From Alphaproteobacteria bacterium (GTDB lineage: Bacteria; Pseudomonadota; Alphaproteobacteria; Thalassobaculales; Thalassobaculaceae): a stretch of 64,000 nt of DNA. A program made the position numbers and the translations under genes. The notes beneath the pieces were generated by a model. It made no database searches. It was not told the DNA's origin and saw nothing but the letters and a program-made list of their open reading frames with translations. Shown one piece after another: positions 1 through 64,000 of this stretch (position 1 is the first letter of the stretch; each line of letters begins with the position of its first letter). The stretch is from positions 1 through 64,000 of the forward strand of contig JAJEAR010000064.1 of assembly GCA_022822665.1 (NCBI GenBank), written 5' to 3'.

Positions 1-2
1 TC

Positions 3-124
3 GCACCACTGCTCGATGAACTCAATGCCACCGAAACCATCTACCCGGGCACCGATCTCAGGATGGTCTACACGAGCTCCGCCACCGTCGAGAACCCGAA
101 ATCTGCGTCATCGCAAATTGGATG
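3..124 (+). CDS. C-terminal end of a possible ABC solute-binding protein (partial)
   Basis: An open frame enters from the left edge and stops at a TGA at 122-124, giving about 39 residues. The segment ELNATETIYPG resembles the C-terminal part of periplasmic polyamine/spermidine-type binding proteins, which often carry an 'NPTIYP' stretch near the end. No upstream sequence is available to test this, so the family call is a weak inference. It could equally be the tail of an unrelated protein. The frame is co-directional with the aldolase gene 425 bp downstream, but the gap is too long to assume an operon. Confidence 0.3.
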
Positions 125-548
125 AGCTCAGGAAGTCTGAATTTGCTGAGCGGTCCGTACTATTATAGCCGCGATCAGCGGGTTGACCCAGGCCTCTTGT
201 GGGAGAGGCTGGGGTTTGGGTTGTCCGTATCGATTTGGTCCGATATGGAGGATAAAGCGAGTTGGCTGTGGAGGCGATGCGGAGAGCCAACGCCACTTGG
301 CCGAACAGCCCTGTGCCTGCCAGGCCGACAACAGTGAGAGCATGGTCCTGCTATCGCTGTCCTCACGAGCGATGTAACCGAATGGGGCTCCCGCGGTCTC
401 AGTATGCGAGTTGGACATCGCCTGGGTCCGCCTGACCCTGGACACTCCGTGCTGGACCCACCCGCCCTGTGTCAATCGCTCTGGCCCGCTCATGGCAAGC
501 GCGGGTAGACTGGCATTCCGCTCGCCTGAAACCACCTGAGGACCCGTC
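125..548. other. Intergenic stretch without a recognisable gene
   Basis: About 420 bp between the left-edge gene and the aldolase. Overlapping open frames exist on both strands, but none shows a family motif or a convincing ribosome site. I see no hairpin with a T-tract and no tRNA. The composition is slightly less GC-rich than the flanks. Confidence 0.5.
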
Positions 549-1307
549 ATGCGAAACCCACTGCGACAACGTCTCGACTCGGGCTCCGTCTGCGCCGGCA
601 TCCTGACCGCCATGCCCAGCGTCACCATGGCGCAGACCCTTTCGCGCATGGGCTTTGACTGGATGTTCATAGACATGGAGCACGGCCCGATCGACATCGA
701 GTCGTGTCACCACATGATCGCAGCGACCGCCGGCACCGAGTGCGCGCCCGTGGTCCGGGTCATGGAGCCCCGGATCAGCTACACCAAGCCCGTCCTCGAC
801 TCCGGGGCCATGGGACTGGTCTTCCCCATGATCAATACCCGCGAGGCGGCCGAGGATGCTGTCCGCGCCGTTCGCTATCCCCCCGAAGGCGAGCGCGGCT
901 GGGGGCCGTTCTACGCTCCCATGCGGTGGGGGAACGGCGATGCCATGGAGTACTACCGGGCATCTGGCGACATCGTGATCATTGCCCTCATCGAACACGC
1001 GGAAGCTGTCGCCAACATCCAGGAGATTCTCGAGGTCCCGGGTATCGACGTTTTCCTGATCGCGCCCATGGACCTCGCCGCGAGCATGGGTCATGTCGGC
1101 AACCGCGACCACCCCGACGTTCAGGCGAGCATCTCGGTGGCGGAAGACGCAATCCGTACGGCGGGCCGGAAAATGGGAGGCCTGTGCCTGTCCGCGGAGG
1201 AGGGAAACGAGAAGATCGCAAGGGGTTACAACGTGGTCCTGATGGGTTTCGACCTGTTGCTGCTCCAGATCGGCGCCCAGTCCATGCTGGACGGCCTGAA
1301 GCGCTGA
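549..1307 (+). CDS. HpcH/HpaI aldolase family protein
   Basis: A 252-residue class II (metal-dependent) pyruvate aldolase of the family that cleaves 4-hydroxy-2-oxoheptanedioate or 2-dehydro-3-deoxyglucarate into pyruvate plus an aldehyde, in the cytoplasm. Motifs in order: FIDMEHGPI at about 40-48 with the catalytic His45, Arg70 for pyruvate binding, GAMGLVFPMI at 86-95, the YPPEGERGWGP loop at 110-120, and the metal ligands Glu149 (ALIEH) and Asp175 (APMDLA). Length and order match the family. The true aldehyde substrate cannot be read from sequence. It stands alone, convergent with moaA. The ATG follows a weak purine stretch (CCTGAGGACCC). Confidence 0.9.
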   Translation: MRNPLRQRLDSGSVCAGILTAMPSVTMAQTLSRMGFDWMFIDMEHGPIDIESCHHMIAATAGTECAPVVRVMEPRISYTKPVLDSGAMGLVFPMINTREAAEDAVRAVRYPPEGERGWGPFYAPMRWGNGDAMEYYRASGDIVIIALIEHAEAVANIQEILEVPGIDVFLIAPMDLAASMGHVGNRDHPDVQASISVAEDAIRTAGRKMGGLCLSAEEGNEKIARGYNVVLMGFDLLLLQIGAQSMLDGLKR

Positions 1308-1413
1308 TCCGGCACGGCGCCACGTCCTCCCGGCCCGCCCGCGTCGGTCCGGCCCAGGCCGGCGTCGCTCACCGAGGGGTCAGGCGCGCTGCATCCCGCT
1401 GATCATGTCCCGG

Positions 1414-1441
1414 ACACCGGCGGAAGCTCATCCGCCGGTGT
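1414..1441. terminator. Perfect 10-bp inverted repeat between two convergent genes
   Basis: Arms ACACCGGCGG (1414-1423) and CCGCCGGTGT (1432-1441) are exact complements around an 8-nt loop. The repeat overlaps the last codons and stop of moaA and lies about 110 bp past the aldolase stop. There is no T-run on either strand, so it may act as an RNA 3'-end stabiliser or a weak bidirectional terminator rather than a classical intrinsic terminator. Confidence 0.45.
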
Positions 1442-2429
1442 GGCTCATGTGACGGGAAACCGAAGGGCCTCGACGCCGTCTGTCGATCACGAAATCATGG
1501 CCCTTGGGCTTGCGCGCGATCGCCTCGTCGATCGCCTCCATCACCGCCTCATCGCTTTCCGAGCGTCTCAGGGGAGTACGCAGGTCGGCGGCATCCTCCT
1601 GCCCGAGGCACATGTAGAGTGTCCCGGTACAGGTCAGGCGTACCCGGTTGCAGCTCTCGCAGAAGTTGTGCGTAAGCGGCGTGATGAAACCGAGCCGCCG
1701 GCCGGTTTCCTCCACCCTGACATACCGTGCGGGCCCGCCGGTCTTGTAGTCGATGTCGGTCAGGGTAAACCGCTTTTCGAGCTCGGCGCGGACCATTGAG
1801 ACCGGCAGGTACTGGTCGATCCGCATCTCCCCGCCGATATCACCCATCGGCATGACCTCGATGATGGTCATGTCCCAGGAACGATCGCCCGCCCACTGCA
1901 GCATGTCGCCCAGCTCGTGGTCGTTCACACCGCGCAGGGCGACCACGTTGAGCTTGATTTCGAGACCGGCAGCGGCCGCCGCATCCAGGCCGCGCATAAC
2001 CTGTTCGAGCCGGCCCCACCGCGTGATCCTGTGAAATTTCTCCGCATCCAGGGTATCGATCGACACGTTCACCCGGCGAACGCCGCAGTCGCGAAGCTCG
2101 TCTGCGAACCTGTGCAGCTGGCTGCCATTGGTGGTGACCGTCAGTTCCTCCAGCTGGCCGGAGTCGAGATGGCGGGACAGCCCCCGGAACAGGCTCATAA
2201 CGTTCTTGCGGACCAGCGGCTCACCGCCGGTCAGCCTGAGCTTCTTCACGCCCAGCCTGATGAAGACACTGCACAGCCGATCCAGTTCCTCCAGCGACAG
2301 CACGTCACGCTTGGGAAGAAAGGTCATGTCTTCCGACATGCAGTAAACGCACCGGAAGTCGCAGCGGTCGGTCACCGACACACGCAGGTAGGTGATATGG
2401 CGTCCGAACGGGTCAATCATGCGGGTCAT
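1428..2429 (-). CDS. moaA: GTP 3',8-cyclase MoaA (molybdenum cofactor biosynthesis)
   Basis: Radical-SAM enzyme that converts GTP to (8S)-3',8-cyclo-7,8-dihydroguanosine 5'-triphosphate, the first step of molybdopterin synthesis. The N-terminal CDFRCVYC (Cys23, Cys27, Cys30) binds the SAM cluster. A second cysteine set, [11 protein letters not shown]...C, binds the substrate-side 4Fe-4S cluster. The protein ends in Gly-Gly (SHTGG), needed for activation of MoaA. The reading frame is open further upstream, but the family N-terminus ([19 protein letters not shown]) begins at the ATGs at 2429/2420, giving 333 residues, the usual length. No other moa gene lies beside it. Confidence 0.95.
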
Positions 2430-2921
2430 CCTGGAAAGCGTTGTGCACGTCCGTATATAGCGCTCTGCCACTATACCGACGCGGCCGGGGAGCGGCAAGG
2501 GCAGGTGCGGTGTGAGACAGCCGCCACGCGGGGCATGGAGACTGGCAACCCGTCCGTGCAACCGCCAGGCACCGAAACCCCGGTCTTGACGGCGGCATGC
2601 AGCCCCCGCGGCGATCGGGCATGACCGCTCCCGCCCTTTCAATCTTCGAACCCGGCCCGGTGTTTGCCCGGCGTGTCCCCGGGTGTTTCCCGACGGGGTG
2701 GCCCGGACACTGTCGGAGGGGAAGCTCCAGGGGGTTGAAGCAGGCAGATATGGCGCCCTGCACGGTGGTCCGCGACGAGCAAACGATCTCCGCCGTGAAA
2801 ACGCGCAGAGCAACAGTGAAGTGCCCGATGCTGCTGATGGACGGTGCGTACGTTGAAAGGGTGATCCCTCCGGAGCGTGTTATGATTGCCGGCGGTTTCG
2901 GGACTGGATGGTGCTCCCGCA
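2430..2921. other. Intergenic region between divergent moaA and the nucleotidyltransferase gene
   Basis: About 490 bp. It should hold the promoters of both divergent genes. I see an AT-richer patch around 2450-2475 (tatatagcgctc, actatacc) that could supply a -10 element for moaA, but no clear -35 partner. I see no molybdenum-cofactor riboswitch fold that I could support by eye. Confidence 0.4.
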
Positions 2922-3839
2922 ATGGACAGCGCAGCCGAGGAGGAGGTGCTTGGCCGGCTGGGCTGCGTGACCGCACGGCTGTTCGGGGTGCTGTCCGGAT
3001 TTATCCCGTCCGAGTCCCTTTCGTTCGGACGTGGCACGGTTCTGGCAGCCCGGTGGAACCACCGCCGTTCCCTGGACGTGGACCTGTTCTGCGAGCCGGC
3101 GGCCTATGACGCACTGGGCCCGGCCGGCCGGGCACGGCTCGAAGCCGCGATCAAGACGATCCCGGGCTGCGCGGAAGAGCCTACCTGGTGCGATTCCATC
3201 GCGACCTACGCCGAGATCGACGGCCTGGAGGCGACCCTGTTGCCCAGGACCGTCGGTATCGGCTCTGTCTGCACCACCAGGCTGGCCGGTACCCGGCTCG
3301 TACTGCAGTCGAACGCCCAGATCCTGTACGCCAAGATTTCGAGGCGGATGTATGCCGGCGGCGAGATTGCCGCGCGCGATGCTTATGACCTTGTGTGCGC
3401 GCAACACTTCGATCCATCGGCGCTTCAGTTCGCTCTTGCCTGCGTCGATCCCTGGGAGATCCATGTCGTTCGGGAGATCATTCGCATGATGCCAGCGGAA
3501 CGACTGATCGATGACAGCGTCAAACCGCTCATCGATCCCTGTTTCCGGTGGACCGCAGCGGAGTTGAGGGGCGCCGTACTGGAGGCACTTGATCTCTGCC
3601 CCAGGCCCATCCGGACACGGCGCCACCGCAGAGCGATGGCGGCTTCGAGAAGCCGGGACAATGAGGCGCCGGGACGGCCATCCCGACCAGGTGGACCTGC
3701 GCGCTGCGGATTCATTCGCGGAACATACGCGCCTTTGCAGCCATCTCTTTCCGGAGCCTCTGCCGGAGGCGGAGGCCATCGCGCGCCGGATCGCGCGCAA
3801 GCACTGCGCTGGCATGTCCGGGCCGCATCCCACAGGTGA
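2922..3839 (+). CDS. AbiEii/AbiGii-type nucleotidyltransferase-like protein
   Basis: Nucleotidyltransferase-fold protein resembling the toxin halves of type IV AbiE/AbiG-like systems. The diagnostic stretch is FGRGTVLAARWNHRRSLDVDLF near the N-terminus, matching the family 'GGTALALRxxHRxSxDxDLF' pattern, with the DxD acidic pair (VDLF context). A later segment, LYAKISRRMYAGGE...RDAYDL, matches the second conserved block (K...R.x.RDxYDL). No antitoxin-like partner is next to it. The ATG at 2922 is used; another in-frame ATG lies at 2886. The last ~80 residues are Arg/Gly-rich and non-family-like, which suggests that the original C-terminus has been changed by frameshift or read-through. Function as a toxin is inferred, not shown. 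Confidence 0.6.
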   Translation: MDSAAEEEVLGRLGCVTARLFGVLSGFIPSESLSFGRGTVLAARWNHRRSLDVDLFCEPAAYDALGPAGRARLEAAIKTIPGCAEEPTWCDSIATYAEIDGLEATLLPRTVGIGSVCTTRLAGTRLVLQSNAQILYAKISRRMYAGGEIAARDAYDLVCAQHFDPSALQFALACVDPWEIHVVREIIRMMPAERLIDDSVKPLIDPCFRWTAAELRGAVLEALDLCPRPIRTRRHRRAMAASRSRDNEAPGRPSRPGGPARCGFIRGTYAPLQPSLSGASAGGGGHRAPDRAQALRWHVRAASHR

Positions 3840-4050
3840 CGACATTCTCGCGGCTCTGTCCCGCCCGCCGGACACGGACTGCGGTGACAGCGGGGCGGTC
3901 TCGTGGATGCTCTCGACCATCCATCCACATGAATGCGCGGTTCTCGTGACGTGTTGCGGGGTGCGGGTCGAGGACCTTGCTCACCACGTGCGGACCCGGG
4001 GCCAGAAGCGACCGGCGATCCTACGCTTCCTCAACCAGTTCGCCATTTGA
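3661..4050 (+). CDS. Hypothetical protein overlapping the 3' end of the nucleotidyltransferase gene
   Basis: A 129-residue frame that begins inside the 3' end of the AbiEii-like gene in a different frame. Its amino-acid composition looks more protein-like (helical segments such as PEAEAIARRIARKHCAG and a terminal RPAILRFLNQFAI) than the Arg-rich tail it overlaps. No family is recognised. It may be a small separate gene or the displaced C-terminal part of a larger protein after a frameshift. Low confidence. Confidence 0.25.
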   Translation: MRRRDGHPDQVDLRAADSFAEHTRLCSHLFPEPLPEAEAIARRIARKHCAGMSGPHPTGDDILAALSRPPDTDCGDSGAVSWMLSTIHPHECAVLVTCCGVRVEDLAHHVRTRGQKRPAILRFLNQFAI

Positions 4051-4090
4051 GGCGCTGAAAAGCCCACACCACCCGGCACCGGCGTAGCGT

Positions 4091-4161
4091 GCGAGGCGTG
4101 GCAGCACTGACGTGCCAGCAGCACTTCGCGCGAGGTGCGGCAGCACGGACATGGCAGCGGC
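4091..4161. repeat. Imperfect 32-bp direct repeat
   Basis: Two copies, 4091-4122 and 4130-4161, share 26 of 32 positions (both begin GCGAGG and contain GGCAGCAC). They lie past the decayed 3' end of the pseudogene on the minus strand. No function is suggested. Confidence 0.4.
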
Positions 4162-4300
4162 GCGTCGAGACCCGGCAATCTGGATCGTGTCCCACCAGAT
4201 GGTGGCGGAAGGTAAAGGGCTGCAGCGACTTCGGCGGGCTCGTCACGACGGATCCGTCGGATCGCCCAAGAGCAAGGGCGGCAGCCGCGTTCAGTCGTTC

Positions 4301-5070
4301 AAACCGTTCCGGAGCAGGCACCTTGACGGGGATTCCGGTCCCGTGAAGGACAAGCGCTACGATCTCCCGGTACAGGAGAAAGTCGAGGAACCGCAGCGGT
4401 CGGGCGTCGCCTTCCAGAGTGGGAGGATGCACGGGCCGATCCCGAGGCGGGCCGCGCATGGGGGCGAGCACGTCCACGACGAACCTTTCCACGCTCCCGC
4501 TCCGGATCGCGTACCGAAGGGTCCGGCTTGGATCAAAGGGCGATTGGACGGCCTCGAATGCGGGATCAACGCTATTCAGAACCGACAGGAGGTCCGGCTC
4601 GATCCGGTCTTCCACTGCGATCGAGATGGCGGGAAACTGGCCAATATCCACGTCACCCGTGCGCGCGGCCGCACCCGGTGCCCTGAAACCGAGCATGGGC
4701 AGGTAGCACTGAAAGGCGAGGGACCCGACGACCACGGCCCGGCGCCGGCATCGGCCAGGGCGGCCAGCACGTTGCCGCTGAGGCCATCGGGAGCGGGCAT
4801 TCCTCCAGCGCGCAGGGCCCGAACCATGCCAATCCGGTCCTTCCGGGCCTCGGCGCGTTCCACCCGTGCCTCGATCCTGCGACGGATTTCAGGCGTGTCA
4901 GGACCGAAATACCTCGCCGGTGGACGATGCCCGTTCCGCGTTGCGGGATGCCAGTACCAGTACTCCCGCCCCTTAACGACGCGCTTGTGCGGCGTTCCTC
5001 CCGCATCCATGATTTCCCGGAAACTGCCCGTCCAGGCCCGGTCGGCCAGTTCCGCGTAAACCGTCTGCAT
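4301..5070 (-). pseudogene. Frameshifted GSU2403-type nucleotidyltransferase-fold protein
   Basis: Two adjoining minus-strand frames make one broken protein. The upstream frame (from ATG 5070) gives a helical N-terminal half with REYWYWHPATR, YFGPDTPEIRRRIEARVERA and a segment ending near AALADAGAG. It then fails, and the frame from about 4735 continues with VVVGSLAFQCYLPMLG, TGDVDIGQF (the GS...D-x-D nucleotidyltransferase signature) and FLDFLLYREIVALVL. The two halves are in different phases, so at least one indel has occurred near 4735. After about 4301 family-like sequence stops (expected next is a conserved HK block, absent). An intact relative would be roughly 330 residues. Called by recall of the family pattern. 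Confidence 0.6.
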
Positions 5071-5423
5071 GGCGACCGGCAGGCGTTGACAGGTCCGCAA
5101 GGAAGTACTCCTTCTCGTTGTAAACACTTTCTGATTTTGTTCACAACAAGCCCACAAGAGGTCAAGCTACGGACCTCACAGTTGACACCGGCCTGTGTCG
5201 GAACGGATGCTCGCAGCATTTACGGTTGACCCTGTCTTCGTCCGCGTTGCCAGACCATTCGCCCCGGGTGTTTCGGCACCGACTGCTTCCAGGACGAAGT
5301 ACATGATTTCGAACGCGTGATGACGGTCCGCGCCCGACATTGAACCAGGCCACCACTCTTGTCCCGGCCTGTCGCATTCGCATTTCCACGACCCCGAAAC
5401 CGTCTCCCGCGGGAGAAAGCGTC
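5071..5423. other. Intergenic region upstream of the small ribbon-helix-helix operon
   Basis: About 350 bp between the divergent pseudogene and the three-gene operon. It includes an AT-rich stretch (about 5110-5150, with tgttcacaac and gtaaacac) that may carry the old promoter of the pseudogene. It could also hold a transfer origin serving the nearby relaxase, but I see no convincing nick motif. Confidence 0.35.
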
Positions 5424-5738
5424 ATGACCATGTCCGGCGAACTGCGGCGTCGACCGCGCCAGATCGAGGCCACCGATAGTGAGTGGCAACAACTCGGTGA
5501 GCAGGCCGCTGCTGCGGGACTGACCGTGTCCGACCTCATCATGCAATCCATGCTGACGCCACCCGACCCACCGCTCCAGGGGCTGCCGCCCGCCGTGCAG
5601 TGGCGCATGGCCCGGGAGTTGGCGTTGCTGGTCAGGATCGAGGAACTCCGACTGCGCGCCCGCGGAGACATCACGGTCTGGAACGCCATCGTCGCCGAGG
5701 TCACCGCCGACCTCGACATCGAGGCGGCTCTCGGATGA
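5424..5738 (+). CDS. Small ribbon-helix-helix-like protein 1 (relaxosome accessory candidate)
   Basis: A 104-residue protein. Its N-terminal half reads IEATDSEWQQLGEQAAAAG followed by LTVSDLIMQSML, the beta-strand/helix/helix pattern seen in MobC-like plasmid mobilisation accessory proteins (x-T/S-D-xEW...A...G-L-S-V-S). The ATG at 5424 has GGGAGA seven bases upstream. The next gene overlaps its stop by ATGA, so translation is coupled. Its two downstream neighbours share the same N-terminal pattern. A role in DNA binding at a transfer origin is inferred from that pattern and from the relaxase gene nearby. Confidence 0.55.
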   Translation: MTMSGELRRRPRQIEATDSEWQQLGEQAAAAGLTVSDLIMQSMLTPPDPPLQGLPPAVQWRMARELALLVRIEELRLRARGDITVWNAIVAEVTADLDIEAALG

Positions 5739-6037
5739 ACACCTCCGTGAAACGACTTGAGATATCGGCAACCGCCGCGGAATGGGCGCGCATTGCCGAA
5801 CGGGCCGGCACCGTTCCAATCGAGCAGTTCGTTCTTGCCTGCGCCGTCGCGGACCAGTCGTCCGAAGACGGGGCTCACCGTCTGGCGCTCTCGCCGGTCG
5901 AGCAGCGTCAGCTTGCCCGGCGCGTCGAGCGAGTCGCGCAGGCGCATGACGTGCTGTTCGCGCGCCTCCCCGGCACCGATCTCCGCCTGTACGAAGCGCT
6001 GGACGTCATCTGCCGCGCGGCATGCCGGGAGCGATGA
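5735..6037 (+). CDS. Small ribbon-helix-helix-like protein 2
   Basis: A 100-residue protein starting at an ATG that overlaps the previous stop (ATGA) and ending in an ATGA overlap with the next gene. The N-terminus LEISATAAEWARIAERAG...IEQFVLACAV parallels proteins 1 and 3. A middle segment, LALSPVEQRQLARRVERV, is closely mirrored in protein 3 (LVLSPVEQAALFQSIARI), so proteins 2 and 3 look like paralogues from duplication. Function inferred as DNA-binding relaxosome accessory or regulator. Confidence 0.55.
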   Translation: MNTSVKRLEISATAAEWARIAERAGTVPIEQFVLACAVADQSSEDGAHRLALSPVEQRQLARRVERVAQAHDVLFARLPGTDLRLYEALDVICRAACRER

Positions 6038-6480
6038 ATCCCGTGCTGGTCACCCGTACCATCGAGTTCTCGGACTACCAGTGGGCCCTGGTCTGCCGGC
6101 AGGCGGAACACCGGGGCCAGTCCGTCGAGGAATACGTGATCGGGCGCGCGCTCACATCCCGTCCGTACCCGGACGAGGGATCGCACCCCCTGGTGCTGTC
6201 CCCGGTCGAACAGGCGGCATTGTTTCAGAGCATTGCCAGAATCGACGAGACGGCACTCGCCGGGTTCGAGACCGCCGAACCCTGGGTGTTTGCGCTCACG
6301 TCCCGGATCAGCTTCCTTTTCGAGGCCACCATGCTGCAGATGCTCCGCGCCGGCGCGCATCGCGAACTCTCCCTCCTGCTCGCCGACAGCCTGGGCAAGG
6401 GCCGCGCGAGCCGAATTCTGCGCGAATTCCGCGCCCGGGCCCGGGAGCGAAACTGGCTCGATCAACCACGGGGCAGGTAG
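6034..6480 (+). CDS. Small ribbon-helix-helix-like protein 3
   Basis: A 148-residue protein, third of the overlapping set. The start at 6034 gives a four-base overlap with gene 2; an in-frame ATG at 6022 would add four residues. It has IEFSDYQWALVCRQAEHRG then VEEYVIGRAL, the same strand-helix-helix layout, and LVLSPVEQAALFQ shared with protein 2. It adds a longer C-terminal helical region rich in Arg (FRARARERNW). It ends 22 bp before the convergent gene that follows the relaxase. Confidence 0.55.
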   Translation: MNPVLVTRTIEFSDYQWALVCRQAEHRGQSVEEYVIGRALTSRPYPDEGSHPLVLSPVEQAALFQSIARIDETALAGFETAEPWVFALTSRISFLFEATMLQMLRAGAHRELSLLLADSLGKGRASRILREFRARARERNWLDQPRGR

Positions 6481-6502
6481 CAGCGGCGATCCTTCAACCA
6501 CT

Positions 6503-6910
6503 TCACGCCGCAAACACCCATGTCGCCAGCGCGTGACCGACCAGGACCAGCACAAGTGCGGCCATGGCGGCGAGTCCCCCGACGACGATATCACGGAACC
6601 CAGCCGGCAGTTGCTGTTCGCCCGCGCACTGCTCCGGGCTGTGCCGTGCGATTTCCGCAGCCTTCGCACTTTCTGCCGGGGCCGTCTCACTGCCGGCCAT
6701 CATGCGCAGGTCGATCAAGTCACCGCAGGCTCCGGTTGCGGTATTGACCCAGGTCCCTGCCGTCTTGCCCTCGAGCAGGACGTGCAGCGCGCCACCGCGA
6801 CAGGGTACGCGCCAGAAGCGCCCGATCCGCCCGCCCTCGCCCGGTAACTGCCGACAGACGTCCGTGACCGTGGCAGTGAAAGTGCCCTCGCCGTCCACCC
6901 CGCACTTCAC
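6503..6910 (-). CDS. CHC2/Toprim-type zinc-domain-derived protein with C-terminal membrane anchor
   Basis: A 135-residue protein translated from a GTG that overlaps the relaxase stop by four bases, so it is coupled to the relaxase. Residues ~30-68 (RFWRVPCRGGALHVLL...GTWVNTATGACGDLIDL) resemble the primase-type domain found before Toprim regions of plasmid proteins (G-x-W-x-D/N-F/T-ATG-x-x-GD-x-x-DL). The catalytic Toprim part is absent. The last ~25 residues form one hydrophobic helix (GLAAMAALVLVLVG), suggesting a tail-anchored inner-membrane protein. The function is unknown; the architecture suggests a shortened descendant of a plasmid primase-like protein. Confidence 0.5.
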   Translation of the reverse strand: MKCGVDGEGTFTATVTDVCRQLPGEGGRIGRFWRVPCRGGALHVLLEGKTAGTWVNTATGACGDLIDLRMMAGSETAPAESAKAAEIARHSPEQCAGEQQLPAGFRDIVVGGLAAMAALVLVLVGHALATWVFAA

Positions 6911-9507
6911 GGACGCATCCTCCGCCCAAGCCTGTGACCCTGCTTCGGGGCGCTCAGTCGCTCGACGTCACCGGCCAGATCCCGGCGAACGGGTTTTGTG
7001 GCTGCCTGCGCAACAGGCACCTGCCGGAACCCGTTGGCCATCCGAATGTCCGGACCTGGCATGGAACTCCGTGCCCGGTCCCGTACCGCCTGGCACGCCA
7101 TCCGCCATGCGAACCGCGCTGCCGGAGTCGTGCCCGGACCGGGTCGGCAATTGATGAGCTCTTTCGCGAGCGCACGGATTTCGCGTCGGCCCACGTCAGA
7201 TCCCGCGCGCCGTACAAGGTTTGCACGCACGCGGATCAGGACCGCGGTGAGATGCCGGACCTCTGACACGCTCGGCCGCTTGCCGGGCTCGAGGTGGCGC
7301 AGGATCAGCGTGACGGCATCCTGCCATCCGGATCGGAGCCCGTTTTCGACAACGCGGATGGCAACGGCCCGCGCCGGTGGCGTCAGGTCGAGCCCGCCAG
7401 GACCAAACAGATCACGCAACCATTCGCCCTGACCGGGTCCAGCAGCGCCGGAGAAGGGTGATCGTGTCGGTACCAGATCAACCGGTTCTTTCTCCGCCAC
7501 CGGCTGGACCCTCGTGGCGAACGCGGAAACGATCCCGCTTCCGCCGTCGTCAGCAACCCGGCTTCCGTCTGCAGGCGGCTCCTGGTCCTGATCGTCGCGG
7601 AACAGTGTCCGGTGCAATCCGCGATGGCCGTCGCGACGCCCCTCGAGCATGTCGACCAGGTCGGGAAACAGCCGCGCCACGCGGTGGCGGAACCCAGGCC
7701 GGTCAGGACCGTCCGGCCCGGTCATGTCCGCCTGGTGCCCGTGCACGGGAGATCCCGGAACACGCCTTCGCGCCTGCGTGCGTCCAGCCGCCACGTCCTC
7801 CCGGTCGGCAGTGTGGAGCGCTTCCCGGCGCGCCCTCGAAACATCGTCGATGCGCAGGACCGGGATACCGGCTTCCGCAAGCCTCTGGAAGATCTGCCCG
7901 GCCCCCTTGGCGACACACTCCCGCGCCCCTGCCATCAGCATCAGGCGACCGACCTTCAGCGCATCCGCTGCCCGAACCAGTTCAAGCAGGCTCCCCGGCG
8001 CTACCCGGGTGGCACCGTCGAGAACGACAATGCAGCCCTCAAGGTCCTGAAGCGTCGTCCCGGAGCCTGCGGATCGCGCGAGGAACGCGTCAACCGATCG
8101 GACCGGGACGCCCGATTCAAGCGTTGCTGCCGCGACCGCCTCGCGCCCGGGAACCAGCCCGATCACCGGCCGACCGGGCACGAGGTGACGCAGGGTGCGC
8201 AGCAATCCCGCCTTCCCTTCCCACGAGCGGATCTGCAGTCCCAGTATACGCTCACGACCCAGCACCAGCGCCTGAAGGGCTCGCCCCTGGTCCGCCGTCA
8301 GACCTGATGCCTCGATCCAGGCTCCGACCCTGACCGCCGAGGCAAGCGGCCGGCTCGCCACCATGCCCGCACGGGCAAGTTCCAGCATCCGCGCGCCCGC
8401 CGCGTCCTCGCCGGACAGGATCCATGCGCGGGCACCGAAACCACGTGTTCGCTCCACGAGATGACCGTCACCTGCGAGACCCGCGATGACCGCCTCAACG
8501 CCATCCGGACTGAACCTTCCGGGCATGCGGCTCAGGACACCGGCGACCAGGTCCCGGTGCCGGAAAACCGGTTCCCGCGCCCCGAGTCCGGCCGCAACCG
8601 CGCGGACGACCGCAATGGCCGAAGCCTCGGTCCGGGCCCCGACCGCGGGTGATGGAGAGAAGGCGAGACCATGCTCCCACGCCCGGCGCTTCCAACTTGT
8701 CAGCAGGTCCGCGTGGATCGGCTCGTTCTTTGTCCGTCGGGTCGCGAGTGCGGCACGACGCATGGTCCCCGCATTTCGCGACCACCCCCTTTCACCGATC
8801 CACTCGAGGATTTCGGACCGGCGGGACGAAAACACCGTCCGGCTCTGCCGCGGCCAGCCCAGGATCTCGAAGGCAGCAAGCCCCCCGCGCTGCACCGGCA
8901 TGACGACATACCCATCGTGTTCGAGACGACGTGCGAGTTCGTTGCGGTACCACGCACCGATCAGCAGCGCGTGCCGGCGCAGGACCGGCAGCGCAAGGGA
9001 CGCACCGGACAGGATCCCCGGCACATGGTTGGCGACCACGGCGTGGGTATGCAGCTGTGGGTCAAGGTTGCGGTTCACGTGGTGCCGGAAGGTTGCGGCC
9101 ACCATGCCGGGTGCCGGCACAAGGCGGGTTCTGCGCGCTCCCTTCAGCCGGGCCGCGACAAACAGCAGTCGTTCCTCCACGCGGAACAGGGTTGCGCGGA
9201 CAGCCTTGTCATGGTTGCGCACGACACGCGGATCGTCACGGAGCAATGCAGAAAGTGACACCGTCTTGGGCGCGGAGAAGGTGATGTCGACCCCGGGCGG
9301 GCCGTCATTGGGATTGGCCGGATCCTGCAGGATGGCCGCGAACGGTTCCGGATCGACGTGCGATCCGAGATTCAGGGTTTCGCAACCGCGACCGTACCAG
9401 CGGCTCGCATGGTAGTGGACGGAGTCGTCGGCCCGGCACAGCCCGTCGCGCGCATAGTACGCGACGCTCGAACTGGCCGAACCCAGGGTCGTGACAGTCG
9501 CAACCAC
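6907..9507 (-). CDS. MobF/TrwC-type conjugative relaxase with degenerate helicase domain
   Basis: An 866-residue HUH relaxase that would nick and covalently hold the transfer origin strand. Seen: GSASSSVAYYARDG with Tyr17/Tyr18; the DITFSAPKTVSL motif at 74-85; and the three metal-binding histidines His142, His153 and His155 in the TraI-like spacing (FRHH...QLHTHAVVAN). The second half should be a RecD-like 5'-3' helicase. The Q-like LTADQGRAL (about 403) is present, but the Walker A region reads SWEGKAGLL instead of GxAGTGKT, and the Walker B box reads VVLDGATRV without the acidic pair. The motor is therefore probably dead. No coupling protein gene is in the window. Confidence 0.85.
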   Translation of the reverse strand: MVATVTTLGSASSSVAYYARDGLCRADDSVHYHASRWYGRGCETLNLGSHVDPEPFAAILQDPANPNDGPPGVDITFSAPKTVSLSALLRDDPRVVRNHDKAVRATLFRVEERLLFVAARLKGARRTRLVPAPGMVAATFRHHVNRNLDPQLHTHAVVANHVPGILSGASLALPVLRRHALLIGAWYRNELARRLEHDGYVVMPVQRGGLAAFEILGWPRQSRTVFSSRRSEILEWIGERGWSRNAGTMRRAALATRRTKNEPIHADLLTSWKRRAWEHGLAFSPSPAVGARTEASAIAVVRAVAAGLGAREPVFRHRDLVAGVLSRMPGRFSPDGVEAVIAGLAGDGHLVERTRGFGARAWILSGEDAAGARMLELARAGMVASRPLASAVRVGAWIEASGLTADQGRALQALVLGRERILGLQIRSWEGKAGLLRTLRHLVPGRPVIGLVPGREAVAAATLESGVPVRSVDAFLARSAGSGTTLQDLEGCIVVLDGATRVAPGSLLELVRAADALKVGRLMLMAGARECVAKGAGQIFQRLAEAGIPVLRIDDVSRARREALHTADREDVAAGRTQARRRVPGSPVHGHQADMTGPDGPDRPGFRHRVARLFPDLVDMLEGRRDGHRGLHRTLFRDDQDQEPPADGSRVADDGGSGIVSAFATRVQPVAEKEPVDLVPTRSPFSGAAGPGQGEWLRDLFGPGGLDLTPPARAVAIRVVENGLRSGWQDAVTLILRHLEPGKRPSVSEVRHLTAVLIRVRANLVRRAGSDVGRREIRALAKELINCRPGPGTTPAARFAWRMACQAVRDRARSSMPGPDIRMANGFRQVPVAQAATKPVRRDLAGDVERLSAPKQGHRLGRRMRP

Positions 9508-9579
9508 GGGACTTTACCGGGATGGGGAAAGGGATCTGGTCCAGGTTCGAAAATGCTTGCAACGTCCAAGAATATGCCC

Positions 9580-9594
9580 CGGCGCCACGCGCCG
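9580..9594. other. Hairpin upstream of the relaxase, candidate transfer-origin element
   Basis: CGGCGC (9580-9585) and GCGCCG (9589-9594) are complementary around a CAC loop, about 73 bp before the relaxase start, on an otherwise gene-free stretch (9508-10173). MobF transfer origins usually lie beside the relaxase gene and contain inverted repeats. No nick-site sequence is recognised, so this is only a candidate. I see no supportable gene elsewhere in 9508-10173. Confidence 0.25.
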
Positions 9595-10173
9595 CACCTG
9601 CAACAATGAGCGACCCTACACCACGCCGTGCCGGGTGGCCATCACCCGGTCTATCGGCAATCGACACGAGGCGCTACCGCACCCGACCCGTCCCGCAGCG
9701 CTGCCGGCAGGCCGGAGCGATCCGTGTCCTCTTCCATCAGCTTCACGGTACATGCAGGCACGGACCCCGGAGAGCCTTGTTTCTGAATTGCGCAGACCGC
9801 TCGCGCATACCGGACACCCCGGTAGACCCCGACCTGAACGACGGCGCCGGGTGCAACGGGGCTCGCACCTGGTCACGACGCTCGTCTCACAGTTCGCGGC
9901 CGGGAACCGCCGGCTCCTGCAACACGGTCAAATCGAGATGGGCAACGGGAACCTGCTGCCGGTGGACTGGTTCAACTGGCCCGGCGCCGATCGGGGAGAG
10001 CCAAGGCGCCAGGCAGGAATCTTCGCCCATCTGCCGGAACTCCCATTTCTCCGACGAGATCGAAGCGATCGCCAGCGGCTTGTGCCGTCGCATGATCACG
10101 GCGGCACCCTCGGGCGACTCAGCACGACTATCACCTGGAAGATCGAGGTGGACCGCAGCTGCGCGCTTTCCGG

Positions 10174-10416
10174 TCAGTTTCCGGGCGCACCCTCCGGCTC
10201 CCGCAGGTTCGGGCGGAGAATGTACTCGCAAATAACGGAGAGTTGGCCCCTGATTTCAGCCTGGCCCGCTTCCAGGGCCCGCATGCGTTCGTCCATGCCG
10301 TCAAAACGCTTCTCGATCCGTCCTCCCAGCCCACGGATATCCGCCCGCAGCCACAGGAACAGCCCGATGATGATGACAGGGGTCAACCAGACAGAGATGT
10401 CGCCGATGGTTTCCAT
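10174..10416 (-). CDS. Single-span membrane protein with coiled coil (paralogue A)
   Basis: An 80-residue protein. Residues ~8-24 (SVWLTPVIIIGLFLWLR) form one membrane helix. The next ~35 residues are a charged heptad-rich helix (GGRIEKRFDGMDERMRALE). The tail ICEYILRPNLREPEGAP is shared with the protein encoded at 49746-50042, which is clearly a paralogue. The small size and layout resemble phage/plasmid-associated coiled-coil membrane proteins, but no role can be assigned. It lies alone between the relaxase upstream region and Fic. Confidence 0.6.
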   Translation of the reverse strand: METIGDISVWLTPVIIIGLFLWLRADIRGLGGRIEKRFDGMDERMRALEAGQAEIRGQLSVICEYILRPNLREPEGAPGN

Positions 10417-10792
10417 GCCTGACGACTAGCACGTCCGGGCGACGTTCGCGACCATCGGCGTTGAACCCTGATCGGCGAGCTACCGGTCGGTGCGGCTTGA
10501 TATGGCCAATGCCGGGCCGCATTTCATGACCGGCAGGCTTCAGGAGCGGCCTGGCGTTGCTGATCAGTGTCGCGCGGCGCCGAACAGCACTCCGCGAAGC
10601 GGTTCGGCAGTACCCGATCGGGGCCCCGATGGGCGCGCCGACCGGGTGAGGACACACCTGTCCCGCAGCTCCGTCGAACAGCGCGCGGACTGTCTGTACA
10701 GTGAGCGGTCAGGCCGGTGGTGGAATGGCGGCGAGCCGTGCGTGGGCCTCGAGGATCAGAGGTGTGTGGACCCGCACCCGGATCCGGCCCGC

Positions 10793-11530
10793 ATGCGTGG
10801 AGATCTGAGCGAGTGGCTGCCGGAGGATACGGAGGCATACGTGTCCTTCGTTGACGAAATCTACCGGAACGATGCCTATCACTCGCTGTCAATCGAGGGC
10901 TACCGCGTCACGCCGGAGCTGATCGACCGGGTGTGCGCGGGCGACTGGAACCCGGACAATCAAGAAGCCGACCGGCAAAGCCGCGATGCGCTGGCCGCGC
11001 GTGGTTACTGGCAGGCGTTCCGGCTCGTCCGGGCAGCAGTCAGGGAGATCCTTGAAGGTAATCAAGCCGGTGCTCTGGTCCGTATGGCTCACCGCGACTG
11101 GTATCGCGAGCTGTTTCAGTCTTGTGTCGCCGCCGGCCTGGTCGAGACTTCCACCCTGGCGGGCTATCGCAACGATGCCGTGTTTCTGAGGGGCTCGCGG
11201 CATGTGCCGCCGCGCCGGGAGGCGGTGCGCGACGCCATGCCGGCCCTGTTCGATCTGCTGGAATCCGAAACCGAACCGTCCGTTCGCGCCGTACTCGGGC
11301 ACTGGCTGTTCGGCTACGTCCATCCTTACCCGGACGGCAACGGGCGCATCGCTCGCTTTGTCATGAACGTGATGCTGGCATCCGGCGGCTATCCGTGGAC
11401 GGTCATCCGCATCGAGGATCGCGATGTCTACCTGGCGGCGCTTGAACGCGCCAGTATCGACCGGGATATCGGGCCGTTCGCGCAGTTTGTGGCGGACCGG
11501 GTTGCACGGTCGTCGGAACGTGCAGCGTGA
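10793..11530 (+). CDS. Fic-domain AMP-transferase-like protein, N-terminally shortened
   Basis: A 245-residue Fic protein. The catalytic motif is HPYPDGNGRIAR (His177), with Tyr in place of the usual Phe of HPFxDGNGR. The N-terminal inhibitory helix motif (S/T)xxxE(G/N) is visible as SLSIEGYRVT (Ser31, Glu35, Gly36), so the enzyme would be auto-inhibited. The frame is open upstream to 10490, but that region lacks family-like sequence. Relatives beginning 'AYxxFVDEIYxxDAYHSLSIEG' usually have a further ~150-200 N-terminal residues, so the gene seems 5'-truncated. Targets unknown; the adenylyl transfer activity is family knowledge. Confidence 0.75.
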   Translation: MRGDLSEWLPEDTEAYVSFVDEIYRNDAYHSLSIEGYRVTPELIDRVCAGDWNPDNQEADRQSRDALAARGYWQAFRLVRAAVREILEGNQAGALVRMAHRDWYRELFQSCVAAGLVETSTLAGYRNDAVFLRGSRHVPPRREAVRDAMPALFDLLESETEPSVRAVLGHWLFGYVHPYPDGNGRIARFVMNVMLASGGYPWTVIRIEDRDVYLAALERASIDRDIGPFAQFVADRVARSSERAA

Positions 11531-11932
11531 ATGCACACGTGGGTCGACCGGCCGGCAGAGGGTGCACGGCGCCGGAATGCCGAACTGCAGCTGGAACAAC
11601 AGGGACTGGCGGCCTGCAAGTCCGGCAGTTGTCCCGGTCCGCCATCAGTCGCCGGTCACACGGTGACCGCGTCCGAGGGACTGCACTTCGCAAGCGGAAA
11701 CCGGTTACCGGGCAGCATGGCTCCGGGCGGCAGTGAGCCTCACACGACCACACTCACAGAAGCGGCCGACCGATGCGAACCCGCGCATCGAAATCAACCG
11801 CACGGCGCCATGCCGGGGAAAGACCGGGCCACCGGAGCGATACCCGGGCGAACACCCTGTTGAACTGCGGCAAGAAGCCGACAGCTGCCAGCACGTACAC
11901 GACCCGCCTCCCGTGCGGATGGCGGACTGCAC
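11531..11932. other. Gene-free stretch between convergent Fic and sulfotransferase genes
   Basis: About 400 bp between two convergent stops. Several small overlapping frames are present on both strands without recognisable motifs. I see no T-tract hairpin and no repeat. Confidence 0.4.
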
Positions 11933-13423
11933 CTACACCGGGGCCGGGCCCTTTTCGCAGGGCTCCTGTTCATCCGGTTCCGGTCCGGAACGCACCGTTA
12001 CCGACCTGCCCCGGATGCCGAGCATGACCGTGCGCCGGGCCTCGTCGAGCGGCAGACCGAACACCGAGGTGCACCCTGCTTCCCAGAGCGCGCCGGACAG
12101 CACTGTCGGATCGATCCTGTCTGCCGCACCGGTGTCGCCGGAACCTGCGGCACTTTCGACGACCACGACCCGCCTCGCGCTGACATGCGCCCGGCGCATC
12201 AGCCCTGCAAACTCGGCGGCACCCATCCGGTCCGCCAGACCAAGGCAGAGCACCACGTCAAACTCCCCGAGCGCCTCGAGATCGAGCGCGAGCACGTCAG
12301 CCTCGAGGCAGGTCATCCGGTCCGGAGCTATGTCCCGGCAGGCACGTGACAGCCGGCCGACCACCTCGGGGGCACGATCCACCGCCACGACCGTTGCGCC
12401 CTGCAATCCGAATTCCACCGCGAGGCCGCTCGCTCCGGCGGCGAGATCGAGGACCCGCAGGCTGCGCGCCGGCGTCCGGCAGGCATCGAGCACCGCCTGG
12501 AGGATCGGCAAGTCCCCGTCCAGCCCGGATCCCGGCACAGTGGAGGGCCGGTACTCGCGATCCGGACCGGGTTCCGTGTCCGGCGGCCGGCAGATATCCA
12601 GCCAGTGGTCCAGGTCGCGGCCAAGATAGTCCGAGAGCGAGGCGATCCTGTCACGGTAGAGCTCGTGCATGACCGGTCCCAGTGACGACCGCATCGGCGT
12701 GCCGTAGCCCTCGTGAACCGGCGCACTCAGTTCCTGGTCGGCAAGGCCATCGAACGGCCCGGGATCGATTCCTATGTGAGCCGCAACCCGGCCCAGAACC
12801 ACCCGTGGCTCGGTCTTGAGCGCCTCGAAGGTTTCCACCAGCACGCTTTCAGCCGGAAACACCGACCTCCACGTGCGCAGGGTTCGTTCGTGATCGCCGC
12901 GCAGGATCGAACCTTGGGACTGCACGACATCGATGAACCACTGGTCCGACGCCTCGTCACTGGTCATGTCCGAGATCTTCAGGTTGTGCAGCGCCCCGGA
13001 CCAGGCCCGCTCCACCGGATTCCGCATCAGGTAGATCACCCGGGCATCCGGGAAGTTCCGGTACACGTCCTCCACCCTGCGCGTGTCGAGCGTGGCGTAT
13101 GCAGGCGTGATGTCGCCCGCAATGGTACCGGCCCGCGCTCCGTGGAACAGGCCGCGGTACCACTCGATGCCACGCCCGTAGTGCCAGTCCCAGTAGTGGA
13201 TTTCCTTGCCGCCGGGGAAGCTGACACCGGGATGCCGCTCCAGATGGCTGAAGAGCCAGGTTGTCCCGCTCTTCTGACCCCCGATTCCGATGAAGCCAGG
13301 CCCCCGGGCACCTGGAACGGCAGGAATCACCGGGTCCCGGGGCGACCTGCCCGCAAGTTTCCGCAGACCGCGCAACATCCAGCTGCTCTCCCCAGGCTGT
13401 CGATTGCTCAGGCCGCCGGTCAC
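11933..13423 (-). CDS. Sulfotransferase fused to a SAM-dependent methyltransferase-like domain
   Basis: A 496-residue fusion. The N-terminal half carries the PAPS 5'-phosphosulfate loop (IGGQKSGTTWLFSHLERHP) and the 3'-phosphate box (RVIYLMRNPVERAWSGA), as in polysaccharide or lipid sulfotransferases. After about residue 335 a class I methyltransferase core follows (RVLDLAAGASGLAVEFG, VVAVDRAPEVV, FDVVLCLGLADRMG). The GTG at 13423 overlaps the wzt stop (GTGA) and was chosen for coupling; an ATG lies at 13378. It probably sulfates, and perhaps methylates, a glycan exported by the adjacent ABC pair. Acceptor unknown. Confidence 0.75.
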   Translation of the reverse strand: MTGGLSNRQPGESSWMLRGLRKLAGRSPRDPVIPAVPGARGPGFIGIGGQKSGTTWLFSHLERHPGVSFPGGKEIHYWDWHYGRGIEWYRGLFHGARAGTIAGDITPAYATLDTRRVEDVYRNFPDARVIYLMRNPVERAWSGALHNLKISDMTSDEASDQWFIDVVQSQGSILRGDHERTLRTWRSVFPAESVLVETFEALKTEPRVVLGRVAAHIGIDPGPFDGLADQELSAPVHEGYGTPMRSSLGPVMHELYRDRIASLSDYLGRDLDHWLDICRPPDTEPGPDREYRPSTVPGSGLDGDLPILQAVLDACRTPARSLRVLDLAAGASGLAVEFGLQGATVVAVDRAPEVVGRLSRACRDIAPDRMTCLEADVLALDLEALGEFDVVLCLGLADRMGAAEFAGLMRRAHVSARRVVVVESAAGSGDTGAADRIDPTVLSGALWEAGCTSVFGLPLDEARRTVMLGIRGRSVTVRSGPEPDEQEPCEKGPAPV

Positions 13424-14781
13424 GAGCTCCCGACCCGGTCTCCGGTTTCCTCGATCCCGCGCACCCGTGGGGTCAGGCACAGATCGACGATCCCGGTCAT
13501 GTGCAATCCAGGTTCGGGCAGCACCTGGAACATCAGCCCGTCGATGATCCGGTGCAGGAATCGGCGTTCGCCGTACACCACTCCGGAACACCCGGCATTG
13601 ACGAAGTAGGTGCCGGCCAGCAGGTTGCAATCGAATTCCCATACCACCTCGGTCACCCTGCCCGGAACCCCGGTCCGTTCCACATCGACCAGATGAGCTG
13701 TCGAGGCGCTCGCAATCTCCACGCCGGTGAGCGTCTTGATCAGTGTTCCCGCCCCGACATCCTCGCAACGGTCGGTAAAGGAGATGAGGTACCGGATCCG
13801 GTATCGACGGCCGCGTCGCAGGAGGTTGACCGGCCTGTCGGTCTCGTCCGTCAATGCAAGCTTGAAGATCTCGGCACCGTCCGGCAGGTAGTCGACCCGG
13901 CTCTCGGGCACCATGTCGGGGTCGTAGTCGGGCACACGCTGATGCGCCTCCTCCTCGGGCGTCACACCGCGCTTCGGCGGAATCGGTCCGTCGCGACGGA
14001 GTGCGTCACGGACCTCGTCAGCGAGTTCCGCAGGCGCATAGATGTAGCTGTGGTAGGCGGTAACGACCGACTTGGCATCGCCCTCGCAGATCTTCTCTCC
14101 CCGGTCGAGCATGACGGCCCGGTCGCAGACCTCGATGATCTGGCGACCGGAATGCGAGACCAGCAGGACCGTGGCCCCGGCCGCCTGCATCCGTTCCATG
14201 CGCGAAATGCACTTGCGCTGGAACGCCTCGTCACCGACCACAAGGGCTTCGTCGATGATCAGGATCTCGGGCTCGGTTACCGTGGCGGCCGCAAAGGCCA
14301 GCCGGACCATCATCCCCGACGAGTAGGTCTTGACGGGCTGGTCGATGTAACTGCCGATCGCCGCGAAATCGGCGATCTTCTCGAACAGTTCATCGACCGA
14401 GGACCGGGGCAGGTCGCGGATGGCACCGTTGATGTAGACATTCTCCCGACCGGTGAACTGGGGGTCGAAGCCGCTGCCGAGTTCCAGCAGGGCGGAAACC
14501 TGCCCGTTGACCTGCATCGATCCGGTCGTCGGTCTCGTGGTCCCGACAATGATCTGCAGCAGCGTTGACTTGCCGGATCCGTTCCGGCCCATGATCCCCA
14601 CCGCCTCGCCGCGCATCACGTCGAGGTCGATGCCCTGCACCGCCCAGGTGGAGAACGCCGCCCGGCTGCGCCCGTCAAGCTTCTCGAGCAGCCTGTGCCC
14701 CGGGCTCACAAAGCTGTCATAGCGCTTGCCGATTCCGCGCAGACTGATAACGGGCGATGTCTGGGTGGTCATTTCGGTCAC
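13420..14781 (-). CDS. wzt: Wzt-type ATP-binding protein of a polysaccharide ABC exporter
   Basis: A 453-residue cytoplasmic ATPase that would power export of a lipid-linked polysaccharide with the adjacent permease. Walker A GRNGSGKST, signature TYSSGMMVRLAF, Walker B ILIIDEALVVGD and switch histidine LLVSHS are all intact. After ~250 residues the NBD is followed by a C-terminal beta-rich domain of about 180 residues (LTDETDRPVNLLRRGRRYRIRY, GTYFVNAGC), as in Wzt proteins that recognise the terminal modification of their own glycan. The start overlaps the wzm stop by ATGA. The linked methyltransferase/sulfotransferase could supply that terminal cap. Confidence 0.88.
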   Translation of the reverse strand: MTEMTTQTSPVISLRGIGKRYDSFVSPGHRLLEKLDGRSRAAFSTWAVQGIDLDVMRGEAVGIMGRNGSGKSTLLQIIVGTTRPTTGSMQVNGQVSALLELGSGFDPQFTGRENVYINGAIRDLPRSSVDELFEKIADFAAIGSYIDQPVKTYSSGMMVRLAFAAATVTEPEILIIDEALVVGDEAFQRKCISRMERMQAAGATVLLVSHSGRQIIEVCDRAVMLDRGEKICEGDAKSVVTAYHSYIYAPAELADEVRDALRRDGPIPPKRGVTPEEEAHQRVPDYDPDMVPESRVDYLPDGAEIFKLALTDETDRPVNLLRRGRRYRIRYLISFTDRCEDVGAGTLIKTLTGVEIASASTAHLVDVERTGVPGRVTEVVWEFDCNLLAGTYFVNAGCSGVVYGERRFLHRIIDGLMFQVLPEPGLHMTGIVDLCLTPRVRGIEETGDRVGSS

Positions 14782-15599
14782 AGCAGGTCACCGAATTCGT
14801 GCCGGCTCTTGCGAAACACCGTCCAACCGGCCCAGGCCACGATGAGCGCCACCACGATGTACAGCCCCACGAGTTCGAGGTCCGGCATCCTTCCCCAGAA
14901 GATCAGGTCGCGCTGCGCCTCGACAATGACCGTCAGCGGATTGAGATAGAGGACCGCCCGCCATTTCTCGGGCAAGGCCGAGAGAGGATACAGGATCGGG
15001 CTCAGGAACAGCATGGCCGTGGTGATCACGGTCGTGGTGTGGGTTATGTCGCGGAAATAGAGCCCCAGAGCCGCCAGCCCCCAGGCAACTCCGATCATCA
15101 GCAGGATCACCGGCAGGAAGAAGACCGGAGCCAGCAGCACGGTCCAGTGGATGGCAAAGCCGGTCAGCACCAGGAACGCGAGCAGGATCAGGAACCCAAT
15201 TCCGAGATGAAACAACGCGACGCACACCCGGACCAGCGGCAGGATCTCGAGCGGGAACACGACCTTCTGGACGAAGTTCGGAGAATTGGTGATCACCCTG
15301 GGGGTGGTATTCACCACCTCGGACACGAACCCGTGCACGATCAGCCCGGAGAACAGGATCGGCGCGAATCCGAGTCCTTCGGCATCATGGGTGATCGGCC
15401 ATCGCACCTGCATGACCGTCGAGAACACGAAGCCGTAGACCATCAACAGGATGATCGGCGAGATCACGATCCACAACATGCCCATGATCGAGCCGCGGTA
15501 CATGCCGACAATCTCCCGCCAGACCAGCTGGAAGAGGAGATCGTGGTGTCGGAATACCATGCGAGCCACGTCAACCATGTGCTTCCATCGATCTCCCAA
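14778..15599 (-). CDS. wzm: Wzm-type permease of a polysaccharide ABC exporter
   Basis: A 273-residue ABC-2 permease with about six hydrophobic spans. It has the family N-terminal amphipathic stretch (HDLLFQLVWREIVGMYRGSIMG) and the first span GMLWIVISPIILLMVYGFVF. It overlaps wzt by four bases, so both are translated together. It would form the inner-membrane channel for an O-antigen- or capsule-like glycan. It lies downstream of the large glycosyltransferase genes on the same strand after a 405-bp gap. Confidence 0.9.
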   Translation of the reverse strand: MGDRWKHMVDVARMVFRHHDLLFQLVWREIVGMYRGSIMGMLWIVISPIILLMVYGFVFSTVMQVRWPITHDAEGLGFAPILFSGLIVHGFVSEVVNTTPRVITNSPNFVQKVVFPLEILPLVRVCVALFHLGIGFLILLAFLVLTGFAIHWTVLLAPVFFLPVILLMIGVAWGLAALGLYFRDITHTTTVITTAMLFLSPILYPLSALPEKWRAVLYLNPLTVIVEAQRDLIFWGRMPDLELVGLYIVVALIVAWAGWTVFRKSRHEFGDLL

Positions 15600-16004
15600 T
15601 CATCGGGCCCCGGGCTCGGCCCTGCACTTCCACTATACCTTTTGAACTGCCGCGTCACCCGGAGTGCGCAGCCGGTGCGGCATCTGGAACACGGTCTGGT
15701 CCGGTGACCTGTACGGCCACGGAACCTGTGCGAGGCAAGGAACAATGACCGTGGGCTCGACGGCTTTGCCGGACACCGATTGTGATGCATCCGCGATTAC
15801 CCGCATCCACACCGTCCGGGATACTGGACACCACGAACGGCCAGTCGGTGGGCCCGCAATTCAGTGCGTGTGCGCACAACGTTCGTGGAGAGCCAAAGGC
15901 ACCGGACCGACGCCACGCGACGGATCAAACGGGGACGCCGGACGCTGGTCGAGGCCGACACGGCCGCTCGAATGACCGTTGCGGGCAATCACCTGAACGT
16001 CGGT
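15600..16004. other. Gap upstream of wzm
   Basis: About 405 bp between the glycosyltransferase stop and the wzm start. On the minus strand a TATAGT hexamer (near 15634-15639) lies about 40 bp before the wzm start and could be a -10 element, with only a poor -35 partner (GGTGAC). No gene is supported here. Confidence 0.35.
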
Positions 16005-17951
16005 CTACAGGTCGACCGCCCGTATCCGGGCGCCCTTGACCACCCAGGCAAGGTCGGCGAGCACCTGCTGGCGTCGGGCCGCGTGTTCGGCCGGCCAGTG
16101 CCCGGCGGGAAACAGCAGGGGGCGCAACGCAACCATGTTGTTGCCCGCTATCGAGAGAGTGGCGGTCATCGAACCCGGGTTGACCCGGTACCAGTAAAGC
16201 GCATCGGGCACCACCTCGATCCGGCCACCGCAGAGCACGATGCGAAGCAGGTATTCCCAGTCCTCGTACCCACGCTCCGGCTCCTCGAGAATTTGCCCGA
16301 AGGTCTCGAAGGTCCGGCGCGGGTAGAACGCGTTCGCATCGCCAAGACAGTTGTGAATGCTCCCGATCGACACGTCGTCACCCGAAAACGGCCTGATCGC
16401 CAGCGGCGGCGCGGCTTCCGTCAGCACTGCATCGTCCGCGAACACCTCGCAGAAGCACGACACCGCGTCCGCTCCGGTTCGCTGTGCGGCCGCAAGCAGG
16501 GTTTCAATCTCCCGTGGCCGGGCCACATTGTCATCGTCGACGAAAAGGATGTAGTCGCCACGGGCTGCGGCGAGCGCCTGATTGCGGTTGCGTCCGAGAG
16601 AATGGTGCTCCTGGCGCAGCACCCGGAACTCCCCGACCGGCGGCTGCCGCTCGACTTCGTCGAGGAATGCGAGCGCTTCATCCTCCGTACTGCCGTCATC
16701 ACACAGCAGGACCTCGATCCGCTCCCAGGTCTGGCGCCGTATGCTCTCGAGTGCGGCAGACAGGTACCGGGTACGGTTGAACATGGTCATGCAGACGCTG
16801 ACCAGGGGTTGTCCGGTCGCGGTGGCGGGTGCGGAGAGCGGAACGCTGTCACCCTCCCGGCTTTGGGCAAACACCGTCGACACCCCGGTCCCGCCGGCCG
16901 AGCCGATCACGTTCCCGACTCCGCTTGCTAGAACCAGCGCGAGCGTCCTGTGATCACGGGTGTAGACGGGAATACCGGACGCACGCATCCGGCGACGCAA
17001 TGCCGGGTGTTCCTGCACCACGATCCTGGCGCCGGACACCACCGCGAGCTCAAGCATGATGCCGGCGTCCGACCCGACAGCAGGGACGATGACGACGCCA
17101 GCAGCGGCAAGATTCGGGGCGGGGTTACCTTCGATGAACCAGTCGAAGCTGACGTCGACACGTAGCCCGCCCAGCGCGCGAAACACCTCTTCCACCTGCG
17201 CTGCTGTATGCGGCTGCCCCCATTGCAGGAATTCGATCCGCGAGAGTTCGTGCCCACCCGCGAGTGCAAGCGCCAACCCGCGGGCAGCAACACCGACGTC
17301 CTCCGCACCAGGATAACCGGTGAGTACCAGGTAGTCCGGCGCCGGTCCGTCCGCGACCGTGCTGTCGTCCCGATCCCAGACCGGCACCAGTTCCGCCCGA
17401 TCCGGGTCAAGATCCTCAAGCTGGTGCGGTGAGACAACAAGGATGCGGTCGGCGAGTTCGAAACAGCGTTCCTCGCGATGGAATGCTGCAACATCCTCGA
17501 GTGACGGGTAAACGGACCGGTCGGCCATCAGCTCGCGTCGCGCACCGAGATGCAGCAGACTGAAAGCCGTTGCCCGATGGCGCAATCCGAGCCGTTTTGC
17601 CTGCAGTGGATAGAAACCGACACCGAAGGCACCGGGCACTACCACGTCGGTACATGGGCGGTGCGTCAGGAACCGGTCGAGGTGCAGACTGAGGCCGAGT
17701 CCGATCCGCGGAGCGGTCTCGACCTCGACCGAGACCGGAACCTCGACTACCGCGGCACCGTGCCTGGCGGCAACCGTACAGGCTTCCTCGGCGGGAAACA
17801 CGATGTCCGGTGCCGAATCCGTCCGGCACAGGCAGTAGGTCACGGCGTGGCCGGCGGCCGACAGGCGGCCACCCAACCGCATCAGGAGGCGTGACGCCAT
17901 GACCGTCAGGACATCTCCGCCAACCAGGGGCAGGCAGAAGCTACGGCGCAC
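16005..17951 (-). CDS. Double glycosyltransferase: GT4-like N-terminal half plus GT2 C-terminal half
   Basis: A 648-residue protein, start GTG 17951 overlapping the upstream stop by 11 bases; an ATG at 17900 is the alternative. The N-terminal ~390 residues look like a GT-B glycosyltransferase (LSAAGHAVTYCL, long region with GSDAGIMLELAVVSGARIVV, near the usual nucleotide-sugar site). From about residue 410 a GT2 domain begins (PLVSVCMTMFNRTRYLSAAL, VLLCDDGST, LGRNRNQALAAARGDYILFVDDD with the DDD divalent-metal motif, later GYEDWEYLLRI). It probably adds two sugars to the exported glycan. Specificity unreadable. Confidence 0.8.
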   Translation of the reverse strand: MRRSFCLPLVGGDVLTVMASRLLMRLGGRLSAAGHAVTYCLCRTDSAPDIVFPAEEACTVAARHGAAVVEVPVSVEVETAPRIGLGLSLHLDRFLTHRPCTDVVVPGAFGVGFYPLQAKRLGLRHRATAFSLLHLGARRELMADRSVYPSLEDVAAFHREERCFELADRILVVSPHQLEDLDPDRAELVPVWDRDDSTVADGPAPDYLVLTGYPGAEDVGVAARGLALALAGGHELSRIEFLQWGQPHTAAQVEEVFRALGGLRVDVSFDWFIEGNPAPNLAAAGVVIVPAVGSDAGIMLELAVVSGARIVVQEHPALRRRMRASGIPVYTRDHRTLALVLASGVGNVIGSAGGTGVSTVFAQSREGDSVPLSAPATATGQPLVSVCMTMFNRTRYLSAALESIRRQTWERIEVLLCDDGSTEDEALAFLDEVERQPPVGEFRVLRQEHHSLGRNRNQALAAARGDYILFVDDDNVARPREIETLLAAAQRTGADAVSCFCEVFADDAVLTEAAPPLAIRPFSGDDVSIGSIHNCLGDANAFYPRRTFETFGQILEEPERGYEDWEYLLRIVLCGGRIEVVPDALYWYRVNPGSMTATLSIAGNNMVALRPLLFPAGHWPAEHAARRQQVLADLAWVVKGARIRAVDL

Positions 17952-20900
17952 CGTCAGGGTCCACGGAAGCGGAGGCCACCTCTTCGCCGCGGTCCGAAGC
18001 CGTGCGCCGAGTCCAGTCGACGGTCTCGCGCTCTTCGATCGAGTAGGGCGCAGCCCGGGCCTCATTGTCACAGACGAACTCGGCATCCCTGCTGACGACC
18101 ACCACCGAACCGCGAGACTGCGCCTCGGCGCACATGGCCGCGGCCACAGACTCGATCGTGTTGTATCGAGCGAGCAGGTCGGGCTTCACGCCTCCGTCCA
18201 CCCTGAACGCGAAACACCGAGGATCGACGGCATGTGGGAACAGGTACCGCGATCGGCTGGCCGTCGAACGGAACCCGTCGCACAGCACCGACTTCTGGGT
18301 GATCGCACCGCCTGCGACCGCAACACCGTCGGCAGCCGCAAGCGCAATCAGCTCGGACACCGCGTCGGCATGCGCGGGCCGGCAGGCGTGATCGATGACC
18401 ACGACAACGTCGGGCCGGGTGCGCTCGAGCAAGGCCAGGAGTTCGCCAAGGGCTCCGTTCGCACCTGGCTCGACGATGTGAAGGCGGCCGGTCATGGGCT
18501 CGCTGTCGGCTGATGACGAGTCCCCGGGCATTCCCAGCACCATGATCTCGAGTGCCTGTTCGTTACCCCGCAACGCCGACATCATCCACGGAGCAAGCGG
18601 AGCCCCGGTCTCGTTGAAGACACACACCACAACCCGATCATCCCGGACGGGCAGCGGTTCCACTCCCAGTCCCGGACCCTCGGCAAGCCCGGCAGCCCCA
18701 GTGGTCACCCGCCACCCGAACTGCCCGAGGACATCGTCAAGGCGCAGGGCCGCAAACACTGCGGCTGGACCCGCGGGTGTCGACGGGACCGCTTTCCTGT
18801 GAACCAGGACGCGCGGGACATGGCAGATCCGGGACATTTCGGCGCCCTGGACCCAGTCGACGTGCTGGCGCACCAGGTCGGCGGGGTTCCTGCATGGCCG
18901 CACCCCCGCGCGCTCCGCGATCCGGCGCGAAACCATTGCGAGGCCATCCAGTCTCAGGGCCATGAAGGGCACGTGCGCAACCGGTGGCCCGGCGAAGGTC
19001 GGCCCGAATTGGATACCCCACTGATCAATGCGATCGAAATCCGAGTAGGCGACATCGCGATCCGGCGCCACGACTGCAAGCACAGCCGCAATGGCGTCGG
19101 GCTCGTAAAGGTCCGTCGGCCGCAACCAGGCGAGCCACTCCCATTCCTGTTCCTCGCCCAGGGCAACCTCCAGAGCACTCCGGGTCGCCACTTGCCGAAT
19201 CCGGATCCGCGGATCGCCGACCTCCTCGTCGGCGCCGGGGAAGTTGGCACTATCGTCGACGCACACAATGAGGCGCCAGTCGGTCCACGCCTGCTGGCGC
19301 AGCGTCTCGATCATGGCCGGCAGGTGAGCGCTCGTGGCGGCGTCCCCGGGGCTGGTCAGCAGCATCACCCTGCCGGCCGAGCCGGGAGCATCCACGGGCT
19401 CGGCTCGCTGGTGCATCGCCCATGCGCTGTAGAGTGGACTGTACGGCGCTTCCCGGGGCACAGGTCGCGGGATCCGGCCAGGCTCCCGGGCCTCATCAGC
19501 CTCAGTGACAGTGCCGGGTTCAGGGGTCTCGTCGGCCTGCACGCGAGAGTTGTCACCATCCGGCGGGTGCTCGTCGCGAATGCGGCGGCGAAGCAGGTGT
19601 TCGAGCCACCTGAGGGGCCGCGTGTACCTCCAGCGCCGCGACACCAAAACTGAGACGATCTGATCAAGCGCATGGAGTTCATCCGGCGGATCCTGGCTGT
19701 CTGTCGCCGCACCTCTGGATGACACGAAAGCGAGCGGCCACCGCCAGCTCCTGTAGCCGCGCAGACGGACAAGCAACCTGCGTGCGATTTCAAGACGTTG
19801 ATCCGGCGAGGCGGTCGGACGTTCCAGAAGGTCGCGCTGACCCGGGGCCAATACCGGGATCAACCTCGAAAGCTGGACGAAGAGGAACTCTCGCGTCGTG
19901 GCGAGATTCTGCGCCGTTGAGGCCAGTTCTTCGTGAGATACGGCAAGGTCTCGTTTCGTTGCGTCAAGGTCCCATCTCGTTGTGGCGAGACTGTTTCTGG
20001 TCAAAGCAAGTTCGTCCTGTACCGGCGCCAGCAGGGCTGCATCACGCGGCGAAATATCTCTGAATCCGTGATAGGCCATGCGGGCGACGCTTTCCTCGGC
20101 GCCCGCAGCGCTGCGGGCTCCCCGTCTTAAGGCCTCTTCCTTGGTTGCGATCATGTCGCACACAGCTTCGAGGTCCCGGGCCGACGTGGCCAGGAGCGGC
20201 TGCATGCTGCGAAACGTCGCGGCCATCTCCAGCAGGGAAGGAGAAAACCTGCCGGCTTCGCCTGTCTCGCAAAGCAGTGCGTGGACCCGCGCGGTCCATT
20301 CGTCGCTTCCCCCTGCTTCCGATACGTGATGACGCTGGCTGCGATCGATCGCGGAGATCAATTCCCTCACGCGATCCTCCCCCGGTTCCGGCAGGTCGAG
20401 CGCGCGCACGAGCCGCGGAAGCACTGCACCGGGATCCGCCAGCAATTCATCGTAATCGACCACGACCCGGACAGAACCATCAAGCTGCGAGACGGCTTCA
20501 AGCGTGTGCTGCAACCACAGAAGACGCCCGAGTGCAGGCGGCATGTTCTGGCGGCGGTGCAATGAGCCTGCCACCGCGTCGGGCGCCCGAGTTGCCAGGA
20601 CAAAGGCGGGTTCGATCCCGGTTTCCCGGAAGATGTCGAGCCACAGGGGGAGTAGCCTCGCCGTCCTGGGATCCTTGAACCCGAACAGGTGCGGCGTTGC
20701 CGCACATTCCCGCTCGAGTACCGCTGTCAGTGCTAACCGGTAGGGAAGCACCTCGGGAGATTTCCACCAGTCTTCGGCAACCGGCTCCAGGCCACGGGCG
20801 CAGTGCCAGGACCGGTCGAGGACATCATCGAGCAGCGCCTCCTGGGCCGTGACGATGTCGACGTGTTCCCAGTACCCACCCTCGTTGTCCGGGACGGGTT

Positions 20901-21021
20901 GGGTCATCACCCTGGGCCCGAACGTAACACCGAGGCCGTCAAGCAGCCGGGCAAGCAGCGATGTTCCGCTACGATGCATGCCGACGATGACCACAACCCC
21001 TGTCGTCGAACGGTCATTCAT
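17941..21021 (-). CDS. Large sulfotransferase - coiled coil - glycosyltransferase-like protein
   Basis: A 1026-residue multi-domain protein. Residues ~10-26 hold the sulfotransferase P-loop GMHRSGTSLLARLL, followed by the FGFKDPRTARLLPLW block typical of bacterial sulfotransferase-family proteins. About residues 350-410 form a heptad-like helix built of repeating TTR/LA units (LALTRNSLATTRWDLDATKR and onward). From ~555 a GT2-like fold begins (VMLLTSPGDAATSAHL, TLRQQAWTDWRLIVCVDDS, DVAYSDFDRID), though the metal-binding DxD is weak. The ATG at 21021 fits the family N-terminus. It precedes the double glycosyltransferase with an 11-base overlap. It likely sulfates and extends the surface glycan. 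Confidence 0.72.
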   Translation of the reverse strand: MNDRSTTGVVVIVGMHRSGTSLLARLLDGLGVTFGPRVMTQPVPDNEGGYWEHVDIVTAQEALLDDVLDRSWHCARGLEPVAEDWWKSPEVLPYRLALTAVLERECAATPHLFGFKDPRTARLLPLWLDIFRETGIEPAFVLATRAPDAVAGSLHRRQNMPPALGRLLWLQHTLEAVSQLDGSVRVVVDYDELLADPGAVLPRLVRALDLPEPGEDRVRELISAIDRSQRHHVSEAGGSDEWTARVHALLCETGEAGRFSPSLLEMAATFRSMQPLLATSARDLEAVCDMIATKEEALRRGARSAAGAEESVARMAYHGFRDISPRDAALLAPVQDELALTRNSLATTRWDLDATKRDLAVSHEELASTAQNLATTREFLFVQLSRLIPVLAPGQRDLLERPTASPDQRLEIARRLLVRLRGYRSWRWPLAFVSSRGAATDSQDPPDELHALDQIVSVLVSRRWRYTRPLRWLEHLLRRRIRDEHPPDGDNSRVQADETPEPGTVTEADEAREPGRIPRPVPREAPYSPLYSAWAMHQRAEPVDAPGSAGRVMLLTSPGDAATSAHLPAMIETLRQQAWTDWRLIVCVDDSANFPGADEEVGDPRIRIRQVATRSALEVALGEEQEWEWLAWLRPTDLYEPDAIAAVLAVVAPDRDVAYSDFDRIDQWGIQFGPTFAGPPVAHVPFMALRLDGLAMVSRRIAERAGVRPCRNPADLVRQHVDWVQGAEMSRICHVPRVLVHRKAVPSTPAGPAAVFAALRLDDVLGQFGWRVTTGAAGLAEGPGLGVEPLPVRDDRVVVCVFNETGAPLAPWMMSALRGNEQALEIMVLGMPGDSSSADSEPMTGRLHIVEPGANGALGELLALLERTRPDVVVVIDHACRPAHADAVSELIALAAADGVAVAGGAITQKSVLCDGFRSTASRSRYLFPHAVDPRCFAFRVDGGVKPDLLARYNTIESVAAAMCAEAQSRGSVVVVSRDAEFVCDNEARAAPYSIEERETVDWTRRTASDRGEEVASASVDPDGAP

Positions 21022-21267
21022 GCGCGGTACATCTCCATTGTCCCTGCTGCTCCCGCCGGACCCGGCCTGTCTCGCTACATGATGGAAAATCCGATAGTCC
21101 CGGTCCCGACAGGCCATGCCCGGGTTCTGTATACCACGCCTTCATCGGGCGAAACGCAGACGGTGTTTGTCCTTTCGTGGCCCCGGCCCTGTCGTTATGG
21201 TGCGCACCCGTCAGGCGCCGCCCGCAGCGGCGAGAACTCATAGTATTGCAATTGACATCAAGGGAAT

Positions 21268-23118
21268 ATGCTGATGTCACAATTCAGATATCCTGCGGAC
21301 ATGCATATTGACGTTTCAGTCGTTACATATAATTCTGAACGACATCTCGATGACTTGATTGATAGTCTTTGCGAGCAGGACATTGGAAGCGAAAACCTGA
21401 ATGTCAGGTTTGTCGACAATGACAGCACCGACAACACCGTTGCCCGCCTGAAGGACCACGCCTCCAGCCACGGCAAGAGCTTCGGTTGCTTCGAAATCAT
21501 CGAGAACCCGAGGAATGTCGGGTTCGGGCGCGGGCACAACCGCGCGGTCGAACAGGGGTCGGCGCCCTTCGTCTTCATTCTCAACCCGGATACGCGCCTC
21601 TACCCGGATTGCCTCTCGGAACTGCTGGGCCGTGCCATTGGAGAAGAGGAGACGGTCGGGGTCTGGGAGCCGCGCCAGATTCCTTACGAACATCCCAAGC
21701 AGTACGATCCCGTCATCATGGAGCCGCCCTGGTGTGCCGGGGCGGCCCTGCTGATCCGCCGAACTGCCTTCGAGGCGGTCAGGGGCTTTGACCGGCATAT
21801 CTTCATATACTGCGAGGATGTCGATCTGAGCTGGCGGCTGAAACGCGACGGCTGGAAGCTGCGCTACGTCCCGTCGGCCTGTGTCCGGCACGATACCTAC
21901 GACGCACCAAACCAGGTCAAGCCGGCCCAGTTCATCTACAGCATTCTCGGAAACCAGTTCCTGCGCGCCCGGTTCGGCTCCGCGCGGGAAATGGCGGCGG
22001 GATGGTTCATGTTCCTGGCTGTCCTGTTCGGCCCGAAGTACTTTTCGGGTCAGCGCAAGGGCTTGCTCCGAATATTGCTTACCTATGGCTATCGTTTTCT
22101 TCATTTCCTGTCACTTCGACACCGGACGCCGGGCATCGAATTCCATGGATGGGACTATGCCCCGGTCCGCGACGGTGCCTTCCACGAAGTCGTCCCCTAC
22201 CAGGACATCGACAGTCCGCCCCTTGTCTCGGTACTGGTGCGCACGATCGGGCGAAAGGCACAGGTGCGGCGCGCACTGCAATCGATCGCAAACCAGACCT
22301 GGCGCAACATCGAGGTTATCGTGGTCGAGGACGGGCCTGCCACCATCGAGGACGTTGTCGGCGACTTCGCGCATGTCTCCCTCACCTATGTGCCTCTCGG
22401 TGTGAATCGGGGACGCTGTCACGCGGGCAACGTGGCGATGGAACGGGCGTCGGGCCAGTACTTCTGCTTCCTCGACGAGGATGACGAGCTTTACGCCGAC
22501 CACATCGAACAACTGTACGTTACCTTGCAGGATAGCTCTGCGCAGGCAGTCTATTCGAACTCCTTCGAGGTGAAGACCGAGTGGGACGACCAGTTCAACA
22601 TTGTTCGGGAGGGTACGCGAGACATCGTCTACAATGAAGAGTTCTCCTTCGTCGAGATGTCGCGGCGAAATCTTACACCCATCTGCAACGTCCTGTTTTC
22701 CCGCTACCTTTATGAAACATGTGGCGGCCTCGATCCGCAACTGGACAATCTGGAAGACTGGGAACTTTGGCTTCGCTTCATCGCCGAAGGAGGCCATTTC
22801 GCGCGGCTTCCCAAGACCACGGCACTCTATCGGCTCAACATGCACCCTAAGTCCGAGCTTGATCGCAGGAATGAGTTGCACAGCTACTACGACCTGGTTC
22901 GCATGAAACACCGTGAAACACCGATCACCCTGACGATCGGGAACCTGGCTTCGGATGCCGACGCGCTACACAGAAGCCACGTAGAAATGCTTGGCATCGC
23001 GCCAGAGGAACTCCGCGCCCTGAAGAAACTGTCGGCCCGGCTCCGGTTCGTGCGCTTCTGCGTCAATATCATGCGACAGACCCTCATGCGGATGGTCTTC
23101 AAGTCGCGGGTCCGGTAG
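21268..23118 (+). CDS. Tandem GT2 glycosyltransferase A
   Basis: A 616-residue protein with two GT2 domains in series. Domain 1 (from ~14): DVSVVTYNSERHLDDLI, VDNDSTDN, NVGFGRGHNRAV, FILNPDTRLYPD, then GFDRHIFIYCEDVDLSWRL, a rhamnosyl/galactosyl transferase-like pattern. Domain 2 (from ~310): LVSVLVRTIGRKAQVRRAL, VVEDGPAT, FCFLDEDDELYADH, NLEDWELWLRF. The gene encoded at 27894-29933 has the same architecture. The start at 21268 or the ATG at 21301 are both possible. It diverges from the sulfotransferase gene across ~245 bp, which should contain both promoters. Confidence 0.85.
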   Translation: MLMSQFRYPADMHIDVSVVTYNSERHLDDLIDSLCEQDIGSENLNVRFVDNDSTDNTVARLKDHASSHGKSFGCFEIIENPRNVGFGRGHNRAVEQGSAPFVFILNPDTRLYPDCLSELLGRAIGEEETVGVWEPRQIPYEHPKQYDPVIMEPPWCAGAALLIRRTAFEAVRGFDRHIFIYCEDVDLSWRLKRDGWKLRYVPSACVRHDTYDAPNQVKPAQFIYSILGNQFLRARFGSAREMAAGWFMFLAVLFGPKYFSGQRKGLLRILLTYGYRFLHFLSLRHRTPGIEFHGWDYAPVRDGAFHEVVPYQDIDSPPLVSVLVRTIGRKAQVRRALQSIANQTWRNIEVIVVEDGPATIEDVVGDFAHVSLTYVPLGVNRGRCHAGNVAMERASGQYFCFLDEDDELYADHIEQLYVTLQDSSAQAVYSNSFEVKTEWDDQFNIVREGTRDIVYNEEFSFVEMSRRNLTPICNVLFSRYLYETCGGLDPQLDNLEDWELWLRFIAEGGHFARLPKTTALYRLNMHPKSELDRRNELHSYYDLVRMKHRETPITLTIGNLASDADALHRSHVEMLGIAPEELRALKKLSARLRFVRFCVNIMRQTLMRMVFKSRVR

Positions 23119-23126
23119 GCCGTCTG

Positions 23127-23147
23127 CCGTCGAGGAGACGGTTTCTT
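23127..23147 (+). terminator. Intrinsic terminator candidate after glycosyltransferase A
   Basis: CCGTC (23127-23131), loop GAGGA, GACGG (23137-23141), then TTTCTT, beginning eight bases after the stop codon. The stem is short but GC-rich and followed directly by a T-rich run. A second hairpin, CGGCTCG/CGAGCCG with a 3-nt loop, lies at 23155-23171 without a T-run. Confidence 0.5.
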
Positions 23148-23171
23148 CCAGGGACGGCTCGTGTCGAGCCG

Positions 23172-23759
23172 CGAATCGCGGCCGGACCTTTCACGGACCG
23201 AACCGCAGTCGATCTCCCGTTCCCCGGGACAGACATGCACCCCTGTTCCAGTCCGGACTCCGTAAGCCGCCACCGCCTGCGGCCCGACGGAGACGGATCC
23301 TCGACGTCATCCCGAACGCCGGTTCACCTGGGGGAGATGGTTTCCGGGTCCTTCGCGTTCTTTCTGTTCCGAAGAAGTACTTCCCGAGCCAACGACCACC
23401 GGACCGTGGCGCTGTCATGGTGCCGATCGTGAGGACCCGCACGTCGCTCGTACAGCTGTGGGAAGTGGAGCCGTATCTGGGGAGACCGCTTGGCCGGGCT
23501 TTCAGGGCCATTCGCCTCCTGGACACCGGCTTCGCAACCAGTCGCGAGAACATTGCCGGATCACAGGGGCATGCCGGCACGCCGGTGGCACGCAACAATT
23601 GCTGCTCTTGTCCAGATGAGTCACATTGATCAGGCGTATCCGCCTGCCTATGGTTCCGCCCCTTTTGCCGGGCAGCCGCTCAGGCTCCCGCCCTGCCGGA
23701 TCGAACAGCACGAATGCGCCGCCGTCGAAACGTGGTTTCAACACCGGACAGCCCGCACC
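23172..23759. other. Gap before serC with a possible degraded glycosyltransferase remnant
   Basis: About 590 bp. Frames are open on both strands but none is a convincing gene. Around 23350-23400 the sequence (e.g. aagtacttcccgagccaacg) resembles the FGPKYFSGQR segment joining the two domains of the tandem GT2 genes, with frame-disrupting changes. This may be a relic of a third copy. Confidence 0.3.
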
Positions 23760-24917
23760 ATGCCAGGCAAGCCAGATCGCTCACCCCGGAACCCGCTGTT
23801 CTCCTGCGGCCCCTGCGCCAAACGGCCGGGCTGGAATCCTTCTGTCCTTGGTGACGCGGTCCTTGGCCGATACCACCGGTCATCGCCGGCACGGACCCGA
23901 CTTCAGGAGGTCATCGAACGGAGCAGGGCCCTGCTTGAGCTCCCTGACGACTGGCGGCTCGGTATCGTCCCCGGTTCGGACACCGGAGCCTTCGAAATGG
24001 CGATGTGGTCGCTGCTCGGCGCTCGCGGCGTCGACGTGCTCGCCTGGGAGAGTTTCGGCAAGGGGTGGGTCACCGACATCACCGCCCAGCTCCGGCTTGA
24101 CGATATCCGTGTTCTCGAGGCCGACTACGGTGCACTGCCTGATCTTTCGCGCGTCGACTGCGACCGCGACGTGGTCTTCACCTGGAACGGCACCACCTCC
24201 GGGGTACGGGTCCCTGACGGGTCTTGGATTGCTGAGGACAGGGCGGGCCTCACGCTGTGCGATGCCACCAGCGCCGTGCTTGCCCAGGACATCCCCTGGT
24301 CACGCATCGATGCCGCAACCTTCTCCTGGCAGAAGGTGCTCGGGGGAGAGGCGGCCCATGGCATGCTGGTGCTGTCTCCCCGCGCCGTCGAGAGACTGGA
24401 ATCCCGCACGCCGACCTGGCCGATGCCGAAGCTCTTCCGGCTTGTCACGAAGGGTCGGCTGAACGAGGGCATATTCCGCGGCGACACCATCAACACCCCG
24501 TCCCTGCTCTGCGTCGAGGACGTGCTCGACGCCCTGCGCTGGGCCGAGGGGCTCGGCGGACTGACCGCGCTCAGGGCACGCGCCGACGCCAACCTGGCCG
24601 CGGTCGAACGCTGGGTGGGCCGCTCTGCGTGGGCCCGGTTCCTTGCAAGCGACCCCGCAATCCGATCCAACACGTCGATTTGCCTCAAGATCGCCAAGGA
24701 GCGCTGCGCGCACCTGTCCAAGGAACAAAAGGCTGGCCTTCCCCGGCGCATGGCCGACCTGCTTGACAGGGAGCGTGTCGCCCATGACATCAACGCCTAC
24801 CGTGACGCGCCGCCGGGACTGCGCCTTTGGGGCGGCGCCACCGTCGAGACCGCGGACATGGAAGCGGTTCTGCCCTGGCTCGACTGGTCCTTTGCGACCC
24901 TGGTGGATGCACAATAG
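23760..24917 (+). CDS. serC: Phosphoserine aminotransferase (alphaproteobacterial type)
   Basis: A 385-residue PLP enzyme that makes O-phosphoserine from 3-phosphohydroxypyruvate and glutamate, in cytosolic serine synthesis. The N-terminus KPDRSPRNPLFSCGPCAKRPG and GRYHRSSPARTRLQEVI are typical of the alphaproteobacterial branch. The PLP lysine is Lys192 in ATFSWQKVLGGE. The ATG at 23760 fits the family start although the frame is open for 270 bp upstream and the ribosome site is weak. serA follows after 20 bp, so they form an operon. Confidence 0.93.
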   Translation: MPGKPDRSPRNPLFSCGPCAKRPGWNPSVLGDAVLGRYHRSSPARTRLQEVIERSRALLELPDDWRLGIVPGSDTGAFEMAMWSLLGARGVDVLAWESFGKGWVTDITAQLRLDDIRVLEADYGALPDLSRVDCDRDVVFTWNGTTSGVRVPDGSWIAEDRAGLTLCDATSAVLAQDIPWSRIDAATFSWQKVLGGEAAHGMLVLSPRAVERLESRTPTWPMPKLFRLVTKGRLNEGIFRGDTINTPSLLCVEDVLDALRWAEGLGGLTALRARADANLAAVERWVGRSAWARFLASDPAIRSNTSICLKIAKERCAHLSKEQKAGLPRRMADLLDRERVAHDINAYRDAPPGLRLWGGATVETADMEAVLPWLDWSFATLVDAQ

Positions 24918-24937
24918 CCGGCACGCTGGAGCGGCAC

Positions 24938-26515
24938 ATGCCTCGGGTCCTGATCGCCGACAGCCTCAGTGAGACCGCCACACTGATCTTCCGCCACCGC
25001 GGGGTCGATGTCGACCGCAAGGTCGATGTGGGTCCCGCCGAGCTTGCAGACTGCATCGGGAACTACGACGGGCTCGCGGTACGCTCGAGGACGCATGTGA
25101 CCTCCGAAGTCCTGCGCGCGGCGACCGTTCTCAGGGTCATCGGGCGAGCCGGAGTGGGCGTGGATACCATCGACGTTCCGGCAGCCACTGCGGCGGGCGT
25201 GGTTGTCATGAACACACCGTTCGGAAATGCGGTCACCACCGCCGAACACGCCATTGCCATGATGTGCACGCTGGCGCGCAACATCCCGGAGGCCGACGCG
25301 TCGACCCGGGCCGGCAAGTGGGAGAAGTCCCGCTTTGTCGGCATGGAACTCACCGGCAAGAAGCTCGGGATCATCGGCTGCGGGAACATCGGTTCAATCG
25401 TGGCGGATCGCGCCCGGGGCCTGAAGATGCGGGTTCTCGCCCATGACCCGTTCCTCACCGATGAACGGGCGGTCGCCCTGGGGGTACGCAAGGTTCCGCT
25501 CGACACACTGTACGCCGAAGCAGACGTGATCACGCTGCACACCCCGTTGTCCGATGCAACGCGCAACCTGATCGACGCAGAGGCGATCGGGCGCATGAAG
25601 CCCGGGGTCCGTATCGTCAACTGCGCCCGCGGGGGACTGATCGTCGAAACCGATCTTCGCGCCGCGCTTGAGTCCGGCCAGGTAGCGGGCGCGGCCGTCG
25701 ACGTGTTCTCCGAGGAGCCGGCCCACGACAATCCGCTGTTCGGGGCCCCCAACCTCGTGGCCACGCCCCACCTCGGCGCATCGACCACCGAGGCACAGGA
25801 GAAAGTTGCCGAGCAGATTGCCGAACAGATGGCGGACTACCTGCTCACGGGCGCCATCGTGAACGCAGTCAACATGCCCGCGGTCTCCGCCGAGGAGGTT
25901 CCGGTACTGCGGCCCTACATGGAACTCGCCGAACAGCTCGGGAGTTTTGCGGGCCAGATGGCAGCGGATGCAATCCGGTCGGTCAGCCTCGAATTCGAGG
26001 GGCTGGCGGTGACGGTCAATTCCGCGCCGGTGCTGTCGGCGGCACTTGCCGGCCTGCTTCGCCCGCAGGTCAACAGCGTCAACATGGTCAGCGCGCCCAG
26101 GATCGCCCAGTCCCGGGGAATCGCTGTCACCACGGTACGCCACGACCGGCCGTGCCACTACCAGACCCTGCTCAGGCTCACCGTCGAGGACGCATCGCGA
26201 ACCCGCACCCTGGCGGGGACCCTGTTTGCCGGCGACCGTCCGCGGCTGATCGACATCCAGGGCATAACCATGGAAGCCGAGTTCGCGCCAAACATGCTTT
26301 ACGTGCGCAACTACGACAGGCCCGGTCTCATCGGCGGGCTCGGCACCGCGCTCGGCGATGCAGGCCTCAACATCGCATCCCTGCAACTCGGCCGGCGCGA
26401 GAGCGGCGGCGAGGCGATCGTTCTCGTCGCAATCGACGGTGCCATTGACGACGAGGTCCTGAACACGGTCCGCGCACTGCCCCTCGTGGTGCGCGCGGAC
26501 CGGCTGCGGTTCTGA
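24938..26515 (+). CDS. serA: D-3-phosphoglycerate dehydrogenase (long form with ACT domain)
   Basis: A 525-residue NAD-dependent enzyme, the first step of serine synthesis from 3-phosphoglycerate. The nucleotide motif is GIIGCGNIGSIVADRA. The catalytic Arg, Glu and His occur in NCARGGLIVE, FSEEPAHDN and TPHLGAST. An intervening ASB domain and a C-terminal ACT domain (VRNYDRPGLIGGLGTALGD) give the usual ~526-residue form, which can be feedback-regulated by serine. GGAG lies before ATG 24938. It is convergent with the cyclase gene, seven bases apart. Confidence 0.96.
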   Translation: MPRVLIADSLSETATLIFRHRGVDVDRKVDVGPAELADCIGNYDGLAVRSRTHVTSEVLRAATVLRVIGRAGVGVDTIDVPAATAAGVVVMNTPFGNAVTTAEHAIAMMCTLARNIPEADASTRAGKWEKSRFVGMELTGKKLGIIGCGNIGSIVADRARGLKMRVLAHDPFLTDERAVALGVRKVPLDTLYAEADVITLHTPLSDATRNLIDAEAIGRMKPGVRIVNCARGGLIVETDLRAALESGQVAGAAVDVFSEEPAHDNPLFGAPNLVATPHLGASTTEAQEKVAEQIAEQMADYLLTGAIVNAVNMPAVSAEEVPVLRPYMELAEQLGSFAGQMAADAIRSVSLEFEGLAVTVNSAPVLSAALAGLLRPQVNSVNMVSAPRIAQSRGIAVTTVRHDRPCHYQTLLRLTVEDASRTRTLAGTLFAGDRPRLIDIQGITMEAEFAPNMLYVRNYDRPGLIGGLGTALGDAGLNIASLQLGRRESGGEAIVLVAIDGAIDDEVLNTVRALPLVVRADRLRF

Positions 26516-26522
26516 GCAGGCC

Positions 26523-27428
26523 CTATACCATGGCCACCGGGCGGACCGGGCAACCGGTCGCACCCTTGAGCTTCACCGGCAGCATCACCAGGCAGAACTC
26601 ATGGAGTCCCTGACGGCACAGTTCGTCCAGTACCAGGTTCTCTACGAGGTGCACGCCGGCCTCGGCCAGGCAATGCTGGTGCACCGGCATCATGATCTCG
26701 GGATGGCAGGTGCCCGGCAGCACTTCCACCGCCATGTTGTCGGCGCCGATCGTCACCACGTCGCAGCTTGTCAGCCATTGGGCCGCCTCGAGATCGAGCC
26801 CTGGTTCGCCAGCGAGGTACCGGGCATTGTCGGTCATGAAGAACCGGCCCCAGCCGGTATTGACGAACACTGCATCGCCACGGGCAGGCGCCACACCCGC
26901 AGCGTCGCAGGCGCGCTTGAGGTCATCGACGCCTACCGGGCGCCCTGCCTCGAGATGCGCGCCATCGTCGAGACCCGAAACGTCGAGACAGATCCCGCGG
27001 GTGATGATAGGGGGAATGTTCTCCACGCCGAGATCGATCAGGCCCCAGTCGCCGACACTCTCGTCGATGCTGTGTCCGCCGTAGAGGTGTTCACCGATCG
27101 AGAAATGCCCGAGCGAATCGATATGGGTGCCCACATGGGTGGTCATCTCGATGCGTTCGAGATTGGCCCCGACATTGTTTGTGGCCCCCATCTGCGCGCG
27201 GATCTTCATGCTGTTTCGGGCCGTAGCCGAGGAGGAGATGATGTAGGGGGTCTGGTTCGGCGCCATGTACGGCGCGCCCATCTCGATGACGTGGGACAGG
27301 TCAACTATCCGTCCCTCCCGAACCTTGGAAAGCGCCGCGAGCGTGGTTGTCGCGTCGAGGAGATGGCCGGCCGCGCCGACCTGGTCACCCGCCCCCCAGC
27401 GAGCATGATCGTGAACGCAATTGGTCAT
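26523..27428 (-). CDS. Cyclase/kynurenine formamidase-like hydrolase
   Basis: A 301-residue member of the cyclase family (PF04199-type metal hydrolases that include KynB). The metal motif HVGTHIDSLGHF is complete, preceded by VDLSHVIEMGAP and followed by a C-terminal H-x-x-C/E-like region (PGTCHPEIMMPVHQHCLAEAG). Family members hydrolyse amide or lactone bonds; the substrate is not readable, and no tryptophan-degradation genes are nearby. The ATG at 27428 is used; the frame extends slightly upstream without support. Confidence 0.85.
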   Translation of the reverse strand: MTNCVHDHARWGAGDQVGAAGHLLDATTTLAALSKVREGRIVDLSHVIEMGAPYMAPNQTPYIISSSATARNSMKIRAQMGATNNVGANLERIEMTTHVGTHIDSLGHFSIGEHLYGGHSIDESVGDWGLIDLGVENIPPIITRGICLDVSGLDDGAHLEAGRPVGVDDLKRACDAAGVAPARGDAVFVNTGWGRFFMTDNARYLAGEPGLDLEAAQWLTSCDVVTIGADNMAVEVLPGTCHPEIMMPVHQHCLAEAGVHLVENLVLDELCRQGLHEFCLVMLPVKLKGATGCPVRPVAMV

Positions 27429-27893
27429 GGTCTCCCCCGTCCCTGCGCCGGATGCGCACCATGGCACCCGTGCCCGATCTTACGGTGGGGGCCGGGACCC
27501 GTCCAATGCCGCTTCCCGACTTGGTGCCACAGTCCGGCAACGTGACGTTTGCCGGGCATCCGGTGTTCGCGGCAACCGGGGCGCTCCTTGCCTCTCACGG
27601 AAGTGGGCCGCATCGAGCTGGTCCACAGCCGGGGTCGTCCCGGGGAACGGGTGATACGCGAGTGCGATCGTGATTCGCCGAAGTCGACAGCAACCTGCGG
27701 CCTCGCGTGGGGCTGCCGGTACCGGCAGCCGCGAGCACGAGAGCGACGCGGCGATGCCGCAAATGCCGTTCGAACCATCACCGCACGGTGACAGAATGCA
27801 GCGGACATGTGTATATCTGGCCAGTATGAGGGCAACGGCCCTGTCCCGTTTCGACCGGGCTTCGTGCGGTGCGGAGGCTCAGAAGGCCCCTCC
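27429..27893. other. Gene-free divergent intergenic region
   Basis: About 465 bp between the divergent cyclase and tandem-GT2 genes, containing short overlapping frames without motifs. Both promoters should lie here; none is convincing by eye. Confidence 0.4.
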
Positions 27894-29933
27894 ATGATCA
27901 TTGACTCACGATCAGAGCCTGAACCGGCACAACGCGAACTGCACCATTCCTCCCCCGTGGTCGAACTGGAAACGGCGAAAATAAGTCAAGGGTCTGCTCC
28001 GGCGGCCTCCGGGTTCTGCCAGGAGGCTTCCGCACAACCGGATTTCGGGTCGAGTACGCAGGCGGAGAACCCGCCTCGCTCCTTAGCGTCGGAACTCAGG
28101 CACCCCCAGCCGGAGCCCCGCCTCGATATCTCCGTGGTTACGTTCAATTCAGCCGGCCATGTGGACCGACTGGTGGAGAGCCTGACCCGACAGACCTACG
28201 ACATGACCCGGGCGCGGATCACCTTCGTGGACAACAGCAGCACCGACAACACCGTCGAGAGGCTCTCGGTGCTCAGATGGGACAAGGTCGGGCTGTTCCA
28301 TTCCTACGACGTCATGGAGAATGCGACCAACGATGGCTTTGGAAGAGCTCACAACCGCGCGTTGCGTGACGGCCATGCGCCGTTCGCCCTCATTCTCAAT
28401 CCGGACACCGAGCTCTATCCCGACTGCATCGAGAGACTCGTCGAGGCCGCCGAGAACGACAGTTCAAGTGTCGGCGCATGGGAACCGAGACAGGTGCCCT
28501 ACGAGCACCCCAAGCAGTACAACCCGGTATCCATGAACTCTCCGTGGTGCTGCGGTGCCGCCTTGTTGCTCCGCCGCGACGCTTTCGCGGCGGTGGAAGG
28601 GTTTGACGAACGGATCTTCCTCTACTGTGAGGATGTCGACCTGTGCTGGCGGATCAGGTACGCCGGCTGGACGCTGCGGTATGTTCCGTCGGCATGCATC
28701 CGGCACCACACCTACGAGTTCGCAGGCCAGGTCAAGCCCGTGCAGCTGATCCACAGCGTGCTCGGCATGCTCTACATCCGCACCCGTTTCGGCAGTTTCT
28801 CGGACATGCTGCGGGGCTACGGTATCTACTTGGCGATCCTGCTTGGCCGCAGGTACTTTCCCGGTCAACGCAAGGATCTCCTGGTCATCGGAACCCGCTA
28901 CGCCCGGGACTTCCGGCATTTCATGAAAAAGCGCCGGAAGTTCGGAGAGGCCTATTTCAGCGGCCTGAACTTTGCACCGACCCGGCTCGGAGCGTTTCAC
29001 GTGGTCACGCCGTTTCCGGACCTGGATCAGCATCCGATGGTCTCCGTCCTGGTCCGGACCGTCGGTAGGAAGGCCCAGCTCGAACGGGCGTTGCGAACCA
29101 TCGCCAACCAAACCTACCGGCCTCTCGAAGCCGTGGTAATCGAGGACGGTCCTTCCACGGTGGAAGACGTCATCGACAGGTTTCCGGGACTGGACATCGT
29201 CTACCGCGCACTGGGGGAAACCCGGGGAAGGTGCGTTTCCGGCAACACTGCAATGGAACTCGCATCCGGCTCCTACCTGTGCTTTCTCGACGAGGACGAC
29301 GAACTGTTTGCCGACCATGTCGAGCAGCTGGTTGCCTGCCTGAAGAACTCCGATGCGCGCGCGGCGTATTCCACGGCTTTCGAGGTCCGTACCGAGTGGG
29401 ACGACAATCACGAGATCGTCCGGGAAGGCTCGCGGGACGTGGTGTTCAATCGACCCTTCACCTACGTCGAACTGTGCCACCGCAACATCATGCCGATCTG
29501 CTGCGTCCTGTTCGAGCGCACTCTGTTCGAAGAGTGCGGCGGGATGGATCCGGCACTGGAAAACCAGGAAGACTGGGACCTGTGGGTGCGGTACGCAGCT
29601 CATGCGGGACCATTCGCGCATATCGAGAAGACCACGGCGCTCTACCGTGTTCCGATGGTTCACCAGCAGGTAGGCGCCAGGCAGGAATCCCTGGAGCGGT
29701 ACTACGCGATTGCCAGGGAAAAGCACCGGGAACTGGACGTATCCCTGAATGCCGGACAGATCGGGAGCGAATACGAGCAGCTGGTCGAGGAATACGCCGA
29801 CACCCTGGGTGTGTCGGCGGGGTCCCTGCTCGTCCTGCGTAGCCGTGCACTGCACGTTCGGATATTCCGCTGGTTCGTGCGGACGGTTCTGCGGCTGGGC
29901 CTGAAGGTACTCGGCAACCACACGACACGGTGA
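27894..29933 (+). CDS. Tandem GT2 glycosyltransferase B
   Basis: A 679-residue paralogue of the protein at 21268-23118. The first ~75 residues are a low-complexity Glu/Pro/Ser-rich leader not present in A. Domain 1: DISVVTFNSAGHVDRLV, FVDNSSTDNTV, ILNPDTELYPD, GFDERIFLYCEDVDLCWRI. Linker with GRRYFPGQRKD. Domain 2: MVSVLVRTVGRKAQLERAL, VVIEDGPSTVEDV, LCFLDEDDELFADH, NQEDWDLWVRY. Both metal-binding acidic motifs are intact. The ATG at 27894 was chosen over an upstream in-frame ATG because of the position of family sequence. Likely adds two sugars to the surface glycan. Confidence 0.83.
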   Translation: MIIDSRSEPEPAQRELHHSSPVVELETAKISQGSAPAASGFCQEASAQPDFGSSTQAENPPRSLASELRHPQPEPRLDISVVTFNSAGHVDRLVESLTRQTYDMTRARITFVDNSSTDNTVERLSVLRWDKVGLFHSYDVMENATNDGFGRAHNRALRDGHAPFALILNPDTELYPDCIERLVEAAENDSSSVGAWEPRQVPYEHPKQYNPVSMNSPWCCGAALLLRRDAFAAVEGFDERIFLYCEDVDLCWRIRYAGWTLRYVPSACIRHHTYEFAGQVKPVQLIHSVLGMLYIRTRFGSFSDMLRGYGIYLAILLGRRYFPGQRKDLLVIGTRYARDFRHFMKKRRKFGEAYFSGLNFAPTRLGAFHVVTPFPDLDQHPMVSVLVRTVGRKAQLERALRTIANQTYRPLEAVVIEDGPSTVEDVIDRFPGLDIVYRALGETRGRCVSGNTAMELASGSYLCFLDEDDELFADHVEQLVACLKNSDARAAYSTAFEVRTEWDDNHEIVREGSRDVVFNRPFTYVELCHRNIMPICCVLFERTLFEECGGMDPALENQEDWDLWVRYAAHAGPFAHIEKTTALYRVPMVHQQVGARQESLERYYAIAREKHRELDVSLNAGQIGSEYEQLVEEYADTLGVSAGSLLVLRSRALHVRIFRWFVRTVLRLGLKVLGNHTTR

Positions 29934-30201
29934 GCGGCACGGGCCTTACCTGCCCCTGTGTGTGAGGCTCCACACTGTCGACGGAGAGCCTGTTCATGGG
30001 CGCAGGGCCTGCACGAAGTTGCCCGGATCGATGTCATGATCGACAGATCATTTCCGCCTGGCTCTCCGACGAGCCGGCCAGGGGTGCGGGGCCGTCATCG
30101 ACAGGCCAATCGCCCCGAATGACCGCGAGTATCTGCCCGGACCCCGCCCGAAGCGAGGATGGCCGGGTCCCGAGACGGCCGGAGCCCCGGATCAGTCCGG
30201 G

Positions 30202-31116
30202 TTGATCCCCGGACAGGGCCTGCCTGCTCCCGTACCCGCGGCACCGTGCAGTTCTCCTGGATTTCCATCAGTGAATTCGCAGCGTGATCCGCTCCTGGCG
30301 TCGGTCGGAAGCGAAAAGGCACGCGCCAGCGAGGCAGATCTGTCCGTGTCCGTGATCGTCGTGAATTACAACGGTGGAGAGCACCTGCGAAAGTGCATGG
30401 GGCACCTGCGCACCCAGACCGTGACCGAATTCGAGGTCATCGTCGTCGACAACGGCTCGCACGACGGGTTACTCGCGCATGTTCTCGGCGACCCCCGCTT
30501 CCGGGTCCTTGATCATGGACACAACACCGGGCTCGCCGTTGCCAACAACCGCGCCGTGGAGATCGCACGATCCTCCTGGATCGCGTTGCTCAACAACGAC
30601 GCCTTCCCAGCGCTTGACTGACTGGAACGTCTGCTGCGCGCGGCAGAAACTCGTCCGGAGTTCTCGTTCTTCGGATCGCATCAGTTCCTGTTCGAGCCCC
30701 CCGGAACACCTGTAGGGCCGGGGTGACGTCCTCGATGGTACGGCGACATGCTGGCGCGCAACGGTCTCGCATGGCGACGGAACCACATGGTGTCGGCCGA
30801 CCTGGCCGTGCAGGAGTCTGACCAGCTCTTCGGCGCCTGTGCCGCAGCTGCACTCTATGCGCAGCTGCACTCTATGACAGGGAGGCGTTCAAGGAAGTCG
30901 GCGGTTTCGAGGAATCGTAATTCTGCTACTTCGAGGACGTCGCCCTGTCGTTCAAGTTGCGGCTGGCCGGTCACAGGCGCCTGCATGTCGCCGATGCGGT
31001 TGTCCATCACGTCGGTTCGGCGTCAGCCGGAATGACAAGAGAATTCCAAGTCTATCACGGCTACCAGAACCTGGTCTGGTCGTTCTGCAAGAACATGCCG
31101 ACCGAGCTTCTTCTCG
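30202..31116 (+). pseudogene. 5' part of a dead GT2 glycosyltransferase gene (before the IS)
   Basis: Starts as a normal GT2 gene (SVSVIVVNYNGGEHLRKCM, VIVVDNGSHDG, NTGLAVANNRAVE, IALLNNDAFP). It is then broken by TGA at 30619, where family alignment expects Trp (ALD-stop-LERLLRAA), a second frame loss near 30724, a 17-bp tandem duplication at 30843-30876 and a stop near 30919 (FEES-stop-FCYFEDV). It resumes through LSFKLRLAG, VVHHVG and YHGYQNLVWSFCKNM up to the IS insertion point. The downstream remainder lies at 33894-34195. A start at the ATG 30202 or the GTG at 30271 is possible. Confidence 0.85.
30843..30876 (+). repeat. 17-bp tandem duplication inside the dead glycosyltransferase gene
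   Basis: CGCAGCTGCACTCTATG occurs at 30843-30859 and again exactly at 30860-30876. Because 17 is not a multiple of three it shifts the frame; removing one copy restores AAALYDREAFKEVGGF, a GT2-like segment. Confidence 0.9.
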
Positions 31117-31163
31117 TGTAGCGCGTCAATCTGGGTGAGACCTGCGCGTCAATCTGGGTGAGA
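31117..31163 (+). repeat. Left end of the IS21 element with two terminal sub-repeats
   Basis: The motif GCGCGTCAATCTGGGTGAGA occurs at 31121-31140 and, nearly the same, at 31144-31163. Multiple transposase-binding repeats at each end are typical of IS21. The outermost base pairs are TG. Confidence 0.85.
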
Positions 31164-31355
31164 TTCCTGACGGCGTTGGCGACGAGCAGGATTCCGGTTT
31201 GCGTCGTGGATTTCAAGCTGTTTTCTGGTTGTGATTTTCGCGCCGCGACATCTGGTTTCTGGACAGTGTCGTTGCGGCGCTCGGCGACAGCAGTGCGGAG
31301 GGTCCGCGGAGGCGATCTGCCGGGCCGTGTCCGGCCTGTCGGTCGGGCCGAGGTT

Positions 31356-33887
<2,532 letters not shown>

Positions 33888-33893
33888 TTCTCG

Positions 33894-34195
33894 GGAACTT
33901 CCCTGCCTTTCTCCTGCTGTTGCTGCGGATCCTGATCACTGACGGCATGCTCGGTCGTCGCACCACGCTGCTGAGAGCCTTTCGTGACGCCGTCCTTGGA
34001 TTGCCCGCAGTCCTGCTCAAGCGACGCCCGGCAGTGCAGAGACTGCAGCGAGTCCCCAGCGCGGAGATCGCCCGGAACTTCGGAGCATCGAGGCATTTCC
34101 GGGAACTGGTCAGTGGAGTCATGTCCAGGAGGCTTGCCAGACTGCGCAAGTTGCTCTCCAGAACACTCGGGAGGGCAAGAGGTATGTTCTGGTAG
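33894..34195 (+). pseudogene. 3' part of the dead GT2 glycosyltransferase gene (after the IS)
   Basis: Continues the interrupted gene: after removal of the IS and one TTCTCG copy the frame reads ELLLGNFPAFLLLLLRIL, then a basic helical C-terminal region (LGRRTTLLRAFRDAV, LKRRPAVQRLQRV) ending at a TAG at 34193-34195. This is the usual tail of GT2 proteins with a 'GYQNLVWSFxKNMP' motif upstream. Confidence 0.8.
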
Positions 34196-34375
34196 CATGA
34201 TGCTGACGCAGTGTATGTCATATTGCCTGTATCGCCAGGTCCTTTCGCCACGCTGGCCATGGCTCAGCCCGAACGGAACCTGTTCAATAGTCATGGCCGC
34301 GCGGGACAATCCGCAAAGCATGAATGGCAGTGGGTAAACACGAAGGACTCATCGCATTTGGCAATCGGTCTCGGG

Positions 34376-36826
34376 TCACAATCCAACGAGACCGAACGCC
34401 TTGCCGCGCGAGTATGCAACCGGACGTTGTGTGATGGAGTGCCTGTAGTGCTTCCGCGTAAACCGGACCAACTCGTTCATCGAATAGTCCACGATCTCTC
34501 GAACCGAGACCTGCCGATCAACATTGCTGTCTGCGGCGCCACTCATCCCCTGCAGCAGGATGTAGGTCAGGACGCCATGTTCCTCATGGATCAGTTCCTT
34601 TGCCTTTTCGTCCGCCTGCGATGCGGCAATGACATGAACGCCGCCAACCCTTGCCATCTGGCGCAGGGTTTTCTGCGTGCGTGAATCATCGAACGCCTGA
34701 AGCGCAGCACCCGAGAAGCATGCGTCCAGAACCACGAACACACGTCGTGCCTTGATTCCGCTGGTCAGCAGCGTCATCAGTTCCCGGCTCGACAGGGCAT
34801 GCTTCCTGATCAGCTGGTTCAGTCTTTCTTCCGACGTACCATTCTGCCATTCATCACTGTAGGGCATCATGTACCATTCCCAGCCATTGCCCTTGCCTTG
34901 CCTGAGGGCTTGCCCGTGACCGGAGAACAGGACCACCAGCACATCTTCCGGATCTGTTTTCAGGTTGCGCAATACGCTGGAAATCGCGTTCCTGTCAGCC
35001 GAGCCCTCCAGAACGGTATGCACGTGAACGTTCCGGTACGCTGGCTCCCCGGTACCGGTCAGAACCTTCCCGCTCCGTTGCCTGATGGTCTTGGTGAACG
35101 TCTCTGCATCCTTTGTTGCGTAGAACAGCTTCCAGGGTGGTACTCCATAGTTGTCGATACCGATCGCAACGACGTGCAGATCAGCTGTCGGATCAGCGGG
35201 AGCGGCATGCTGCAGGGAACGAACGGCCTGCTGTCCCTCGACACCGTTTTGCGTCACCGCCATGGCGCGAAACTCGTTGGAACCGGAAACCAGCCCGATA
35301 CGGCTGGAAAGACGACCCTGTCCATCTGCCTGGGCAACCAGCTTGCCGTTGTGATAGAGCCGGATCGACCGGATCCGGTCCCGGGGATAGTCGGATTCCG
35401 TTCTGACCGTGACGGCAACGGCGGCGTTCCTGTCAGGGGCCCCGAGATCCATCGACACGGTCGGTGGACGGCTGAACCCTTCCATCAGGTTCCGTGAATC
35501 CGACGTGAGCAGTTCGTCCCCTCTTCGGACCTTGCGCAGAAGTGCCGGTTCGTAGTGCGTGGCTGAAAACGCATCCACCGGGAGTACGACAGCAGTGTTG
35601 TCTGTTCCGGCTGCGCCGGACATGGCCACGGCATCGATTCCGTCCTGTGATCCGTCGAACCTGCCTTCGGCGTCGACGACAGTCCATCCGTCCTCGGTCG
35701 AGATCAACTGCGCGATGGGCCTGCCATCGGCACGACCAGCCCTGGTCGGATGGATCGCGACCTGGCCATCCTCCCCTCCGATCAGCAGCCACCCGCTGGT
35801 GGCGTCGATGGCGAGCGCGCCCTGGCGACCGGCCTCGAGCGTGCGGATGAACGTGCCACCACCGTCCCTGGACCAGAGTTCAACATGCTCGCTTCCGTCT
35901 CCGGCGGCAGCAAGTCTGCCGTCAGCGTCAAGAGCCAGGGTATTGATGGGGCCGGAGATCCGCGTCTCCTTGCGGAAGACTCGCCGGGGTGAGTGCTCGA
36001 TATTCCACAGGCACAGTGCTCCTGCCGCGTCGCCGACAAGGAGGTGCCGGGTGCGAAGGGCAAGTGCCGTGATGCGGGTGTCCCGAGTGCAGGAAATCCG
36101 GACTGGTTCTGGTTTCCATCGCCGGCTTGCGAACCGAAGCGTTACTCCGTGCCCCTGCTCTCCAGACACATAGGCCAGCATATTTCCGTCTCGCGACACT
36201 CCAGGCCGAGCGTCATGTGCCGCATCGGGAAGAATGAACACGAAGCCGGACACCGGTCGCGCAAACCAGGCGCCATTCAGTGCGCGATAGACGAACAGTC
36301 CGCCGCTATCGGAGAGCGCGGGGCGTGCGCCAGGATCGAAAAGGTGGACCGGTTCGGATATCGACCGGCGTTTCCGGTCCGGACCAACCGTGAAGACAGC
36401 TCCGTCAGGTCGCGCAACAGTGGCACTGGCGTCCGGGTCCCCGGTCGACAGGGCCGTTGCGACACCGTTCCCGTCAGGGACATGCGCGAACTGCAGGCCC
36501 CGTACGAGATCCCACCATCTCAGGCTGCCGTCATCAAGCGAAACCAGAAGCGTAGAGCCATCCGGACCAAGGGCAAGACCGGTGATGGCACCGGCCAGAC
36601 GGCCCGGGTCAATGGTGATCCGGGTATTGACCACCTGATATCGTCGATCCGACCCGATCGCTCTGCCCGAATCCATCAGACGGGGTCCTATGATCGATCC
36701 AATCGGAGGGGGAGGGAGAGGACGAAATCTCAAGCCCTGTGCAAGAACTGGGGCCGCAATTGCACACAATGTCACGACAATCAGGAGCGCCGTCAGACCG
36801 GTGCGGGCAGTTGACACGCGGACCAT
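34376..36826 (-). CDS. Exported caspase-like (C14) protease with WD40-like repeats
   Basis: An 816-residue protein. An N-terminal signal peptide (LTALLIVVTLCAIAAPVLA) sends it across the inner membrane. Residues ~80-400 form beta-propeller-like repeats (GAITGLALGPDGSTLLVS, ALAIDATSGWLLIGG, WDL/WSR endings). The C-terminal ~250 residues are a caspase p20-like domain with the catalytic His at about 637 (VLFSGHG) and Cys at about 703 (VVLDACFSG). No obvious self-processing site is seen. It is the last gene of a five-gene same-strand run with a second caspase, two DUF4384-like proteins and an autotransporter-like protein. Substrates unknown. Confidence 0.85.
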   Translation of the reverse strand: MVRVSTARTGLTALLIVVTLCAIAAPVLAQGLRFRPLPPPPIGSIIGPRLMDSGRAIGSDRRYQVVNTRITIDPGRLAGAITGLALGPDGSTLLVSLDDGSLRWWDLVRGLQFAHVPDGNGVATALSTGDPDASATVARPDGAVFTVGPDRKRRSISEPVHLFDPGARPALSDSGGLFVYRALNGAWFARPVSGFVFILPDAAHDARPGVSRDGNMLAYVSGEQGHGVTLRFASRRWKPEPVRISCTRDTRITALALRTRHLLVGDAAGALCLWNIEHSPRRVFRKETRISGPINTLALDADGRLAAAGDGSEHVELWSRDGGGTFIRTLEAGRQGALAIDATSGWLLIGGEDGQVAIHPTRAGRADGRPIAQLISTEDGWTVVDAEGRFDGSQDGIDAVAMSGAAGTDNTAVVLPVDAFSATHYEPALLRKVRRGDELLTSDSRNLMEGFSRPPTVSMDLGAPDRNAAVAVTVRTESDYPRDRIRSIRLYHNGKLVAQADGQGRLSSRIGLVSGSNEFRAMAVTQNGVEGQQAVRSLQHAAPADPTADLHVVAIGIDNYGVPPWKLFYATKDAETFTKTIRQRSGKVLTGTGEPAYRNVHVHTVLEGSADRNAISSVLRNLKTDPEDVLVVLFSGHGQALRQGKGNGWEWYMMPYSDEWQNGTSEERLNQLIRKHALSSRELMTLLTSGIKARRVFVVLDACFSGAALQAFDDSRTQKTLRQMARVGGVHVIAASQADEKAKELIHEEHGVLTYILLQGMSGAADSNVDRQVSVREIVDYSMNELVRFTRKHYRHSITQRPVAYSRGKAFGLVGL

Positions 36827-36856
36827 GCATGCACCCCTTGCCTGATGCCCGCAGCG

Positions 36857-38863
36857 CTACTGCGACCTGTTGGCCACGGTGTAGTGAAGCAACGCGGTCC
36901 TTCGCCCGGCCTGGTCATTGGACCGGAGTGCCTCGATCATCTCTGACAGGTACGCCCTGGGTCTGGCTACGGGCAAGAGATCCTTGTGCCGGGACGTCAG
37001 TTGGTCGAGCGCTGTGGATCTCTCTTCGGTCACGAGAGCAAACAACACGCCGTCCCCGGCCGGCGGCTGTGCACGGAAATGATACCGCGCATCTTCTCCG
37101 GGAAGATGAACCGATGCGCCCGCCTGGATGCGGTCCGCGAAGGGATCTGCTGCTCCCGCGCCTGACGTGAACCGATTGGGATACAGCTGAACAATGTTCC
37201 CGTCCGGTGAAATATCCAGCAGAATCAGGAAACCGTCATGCTGGCTCGTCACAACAAACTCGGCGACGCTGCCGACCTCAAGTCGGGTGCCGGATGCTAT
37301 GGCCAGATCCACGCCAGCATCGGAAGCGGCTGAAACTGCCTCGACCTGCCGCACACTGATGTCCTTGGACTGCGACGGTATGTGCCGCACTCTCTCGAAG
37401 GCAGTCACGGCGCCGGTGCCGCTCGCATACATCTGTGGTGTAAGGCCATTACCGCATCGGTTGCGATTTGCTTCGCAGTAGGCGGAGGAACGGGCCTGCA
37501 GGAAAGAGATCAGTTCGTCCCTTGAGACGCTGCCGTCATTATCCAGGTCAGCCTGGCTTTCGCGGAACCCGTTCAACAGGTTCTCGGTAAACCAGCTGCC
37601 TGCGCCCCCGGCCCGACGTTCCTCATTGCGGAGCATCAGCGCCTTCTGGTCGGCCTTGACAGCGGTCCAGACAGTCAGGTCCAGACTGCGGGAACCCAGG
37701 TCCTTGGTAGGCACAAGCTCGCCATCGTTTGAATCACTGCTGGCTGCCGATATCGTGGACAGGGGTACGGCCGGCTTTCCCGGCCTGAGTGGGCTGCCAT
37801 CAAGTCTGGTCGGTGATTTCACCGTGGCCCGTGTCACCTCGTCAGTTACGACCCCGAACTTGTCGCTGGTCCCGGCGTGACAGGCGTCGACCACAAAGAG
37901 CACGCGTCGTCCATTCAGTCGCGAAAACAACCCGGCGATTTCATCGTCGGTGATCATGTTCTGGAGCGTACCTTGCTCGTCATAGAACGCATCATAGGGG
38001 ACCAGCGTTTCATCCAGTCGATCGGCCTCGTCGTTATTTTGGTCGAACTGCTGGTACCCGTGCCCACTGAAGTACAAGAACACTGTCTCTCCGGGACGAG
38101 TGTCCCCGATCAACACTCTTTCCGCGGTGTCCAGGATATTGCTTCGCGTTGCTTCTTCGTCGACGAGCATTTTGACTTCGTCGCGGCGAAATCCCAGGTG
38201 GGACATGGCAAAGGCGCGCATGTTCGTGGCGTCCTGAACCGTGCCGGGAAGTGCCGGGCTGACCTTGCGATAGTCTCCAACTGCGATGATAAGCGCTCGC
38301 CCGTTCGATGCAGGCACCGCTGCAGTCGGCGTTCCCGTTGATGCTACGTCGTGTCGGACGATTTCGACACGACGGTTGCGCGCGTGTCTGCCGGGTATGT
38401 CGTCGAGCAGGTGCGTTTCCCCGAACCCGACTTCGACCAGCCGGGATGCATCGACCCCCTTGCGCTGGAGATACCGACTGACCGACAGGGCCCGTCGTTC
38501 CGACAGCAGGCGATTGTATTCTATGGACCCTGCGCTGTCGGTGTGACCGTGAATGGCGAAATGGGAACTACCCAGGGCACTGTGCTGCAAGGCCTTCGCC
38601 AGCTCATCAAGCTGGACATGAGCAGCCGGTGAAAGGCGGTCTGAATCGAATTCGAACTGGATGTCCGGAAGCATGATGCGTTGATCGCCCGGTAACCCGG
38701 GGCCCTCGACGACACCGATCCTTTTGGTCGTTCCTGCAAGCTGCTGCACGATATCCCGCATTGCCCGCACATCCGTGGCTTTGGCTGCCCCAATCGGGGC
38801 AGCGGCCAACAGTCCCGAGACCAACAGGGCGATCAGCAAGATACGGGTTTGGTGTACAGGCAT
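36857..38863 (-). CDS. OmpA-like - caspase (C14) - EF-hand - DUF4384 exported protein
   Basis: A 668-residue protein from ATG 38863. After the signal peptide (RILLIALLVSGLLAAA), residues ~65-170 are an OmpA-like peptidoglycan-binding domain (IQFEFDSDRLSP, IHGHTDSAGS, NRRVEI). Residues ~188-435 are a caspase-fold protease with His268 (LYFSGHGY) and Cys328 (VVDACHAGT). An EF-hand-like loop, DLDNDGSVSRDE (439-450), may bind calcium. The C-terminal ~130 residues resemble DUF4384 (FVVTSQHDGFLILLDISPDG, IVQLYPN). The layout suggests a wall-anchored, possibly calcium-controlled periplasmic protease. The neighbour encoded at 34376-36826 carries a second caspase domain. Confidence 0.87.
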   Translation of the reverse strand: MPVHQTRILLIALLVSGLLAAAPIGAAKATDVRAMRDIVQQLAGTTKRIGVVEGPGLPGDQRIMLPDIQFEFDSDRLSPAAHVQLDELAKALQHSALGSSHFAIHGHTDSAGSIEYNRLLSERRALSVSRYLQRKGVDASRLVEVGFGETHLLDDIPGRHARNRRVEIVRHDVASTGTPTAAVPASNGRALIIAVGDYRKVSPALPGTVQDATNMRAFAMSHLGFRRDEVKMLVDEEATRSNILDTAERVLIGDTRPGETVFLYFSGHGYQQFDQNNDEADRLDETLVPYDAFYDEQGTLQNMITDDEIAGLFSRLNGRRVLFVVDACHAGTSDKFGVVTDEVTRATVKSPTRLDGSPLRPGKPAVPLSTISAASSDSNDGELVPTKDLGSRSLDLTVWTAVKADQKALMLRNEERRAGGAGSWFTENLLNGFRESQADLDNDGSVSRDELISFLQARSSAYCEANRNRCGNGLTPQMYASGTGAVTAFERVRHIPSQSKDISVRQVEAVSAASDAGVDLAIASGTRLEVGSVAEFVVTSQHDGFLILLDISPDGNIVQLYPNRFTSGAGAADPFADRIQAGASVHLPGEDARYHFRAQPPAGDGVLFALVTEERSTALDQLTSRHKDLLPVARPRAYLSEMIEALRSNDQAGRRTALLHYTVANRSQ

Positions 38864-38936
38864 TGTCTGTTTCCTGCCAGGTGACGGGGGCCGGGATCCG
38901 GCCAGTCCTGGCCCCCTGTAGGACAAACCCCCAAGT

Positions 38937-39575
38937 CTACTTGACGATCTGGTAGGTCTTGTGAACGAAGGTCGATCGCGGATGGGCCTTCTGGATTACC
39001 GGGTGGAGGTCCTTGACCAGAGCCGACGCTTGCGGACGCAGGACGGGGAAGGGGTTCGACTGTTCCGCACTGGCGATGAAATCCCGGGTGGGTGATTCCG
39101 GCTGGTCGGACGCGAACACGGTCACCAGTTCCCACCCCTGCGGTTCCATGACCGCAAACTCGTACTCCGCGCCGGCTCCGGGCAGGGAGACGGTTTGACC
39201 GGCCTTGACGTGGTTGTCCTGGGCAAACGCGTTCGGGAATATCCTCGTGACCTTGCCGCTGGTCCCGACATTCCAGACTTCGACGTAAGCGTCTTCGCTT
39301 ACGTTGATGCTGAGTGAAAGCGTATCTCCAATCCGGTACTCCCTCGAATCCCTGTCCAGATCTACCGAAATCCGAAGGGCGTCGGTTGATGCAGTCTCTG
39401 TGCTTGAAACCTGCGGCAGGCCGGTAGCGACAGACCGTTGCTGGGGACTGAGGTCCTTGTACATGGTCTCGTCGGTCTGGGCGGTTGCACTCCCTGATCC
39501 CGCCTGTGCCGGAAGCGACATCAGGCTCACAGCCACTACGGAAGTGATAAGCGATGAGGCCAAGATCTTGTACAT
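38937..39575 (-). CDS. Exported DUF4384-domain protein
   Basis: A 212-residue protein with a signal peptide (ASSLITSVVAVSLMSLPAQA) and a single DUF4384-like beta domain: YRIGDTLSLSINVSEDAY, VEVWNVGTSGKVTRIFPN and VSLPGAGAEYEFAVMEPQG. The same domain type ends the caspase protein encoded just downstream (36857-38863). DUF4384 often accompanies secreted kinases and proteases, but its role is unknown. No catalytic residues are seen. Confidence 0.8.
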   Translation of the reverse strand: MYKILASSLITSVVAVSLMSLPAQAGSGSATAQTDETMYKDLSPQQRSVATGLPQVSSTETASTDALRISVDLDRDSREYRIGDTLSLSINVSEDAYVEVWNVGTSGKVTRIFPNAFAQDNHVKAGQTVSLPGAGAEYEFAVMEPQGWELVTVFASDQPESPTRDFIASAEQSNPFPVLRPQASALVKDLHPVIQKAHPRSTFVHKTYQIVK

Positions 39576-39620
39576 GGTCTGATGCTCCCGGTTGTGGGTG
39601 AGACCCTGGGCAGAGTCTCC

Positions 39621-40262
39621 TCAGTGCTGGATGATTTCGGTGTGAAGCGTAGTCATGCTGAGCGTGCTCGGATCAATTCGTCCACGCGCCGATTCAAGCC
39701 GCAAATAAAACTGGTCCGGGCTCAGATCAATACTGGCAATGTGTCCGGACTCTGAAAGAATATCGCTTGCGGAAAGAAACTCAAATGGTTTGAGTGTTGC
39801 AACAAAATAGAAGGCCTCCTTGCCTGCCGGAGGCTTGACTATAAGATCGATGTTGCTTTCCTTCAGAGGAAAATCAACAATCTGACCAGTCGTAACCTGA
39901 ACATTATTCAGCAGGCGTGACACCTTGCAGGATGAGCTTACGTGGTAAATGCTGAGGTACGATGGCGTGCTCACCCTGGACTGGACCAAGAGAGGTGCGC
40001 CAACGTTGAAAGTCGCACTCGGAACGCCCCACGCTTCTATCCGGTAGTTCATCGCGACATTGAAATCCGGATACGCACATTGCGGTGTGACGACTTGAAT
40101 CGTTGTTGCCTGCGCTGCCTGTACAAGGGAGGTCTGCTGAGTTTCATTGGCGCAGGCCGAAAGGGCAAGAAAGCAGGAGAGACCAACAATCTTCGTCGTA
40201 GCCAGCAGGCAGGATCGTGTCGACACCTTGAGATGGTGTTCAGATGCAGATGTCGGCTTCAT
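39621..40262 (-). CDS. Putative lipoprotein with DUF4384-like fold
   Basis: A 213-residue protein with a lipoprotein signal: LSCFLALSAC gives a lipobox (L-S-A-C), so the cysteine near residue 37 would be lipidated. The body, FNVGAPLLVQSRVSTPSYLSIYHV then SCKVSRLLNN and IVDFPLKESNIDLIV, follows the DUF4384 strand order (VG-x-x-L, YL-x-I-Y, V-x-R/x-L-x-N). It is less GC-rich than its neighbours. Probably an outer-membrane- or inner-membrane-tethered partner of the adjacent exported proteins. Confidence 0.7.
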   Translation of the reverse strand: MKPTSASEHHLKVSTRSCLLATTKIVGLSCFLALSACANETQQTSLVQAAQATTIQVVTPQCAYPDFNVAMNYRIEAWGVPSATFNVGAPLLVQSRVSTPSYLSIYHVSSSCKVSRLLNNVQVTTGQIVDFPLKESNIDLIVKPPAGKEAFYFVATLKPFEFLSASDILSESGHIASIDLSPDQFYLRLESARGRIDPSTLSMTTLHTEIIQH

Positions 40263-40359
40263 GTGCGAACTCCCTCGGGTTTGCGTGGAAGACTACTGCT
40301 CCCGGTCCGGTCTGGCCCGGTCCATTCCAGTCGATCGGACCGAGCCATGTGACCGGGTG

Positions 40360-43161
40360 TCAGAAACGGAGTCGACCACTGAGTGTCACGCCGTAGTCGG
40401 GACTGTCGGTTCCCGAATCACGCCGGTTGCCGGCAAGTTCCAGGCTGGCACCCGGACCGAACACGTAGCGGGTACCCAAGCGGTTCCGGTTGCCATTGGA
40501 CTCCGAAATCAGGAAGTCCCAGAACGGAGCAATCACACCGATCCCGAGCGGGATGCCGTAGGCCATCCTGGAGGCCATCGACAGTTCCGGGTCACCCGAT
40601 GCGCCCTGGGAGGAGAATACCGGGTCTACGGCGTGGTTCCTGTTCCCCGAATGCATCGGATCACCCCATTGTGGCGACAACGAGAGCGACAGTCCCTCGC
40701 CGCCGGAACCGGGCTGCACACTCGCTGTCACGCTGATGCCGCTTTCCGAGTAGGACCCCACGGAATGATGGGCCAGCATCCGGGCACGGGCTTCAAGGGT
40801 GAAGCGAGATTCGTAGTCCGAAACCAGGATCGACGGTGAAACCTCGACGCCCCAACCGTCCAGCGACTCACTGTTGTCGTGGCGGGCGGCAACCTCGAGA
40901 TAGGCCACCACGGCTGAAGCATCGCCCTGCGCGAGCGTATATCCTGCCTCGGTCCCAATCCGGCCACGCGACACTTGAGCGGAAAGGCCGGCGATAGCGT
41001 GGACACCTTCCTCTGTCTCCATGCTGGCATAGCTCGCGTCAGCGAGGGCGTCGACGGTCAGCACCTCCGACGCATACAACCCGTGCCGGACACCGGCGGA
41101 CGCCATCCAAACCGTCAGGTCGGTATCGGACCGTTCTCCATCCGAGAGGTCTTCGACTTGTCCCTGACCGTAACCGACGATTGTCCATGCTTCGGTACGG
41201 GGACCGAGTGCAACGCGCAGGTACGGGTGCAGGTTGTAGAGTTCGACTTCCATTTCGCCCGCACCTTCAAGGAACGCGTAGTCAGCCTCCGCAGAGATGC
41301 TCGACACCGCCACTCCGGCCAGCAGACCTCCGCCGGTGGAATAATCGACACCGACATAGCCTGCCGTTGCCTGGCCATCATACGCACTAGTATCGACGCC
41401 GGGTTCGCGGTCATCCTCGAACGATTGGAAGTCGGCTCGACCCCAGACGGTTAACTGTGACCTTGAGCCTGCTCCCGGGTTGCTTTCGTCGAGCCCGAGC
41501 GCGATCTCGAAATTGCCGATCGCGCCGAGATCTCCGGTCCGCGTCGTGTGAACCGGCCGCGGATCATCGAAGAAACTCGGAGCGTTCGTTATCACATACT
41601 CCTCGTTCCAAGACTGTCTGGATGAGTTCGCTGGGGTAAGTGCATGTCCTCCCAACGAGACGCTGGTGCCAGTGGACGGTGCAGAAAACCGAACGCCAAT
41701 GTTACTAGTCACGTTGGACAATGCCGCCGAGGCTACCGCTGCCAAGGTGTCGGTGGCGGCTTCCTGATGCTGGATTGCCTGCGTCGTCTGACCTGTGACT
41801 TCGATGCTGAAGGTGATTTCCGAGGTGTTGCCTGCCGGATCCTGCGCGGTCAACGTGTAGTCGGTCGCTGGCATGGTCTGTGCCGCAACGCCGCTGATCG
41901 TCACTGAGGCTGGATCAAAGACAAGGCCGGCAGGGAGTTGCGGCATGAGATCATAGGTAACCGGTCCGGAACCGCCGCTTGCCCGCGGAAGGTGCACGAC
42001 ATCGACGTGCTCATTTAGATGATACGTCTGATCCGGCACGCTGCCGCCTTCGAATGTGGGTCCGACGTCAAGCTCTTCCAAGACCGTGATATTGAAACTG
42101 AGAGACGTCGAGTCGTCGGCCTCGTCCGTGGCCGTGTAGGTATACTCCGTCGACGCCATGGGGCTGGTCGGCGTGCCTGTCAGGCTCCTGCTGGACGGAT
42201 CAAAGGTCAGGCCGGAAGGCAGGGCCGGACTCAGGGAATAGCTCACTGTACCGACGCCACCGCTTGCTGCAGGCAGCGTCACGACCTCGATGTCCTCATT
42301 TACACGATACGTTTGATCCGGGAGGCTACTGGATTCGAACGCGGGGCTGGTGTCAGGCGCCTCCAATACCGTGATATTGAAACTGAGGGACGCTGAGTCG
42401 TCGGCTTCGTCCGTGGCCGTGTAGGTATACTCCGTCGACGCCATGGGGCTGGTCGGCGTGCCTGTCAGGCTCCTGCTGGACGGATTAAAGGTCAGACCGG
42501 CCGGCAGAGCGGGGCTCACGGAATAGCCCACTGTGCCGACGCCACCGGTAGCTTCGGGCAACAGAACAACGTCAATGTCAATTCCAACAGTGAATATCAG
42601 ATTGTGAATAGATTTTTCAAATCGGATGTCATCAATAGAAGGGCACCGACCGACTTCAGTGGACGATATTGCGCAAATGGTGCCCACTACAGTAAAGCCG
42701 GTAGAATGGAAATCAATAACATCATCCAACAAAGAAATATCAAATTCTACATCCTGTCCCCCAGGATCTGAGTATATTGAAACGTCAATTTCTTGGGTAG
42801 AAACGCCCTCGGCACCAAGAGCAATCACGCTTCCAGACGTTTTTAGTGTAACAGGTACGCAAACATCGGTTAGATCTCCAGCATATAACTGCACACCATC
42901 AACGACAAGTACAGCGGACGCAGCTTGTGCCGTAAGTGACTCTTTGGTAACGCAAACCGTGTAGTCAATTGACTCATTCGATTGTGCTACAGCAGGGGCA
43001 TTCCATAGCACTGTACCGCTCCCAATCCCTAGGAGTATTGACACCAAGGACAAGCAGGTAACGAGGGTTGTGCGGTCAGTCTGTCGCTTGCAGGCCGTGT
43101 CACGGAGGAAACGATGCAAAATAGTGACGCCAAACCGCATGAGCGAGGAGAGCCGGTTCAT
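40360..43161 (-). CDS. Ig-repeat autotransporter-like outer-membrane protein
   Basis: A 933-residue protein. An extended signal segment with a hydrophobic core (LVTCLSLVSILLGIGSG) is followed by a region rich in beta strands, then three putative Ig-like (He_PIG-type) repeats of 95 residues (GVGTVSYSLSPALPSGLTFD, SRSLTGTPTSPMASTEYTYT, ATDEADDS). The last ~380 residues alternate in a barrel-like way and end in a terminal Phe (LSGRLRF), as in autotransporter translocators. Repeats 1 and 2 are nearly identical at DNA level. It heads the five-gene run and would present the repeats at the surface. Adhesin-like role inferred. Confidence 0.75.
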   Translation of the reverse strand: MNRLSSLMRFGVTILHRFLRDTACKRQTDRTTLVTCLSLVSILLGIGSGTVLWNAPAVAQSNESIDYTVCVTKESLTAQAASAVLVVDGVQLYAGDLTDVCVPVTLKTSGSVIALGAEGVSTQEIDVSIYSDPGGQDVEFDISLLDDVIDFHSTGFTVVGTICAISSTEVGRCPSIDDIRFEKSIHNLIFTVGIDIDVVLLPEATGGVGTVGYSVSPALPAGLTFNPSSRSLTGTPTSPMASTEYTYTATDEADDSASLSFNITVLEAPDTSPAFESSSLPDQTYRVNEDIEVVTLPAASGGVGTVSYSLSPALPSGLTFDPSSRSLTGTPTSPMASTEYTYTATDEADDSTSLSFNITVLEELDVGPTFEGGSVPDQTYHLNEHVDVVHLPRASGGSGPVTYDLMPQLPAGLVFDPASVTISGVAAQTMPATDYTLTAQDPAGNTSEITFSIEVTGQTTQAIQHQEAATDTLAAVASAALSNVTSNIGVRFSAPSTGTSVSLGGHALTPANSSRQSWNEEYVITNAPSFFDDPRPVHTTRTGDLGAIGNFEIALGLDESNPGAGSRSQLTVWGRADFQSFEDDREPGVDTSAYDGQATAGYVGVDYSTGGGLLAGVAVSSISAEADYAFLEGAGEMEVELYNLHPYLRVALGPRTEAWTIVGYGQGQVEDLSDGERSDTDLTVWMASAGVRHGLYASEVLTVDALADASYASMETEEGVHAIAGLSAQVSRGRIGTEAGYTLAQGDASAVVAYLEVAARHDNSESLDGWGVEVSPSILVSDYESRFTLEARARMLAHHSVGSYSESGISVTASVQPGSGGEGLSLSLSPQWGDPMHSGNRNHAVDPVFSSQGASGDPELSMASRMAYGIPLGIGVIAPFWDFLISESNGNRNRLGTRYVFGPGASLELAGNRRDSGTDSPDYGVTLSGRLRF
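42084..42548. repeat. 285-bp-spaced near-identical repeat units in the autotransporter gene
   Basis: Segments 42084-42263 and 42369-42548 are nearly identical, offset by 285 bp (95 codons), encoding two adjacent Ig-like repeats. The offset keeps the frame. This marks a recent internal duplication or ongoing recombination, and copy number may vary between strains. Confidence 0.85.
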
Positions 43162-43649
43162 GATCAGAATCCCGCTGCCAAATCAATCGTGTACCGTGAA
43201 CTGTATTCGTAAGCTGCGACCAAGGGCAAGAGGGTTCTCGGTCAGCAAGCGCTTCCCGCTGGAGGGTCTGCCGGGCGTTTCCGTCGGCGACACTGAGCAT
43301 CAGGACTCGGCCCTTGCGGAGAAGCGCAGCAAGGCGTTCGTCGGACAAGCGGACCACTTTGGCTCCGAAGTGGAGGCACCGGGCACCGGATGCGTGCGGA
43401 CTTGGCGTCGGGCATGTGGCAATTGCCGACGGAGATGATGGCTCCTGTGTCTGACAGTCGCATTGACCGAACCGGGACACGCGGACAGAACCAGTGCCCG
43501 AAGAGCGGTCCGGCAGCAGGACCTGCCAGGTGTCATCGTCGGGTCGTTTGGGCACTGTTCCGTGCTTCGGAGGGCGCGGCCCCGGGGTATGCCTCGGCTC
43601 TCTCAAGCTGTCATGGCTGCCCCATCGTCATCCCGATGGGTTGACCTGA
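43162..43649. other. Gene-free stretch between the autotransporter start and the epimerase gene
   Basis: About 490 bp upstream of the autotransporter gene (minus strand). A minus-strand frame spans part of it but shows no family motif. The promoter of the surface-protein run should lie here; no convincing -35/-10 pair is visible. Confidence 0.4.
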
Positions 43650-44522
43650 TCAGGGGGCCTTTGACTTCCGCGCGTCATCGGGACGGGCAAACTCCGGCCG
43701 GAACGCCCGGAAACTCACCCCGAGCGCCTCCCGCACCGGTCCGGGATCGAACGCGAGGTCCGTGTTCATGCGCTCGAGCATCGCGAGACTGTAGGCGGCG
43801 CCGGTCGCGCGCAGCCACACCGCCATGGCAAGCCGCGCCGGGCCGAGCGGCAGGTACACCACGACCGGCCGGCGACCGGCGGCCCGCATGATGCGGCGAA
43901 CCATCTCCCGGTATTCCAGCGTCTCGCCGCCGGGCATGACAAATGCGGCATCGACAGCAGCGGGTGCGTCGCGGGCCGCCATCATGGCAAGCGCCACGTC
44001 ATCGGCGTGTATCGGCTGGCGCAACCCTCTCGCCGGCCATGCGAGGGGAACAACACCGAAGCGCCGTGCAACTGCCGCAATCGCACTCACATTGCGGTCG
44101 CGACCGGGGTCGTAGACCATGGTCGGGCGCAGGATGGTCCACGCAATTCCCCGTTCCCGGCAGTGATGGCTGACGGCGCCTTCGGCCTGCCCGAATTCCC
44201 GGGCGAGTTCGCGCTCGGCCGGGTCCGTGCTCTCCCCCTTGTAGGCGGTGCTCGAGGTCCCCAGCGCGATCATCCGCCGGATCCCGGTCATGCGCTGCAG
44301 TATCGGCGGCAACGCCGTGAGCGGCGCCAGGGAATAGAGAACCGAACCGTCAGGTACCCGGATCTCGCCGTCCGCCGGGAGCGAAAGCCAGGTAAAGGCA
44401 TCCGGCACCGGATCCGTCGGGAGCCGGCGGCTGTAGCATCGTCCGCCCGTCCCGCTCTCCGCCAACCGGCGCAACAGGTGGCGGGCGACCACGCTGGATG
44501 GTCCGAGAACGACCGCGGTCAT
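43650..44522 (-). CDS. NAD(P)-dependent epimerase/reductase-like (atypical SDR)
   Basis: A 290-residue Rossmann protein of the extended/atypical SDR type. The N-terminal nucleotide site reads TAVVLGPSSVVARHLLRRL, lacking the second glycine of the usual GxxGxxG. Later blocks match nucleoside-sugar epimerase-like proteins (ALGTSSTAYKG, WTILRPTMVYDPGRD, RQPIHADDVA, GGETLEYREMVRRI). The substrate is unclear; it may be nucleotide-sugar- or lipid-related. It lies before the SDR gene on the same strand. Confidence 0.75.
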   Translation of the reverse strand: MTAVVLGPSSVVARHLLRRLAESGTGGRCYSRRLPTDPVPDAFTWLSLPADGEIRVPDGSVLYSLAPLTALPPILQRMTGIRRMIALGTSSTAYKGESTDPAERELAREFGQAEGAVSHHCRERGIAWTILRPTMVYDPGRDRNVSAIAAVARRFGVVPLAWPARGLRQPIHADDVALAMMAARDAPAAVDAAFVMPGGETLEYREMVRRIMRAAGRRPVVVYLPLGPARLAMAVWLRATGAAYSLAMLERMNTDLAFDPGPVREALGVSFRAFRPEFARPDDARKSKAP

Positions 44523-44658
44523 GGCCAGTCAAACCGGTGACCGGGCGGTCGCCTCCCGTTGCCAAACGGGCCCCGGCGGGCGGACGGAACCGGGCCCATT
44601 GCGGGACAGGTCCCGCGCCCGTTCGCGGCCGCCGTGCCGGAAACCTCTCCGGCTGTCT

Positions 44659-45441
44659 TCACTCGTCCCTGACCGGGACCGTGTACATGAGCGGCAGGCG
44701 CCCGCCATCCACGAACAGTGTCTGACCGGTGACGTAGGACGCATCGTCACTCGCCAGGAAAACCGCCACCGACGCGATCTCCGCCGGGTCCGCGGGACGT
44801 CCCATCGGCGTGCGGGAAAGCACGGTGCGCCGGGAGTCCGGCGAGGAAAACACCATGGCCTGGAACAGATCCGTATTGGTGGAACCGGGCCCGATGGCAT
44901 TGACGCGGACCCCACGGTCGGCGAGGGCCAGCGCCATGCCGGCGGTCATGTGGTTGACCGCCGCCTTGCTGGTGCAGTACGGCAACTGGGTTGCCATGAC
45001 GCGCTTGCCCGCGATCGACCCGATGGTCACGATGGCGCCGCCGGTGCCCTGGGCCACCATCTGGCGTGCCGCCGCCTGGCAGGTCAGCATGACCCCGTTG
45101 ACATTGACCCGCATCACCCGGTCGAAGTCCTGCTCGTCAAGCTCGAGGAAGTCCGCCTCGTGCGCGATGCCCGCATTCGCAACTGCGATGTCCAGCCGGC
45201 CGTAGCGCGAGACCGCCAGCGCGACCAGGTCCCGGAGGTCTCCGGCACGCGTCACGTCGCAGGCCGCAGCCGAACAGATACCCTCATCATTCGAAATCCC
45301 GCGCGCCGCCGTTTCCGCCTTGCCGCCATCGATATCCGACAGCAGCACCTTCGCACCCTCGCGCACGTAGCGCTCGGCGATCGCACGCCCGATACCCTGG
45401 CCGGCCCCGGTCACGATCGCGACCCTGTTTTCGAGACGCAT
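44659..45441 (-). CDS. Short-chain dehydrogenase/reductase
   Basis: A 260-residue classical SDR. TGAGQGIGRAIAE binds the cofactor, NAGI is the second conserved block, and the catalytic Ser-Tyr-Lys set appears as SIAGKR...YCTSKAA. An Asp after strand 2 (LLSDIDGG) suggests NAD preference. The terminal VTGQTLFVDGG is typical. Length is standard. Substrate not readable. It diverges from hisZ across ~135 bp. Confidence 0.92.
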   Translation of the reverse strand: MRLENRVAIVTGAGQGIGRAIAERYVREGAKVLLSDIDGGKAETAARGISNDEGICSAAACDVTRAGDLRDLVALAVSRYGRLDIAVANAGIAHEADFLELDEQDFDRVMRVNVNGVMLTCQAAARQMVAQGTGGAIVTIGSIAGKRVMATQLPYCTSKAAVNHMTAGMALALADRGVRVNAIGPGSTNTDLFQAMVFSSPDSRRTVLSRTPMGRPADPAEIASVAVFLASDDASYVTGQTLFVDGGRLPLMYTVPVRDE

Positions 45442-45575
45442 TGCCCCTCCGCATGGCAGTCATGGTGAAACCGCCGCACAATGGCGCAACCGGCGCGTGC
45501 TGGCAAATGGCCGCCCGGTTGCGGGATTCCGGGAAAATCGCTAGGAGAAACCGCCCTCCAGACCCCGGAGCCACC

Positions 45576-46763
45576 GTGACCCCGCCACCAGCAGACATTG
45601 ACAGCCCGCGTCGCGACCTGTTGCCCCCGGGGCTCCGCGACCTGCTGCCTCCCGACGCCGCCCACGAGGCGGAGACCGTCGAGGCGCTGGTTCAGTGCTG
45701 CACCGGCCACGGGTACGAACGCGTCAAGCCGCCGCTGATCGAGTTCGAGGAGTCGCTGTTCTCCGGCCCGGGCAGCGCCATGAACGACAGCACCTTCCGG
45801 CTGATGGACCCGGTCTCCCGGCGCATGATGGGCATGCGCGCCGACATGACGGTGCAGGTTGCGAGGATCGCGACCACGAGGCTCGCCCACGTGCCGCGGC
45901 CGTTGCGGCTGTGCTACGCGGGCGAGGTGCTGCGCGTCACACCCGACGTGATGACCGCCGAACGCGAACTGGTCCAGGTCGGGGCGGAACTGGTCGGCCC
46001 GGATACCGCGACCGCCGACGTCGAGGTCATTCTGCTGGCTGTCGAAGGCCTGCGATCGATCGGCGTGCGAAGGATCTCGGTCGACATCACCGCGCCCGAA
46101 CTCGCTCCGGGCCTCATGGAGGAAGTCGGCATCGATCCGGCGTCGAGACGCGCGCTGCGCGCCGCACTCGACCGCAAGGATGCGGTCGCGGTCGCGCGCC
46201 ATGCGGGTGACGCGGCATCGGTCTTCACCCGGCTGACCGGGGCTGCCGACGCCTGCGAGCCGGGCCTGGCCCGGCTTGCCGACATCGACCTTCCCGGCGC
46301 ACTTGCCCCCCTGGTGACAAGGTTGCGCGATGTCGCGGCCCAGGTGTCGGCGGAAGAGCCCGGGGTGACCGTCACCATCGACCCGGTCGAGAACCGCGGG
46401 TTCGAGTACTACTCGGGCATCGGCTTCAGCCTGTTCGCACCGGGTGCGCGGTCAGAACTCGGCCGCGGCGGACGCTACCGGGTTGACGGCGGCGAACGGT
46501 CCTGCGGCTTCACGCTGTACATGGAGGCGGTACTGCGCACCATTGCCGGTCCGGTCCGCCCCGACCGCCTCTATGTTCCACAGTCCGCCACGCGCGCGGA
46601 GGCCAGACAGGCGCGGGCAGACGGATGGATCACCTGCACTGAACTCCTTCCCGCCGGCGACACCGCAACCCGGGCGGCGGCACTCGGCTGCACCCACGTC
46701 CTGCAGGCCGGCCGGCCCGTGGCAGTCGCACAACTCGCCCGGCCGGTCGGCAACGCAAAGTGA
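45576..46763 (+). CDS. hisZ: ATP phosphoribosyltransferase regulatory subunit HisZ
   Basis: A 395-residue catalytically inactive histidyl-tRNA-synthetase paralogue that activates the short form of HisG in histidine synthesis. Family blocks: [64 protein letters not shown] and [13 protein letters not shown], plus the GRGGRYR loop. The GTG at 45576 has a CGGAG Shine-Dalgarno sequence and gives the family start; the frame is open further upstream. hisG is not in the window. purA follows after ten bases. Confidence 0.92.
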
Positions 46764-46773
46764 GGGTCGTGCC

Positions 46774-48066
<1,293 letters not shown>

Positions 48067-48208
48067 ATGTCCAACCGGACCGGTGCTGCACGGCACCACA
48101 AGACCGTTGGCGGCATGGGCGGTACAGGTCCGCCAAGCCGTCCCCCAATTGGGCTGTCGGATCCGCCCTGGCTGGCCAGGCATCCGCTGTCCTGACAAAC
48201 ACACATCT

Positions 48209-48233
48209 GCCGATCGGTTCGGCGCCTTTTTTT
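48209..48233 (+). terminator. Intrinsic terminator candidate downstream of purA
   Basis: GCCGA (48209-48213), loop TCGGT, TCGGC (48219-48223), then GCC and seven T residues (48227-48233). It lies about 140 bp past the purA stop and would end the hisZ-purA transcript. The stem is short. Confidence 0.5.
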
Positions 48234-48477
48234 CAATTCCCTCCAAGCGACGACACGGCGTGGGGCGAGCGAGGACGCCGGAAAGTCTTCCAGGCTCGCG
48301 GTGACGACGCCGCCTTCAACCCGGATGGCGTCGGCCTGCCACGCGTTCAGTCTTCAGCGTCCCCGCGCGGTACGGCAACGGCGTTACCCGCGCCCAGGTC
48401 CTCGAGGATTCCAGGGAGCAATCTTCCAGCCAGGAGAGGGCGGCGCCGTCCGCAACGGATTCGGCAACTGACCGCGC

Positions 48478-48702
48478 TCACAACGGGCGCCACGGATCGA
48501 TCACATCAAGGCCGAGACCGTCGAAGTCGCGGACGTTTCGAGTCTCGACCGACCGATCGTTCGCGCTGCCGGCTCCATCGACGAGCGCGTCCCCCAGGTC
48601 CAGGACGCGGCCCGAGCGATGCGCCTTGACCCTCAAGGCGGCGGCTTGACGCGCATCAGAACGGCCAATCGGCAGGATTCGATCCTCATATTGAGCACGC
48701 TT
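48478..48702 (-). pseudogene. C-terminal fragment of a PIN-domain (VapC/FitB-type) toxin
   Basis: About 74 codons remain between an in-frame TAG and the terminal TGA (48478-48480). The remnant reads YEDRILPI, then GRVLDLGDALVDGAG, NDRSVETRNVRDFDGLGL, VIDPWRPL, matching the FitB C-terminal half (D-A-LI in place of DALV, ATRNxxDFxG, NPW). The metal-binding N-terminal half and the antitoxin are missing, so it is a dead remnant. The gap after purA up to here (48067-48477) holds nothing else I can support besides the terminator. Confidence 0.6.
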
Positions 48703-48729
48703 CTACCAGCGACGTAGTCCTCCGGGCTT

Positions 48730-49023
48730 CTATTGCCCGAGATGATGCGAAGGACGCGTTTCTGAAGGACAGTCAATGGCATCGCACATGCTTTCAAGCC
48801 GTCGGGCGAACGCGTACTCCTCCTTCCACCCCTGCCGTTTCAGGGCGCGTGCGACAATACGGAGGTGCTCGGCATTGGGTGACTCGACAGGTTTCATGTG
48901 CCAAAGGCACGATGCCCCGAAACGTGAGAATGCCTCCAGGTACAGCCGCTTCGCTTCGTGGCTTCGGCAGATTTCCGCGATCTCATCCGGTTGGTTCCCA
49001 CTCTCGGTGTGCACGGGCTCCAT
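48730..49023 (-). CDS. Small conserved-looking protein of unknown function
   Basis: A 97-residue protein, start ATG 49023. The middle segment YLEAFSRFGASCLWHMKP followed by VARALKRQGWKEEYAFARRLES resembles a small protein family that I recall from alphaproteobacteria (helical, with 'RCLW' and a terminal helical ARxLxxxI), but I cannot name it. The frame extends far upstream without plausible coding sequence. It might belong to the remnant-rich segment around it. Low to moderate confidence. Confidence 0.4.
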   Translation of the reverse strand: MEPVHTESGNQPDEIAEICRSHEAKRLYLEAFSRFGASCLWHMKPVESPNAEHLRIVARALKRQGWKEEYAFARRLESMCDAIDCPSETRPSHHLGQ

Positions 49024-49745
49024 CTCCCTTCCCCATGCGCGTCGTGCGGTCTTCCAGTCCCTGCGCCGGTCGCGCTTGAACACGTCCCGGCATCGCGCAT
49101 TTGCGGGACTTTGTCGGATCGGCGTCAGCGCGCGCTTCCCGTGCATGCTGGAACAGACCCGTATCGGTATGGATCGCAGCGATGCGGTCACGCGACGCAC
49201 CATCACGGCACAATGCGATCCTCTCCGGACCCTGGTCGGGATCGTCCTCCACCGAAGCCCTCGCAGCCCGGGACACGGCCGGGCGAGGGACGCGCATGCC
49301 GGACCGGACTTCGGCGCGCTGTCGTGATCGCAGCCGCCGCCTCGATGCCGGCTGCCTCGCGCCCAATCACGATCAAGTCGTGCCCCCGAACCACTGCTCC
49401 CCGTGCCGAAGCCGCTGGAGGGACGAAAGGTCCGGAAGGCCCCGGTCCTTCCAGACAGGTTCCATGGTCCGGCAGAAGGCGGTCGGCCGGTGGAAGTCGG
49501 GCTCGAACAGGCGTGGCCCGGTCGCATGCGCACAGGGCAGACGCGGTGGCCTTGCCCGCGTCCGCAGGTGTCATGACAACGCGTGATTTCCTGACAGATG
49601 TTCCTGGTCCAGGGCGGCAGCCGAACGGCAACGGAAAGCACCCCGGTCCCGCCGTCGCGAAGCGTTTCCGGGTCCGTGATGACAGGTGACACGGGACATC
49701 CCGTGGCAGGAACGCTGTGGCCAGGTGTGCGGGACCCTGGCAGAT
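49024..49745. other. Gene-free stretch with a possible protein remnant
   Basis: About 720 bp. Minus-strand codons around 49320-49384 read HDLIVIGREAAGIEAAAAI, which resembles a Rossmann or CheB-type N-terminal GxGxxG-like strand-turn-helix, but the frame quickly loses similarity. Nothing else is supported. Confidence 0.3.
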
Positions 49746-50042
49746 TCAGTAGCCGACCGCCGCCTCGGGCGCGTCATCGGGCTCGCGCAGGTTCCGTCGG
49801 AGAATGTAGTCGCGCACGATGACGAGTTGTCCCCTGACTTCGGCCAGGCCTGCCTCGACGGCCCGCAGGCGTTCGTCCAGTCCGTCAATACGCCTGTCCA
49901 TACCGTCGAAACGCTTGTCTACGGCGTCGAAACGCTTGTCCAGCCGTTCCTCGAGCGCACGGATATCCGACCGAAGCCACATGAACAGGCCGATAATGAT
50001 GACCGGGGTGAGCCAGGGTGCGATGTGGTCGGTGAGTTCCAT
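49746..50042 (-). CDS. Single-span membrane protein with coiled coil (paralogue B)
   Basis: A 98-residue protein, start ATG 50042 by alignment to paralogue A at 10174-10416. WLTPVIIIGLFMWLRSDIRA is a membrane helix, then a longer coiled coil with internal 7-residue repeats (KRFDAVDKRFDGMD, RRIDGLDERLRAVE). The tail IVRDYILRRNLREPDDAP is shared with A. The extra heptads suggest expansion or contraction of the coiled coil between copies. Function unknown. Confidence 0.6.
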   Translation of the reverse strand: MELTDHIAPWLTPVIIIGLFMWLRSDIRALEERLDKRFDAVDKRFDGMDRRIDGLDERLRAVEAGLAEVRGQLVIVRDYILRRNLREPDDAPEAAVGY

Positions 50043-50330
50043 GCCGTCAGACTCGCACGTTTCGGTCAGCATCACACCAACCAGGCGGGTTCAGCCAGTC
50101 GCGCGGCCCGCCGATACCGGCAGGTCACGGGGCCCGAGTGAAGCCCGTGGCAACGGCACGCCACATGATGACCGCACGATCGGCGCCGGCAAGAGGGTGA
50201 GACGCCATCGCCCGACCGTTCCGGAGACACCGCATGCCTGCGACCGAAACCGGTCCGGCTGGCCCGTTCTGCGGTCCGCGTCCGGCGCCCCGGCGATGGC
50301 TGCGCGAAAGGACGGGACCAGGCTGCCGGG

Positions 50331-51507
50331 TCAGAACCGGCAGTCCGACTCCGCCTCGTCGGGGCCCAGGGTGTCGAGGTGGTTGAGCCGGTGTTCGAAG
50401 CCCTGCATCGGCGCGCGCGCCACCACCCAGTTCTGGGTGACCAGCAGGATCGGCTGGCGCAACTGGTTGTTCCACCCCCGGAAACTCGACGGCGCTCCCT
50501 TGAAGGCATCGAGGTTGAGGTCCGGGCCCATCAGGAACTGCCGCACCTCTTCGAACCCGGAACTCCGCGTCCTCTGCACCGCCTGGGCAATCGCCTTGAC
50601 CGCCACCCAGGCACCCCAGTCATAGTCCCGCATCTCGCGCTTGGCCCGCTTGCGGAAACGCTTCTCCAGCTGCGGCGCGCCGTGCCGCTCCCAGGCCCAG
50701 TGCCAGGCGGCGGCGGCCATGCCGGCCGACCCGAACACCGGGCGCGCCAGGACCGTCCCGTAGGGAACCGCGCGGGCAAACTCACCGTCGGTATCAGCGA
50801 CAAAGACCGCGTCGTGGGAGACGCCGCCGGTCAGCAGGACCACGTTGTTCTGCGACCTCTGGCGCGGGTCGTTGCCGAGCACGAAGTCGCGGGTATCGAC
50901 GATCGAGAGACCGAACCTCCTGGCGGACGCGGCAAAGGCCGCGCCGATTTCCCGGTCCTCCTCCCCCGGTCCCCGCAGGACCAGCACGTCACGCCACTTC
51001 TTGAAGGCAAGGAACTGCGCGAGTGCATCCGTCATCATGCGATGGCTCGGGATCACATGCGCCACGTGGGGCGCGCAGGCCGCGCCTCGCAACCGGTCGG
51101 CACGCGCGGTCGCATTCAGGAGCAGGATGTCGCGTCCCGCCGTCTTCGCCGCCACCTCCTCGAGCACCGCCGCCGGGAGGTCGGTCACGAAGAACCGGAC
51201 CCCCTTCTCCTCCAGCGTCCCGATCCGGCGCACCAGGTGTCCGACGCCCTTTCCCTTCACGCGCTTCAGCGCGAAGGTCACCCCGGCCGCCGCCCCGTGG
51301 AACTTCACCTCGTCGATCGCGACCCGGGCACCGGAGACGGGACGGCCCAGCGGCTCGCTCAGGTACCGGGCCCAGGCCCGCGTTTTCGCGTAACGGGTAT
51401 CCTCCTTCAGCTGCAGGTAGCCGATGGTAAACTCGTCGGCCCGGACAGCGGCGGTGCCGAGGAAAAGCGCGGCTGCCAGGATGACCAGCAGCCGCAGCCC
51501 GACGCGA

Positions 51508-51515
<8 letters not shown>
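50331..51515 (-). CDS. ABC substrate-binding protein of the PQQ-catabolism type
   Basis: A 394-residue exported protein with signal peptide (LLVILAAALFLGTAAVRA) and periplasmic type I binding fold (FTIGYLQLKEDTRY, LLLNATARADRLRG, VLVLRGPGEED). It matches the binding protein known from loci with PQQ-dependent alcohol dehydrogenases (TIGR03863-type, by recall). The start overlaps the preceding propeller gene's stop by eight bases. It probably works with the permease and ATPase of the same run. The ligand is not known. Confidence 0.8.
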
Positions 51516-52701
<1,186 letters not shown>

Positions 52702-52740
52702 GGCGGGTACTCCCCTTGCGTGAACTGTTCCGGCACGGCC

Positions 52741-53547
52741 TCAGCCCGGCGGGCCTCCGCGCCGTCGGGCCATCAGGCCCCTGCCCGGATCATAGGCAAG
52801 AATCGCCGCGCCGAGAAAGAGGACCAGCGTCCCGGCCACCACCGCGCTCGAGACCGGTTCCCAGCTCAGGTAGAGTGCAAAGCGGATGATCTCCACGCAG
52901 TGGGTAAACGGGTTGAACAGCGCGATCTGCTGCAGCACCCAGCTGCTCTCGGCGATCCGCCACAGCGGGTAGAGCGCGGAAGAGGCGAAGAACATCGGAA
53001 AGATCACGAAGTTCATCACCCCGGCGAAGTTCTCGAGCTGACGGATCATCGACGACATCAGCAGGCCCAGTGCGCCGAGCAGCAATCCCGACAGCACCAG
53101 CGCCGGCAGCACCGCGAGGTAGCCTGCGAGCGGGACACGGACATCGATCACCCAGGCGATCGCAAGGAAGGCGTAGACCTGGAACAGCGAGATCGTGACC
53201 GAGGCCAGCAACTTCGAGGTCAGCAGATACCAGCGGGGGTAGGGGCTGACCAGCAGCGTACGCATGCTGCCGGACTCCCGGTCGTAGACCATGCTGAGCG
53301 AGGACTGCATGCCGTTGAACAGCTGGACCATCGCACACAGCCCCGGCAGCACGTAGACCTCGTAGAGGATGTAGGTCTCGTAGGGCGGCGTGATCGAAAC
53401 CCCGAGGATGGACCTGAACCCCGCGGCAAAGATCAGCAGCCACACCAGCGGGCGCACCAGGGAGGCGATGAAACGCTCGCGCTGGTGCACGAAACGCAGG
53501 GTCTCCCGCCAGACGATCCCCCACAGACAGATGAGCCATCCAGCCAC
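52741..53547 (-). CDS. ABC-2 permease, PQQ-catabolism/PedC type
   Basis: A 268-residue permease with about six spans. Family sequences include RERFIASLVRPLVWLLIFAAGF, MVYDRESGSMRTLLVSPYP (the cytosolic DRExGSMR motif) and VIFPMFFASSALYPLW. Matches the alcohol-related ABC permease found with PQQ dehydrogenases (TIGR03861-type). The start lies two bases after the ATPase stop. Exports or imports an unknown compound. Confidence 0.88.
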   Translation of the reverse strand: MAGWLICLWGIVWRETLRFVHQRERFIASLVRPLVWLLIFAAGFRSILGVSITPPYETYILYEVYVLPGLCAMVQLFNGMQSSLSMVYDRESGSMRTLLVSPYPRWYLLTSKLLASVTISLFQVYAFLAIAWVIDVRVPLAGYLAVLPALVLSGLLLGALGLLMSSMIRQLENFAGVMNFVIFPMFFASSALYPLWRIAESSWVLQQIALFNPFTHCVEIIRFALYLSWEPVSSAVVAGTLVLFLGAAILAYDPGRGLMARRRGGPPG

Positions 53548-53549
53548 GG

Positions 53550-54308
53550 TCAGCGCTCCGTCAGCGCAAGAAACGCCGAGGCGAGATCACCATCGCCCGC
53601 CAGTGCACGCGCCGTCGCCCGGGCCCGCACCTCGCCGCGGTGCAGCACCACCACGGGATCATCGGGCTCGATCTCGTCGATGAGGTGGGTCGCCCACAAC
53701 ACCCCGATCCCCTCGGTCCGGGTCTGCTCGTGCAGGTGGGTCACGATCGCGCGCCGCGACTTGACATCGAGCCCCGCCGTCGCCTCGTCGCAAAGCAGTA
53801 CGGTCGGGCGATGCGTCATCGCCCGCGCGATCTCGACCCGGCGCGCCTGTCCGCCCGACAGCGTGTTGACCCTGCGGTCGAGAACCCCGGTCATGCCGAC
53901 CTGTCCGAGCAGCGCCGCTGCGCGCTCGAGCGTGCAGCGGGGCGATATCCCGTGCAGGGCCCCGTGGTAGACGAAGTTCTGGCGCACCGTGAGCGTGGCA
54001 TCGAGCGAACGGCTCTGGAACACCAGTCCCATGGTCGCGAGCGCGCGGTGCGGTGCGTGGCGCAGGTCGTGGCCCTGGACCCGGATCCTGCCCTCCCGGT
54101 TCGCGTAGAGCCGGGTGACCAGGTTGAACAGGGTGGTCTTGCCGGCGCCGTTGATCCCGAGCAACGCGGTGAAGGTGCCGGCCTCGACCGTGAAGGAAAC
54201 GTCGTCGAGCGCCACCAGCGATCCAAACCGGTGCCCGACACCGTCGACGTCGAGAACGGGGTGTGTCCCCGTATCCTGTCGCACGCCTGCCATAGGAGCC
54301 CTGTCCAC
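53550..54308 (-). CDS. ABC ATPase, PQQ-catabolism type
   Basis: A 252-residue ATPase. Walker A LGINGAGKTTLF, Q-loop GLVFQSR, signature LSGGQARRVEIARA, Walker B VLLCDEATAGLD and switch His WATHLIDE are intact. It matches TIGR03864-type ATPases next to PQQ-linked proteins. The GTG at 54308 or the ATG at 54293 could start. It is first in the run ATPase-permease-propeller-binding protein, divergent from a second ABC system across 72 bp. Confidence 0.9.
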   Translation of the reverse strand: MDRAPMAGVRQDTGTHPVLDVDGVGHRFGSLVALDDVSFTVEAGTFTALLGINGAGKTTLFNLVTRLYANREGRIRVQGHDLRHAPHRALATMGLVFQSRSLDATLTVRQNFVYHGALHGISPRCTLERAAALLGQVGMTGVLDRRVNTLSGGQARRVEIARAMTHRPTVLLCDEATAGLDVKSRRAIVTHLHEQTRTEGIGVLWATHLIDEIEPDDPVVVLHRGEVRARATARALAGDGDLASAFLALTER

Positions 54309-54380
54309 CCCTCCCCGGACTGCCCGTTGCGGGCTACAGTGGTATCATATGACCGGTCGTTCCTCGCAGGAGACATTGCG

Positions 54381-55340
54381 ATGCGCATCGTGCACTTGGC
54401 CCTGGTTGCCCTTCTCGGCCTTGGAAGCGCACTGACCGCCCATGCCGAGACACCGGTACTGCGCATTGCGGTGCTCAAGTTCGGCACCGTCAACTGGCTG
54501 ATGGAGACCGTGACCCGCAACGGTCTCGACCGAGCCGAGGGCTATCGGCTCGAGGTGATCGGGCTTGCCGGGTCGCCCGCGACCACCATCGCCTTCCAGT
54601 CCGGCGACGCGGACATGATCGTCAAGGACTGGATCTGGGCCCTGCGCCAGCGCGAGGGCGGAGCCGACGTGCGGTTCTCGCCCTACTCCACCGCCCTTGG
54701 GGCGCTTATGACCAGGGGCGACGTGTCCGGACTGTGCGACCTGAAGGGACGGCGCATCGGAATCGTCGGCGGCAAGCTCGACAAGAGCTGGCTGCTGTTT
54801 CAGGCACAGGCACGATCCGAGTGCGGGTTCGAACTCGCCGAGGTGGCCGACGAGGTCCTGTTCGGCGCTCCACCGCTCATGAGCCGCCAGCTCGATACCG
54901 GCGATGTCGATGCGGTCTCCACCTTCTGGCACTGGGCCGCGCGCATGGAGGCCGAAGGCAGGACCCGCATGCTGGGCGTCACGCCGACCATGGAATCGCT
55001 GGGGATCGATCCCGCTCCCGCCTTCATCGGCTTCGTCTGGGACACGGCATCGGTCGACGCCGGGCTCTCCAGCGCCTTCCTGAAGTCCGTGGCGGCGGCC
55101 CGCCGGTTGCTGCTCACCGACGATGCGGCCTGGGAGCCGCTTCGCAAGCGGATGAAGGCGGACGACGAGACAACCTTCACCCTGCTGCGGGACCGGTTCC
55201 GCGAGGGCGTCCCGCCGGACTGGACCGCCGCGGCGACCGACGCGGCGGCGCGCCTGCACGCCATGCTGATCAGCGAGGCCCCGCCCGCCTTCCGCAAGCA
55301 GGCCGGCGCCTTCGATCCGGCGGTGTTCTCGACCCACTAG
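54381..55340 (+). CDS. NitT/TauT-type ABC substrate-binding protein
   Basis: A 319-residue exported binding protein. The ATG has AGGAG nine bases upstream and a signal peptide (HLALVALLGLGSALTAHA). The body matches taurine/nitrate/sulfonate-type binding proteins (LRIAVLKFGTVNWLMET, AFQSGDADMIVKDWIWA, LKGRRIGIVGGKLDKS, PPLMSRQLDTGDVDAVSTF). Ligand not readable. First of three same-strand genes with permease and ATPase. Confidence 0.85.
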   Translation: MRIVHLALVALLGLGSALTAHAETPVLRIAVLKFGTVNWLMETVTRNGLDRAEGYRLEVIGLAGSPATTIAFQSGDADMIVKDWIWALRQREGGADVRFSPYSTALGALMTRGDVSGLCDLKGRRIGIVGGKLDKSWLLFQAQARSECGFELAEVADEVLFGAPPLMSRQLDTGDVDAVSTFWHWAARMEAEGRTRMLGVTPTMESLGIDPAPAFIGFVWDTASVDAGLSSAFLKSVAAARRLLLTDDAAWEPLRKRMKADDETTFTLLRDRFREGVPPDWTAAATDAAARLHAMLISEAPPAFRKQAGAFDPAVFSTH

Positions 55341-55350
55341 GCCGGGAACG

Positions 55351-56112
55351 GTGAGACCGGCGGTCCCCACGTCCCGCCGGGTCGCGATCCAGGCAGGCTC
55401 GCTGGCCGGACTGGTGGCGCTGTGGTGGGCGGCCGCCGCCGCGGCGCAGTCGTCCGCCCTGCCCGGCCCGGTCGCGGTCTGGGCCGCCTTCCTGGAGCAG
55501 GTGGCAACGGACGGCTATTTCGGTCACCTGGCCGCTACCCTGGCCCGGGTGGCCGCGGCATTCCTGCTTGCCATGGTGATCGGCTCCGCGCTCGGCATCT
55601 TTCTCGGCTCGCGACGCCTTGCCGATCACCTGTTCGGCGGCTGGCTCGTGTTCCTGCTCAACCTCCCGGCGCTGGTGGTCATCATCCTGTGCTACATCTG
55701 GTTCGGCCTGACCGAGGTTGCCGCCATCGCCGCGGTCGCCATCAACAAGATCCCCAATGTCACCGCGACGCTCCGCGAGGGCGCGCGGGCCCTCTCGCGC
55801 GACCTCGACGAGATGGCCTGGGTGTACACCTACTCAACCGCCCGCAGGATCCGGCACGTGATCCTGCCGCAGATGGCCTCCTACTTCGCCGTCGCGGCGC
55901 GCAACGGCATGGCGCTGGTGTGGAAGATCGTGCTGGTGGTCGAGTTCCTCGGCCGGCCGAACGGCGTCGGGTTCCAGCTGCACACCTACTTCCAGCTGTT
56001 CGACGTCGCCACCATCCTCGCCTACGCGATCGGTTTCATCATCGTGGTACTCGCAATCGAATACCTGCTGTTCGAGCCCTGGGAACGCTACGCCACCAGG
56101 TGGCGGCGATGA
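55351..56112 (+). CDS. NitT/TauT-type ABC permease
   Basis: A 253-residue permease starting at a GTG ten bases after the binding-protein stop. About six spans; the BPD loop reads EGARALSRDLDEMAWVYTYS (EAA-type loop). GLTEVAAIAAVAINKIPNV is typical of the family. The ATPase start overlaps its stop by ATGA. Confidence 0.9.
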   Translation: MRPAVPTSRRVAIQAGSLAGLVALWWAAAAAAQSSALPGPVAVWAAFLEQVATDGYFGHLAATLARVAAAFLLAMVIGSALGIFLGSRRLADHLFGGWLVFLLNLPALVVIILCYIWFGLTEVAAIAAVAINKIPNVTATLREGARALSRDLDEMAWVYTYSTARRIRHVILPQMASYFAVAARNGMALVWKIVLVVEFLGRPNGVGFQLHTYFQLFDVATILAYAIGFIIVVLAIEYLLFEPWERYATRWRR

Positions 56113-56795
56113 CCGGGCTCACGGTCGACATCGGTGCCAAGCGGTTCGCATCCGCACATGTCCTCGGCGAGATCCGTTTCACCCTCGGGACCGGCGAACG
56201 CGTGGCTGTCCTTGGCGATTCCGGGATCGGCAAGAGCACGCTGCTGGCGATGATCGTCGGCTACGATACCGACTTCGAGGGCCGGATCATCCGGCCGGAC
56301 GGTCGCGCCGCCATGGTGTTCCAGACCCCGCGACTGCTGCCCTGGCGCACGCTTGCCGAGAACATCGCCGTCACCCCGGGGGCGGGGACCCGGGCCCGGG
56401 CGCGCGAACTGCTCGGCGAAGTCGGACTGGGCGCGGCGGCCGAGCAGTACCCCGAGACGGTTTCGCTCGGCATGCAGCGCCGCGCCGCACTGGTGCGCGC
56501 GCTGGCAATCTCACCGTCGCTGATCCTGCTCGACGAGCCGCTGGTCTCGCTCGACCCCGAGACCGCAACCAGCGTCCGCGACCTGATGGTGCAGATCCTC
56601 GACCGCACACTGGCGACCTGCGTCATGGCGACTCATGACCGGCGCGAGGCGCTGGCCGTCGCCGACCGCCTGATCGAGCTGGGCGGGCGGCCGGCGCGGA
56701 TCACGTCGGACCGGCCGTCCGGCCTGCCTCGCGCGGAACGCAGCAATCCCCGGGCGATCGACGACGCCCTCGCCCGCCTGTTCCCGTCGCCCTGA
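56109..56795 (+). CDS. NitT/TauT-type ABC ATPase
   Basis: A 228-residue ATPase overlapping the permease stop by four bases. Walker A LGDSGIGKSTLLAM, Q-loop MVFQTPRLLPWRTLAENI and Walker B LILLDEPLVSLD. The signature reads VSLGMQRRAALVRAL, with LSGGQ replaced by VSLGM, so it is atypical; the His switch is present (MATHDRREALAVAD). It completes the three-gene import system. Confidence 0.88.
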   Translation: MTGLTVDIGAKRFASAHVLGEIRFTLGTGERVAVLGDSGIGKSTLLAMIVGYDTDFEGRIIRPDGRAAMVFQTPRLLPWRTLAENIAVTPGAGTRARARELLGEVGLGAAAEQYPETVSLGMQRRAALVRALAISPSLILLDEPLVSLDPETATSVRDLMVQILDRTLATCVMATHDRREALAVADRLIELGGRPARITSDRPSGLPRAERSNPRAIDDALARLFPSP

Positions 56796-56805
56796 ACGGG
56801 CCGGA

Positions 56806-57273
56806 TCACCCGCGTTCGCGCAGGACGCGGGCCCGTTCCCGCTGCCAGTCGCGGCGTTTCTGGTCCTGGCGCTTGTCGACCTTGCGCTTGCCGCGGGCCA
56901 CCCCGACGGCGAGCTTGGCGATACCGCGGGAATTGAAATACAACCGCAGCGGAATCAGGGTGCAGCCTTCCCGCCGTACCAGGCCCAGCAGCCGGTCCCG
57001 TTCGCGCGCATGCACCAGCAAGGTACGCGGCCGCTTGGGAGCGTGGTTGAACCTGTTCGCGTTCTCGTAGGCCGGAATGGTCGCATTGAACAGTGTCAGC
57101 ACCCCGGCGCGGTCACCCGCGTAGGCCTCGGCGATGCTCGCCTTGCCCTGCCGCAGGCTCTTCACCTCGGTTCCGACCAGGATGATGCCGGCCTCCACCA
57201 CCTCGTCGATGAAGTAGTCGTGCCGGGCCCGCCGGTTCTGGATCACCGGGTGGGTAGCTCCTCCGTCGGGCAT
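56806..57273 (-). CDS. smpB: SsrA-binding protein
   Basis: A 155-residue tmRNA-binding protein for ribosome rescue. Motifs: ARHDYFIDEVVEAGIILVGTE, VKSLRQGKASIAEAYA, RPRTLLVHARE and the basic C-terminal tail (GKRKVDKRQDQKRRDWQRER). Length is normal. It lies 27 bp from dapA and on the same strand, an order shared by many alphaproteobacteria. Confidence 0.95.
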   Translation of the reverse strand: MPDGGATHPVIQNRRARHDYFIDEVVEAGIILVGTEVKSLRQGKASIAEAYAGDRAGVLTLFNATIPAYENANRFNHAPKRPRTLLVHARERDRLLGLVRREGCTLIPLRLYFNSRGIAKLAVGVARGKRKVDKRQDQKRRDWQRERARVLRERG

Positions 57274-57300
57274 GGCTCACTCCGCCGCTCCGCGGGCCGC

Positions 57301-58200
57301 TCAGTTGAGCAGCCCGGCGTACCGCATCGCCGACTCGACCTGGCGCTTGCTCGACTCCGCGATTTCGCAGATCGGCAGCCTGGCATCGGGCTCGCACAGG
57401 CCAAGCAGGCTCGCCGCGTACTTCACCGGGCCGGGGCTGGTCTCGCAGAACAGCGCATCGTGCAGCGGCAGCAACCGGTCGTTGATGACACCGACGGTTG
57501 CGAAGTCGCCGGCCTGCCAGGCGTCGTGCATGGAGGCAAGCGGCCCGGGAGCCACATTGCAGGTCACCGAGATGCAGCCATGCCCACCCTGCGAAAGGTA
57601 GGGAACCACCGTCGCGTCCTCGCCCGACAGCTGGCAGAAGTCGGGACCGATCTCGAGCCGGGTCTTGAGCGGGCGCACCAGGTCCTGGGTGGCATCCTTG
57701 ACCCCGACCACGTTCGGGTGGTCGGCCAGCCGCTTCATGGTCGCCACCGACATGTCGATCACGCTGCGCGGCGGGATGTTGTAGATGATGATCGGGATGT
57801 CCGCCGACTCGGCAATGGCCGTGAAATGGCGATACAGGCCTTCCTGCGTCGGCTTGTTGTAGTACGGCGTCACATGCAGCACCGCGTCGGCTCCGGCGTC
57901 CTTGGCGTGCCTGGTAAAGTCGATCGCCTCGGCGGTCGAGTTCGACCCGGCCCCGGCGATCACCGGCACCCGCCCGCCGGTCTCGTCGACGCAGATCTCG
58001 ACGACACGCTTGTGTTCGTCGTGACTCAGTGTTGGCGATTCGCCGGTGGTCCCCACCGGAACGAGGCCATCGGTCCCCTCCTCGATCTGCCAGTTCACCA
58101 GCCTGCGGTACGCCGGTTCGTCCACGGCACCGTCACGGAAAGGCGTGATCAGGGCCACAAGCGATCCCTTGAACAAGGGATCTCCGGCATTGTAGGTCAT
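57301..58200 (-). CDS. dapA: 4-Hydroxy-tetrahydrodipicolinate synthase
   Basis: A 299-residue enzyme that condenses pyruvate with aspartate semialdehyde in lysine/diaminopimelate synthesis. GTTGESPTLS and the catalytic Tyr block VTPYYNKPTQEG are present, and the Schiff-base lysine is in VVGVKDATQDL. The gene lies between slt (divergent, 149 bp) and smpB. Confidence 0.95.
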   Translation of the reverse strand: MTYNAGDPLFKGSLVALITPFRDGAVDEPAYRRLVNWQIEEGTDGLVPVGTTGESPTLSHDEHKRVVEICVDETGGRVPVIAGAGSNSTAEAIDFTRHAKDAGADAVLHVTPYYNKPTQEGLYRHFTAIAESADIPIIIYNIPPRSVIDMSVATMKRLADHPNVVGVKDATQDLVRPLKTRLEIGPDFCQLSGEDATVVPYLSQGGHGCISVTCNVAPGPLASMHDAWQAGDFATVGVINDRLLPLHDALFCETSPGPVKYAASLLGLCEPDARLPICEIAESSKRQVESAMRYAGLLN

Positions 58201-58349
58201 CGCGTGTCTCCTTCGTCGGCGCAGTCAGGCCTGCGCGAAATCCGACCATACGCCGGGCCCGGAAGGGCGACAAGATCCGGCCGTGTTGCCGCGGCTTGCG
58301 CGGCGCCCGTAAACTTGCGCTTCCGATGGCCGACACTTGAAGTATCCTG

Positions 58350-60440
58350 ATGGCCTACCCTGAGCATACTCAATCCGGTGGCCCGATTGTGGCCGGGTTG
58401 CGCTGCCTGTCCCGCATCGTCCTGCTGGCGTTCGGCCTCGCAGCGGTCCCGGACCCCGGTGCAGCCCGCACGGTCCCGGTGCCGACACTGCGGTCCGCGC
58501 CCACCCTTGCCGTGCCGATCCCGGTCCTGCGTCCACCCGGCAAGCTGGGTGCCCCATCGCTTGCCGTCTACAGGCGGGCATTCGCGCTCGCCGACAAGGG
58601 GCGCTGGCGCGCCGTGCAGCGCCAGCGCCGGGTGCCGGTCCGTCCTGGGCTCGAGCGCGTGCTGCACGGGCTGCGTCTCGCCGACCCCGCGTCCGGCGCC
58701 GGCTTTGCGGAGATCGCCGCCTTCCTCGACGCCGCCCCCGTCTGGCCCGATCGCGCCACTCTCGAGATCAGGGCCGAGGACGCGATCGGTTCCCGGATTC
58801 CACTTGCGCGTCGTCTCGCCTGGTTTGCCGCCAACCCGCCCAGGACGACCAGGGGCCACTTCGCGCTGGCCGATGCGCTGAAGCAGGCGGACCGGATCGG
58901 GGACTGGACCCGGACCGTGCGCGGGATCTGGAAGCGGGTCCCCCTCAACCGGACCGACACCCGCCGTTTTCTCAGGGCGCACGGCCGGGCACTCGACCGG
59001 GACATGCACTGGCCCCGGCTCGACAGGATGCTGTGGCTGGGGGCGATCAGTGCCGCGCGCGCCACCATGCCCCTGGTCGACCCGGATCTGCGGCGGCTCG
59101 CCGAGGCCAGGCTCCGCCTGCGCCAGTCCAAACCGGATATCGATTCCGTGATCCGCCAGGTACCGCGCCGCCTCATGGGTGACCCGGGGCTCGCCTACGA
59201 GCGGCTGCGCTGGCGCGGCCGCAAGGACCGGCACGACCGCGTCATCGATCTTCTCGCCAGCGCCCCGAAGTCGATGACCTACCCGTCCCTGTGGTGGCGG
59301 GAACGGCGCCTGCAGTTGCGCGATGCGATCAACGGGGACCGCTACGGCGATGCGATCACGCTGGCAGCCGGCCACCGTCAGAGCGAGGGAGCGGCACTTG
59401 CGGACGCCGAATGGCACGCCGGGTGGGTTGCGCTGCAGTTTGCCGACAGGCCGCGCGAGGCGTTCGACCGCTTTACCAACATGTTCGGGGTGGTGAAGAC
59501 GCCGATCAGCCGGGGCCGGGCCGCCTACTGGGCCGGCCGGGCACTCGAGGCAGCGGGCGACACGGGCGCACGCGAGTGGTACCGGCGCGCCGCCGCGTAC
59601 GGAACCACCTTCTACGGCCAGCGTGCCGCCGAACGGCTGTCGGCAGGGCTCGAACTGCCGGCATCCGCGCCGCTGCCGCGGCAACCGCGCTTCGCCCGTG
59701 CCGAACTCGGCCAGATTGCCGACATCGCGATGGCGCTGCAGCAGATCGGCGAGGACGGGCGTGCCGGGAAGTTCCTCGAACAACTGGTGCGTCACCACGT
59801 CACCGACGAGGAAGCGGCGGCGACGGCGGCCCTGGCCCGCGATCTCGACCGGCCCGACATCGGGGTCAAGCTCGCACGCCGGGCGGCACTCGGGCACCTG
59901 CACTTCCTCGAGGCCGCCTACCCGGTCCTCGCCCTGCCGCAGGGCCTGCCGGTCGAGCCGGCCCTGGTCCACGCGATCATTCGCCAGGAGAGCAGTTTCG
60001 ACACGCGGGCCCGCAGCAGTGCCGGCGCGCTCGGCCTGATGCAGCTGCTGCCGTCCACGGCGCGCGAGGTGGCGCGGCACATGGGCAGGCGTTTCTCCGT
60101 CGGTCACCTGACCTCGAAACCGCAGGTCAACATCCGGCTGGGCGCGCAGTATGTCGGGCGGCTGCTCGACAGCCATCACGGCAACTTCATCCTCGCGCTC
60201 GCCGCTTACAACGCCGGCCCCGGACGCGTCCGCAGCTGGCTGCGCACCCTGGGCAGGCCCGGGCCCTCGACGGCGGAACGCATCGACTGGATCGAACGCA
60301 TTCCCTACCCGGAAACCCGCAACTACGTCCAACGGGTGCTCGAGGCGCTCGAGGTCTACCGCCGGCTGCTCGGATCGGAACCCGAGGTCTGGACGATGCA
60401 GGCCCGGGCGGTGGCGCCCGGCGTGCGGACATCGTCGTGA
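58350..60440 (+). CDS. slt: Soluble lytic murein transglycosylase
   Basis: A 696-residue periplasmic enzyme that cleaves peptidoglycan to 1,6-anhydro products. After a signal-like segment (RIVLLAFGLAAVPDPGA), helical U/L-type repeats lead to a C-terminal Slt catalytic domain: catalytic Glu in IIRQESSFD, then SSAGALGLMQLLPSTAREV, GAQYVGRLLDSHHGN, AAYNAGPGRVRSW and YPETRNYVQRVLE. The start at 58350 or a few codons later. Divergent from dapA. Confidence 0.93.
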   Translation: MAYPEHTQSGGPIVAGLRCLSRIVLLAFGLAAVPDPGAARTVPVPTLRSAPTLAVPIPVLRPPGKLGAPSLAVYRRAFALADKGRWRAVQRQRRVPVRPGLERVLHGLRLADPASGAGFAEIAAFLDAAPVWPDRATLEIRAEDAIGSRIPLARRLAWFAANPPRTTRGHFALADALKQADRIGDWTRTVRGIWKRVPLNRTDTRRFLRAHGRALDRDMHWPRLDRMLWLGAISAARATMPLVDPDLRRLAEARLRLRQSKPDIDSVIRQVPRRLMGDPGLAYERLRWRGRKDRHDRVIDLLASAPKSMTYPSLWWRERRLQLRDAINGDRYGDAITLAAGHRQSEGAALADAEWHAGWVALQFADRPREAFDRFTNMFGVVKTPISRGRAAYWAGRALEAAGDTGAREWYRRAAAYGTTFYGQRAAERLSAGLELPASAPLPRQPRFARAELGQIADIAMALQQIGEDGRAGKFLEQLVRHHVTDEEAAATAALARDLDRPDIGVKLARRAALGHLHFLEAAYPVLALPQGLPVEPALVHAIIRQESSFDTRARSSAGALGLMQLLPSTAREVARHMGRRFSVGHLTSKPQVNIRLGAQYVGRLLDSHHGNFILALAAYNAGPGRVRSWLRTLGRPGPSTAERIDWIERIPYPETRNYVQRVLEALEVYRRLLGSEPEVWTMQARAVAPGVRTSS

Positions 60441-61002
60441 CCACCGTGACCGGACAGCGAAAACCGTTCCGCGACGCGGGCCGGGACCGATGGGCGTGCG
60501 GGACCCGGTCGGCACGGTAGCCGCGACATTGTGCTATTTTTATCACACAGCGCTCGATTCGCAACACCCGCGGACCGGCGGCTCCCGACCGGGCCCGGAT
60601 GGGGCAAACAACGGCGGCAATTACCGGCATATCGGGAAAAACAGCGGGGTCTGGCGGCGCAGCAGGGATCGTGCGGCGACCGGCCGCGATACCGTGCCGG
60701 GCCATTCCCCCGGGGTATTCGACGCCCACCCCTTCACACCTGTCCGCGCAGGCTTCACACTTGTCCGCTCAAATGTCAGACGATAGACACCACGGTACTG
60801 TCATCAGGTATGGCGATACATGGGAGTCCGGGCCGGTCTCCAGCGCCGGCATCGTCGTACGGGACGGGGAACTGCGGCACGCCGCGAACCGGGAGCGGCG
60901 CGTACGGCCGGCGGAGACATTCGGAAGGCGGCGGTTGCGGCGTGAGGCATGAGGAGTTGCAGCACCAACCACGCTGCCGCCCTGACAGGAGAGGAACGGT
61001 TG
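60441..61002 (+). other. Intergenic region upstream of DUF1302 gene
   Basis: About 560 bp. An AT-rich patch around 60525-60550 (gctatttttatcac) may hold a promoter. An imperfect direct repeat (TTCACACCTGTCCGC and TTCACACTTGTCCGC, around 60734-60770) might be an operator. The DUF1302 start at 61003 follows GGAGAGGAA. No further gene is supported. Confidence 0.4.
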
Positions 61003-63033
61003 ATGTGGCACCAGAACACGGTGAAGTGCCGGATCGCGGAACACGGTAACGGATCGGGTTTCGGACTGACGGGTGTCGGGTCGAGGGTCATCGCGGCCGG
61101 CCTGCTGGTGTTCGGCTCACTTGCGGTGTCGGGCCCGGTCGAGGCCCAGCAGGGAGTGCGCAGTTCCGTCGACACCACGATCTCGCACGGGCTGTCGGTC
61201 CGGATCCAGGACCAGGATCCACGCCTGCTCGCCGACGTCAACGGCAACGACGGCAACTACAACTACGAGCCGGGTATCATCAGCAACACGTCGAAGTTCA
61301 CCGTCGACATGGACGTCGAGGCCGACCGGTTCGGTCTGTTCGGCCGTGTGACCGGCTTCGTCGACTACGAGAACCGCGACGGAAAGCGGGACCGGACCCA
61401 GCTCAGCTCCGAGGCGCGCGACATCGTCGGCAACGATATCGAACTGCTCGACCTCTACGGGACCTGGGCACTCGACTTCGACGATGCGTTCGTCGACCTG
61501 CGGTTCGGCCGACATGTGCTGAACTGGGGCGAGAGCACCTTCATCCTCAACGGGATCGGCGACTTCAACCCGATCGACGTGAGCAAGCTGCGCCTGCCCG
61601 GCGCGGAACTCCGCGAGGGACTTCTGCCGGTTGCGGCGGTCTCCGCGACAGTCGCCCCCTCCGATACGCTCTCCGTCGAGGGGTTCTACCAGTTCGACTG
61701 GGAGCCCACCGAGTTCGATCCCGTGGGCACGTATTTTTCGACCGTCGACTACGCCGGATCCGGTGCGTACAAGGCGGCCATTCCCCTGCCGGGCATCAAT
61801 ATCGACGACACCGGAATCGGGCCGCACAGCGCCATCGGCTTCGAGCCCCTCGTGCCGCTGATGAACGCCGACCTCGCCGGGCAGCGACCGCTCGCGTTCC
61901 CGGACCCGGACTTTCTCTCGGTCCACCGGGGACCCGACGTGCGGGCCAGCGACCAGGGGCAGTACGGCATTGCCATCCGCACCCTGGTCGACGAGCTGAA
62001 CGGCGCAGAGATCGGGGCCTACGCCGTGCGCTACCACGCCAAGCTGCCCCTGATCAGCGCCAGGACATCGCCGCTCTCCGGAATCCAGGAGGGCCTCGGC
62101 GCGGCCGGGGCAATCAGCGCTCCTACATCCAATACCACAGCGGCCGTAACCCAGGAGGTGACCCAGGTCGTCACCCAGAGGGTCACTGCCGCGGTACAGG
62201 CGGGCCAGCTTCCCGCCGCCGCGGCACCGGCGGCAATCCGGGCAGCGGTGACGCAAGCAGTGACGGCGCAGATGCGCGGCATCGCGAGCGCGGTTGCCAT
62301 CGACCGGTACGCCGATCAGGCCTACTACTACCAGGAATATCCGGAGGGCCTGCCGCTGCTCGGCGTCAGCTTCAACACCCAGGCCGGGAACTGGGCCATC
62401 CAGGGTGAATATTCCCTGCGGCCCAACGCGCCGCTGCAGCGGTCGGAAGATAGCCTGTTCGCCGATGGCCTGGCGCCGATCTTCCGGGCGCTCGCCCTGA
62501 GCTCCGACCCGGCCGCCCTCGGCCAGTTCCTCGCCGGCTACCGGCCGTTCGAGGTGGTCGGCTACGTGGAGCGGAATGTCAGTCAGGCACAGGCGACAGT
62601 CACGCGCGCCTTCGGACCGACGCTCGGGGCAAGCGCCATGATCCTGGTTGCCGAAGGCGCGGTGATGCACGTGCACGACATGCCGGACCGGGCAACCACA
62701 CCGCTGGAGAGTCCCGCCGGCGGCGTCAGCAATGCCGACGAGTCCGCCGATGCGACCTCGCTGGGCTACCGGCTGTTGGCACGGCTCGAGTACAACAACG
62801 TGATCGGAGCGCTGAACCTCTTTCCCTACCTGCAGTTCCGGCATGACGTCTGGGGCAACAGCCCGGCGCCCATCGGCCAGTTCGCCCAGGGCCGGGTCGC
62901 GACCACCGTCGGCCTCAAGGCGGATCTGCTCTCGCAGTGGGAGTTCGACATCGGAGCAACGTTCTATTCCGGGGACTCCAACGAACTGAGTGATCGGGAC
63001 TACGTCTACACGTCCCTCAAGTACTCCTTCTGA
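61003..63033 (+). CDS. DUF1302-family outer-membrane protein
   Basis: A 676-residue outer-membrane beta-barrel protein of the DUF1302 family. The signal includes VIAAGLLVFGSLAVSGPVEA. Strands such as FVDLRFGRHVLNWGE, DTLSVEGFYQFDW, FNPIDVSKLRLPG and YVYTSLKYSF end in a C-terminal Phe, as barrels do. Around residues 360-420 a helical/Ala-rich insert (VTQEVTQVVTQRVTAAV, AAVTQAVTAQM) interrupts the strands. The gene lies 11 bp before the DUF1329 gene. DUF1302/DUF1329 pairs commonly occur together and are implicated in envelope lipid or efflux processes; function here is inferred. Confidence 0.85.
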   Translation: MWHQNTVKCRIAEHGNGSGFGLTGVGSRVIAAGLLVFGSLAVSGPVEAQQGVRSSVDTTISHGLSVRIQDQDPRLLADVNGNDGNYNYEPGIISNTSKFTVDMDVEADRFGLFGRVTGFVDYENRDGKRDRTQLSSEARDIVGNDIELLDLYGTWALDFDDAFVDLRFGRHVLNWGESTFILNGIGDFNPIDVSKLRLPGAELREGLLPVAAVSATVAPSDTLSVEGFYQFDWEPTEFDPVGTYFSTVDYAGSGAYKAAIPLPGINIDDTGIGPHSAIGFEPLVPLMNADLAGQRPLAFPDPDFLSVHRGPDVRASDQGQYGIAIRTLVDELNGAEIGAYAVRYHAKLPLISARTSPLSGIQEGLGAAGAISAPTSNTTAAVTQEVTQVVTQRVTAAVQAGQLPAAAAPAAIRAAVTQAVTAQMRGIASAVAIDRYADQAYYYQEYPEGLPLLGVSFNTQAGNWAIQGEYSLRPNAPLQRSEDSLFADGLAPIFRALALSSDPAALGQFLAGYRPFEVVGYVERNVSQAQATVTRAFGPTLGASAMILVAEGAVMHVHDMPDRATTPLESPAGGVSNADESADATSLGYRLLARLEYNNVIGALNLFPYLQFRHDVWGNSPAPIGQFAQGRVATTVGLKADLLSQWEFDIGATFYSGDSNELSDRDYVYTSLKYSF

Positions 63034-63044
63034 GGAATGCAGCC

Positions 63045-64000
63045 ATGTATCCAGCGATTCTCGGGGTCGTTCTCGCGCTTGCCGTGGCCATCGGTCCGGC
63101 CGGTCAGGCAACTGCAAAGATCACGAAACAGGAAGCGGATCGCCTCGACCAGGACCTGACCCCGCTCGGGGCAGAGCGCGCCGGCAACGCGGACGGCAGC
63201 ATTCCGGCCTGGGACGGCGGGATCACCAGCCCGCCCGATGGCTATTCGCTGGGAGACCATCACCAGGATCCGTATGCCGATGACCAGCCGGTGATGGTCA
63301 TCGACGGGTCCAACCTCGACCAGCACCGGGACCGGCTGTCGGTGGGTCACCAGCGGATGCTCGAGCTCTATCCCAGCTTTCGCATGAACGTCTATCCGAC
63401 CCGGCGCAGCGCCTCGGCGCCGCAACGCGTCTACGACGCCACCCGGCGGGTCGCCGAGACCGCAACCCTGGTCGATGACGGCAACGGCGTTGCCGGGGCC
63501 ACGGTCGGCATCCCGTTCCCGATCCCCTCCAGCGCGCTCGAGGTGATGTGGAACCACCTGCTGCGCTACCGCGGCGAAACCGTGAAGTGCGAGCTTGGCC
63601 AGGCGGCGGTGACCAGGGGGGGCGACTACACGGTGGTCCGCATCAATGTCGAGGCAGAGATCCGGTACTCCCTGCCCGACATGACCGAAGACGAGCTCGG
63701 CAATATCATGATCTACTTCCGCCAGAGCGTCCTGGCGCCGGCACGTCTCGCCGGCGGCATCGTGCTGGTGCACGAGACCATGAACCAGGTGCGTGAACCG
63801 CGGAAGGCCTGGGTCTACAACCCTGGCCAGCGACGGGTCCGCCGGGCTCCGAACGTCGCCTACGACAACCCGGGCACGACCAGCGACGGTCTTCGTACCG
63901 CCGACCAGTTCGACATGTTCAACGGCGCGGTCGACCGCTACGACTGGACGCTCGTCGGCAAGAAGGAAATCTACGTCCCCTACAACTCGTACCGGGCGCA
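63045..64000 (+). CDS. DUF1329-family periplasmic protein (truncated by window end)
   Basis: Begins at ATG 63045 and runs off the right edge after 318 residues. The signal (LGVVLALAVAIGPAGQATA) is followed by DUF1329 blocks (LTPLGAERAGNADGSIPAWDG, GIPFPIPSSALEVMWNHLLR, RKAWVYNPGQRRVRRAPNVAYDNPGTTSDG) of the LolA-like fold. It pairs with DUF1302 upstream and is probably co-transcribed. Confidence 0.9.
   Translation, partial: MYPAILGVVLALAVAIGPAGQATAKITKQEADRLDQDLTPLGAERAGNADGSIPAWDGGITSPPDGYSLGDHHQDPYADDQPVMVIDGSNLDQHRDRLSVGHQRMLELYPSFRMNVYPTRRSASAPQRVYDATRRVAETATLVDDGNGVAGATVGIPFPIPSSALEVMWNHLLRYRGETVKCELGQAAVTRGGDYTVVRINVEAEIRYSLPDMTEDELGNIMIYFRQSVLAPARLAGGIVLVHETMNQVREPRKAWVYNPGQRRVRRAPNVAYDNPGTTSDGLRTADQFDMFNGAVDRYDWTLVGKKEIYVPYNSYRA

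Follow-up and report, generated by a model that had tools for sequence, protein, structure and literature searches.

The window, that is, the whole stretch of 64,000 nucleotides that was analysed, contains a minus-strand open reading frame of 668 amino acids with an ATG at 38863 and a stop at 36857; many stops are met when 36857-38863 is read on the plus strand. The original prediction had listed a signal, OmpA, C14, an EF-hand loop and DUF4384 in this order, and Pfam and the sequence bear out both the domains and their order. The strand had been left unstated, and the gene actually lies on the complement. It is the fourth of five minus-strand genes that span 43161 to 34376 and are spaced 30-97 bases apart, in the order autotransporter, DUF4384 lipoprotein, DUF4384 protein, OmpA-caspase and WD40-caspase.

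40360..43161, minus strand: autotransporter with an Ig-like (He_PIG) passenger and a beta-barrel, 933 aa (Pfam)
39621..40262, minus strand: DUF4384 protein with a lipobox-like LSAC motif, 213 aa (Pfam, 37.8 bits)
38937..39575, minus strand: DUF4384 protein with a Sec-type signal, 212 aa (Pfam, 87 bits)
36857..38863, minus strand: OmpA, C14 caspase (p20+p10) with EF loop, and DUF4384 in one protein, 668 aa (ORF, Pfam, orthologue)
38378..38656, minus strand: OmpA domain, residues 70-162 (Pfam, 74.9 bits, cut-off 27.2)
37361..38338, minus strand: C14 caspase fold (p20+p10), residues 176-501 (AlphaFold2 model, VIA-align, alignments)
37514..37549, minus strand: EF-hand loop DLDNDGSVSRDE, residues 439-450, between two p10 helices (alignments, AlphaFold2 model)
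37022..37279, minus strand: DUF4384 domain, residues 529-614 (Pfam, 49.5 bits, cut-off 27)
34376..36826, minus strand: WD40 and C14 caspase with a signal-like N-terminus, 816 aa (Pfam)

The N-terminus of the 668-aa protein, MPVHQTRILLIALLVSGLLAAAPIGAAKA, reads as a Sec signal without a lipobox, and the protein is predicted to be exported. The OmpA domain (PF00691) lies above its Pfam cut-off. Asp109 and Arg124 occupy, by motif, the usual peptidoglycan-binding positions of such a domain; that these positions act as ligands is presumed from OmpA/Pal structures, and the protein may bind the wall through this domain.

Pfam places Peptidase_C14 (PF00656) at residues 188-441 with 86.1 bits against a cut-off of 21.4. 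His268 and Cys328 were found exactly where they had been predicted and align with the metacaspase dyad, which puts the protein among the C14 peptidases. Among solved structures, type I metacaspases come nearest in sequence: the p20 part matches yeast and trypanosome metacaspases, and a six-sequence profile matches Yca1 with an E of 1e-30. Structure prediction had been proposed as a check. It was run with AlphaFold2 on residues 176-501, using an alignment built with relatives from viral contigs (model residue numbers are protein numbers minus 175), and it returned a p20+p10 caspase fold with the EF loop inside p10. The mean pLDDT was 77, with a core above 90; a full-length model made without an alignment had a pLDDT of 33 and was discarded. 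VIA-align superposes the model, over the range 9-320, on metacaspases with Z of 20-24 and 200-230 aligned residues. The matches (metacaspases 4 and 9, Yca1, CgMCA-I and Geobacter GSU0716) reach the end of p10. In the predicted structure p20 is followed by p10 in one chain, as in type I metacaspases; assignment to the orthocaspases, which have p20 only, was rejected because the prediction includes a p10-like half. The Asp that is reported to mark where p10 begins in bacterial metacaspases (PMC6426788) falls, when aligned by eye, on Ala403, next to which is Asp404.

The acids of the S1 pocket in TbMCA2 are Asp95 and Asp211 (PMC6426788), and in the alignments both are present here, as Asp211 and Asp326. 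Since both are present, cleavage after a basic P1 residue is expected. Thus, of the substrates suggested in the original prediction, those with Arg or Lys are expected to be cut and those with Asp are not. The p20 calcium ligands of the Candida glabrata metacaspase CgMCA-I are Asp198, Asp214, Thr242 and Asp245 (PMC9622860). The first three correspond by alignment to Asp284, Asp306 and Thr332, and the fourth is displaced by one position, to Asp334. It is known that calcium drives both maturation and activity of the metacaspases that have been studied (PMC9622860, PMC5756287); MaOC1, a studied orthocaspase, is calcium-independent (PMC7475262). The dyad, the S1 acids and the surrounding motif are intact in the 668-aa protein and in its orthologue, and the sequence supports the earlier picture of an exported-type, metacaspase-like protein that bears OmpA and keeps its His-Cys dyad intact.

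The loop DLDNDGSVSRDE, likewise found at the predicted residues 439-450, fits the 12-residue EF pattern, with acidic residues at positions 1, 3 and 5, Gly at 6, a hydrophobic residue at 8 and Glu at 12. The EF-hand_1 match at 437-456 scores 17.4 bits, below the Pfam cut-off of 25.4, and for this reason it is treated as an EF-hand-like loop and not as an EF-hand domain. Canonical EF-hands come paired, and Pfam and the pattern gave a single match in the 668-aa protein, with no second, paired EF-hand. Dockerin loops also occur in pairs; dockerin-type calcium repeats were dropped as a candidate because there is a single loop here. In the model the loop (264-275) is flanked by helices 249-259 and 273-290 in a helix-loop-helix with pLDDT of 83-93. 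In loop-less C14 proteins the alignment shows the same two stretches with a short turn between them, so the loop is an insertion within p10 and not an appended domain. The idea of a separate EF-hand domain following the caspase was thus overturned by the model and the alignments.

A loop that is not conserved in close homologues, together with a protein that does not respond to calcium, had been named as what would refute the prediction. The loop was found to be strongly conserved, in close and distant homologues alike, so this refutation fails. The six closest proteins all keep D1, G6, V8 and E12, together with Cys463 and Cys470 just past the loop. The Asp at position 1 and the Glu at position 12 are kept in at least 90% of 22 C14 proteins, about as well as the catalytic Cys, and the loop recurs at the same alignment column in homologues with 19-52% overall identity. 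Among complete proteins from the fetched loci it is present in 17 of 21 C14-DUF4384 proteins versus 2 of 57 other C14 proteins, counts which are descriptive because the sets were assembled from similarity to C14 or DUF4384 and include relatives more than once. In 515,585 residues of background, taken from ORFs of the same loci without C14, OmpA or DUF4384, the loose loop pattern occurs 4 times and the strict one 0 times. Judged on these sequences the loop is no chance match, and it is predicted to bind calcium. Caspases that carry such a loop are in themselves nothing new, since 7 archaeal caspase homologues have previously been described with an EF-hand motif (PMC6426788).

An OmpA-anchored form had been expected to be unusual. 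This holds for the fusion itself, as two OmpA-C14-DUF4384 fusions were seen, the window protein and one in another genome (G687:C75), but the link with OmpA is no one-off: 18 of 23 C14-DUF4384 ORFs are fused to OmpA or have an OmpA-family ORF on their own strand no more than 3 kb away. An Azospirillum plasmid locus (L034) codes for OmpA and the caspase in different genes, and in genome G135 OmpA is fused to DUF4384 instead of to the caspase. Since OmpA-family genes neighbour most C14-DUF4384 genes, the fusion can be seen as a shortcut between established partners. OmpA has already been reported in 14 caspase-homologue operons (PMC3501461), and a search of one literature collection found no description of DUF4384 function or of an OmpA-caspase fusion. 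The scan of genome contigs gave an OmpA match only, and the first scan of viral contigs gave nothing. A longer ORF of genome G086, which spans the OmpA-caspase border of the query, was rejected, being without an OmpA domain. Genes for C14-EF-DUF4384 proteins also lie near the ends of four viral-classed IMG/VR contigs (L176, L177, L178 and L179, the last of which carries an OmpA gene as well); these genes are probably bacterial flanks.

All five cluster products have N-termini that read like export signals. The identical five-gene order is present in G687, a genome of another alphaproteobacterial family, at 40-47% identity: 47% over 647 aa for the OmpA-caspase and 41% for the WD40-caspase (orthologues at L126), 40% for the 212-aa DUF4384 protein, 45% for the 213-aa one (31% to its Azospirillum homologue), and 42-44% for the autotransporter, the 42% being for the C-terminal 498 aa. 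The class is taken to be Alphaproteobacteria because genome G135, which belongs to it, codes for a protein with 69% identity to one of Neorhizobium galegae. The nearest other copies of the autotransporter are 30-33% identical. An Arg-containing linker before the barrel, SNVTSNIGxRFSAP, is common to the two cluster autotransporters and falls outside the region that the other copies align. The WD40-caspase has a degenerate EF loop in the same place, DSNVDRQVSVRE (DADGDRNVSARE in its orthologue), in which the acidic positions are mostly kept and the glycine is absent.

The cluster is absent from the other examined genome of the window's genus, and no further orthologues were found in the other examined genomes of its order or of the family of G687. 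Both C14 genes of the window's genome lie in the cluster; a fourth DUF4384 protein, a 378-aa frame without a caspase, is coded elsewhere (G000 C78:15808-16032, L161). The cluster region has a lower G+C (0.60-0.63) than other parts of the window (0.61-0.70). Next to the cluster, at 32192-33721 on the minus strand, is a transposase-like ORF with an rve (integrase core) match below the Pfam cut-off, followed by a 279-aa ORF (31356-33721 for the pair, minus strand); the two resemble an IS21-type element. The patchy occurrence, the lower G+C and the rve-like neighbour fit an accessory, possibly transferred cluster.

Comparison with known systems helps to place the protein. With the type I metacaspases Yca1, TbMCA2 and CgMCA-I it has in common the p20+p10 fold, the His-Cys dyad, the acidic S1 pocket and most residues of the p20 calcium site. 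It differs from them in being of exported type, in its N-terminal OmpA and C-terminal DUF4384 domains, and in the EF loop of p10, the place of which is taken by a short turn in loop-less C14 proteins. The alphaproteobacterial trypsin-C14-DUF4384 proteins (PMC6426788) have the same C14-DUF4384 core and also DUF4384 and OmpA neighbours, but carry an N-terminal trypsin where the window protein has OmpA. Some of them have the EF loop (L097-L099, L127), whereas in the rhizobial proteins the loop is missing and the dyad is Gln-Cys. A second cluster of G687 (L127:899-10521, G687:C4) has C14-DUF4384, lipoprotein-like CHAT protease and trypsin-C14-DUF4384 genes side by side. Pseudo-caspases with a broken dyad lie directly before trypsin-C14-DUF4384 genes at L128:6294-7823 and L130:6511-8067, and one of the two retains a canonical EF loop. 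Plasmid p2 of Azospirillum sp. TSA2s (L034) resembles the window in its EF-loop caspases with DUF4384, its DUF4384 lipoprotein and its OmpA-family proteins, and differs in having OmpA and caspase as separate genes and no autotransporter. A gene annotated as tubulin-like adjoins this plasmid cluster (L034:7572-11216). LapG and DvhG are also periplasmic cysteine proteases, reported to be calcium-dependent and to act on surface adhesins (PMC13090378). They have a transglutaminase-like fold, no OmpA domain and control by a c-di-GMP receptor, so that the logic alone is similar; membership in the LapG-type BTLCP proteases was rejected because the fold here is that of a caspase.

We consider it fairly probable that the protein is a periplasmic, wall-anchored, calcium-supported Arg/Lys protease that works on an envelope protein. 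The OmpA domain would hold an exported type-I-metacaspase-like enzyme on the peptidoglycan, on the periplasmic side, and the catalytic domain, with its His268-Cys328 dyad and acidic S1 pocket, would cut after Arg or Lys. Calcium is expected to act at one or both of two sites, the p20 metacaspase site and the EF loop of p10, and in the latter it would lock two p10 helices together. The best-supported reading is that calcium at these sites braces the fold and perhaps also acts as a switch. The partners would be products of the same cluster, namely the DUF4384 proteins, the second caspase and the autotransporter, and the enzyme would probably serve to cut a protein of the envelope or surface in a controlled way, perhaps the autotransporter, and not to bring about cytoplasmic death.

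The periplasm is usually replete with calcium, and for this reason calcium could be purely structural. It is quite possible, though somewhat short of an even chance, that calcium at the EF loop does nothing more than pin the p10 helices, control being exerted by proteolytic maturation or by partner proteins. The position of the loop between two helices of the modelled fold would suit such pinning, the Cys463/Cys470 pair would suit a second structural lock, and the loop marks the exported C14-DUF4384 group while it is mostly missing from other C14 proteins. It should be noted, however, that the metacaspases studied so far use calcium for maturation and activity, and that the p20 calcium site is largely retained here. 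An inactive scaffold, in which the caspase fold binds partners without proteolysis, has a model in the pseudo-caspases of related clusters (L128, L130 and the Rhizobium Gln-Cys type, PMC6426788), but the intact dyad, S1 acids and surrounding motif in the protein and its orthologue make this highly improbable. Nearly as improbable is an envelope suicide or defence effector whose activation would kill the cell through proteolysis in the periplasm, perhaps as a protection against phage. Bacterial defence does include caspase homologues, and PADLOC finds its 'caspase' model in the catalytic domain; this match is, however, to a generic C14 domain, the five products look exported, the cluster has no cytoplasmic sensor or NTPase, and no defence model fits the neighbouring DUF4384 and autotransporter genes. 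With generic caspase and MotB-like matches only, the reading as a defence system was rejected.

As for the substrate, the autotransporter is the most attractive candidate, since both clusters retain it and its two copies there have a linker in common; it is a lead and not a result. In a LapG-like logic the wall-anchored, calcium-dependent caspase would clip the co-encoded autotransporter and so shed or mature a surface protein. The autotransporter is conserved beside the caspase in position and sequence in two families, the two cluster copies resemble one another much more than they resemble the remaining copies, the pair has the Arg-containing linker in common in a part to which those copies do not align, and adhesin-cutting periplasmic proteases of this dependence exist in DvhG/LapG. 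On the other hand, it is found in two clusters only, the other examined C14-DUF4384 genomes have no relative of it, and the fold of LapG differs from that of a caspase, so that we regard this as unlikely. Less likely still is the broader proposal of calcium-gated, wall-anchored caspases whose five-gene form controls autotransporter shedding as the caspase counterpart of the LapG switch.

Within a known protease family the protein stands out as an unusual variant, without being of a new kind, and its gene cluster is little studied. Bacterial caspase homologues have mostly been discussed in relation to cell death. The exported clade described here, with a conserved p10 loop predicted to bind calcium and a standing partnership with OmpA proteins, suggests that envelope proteolysis may be an ordinary task of caspases, and residues 439-450 offer a precise site for asking how calcium control enters the caspase fold.
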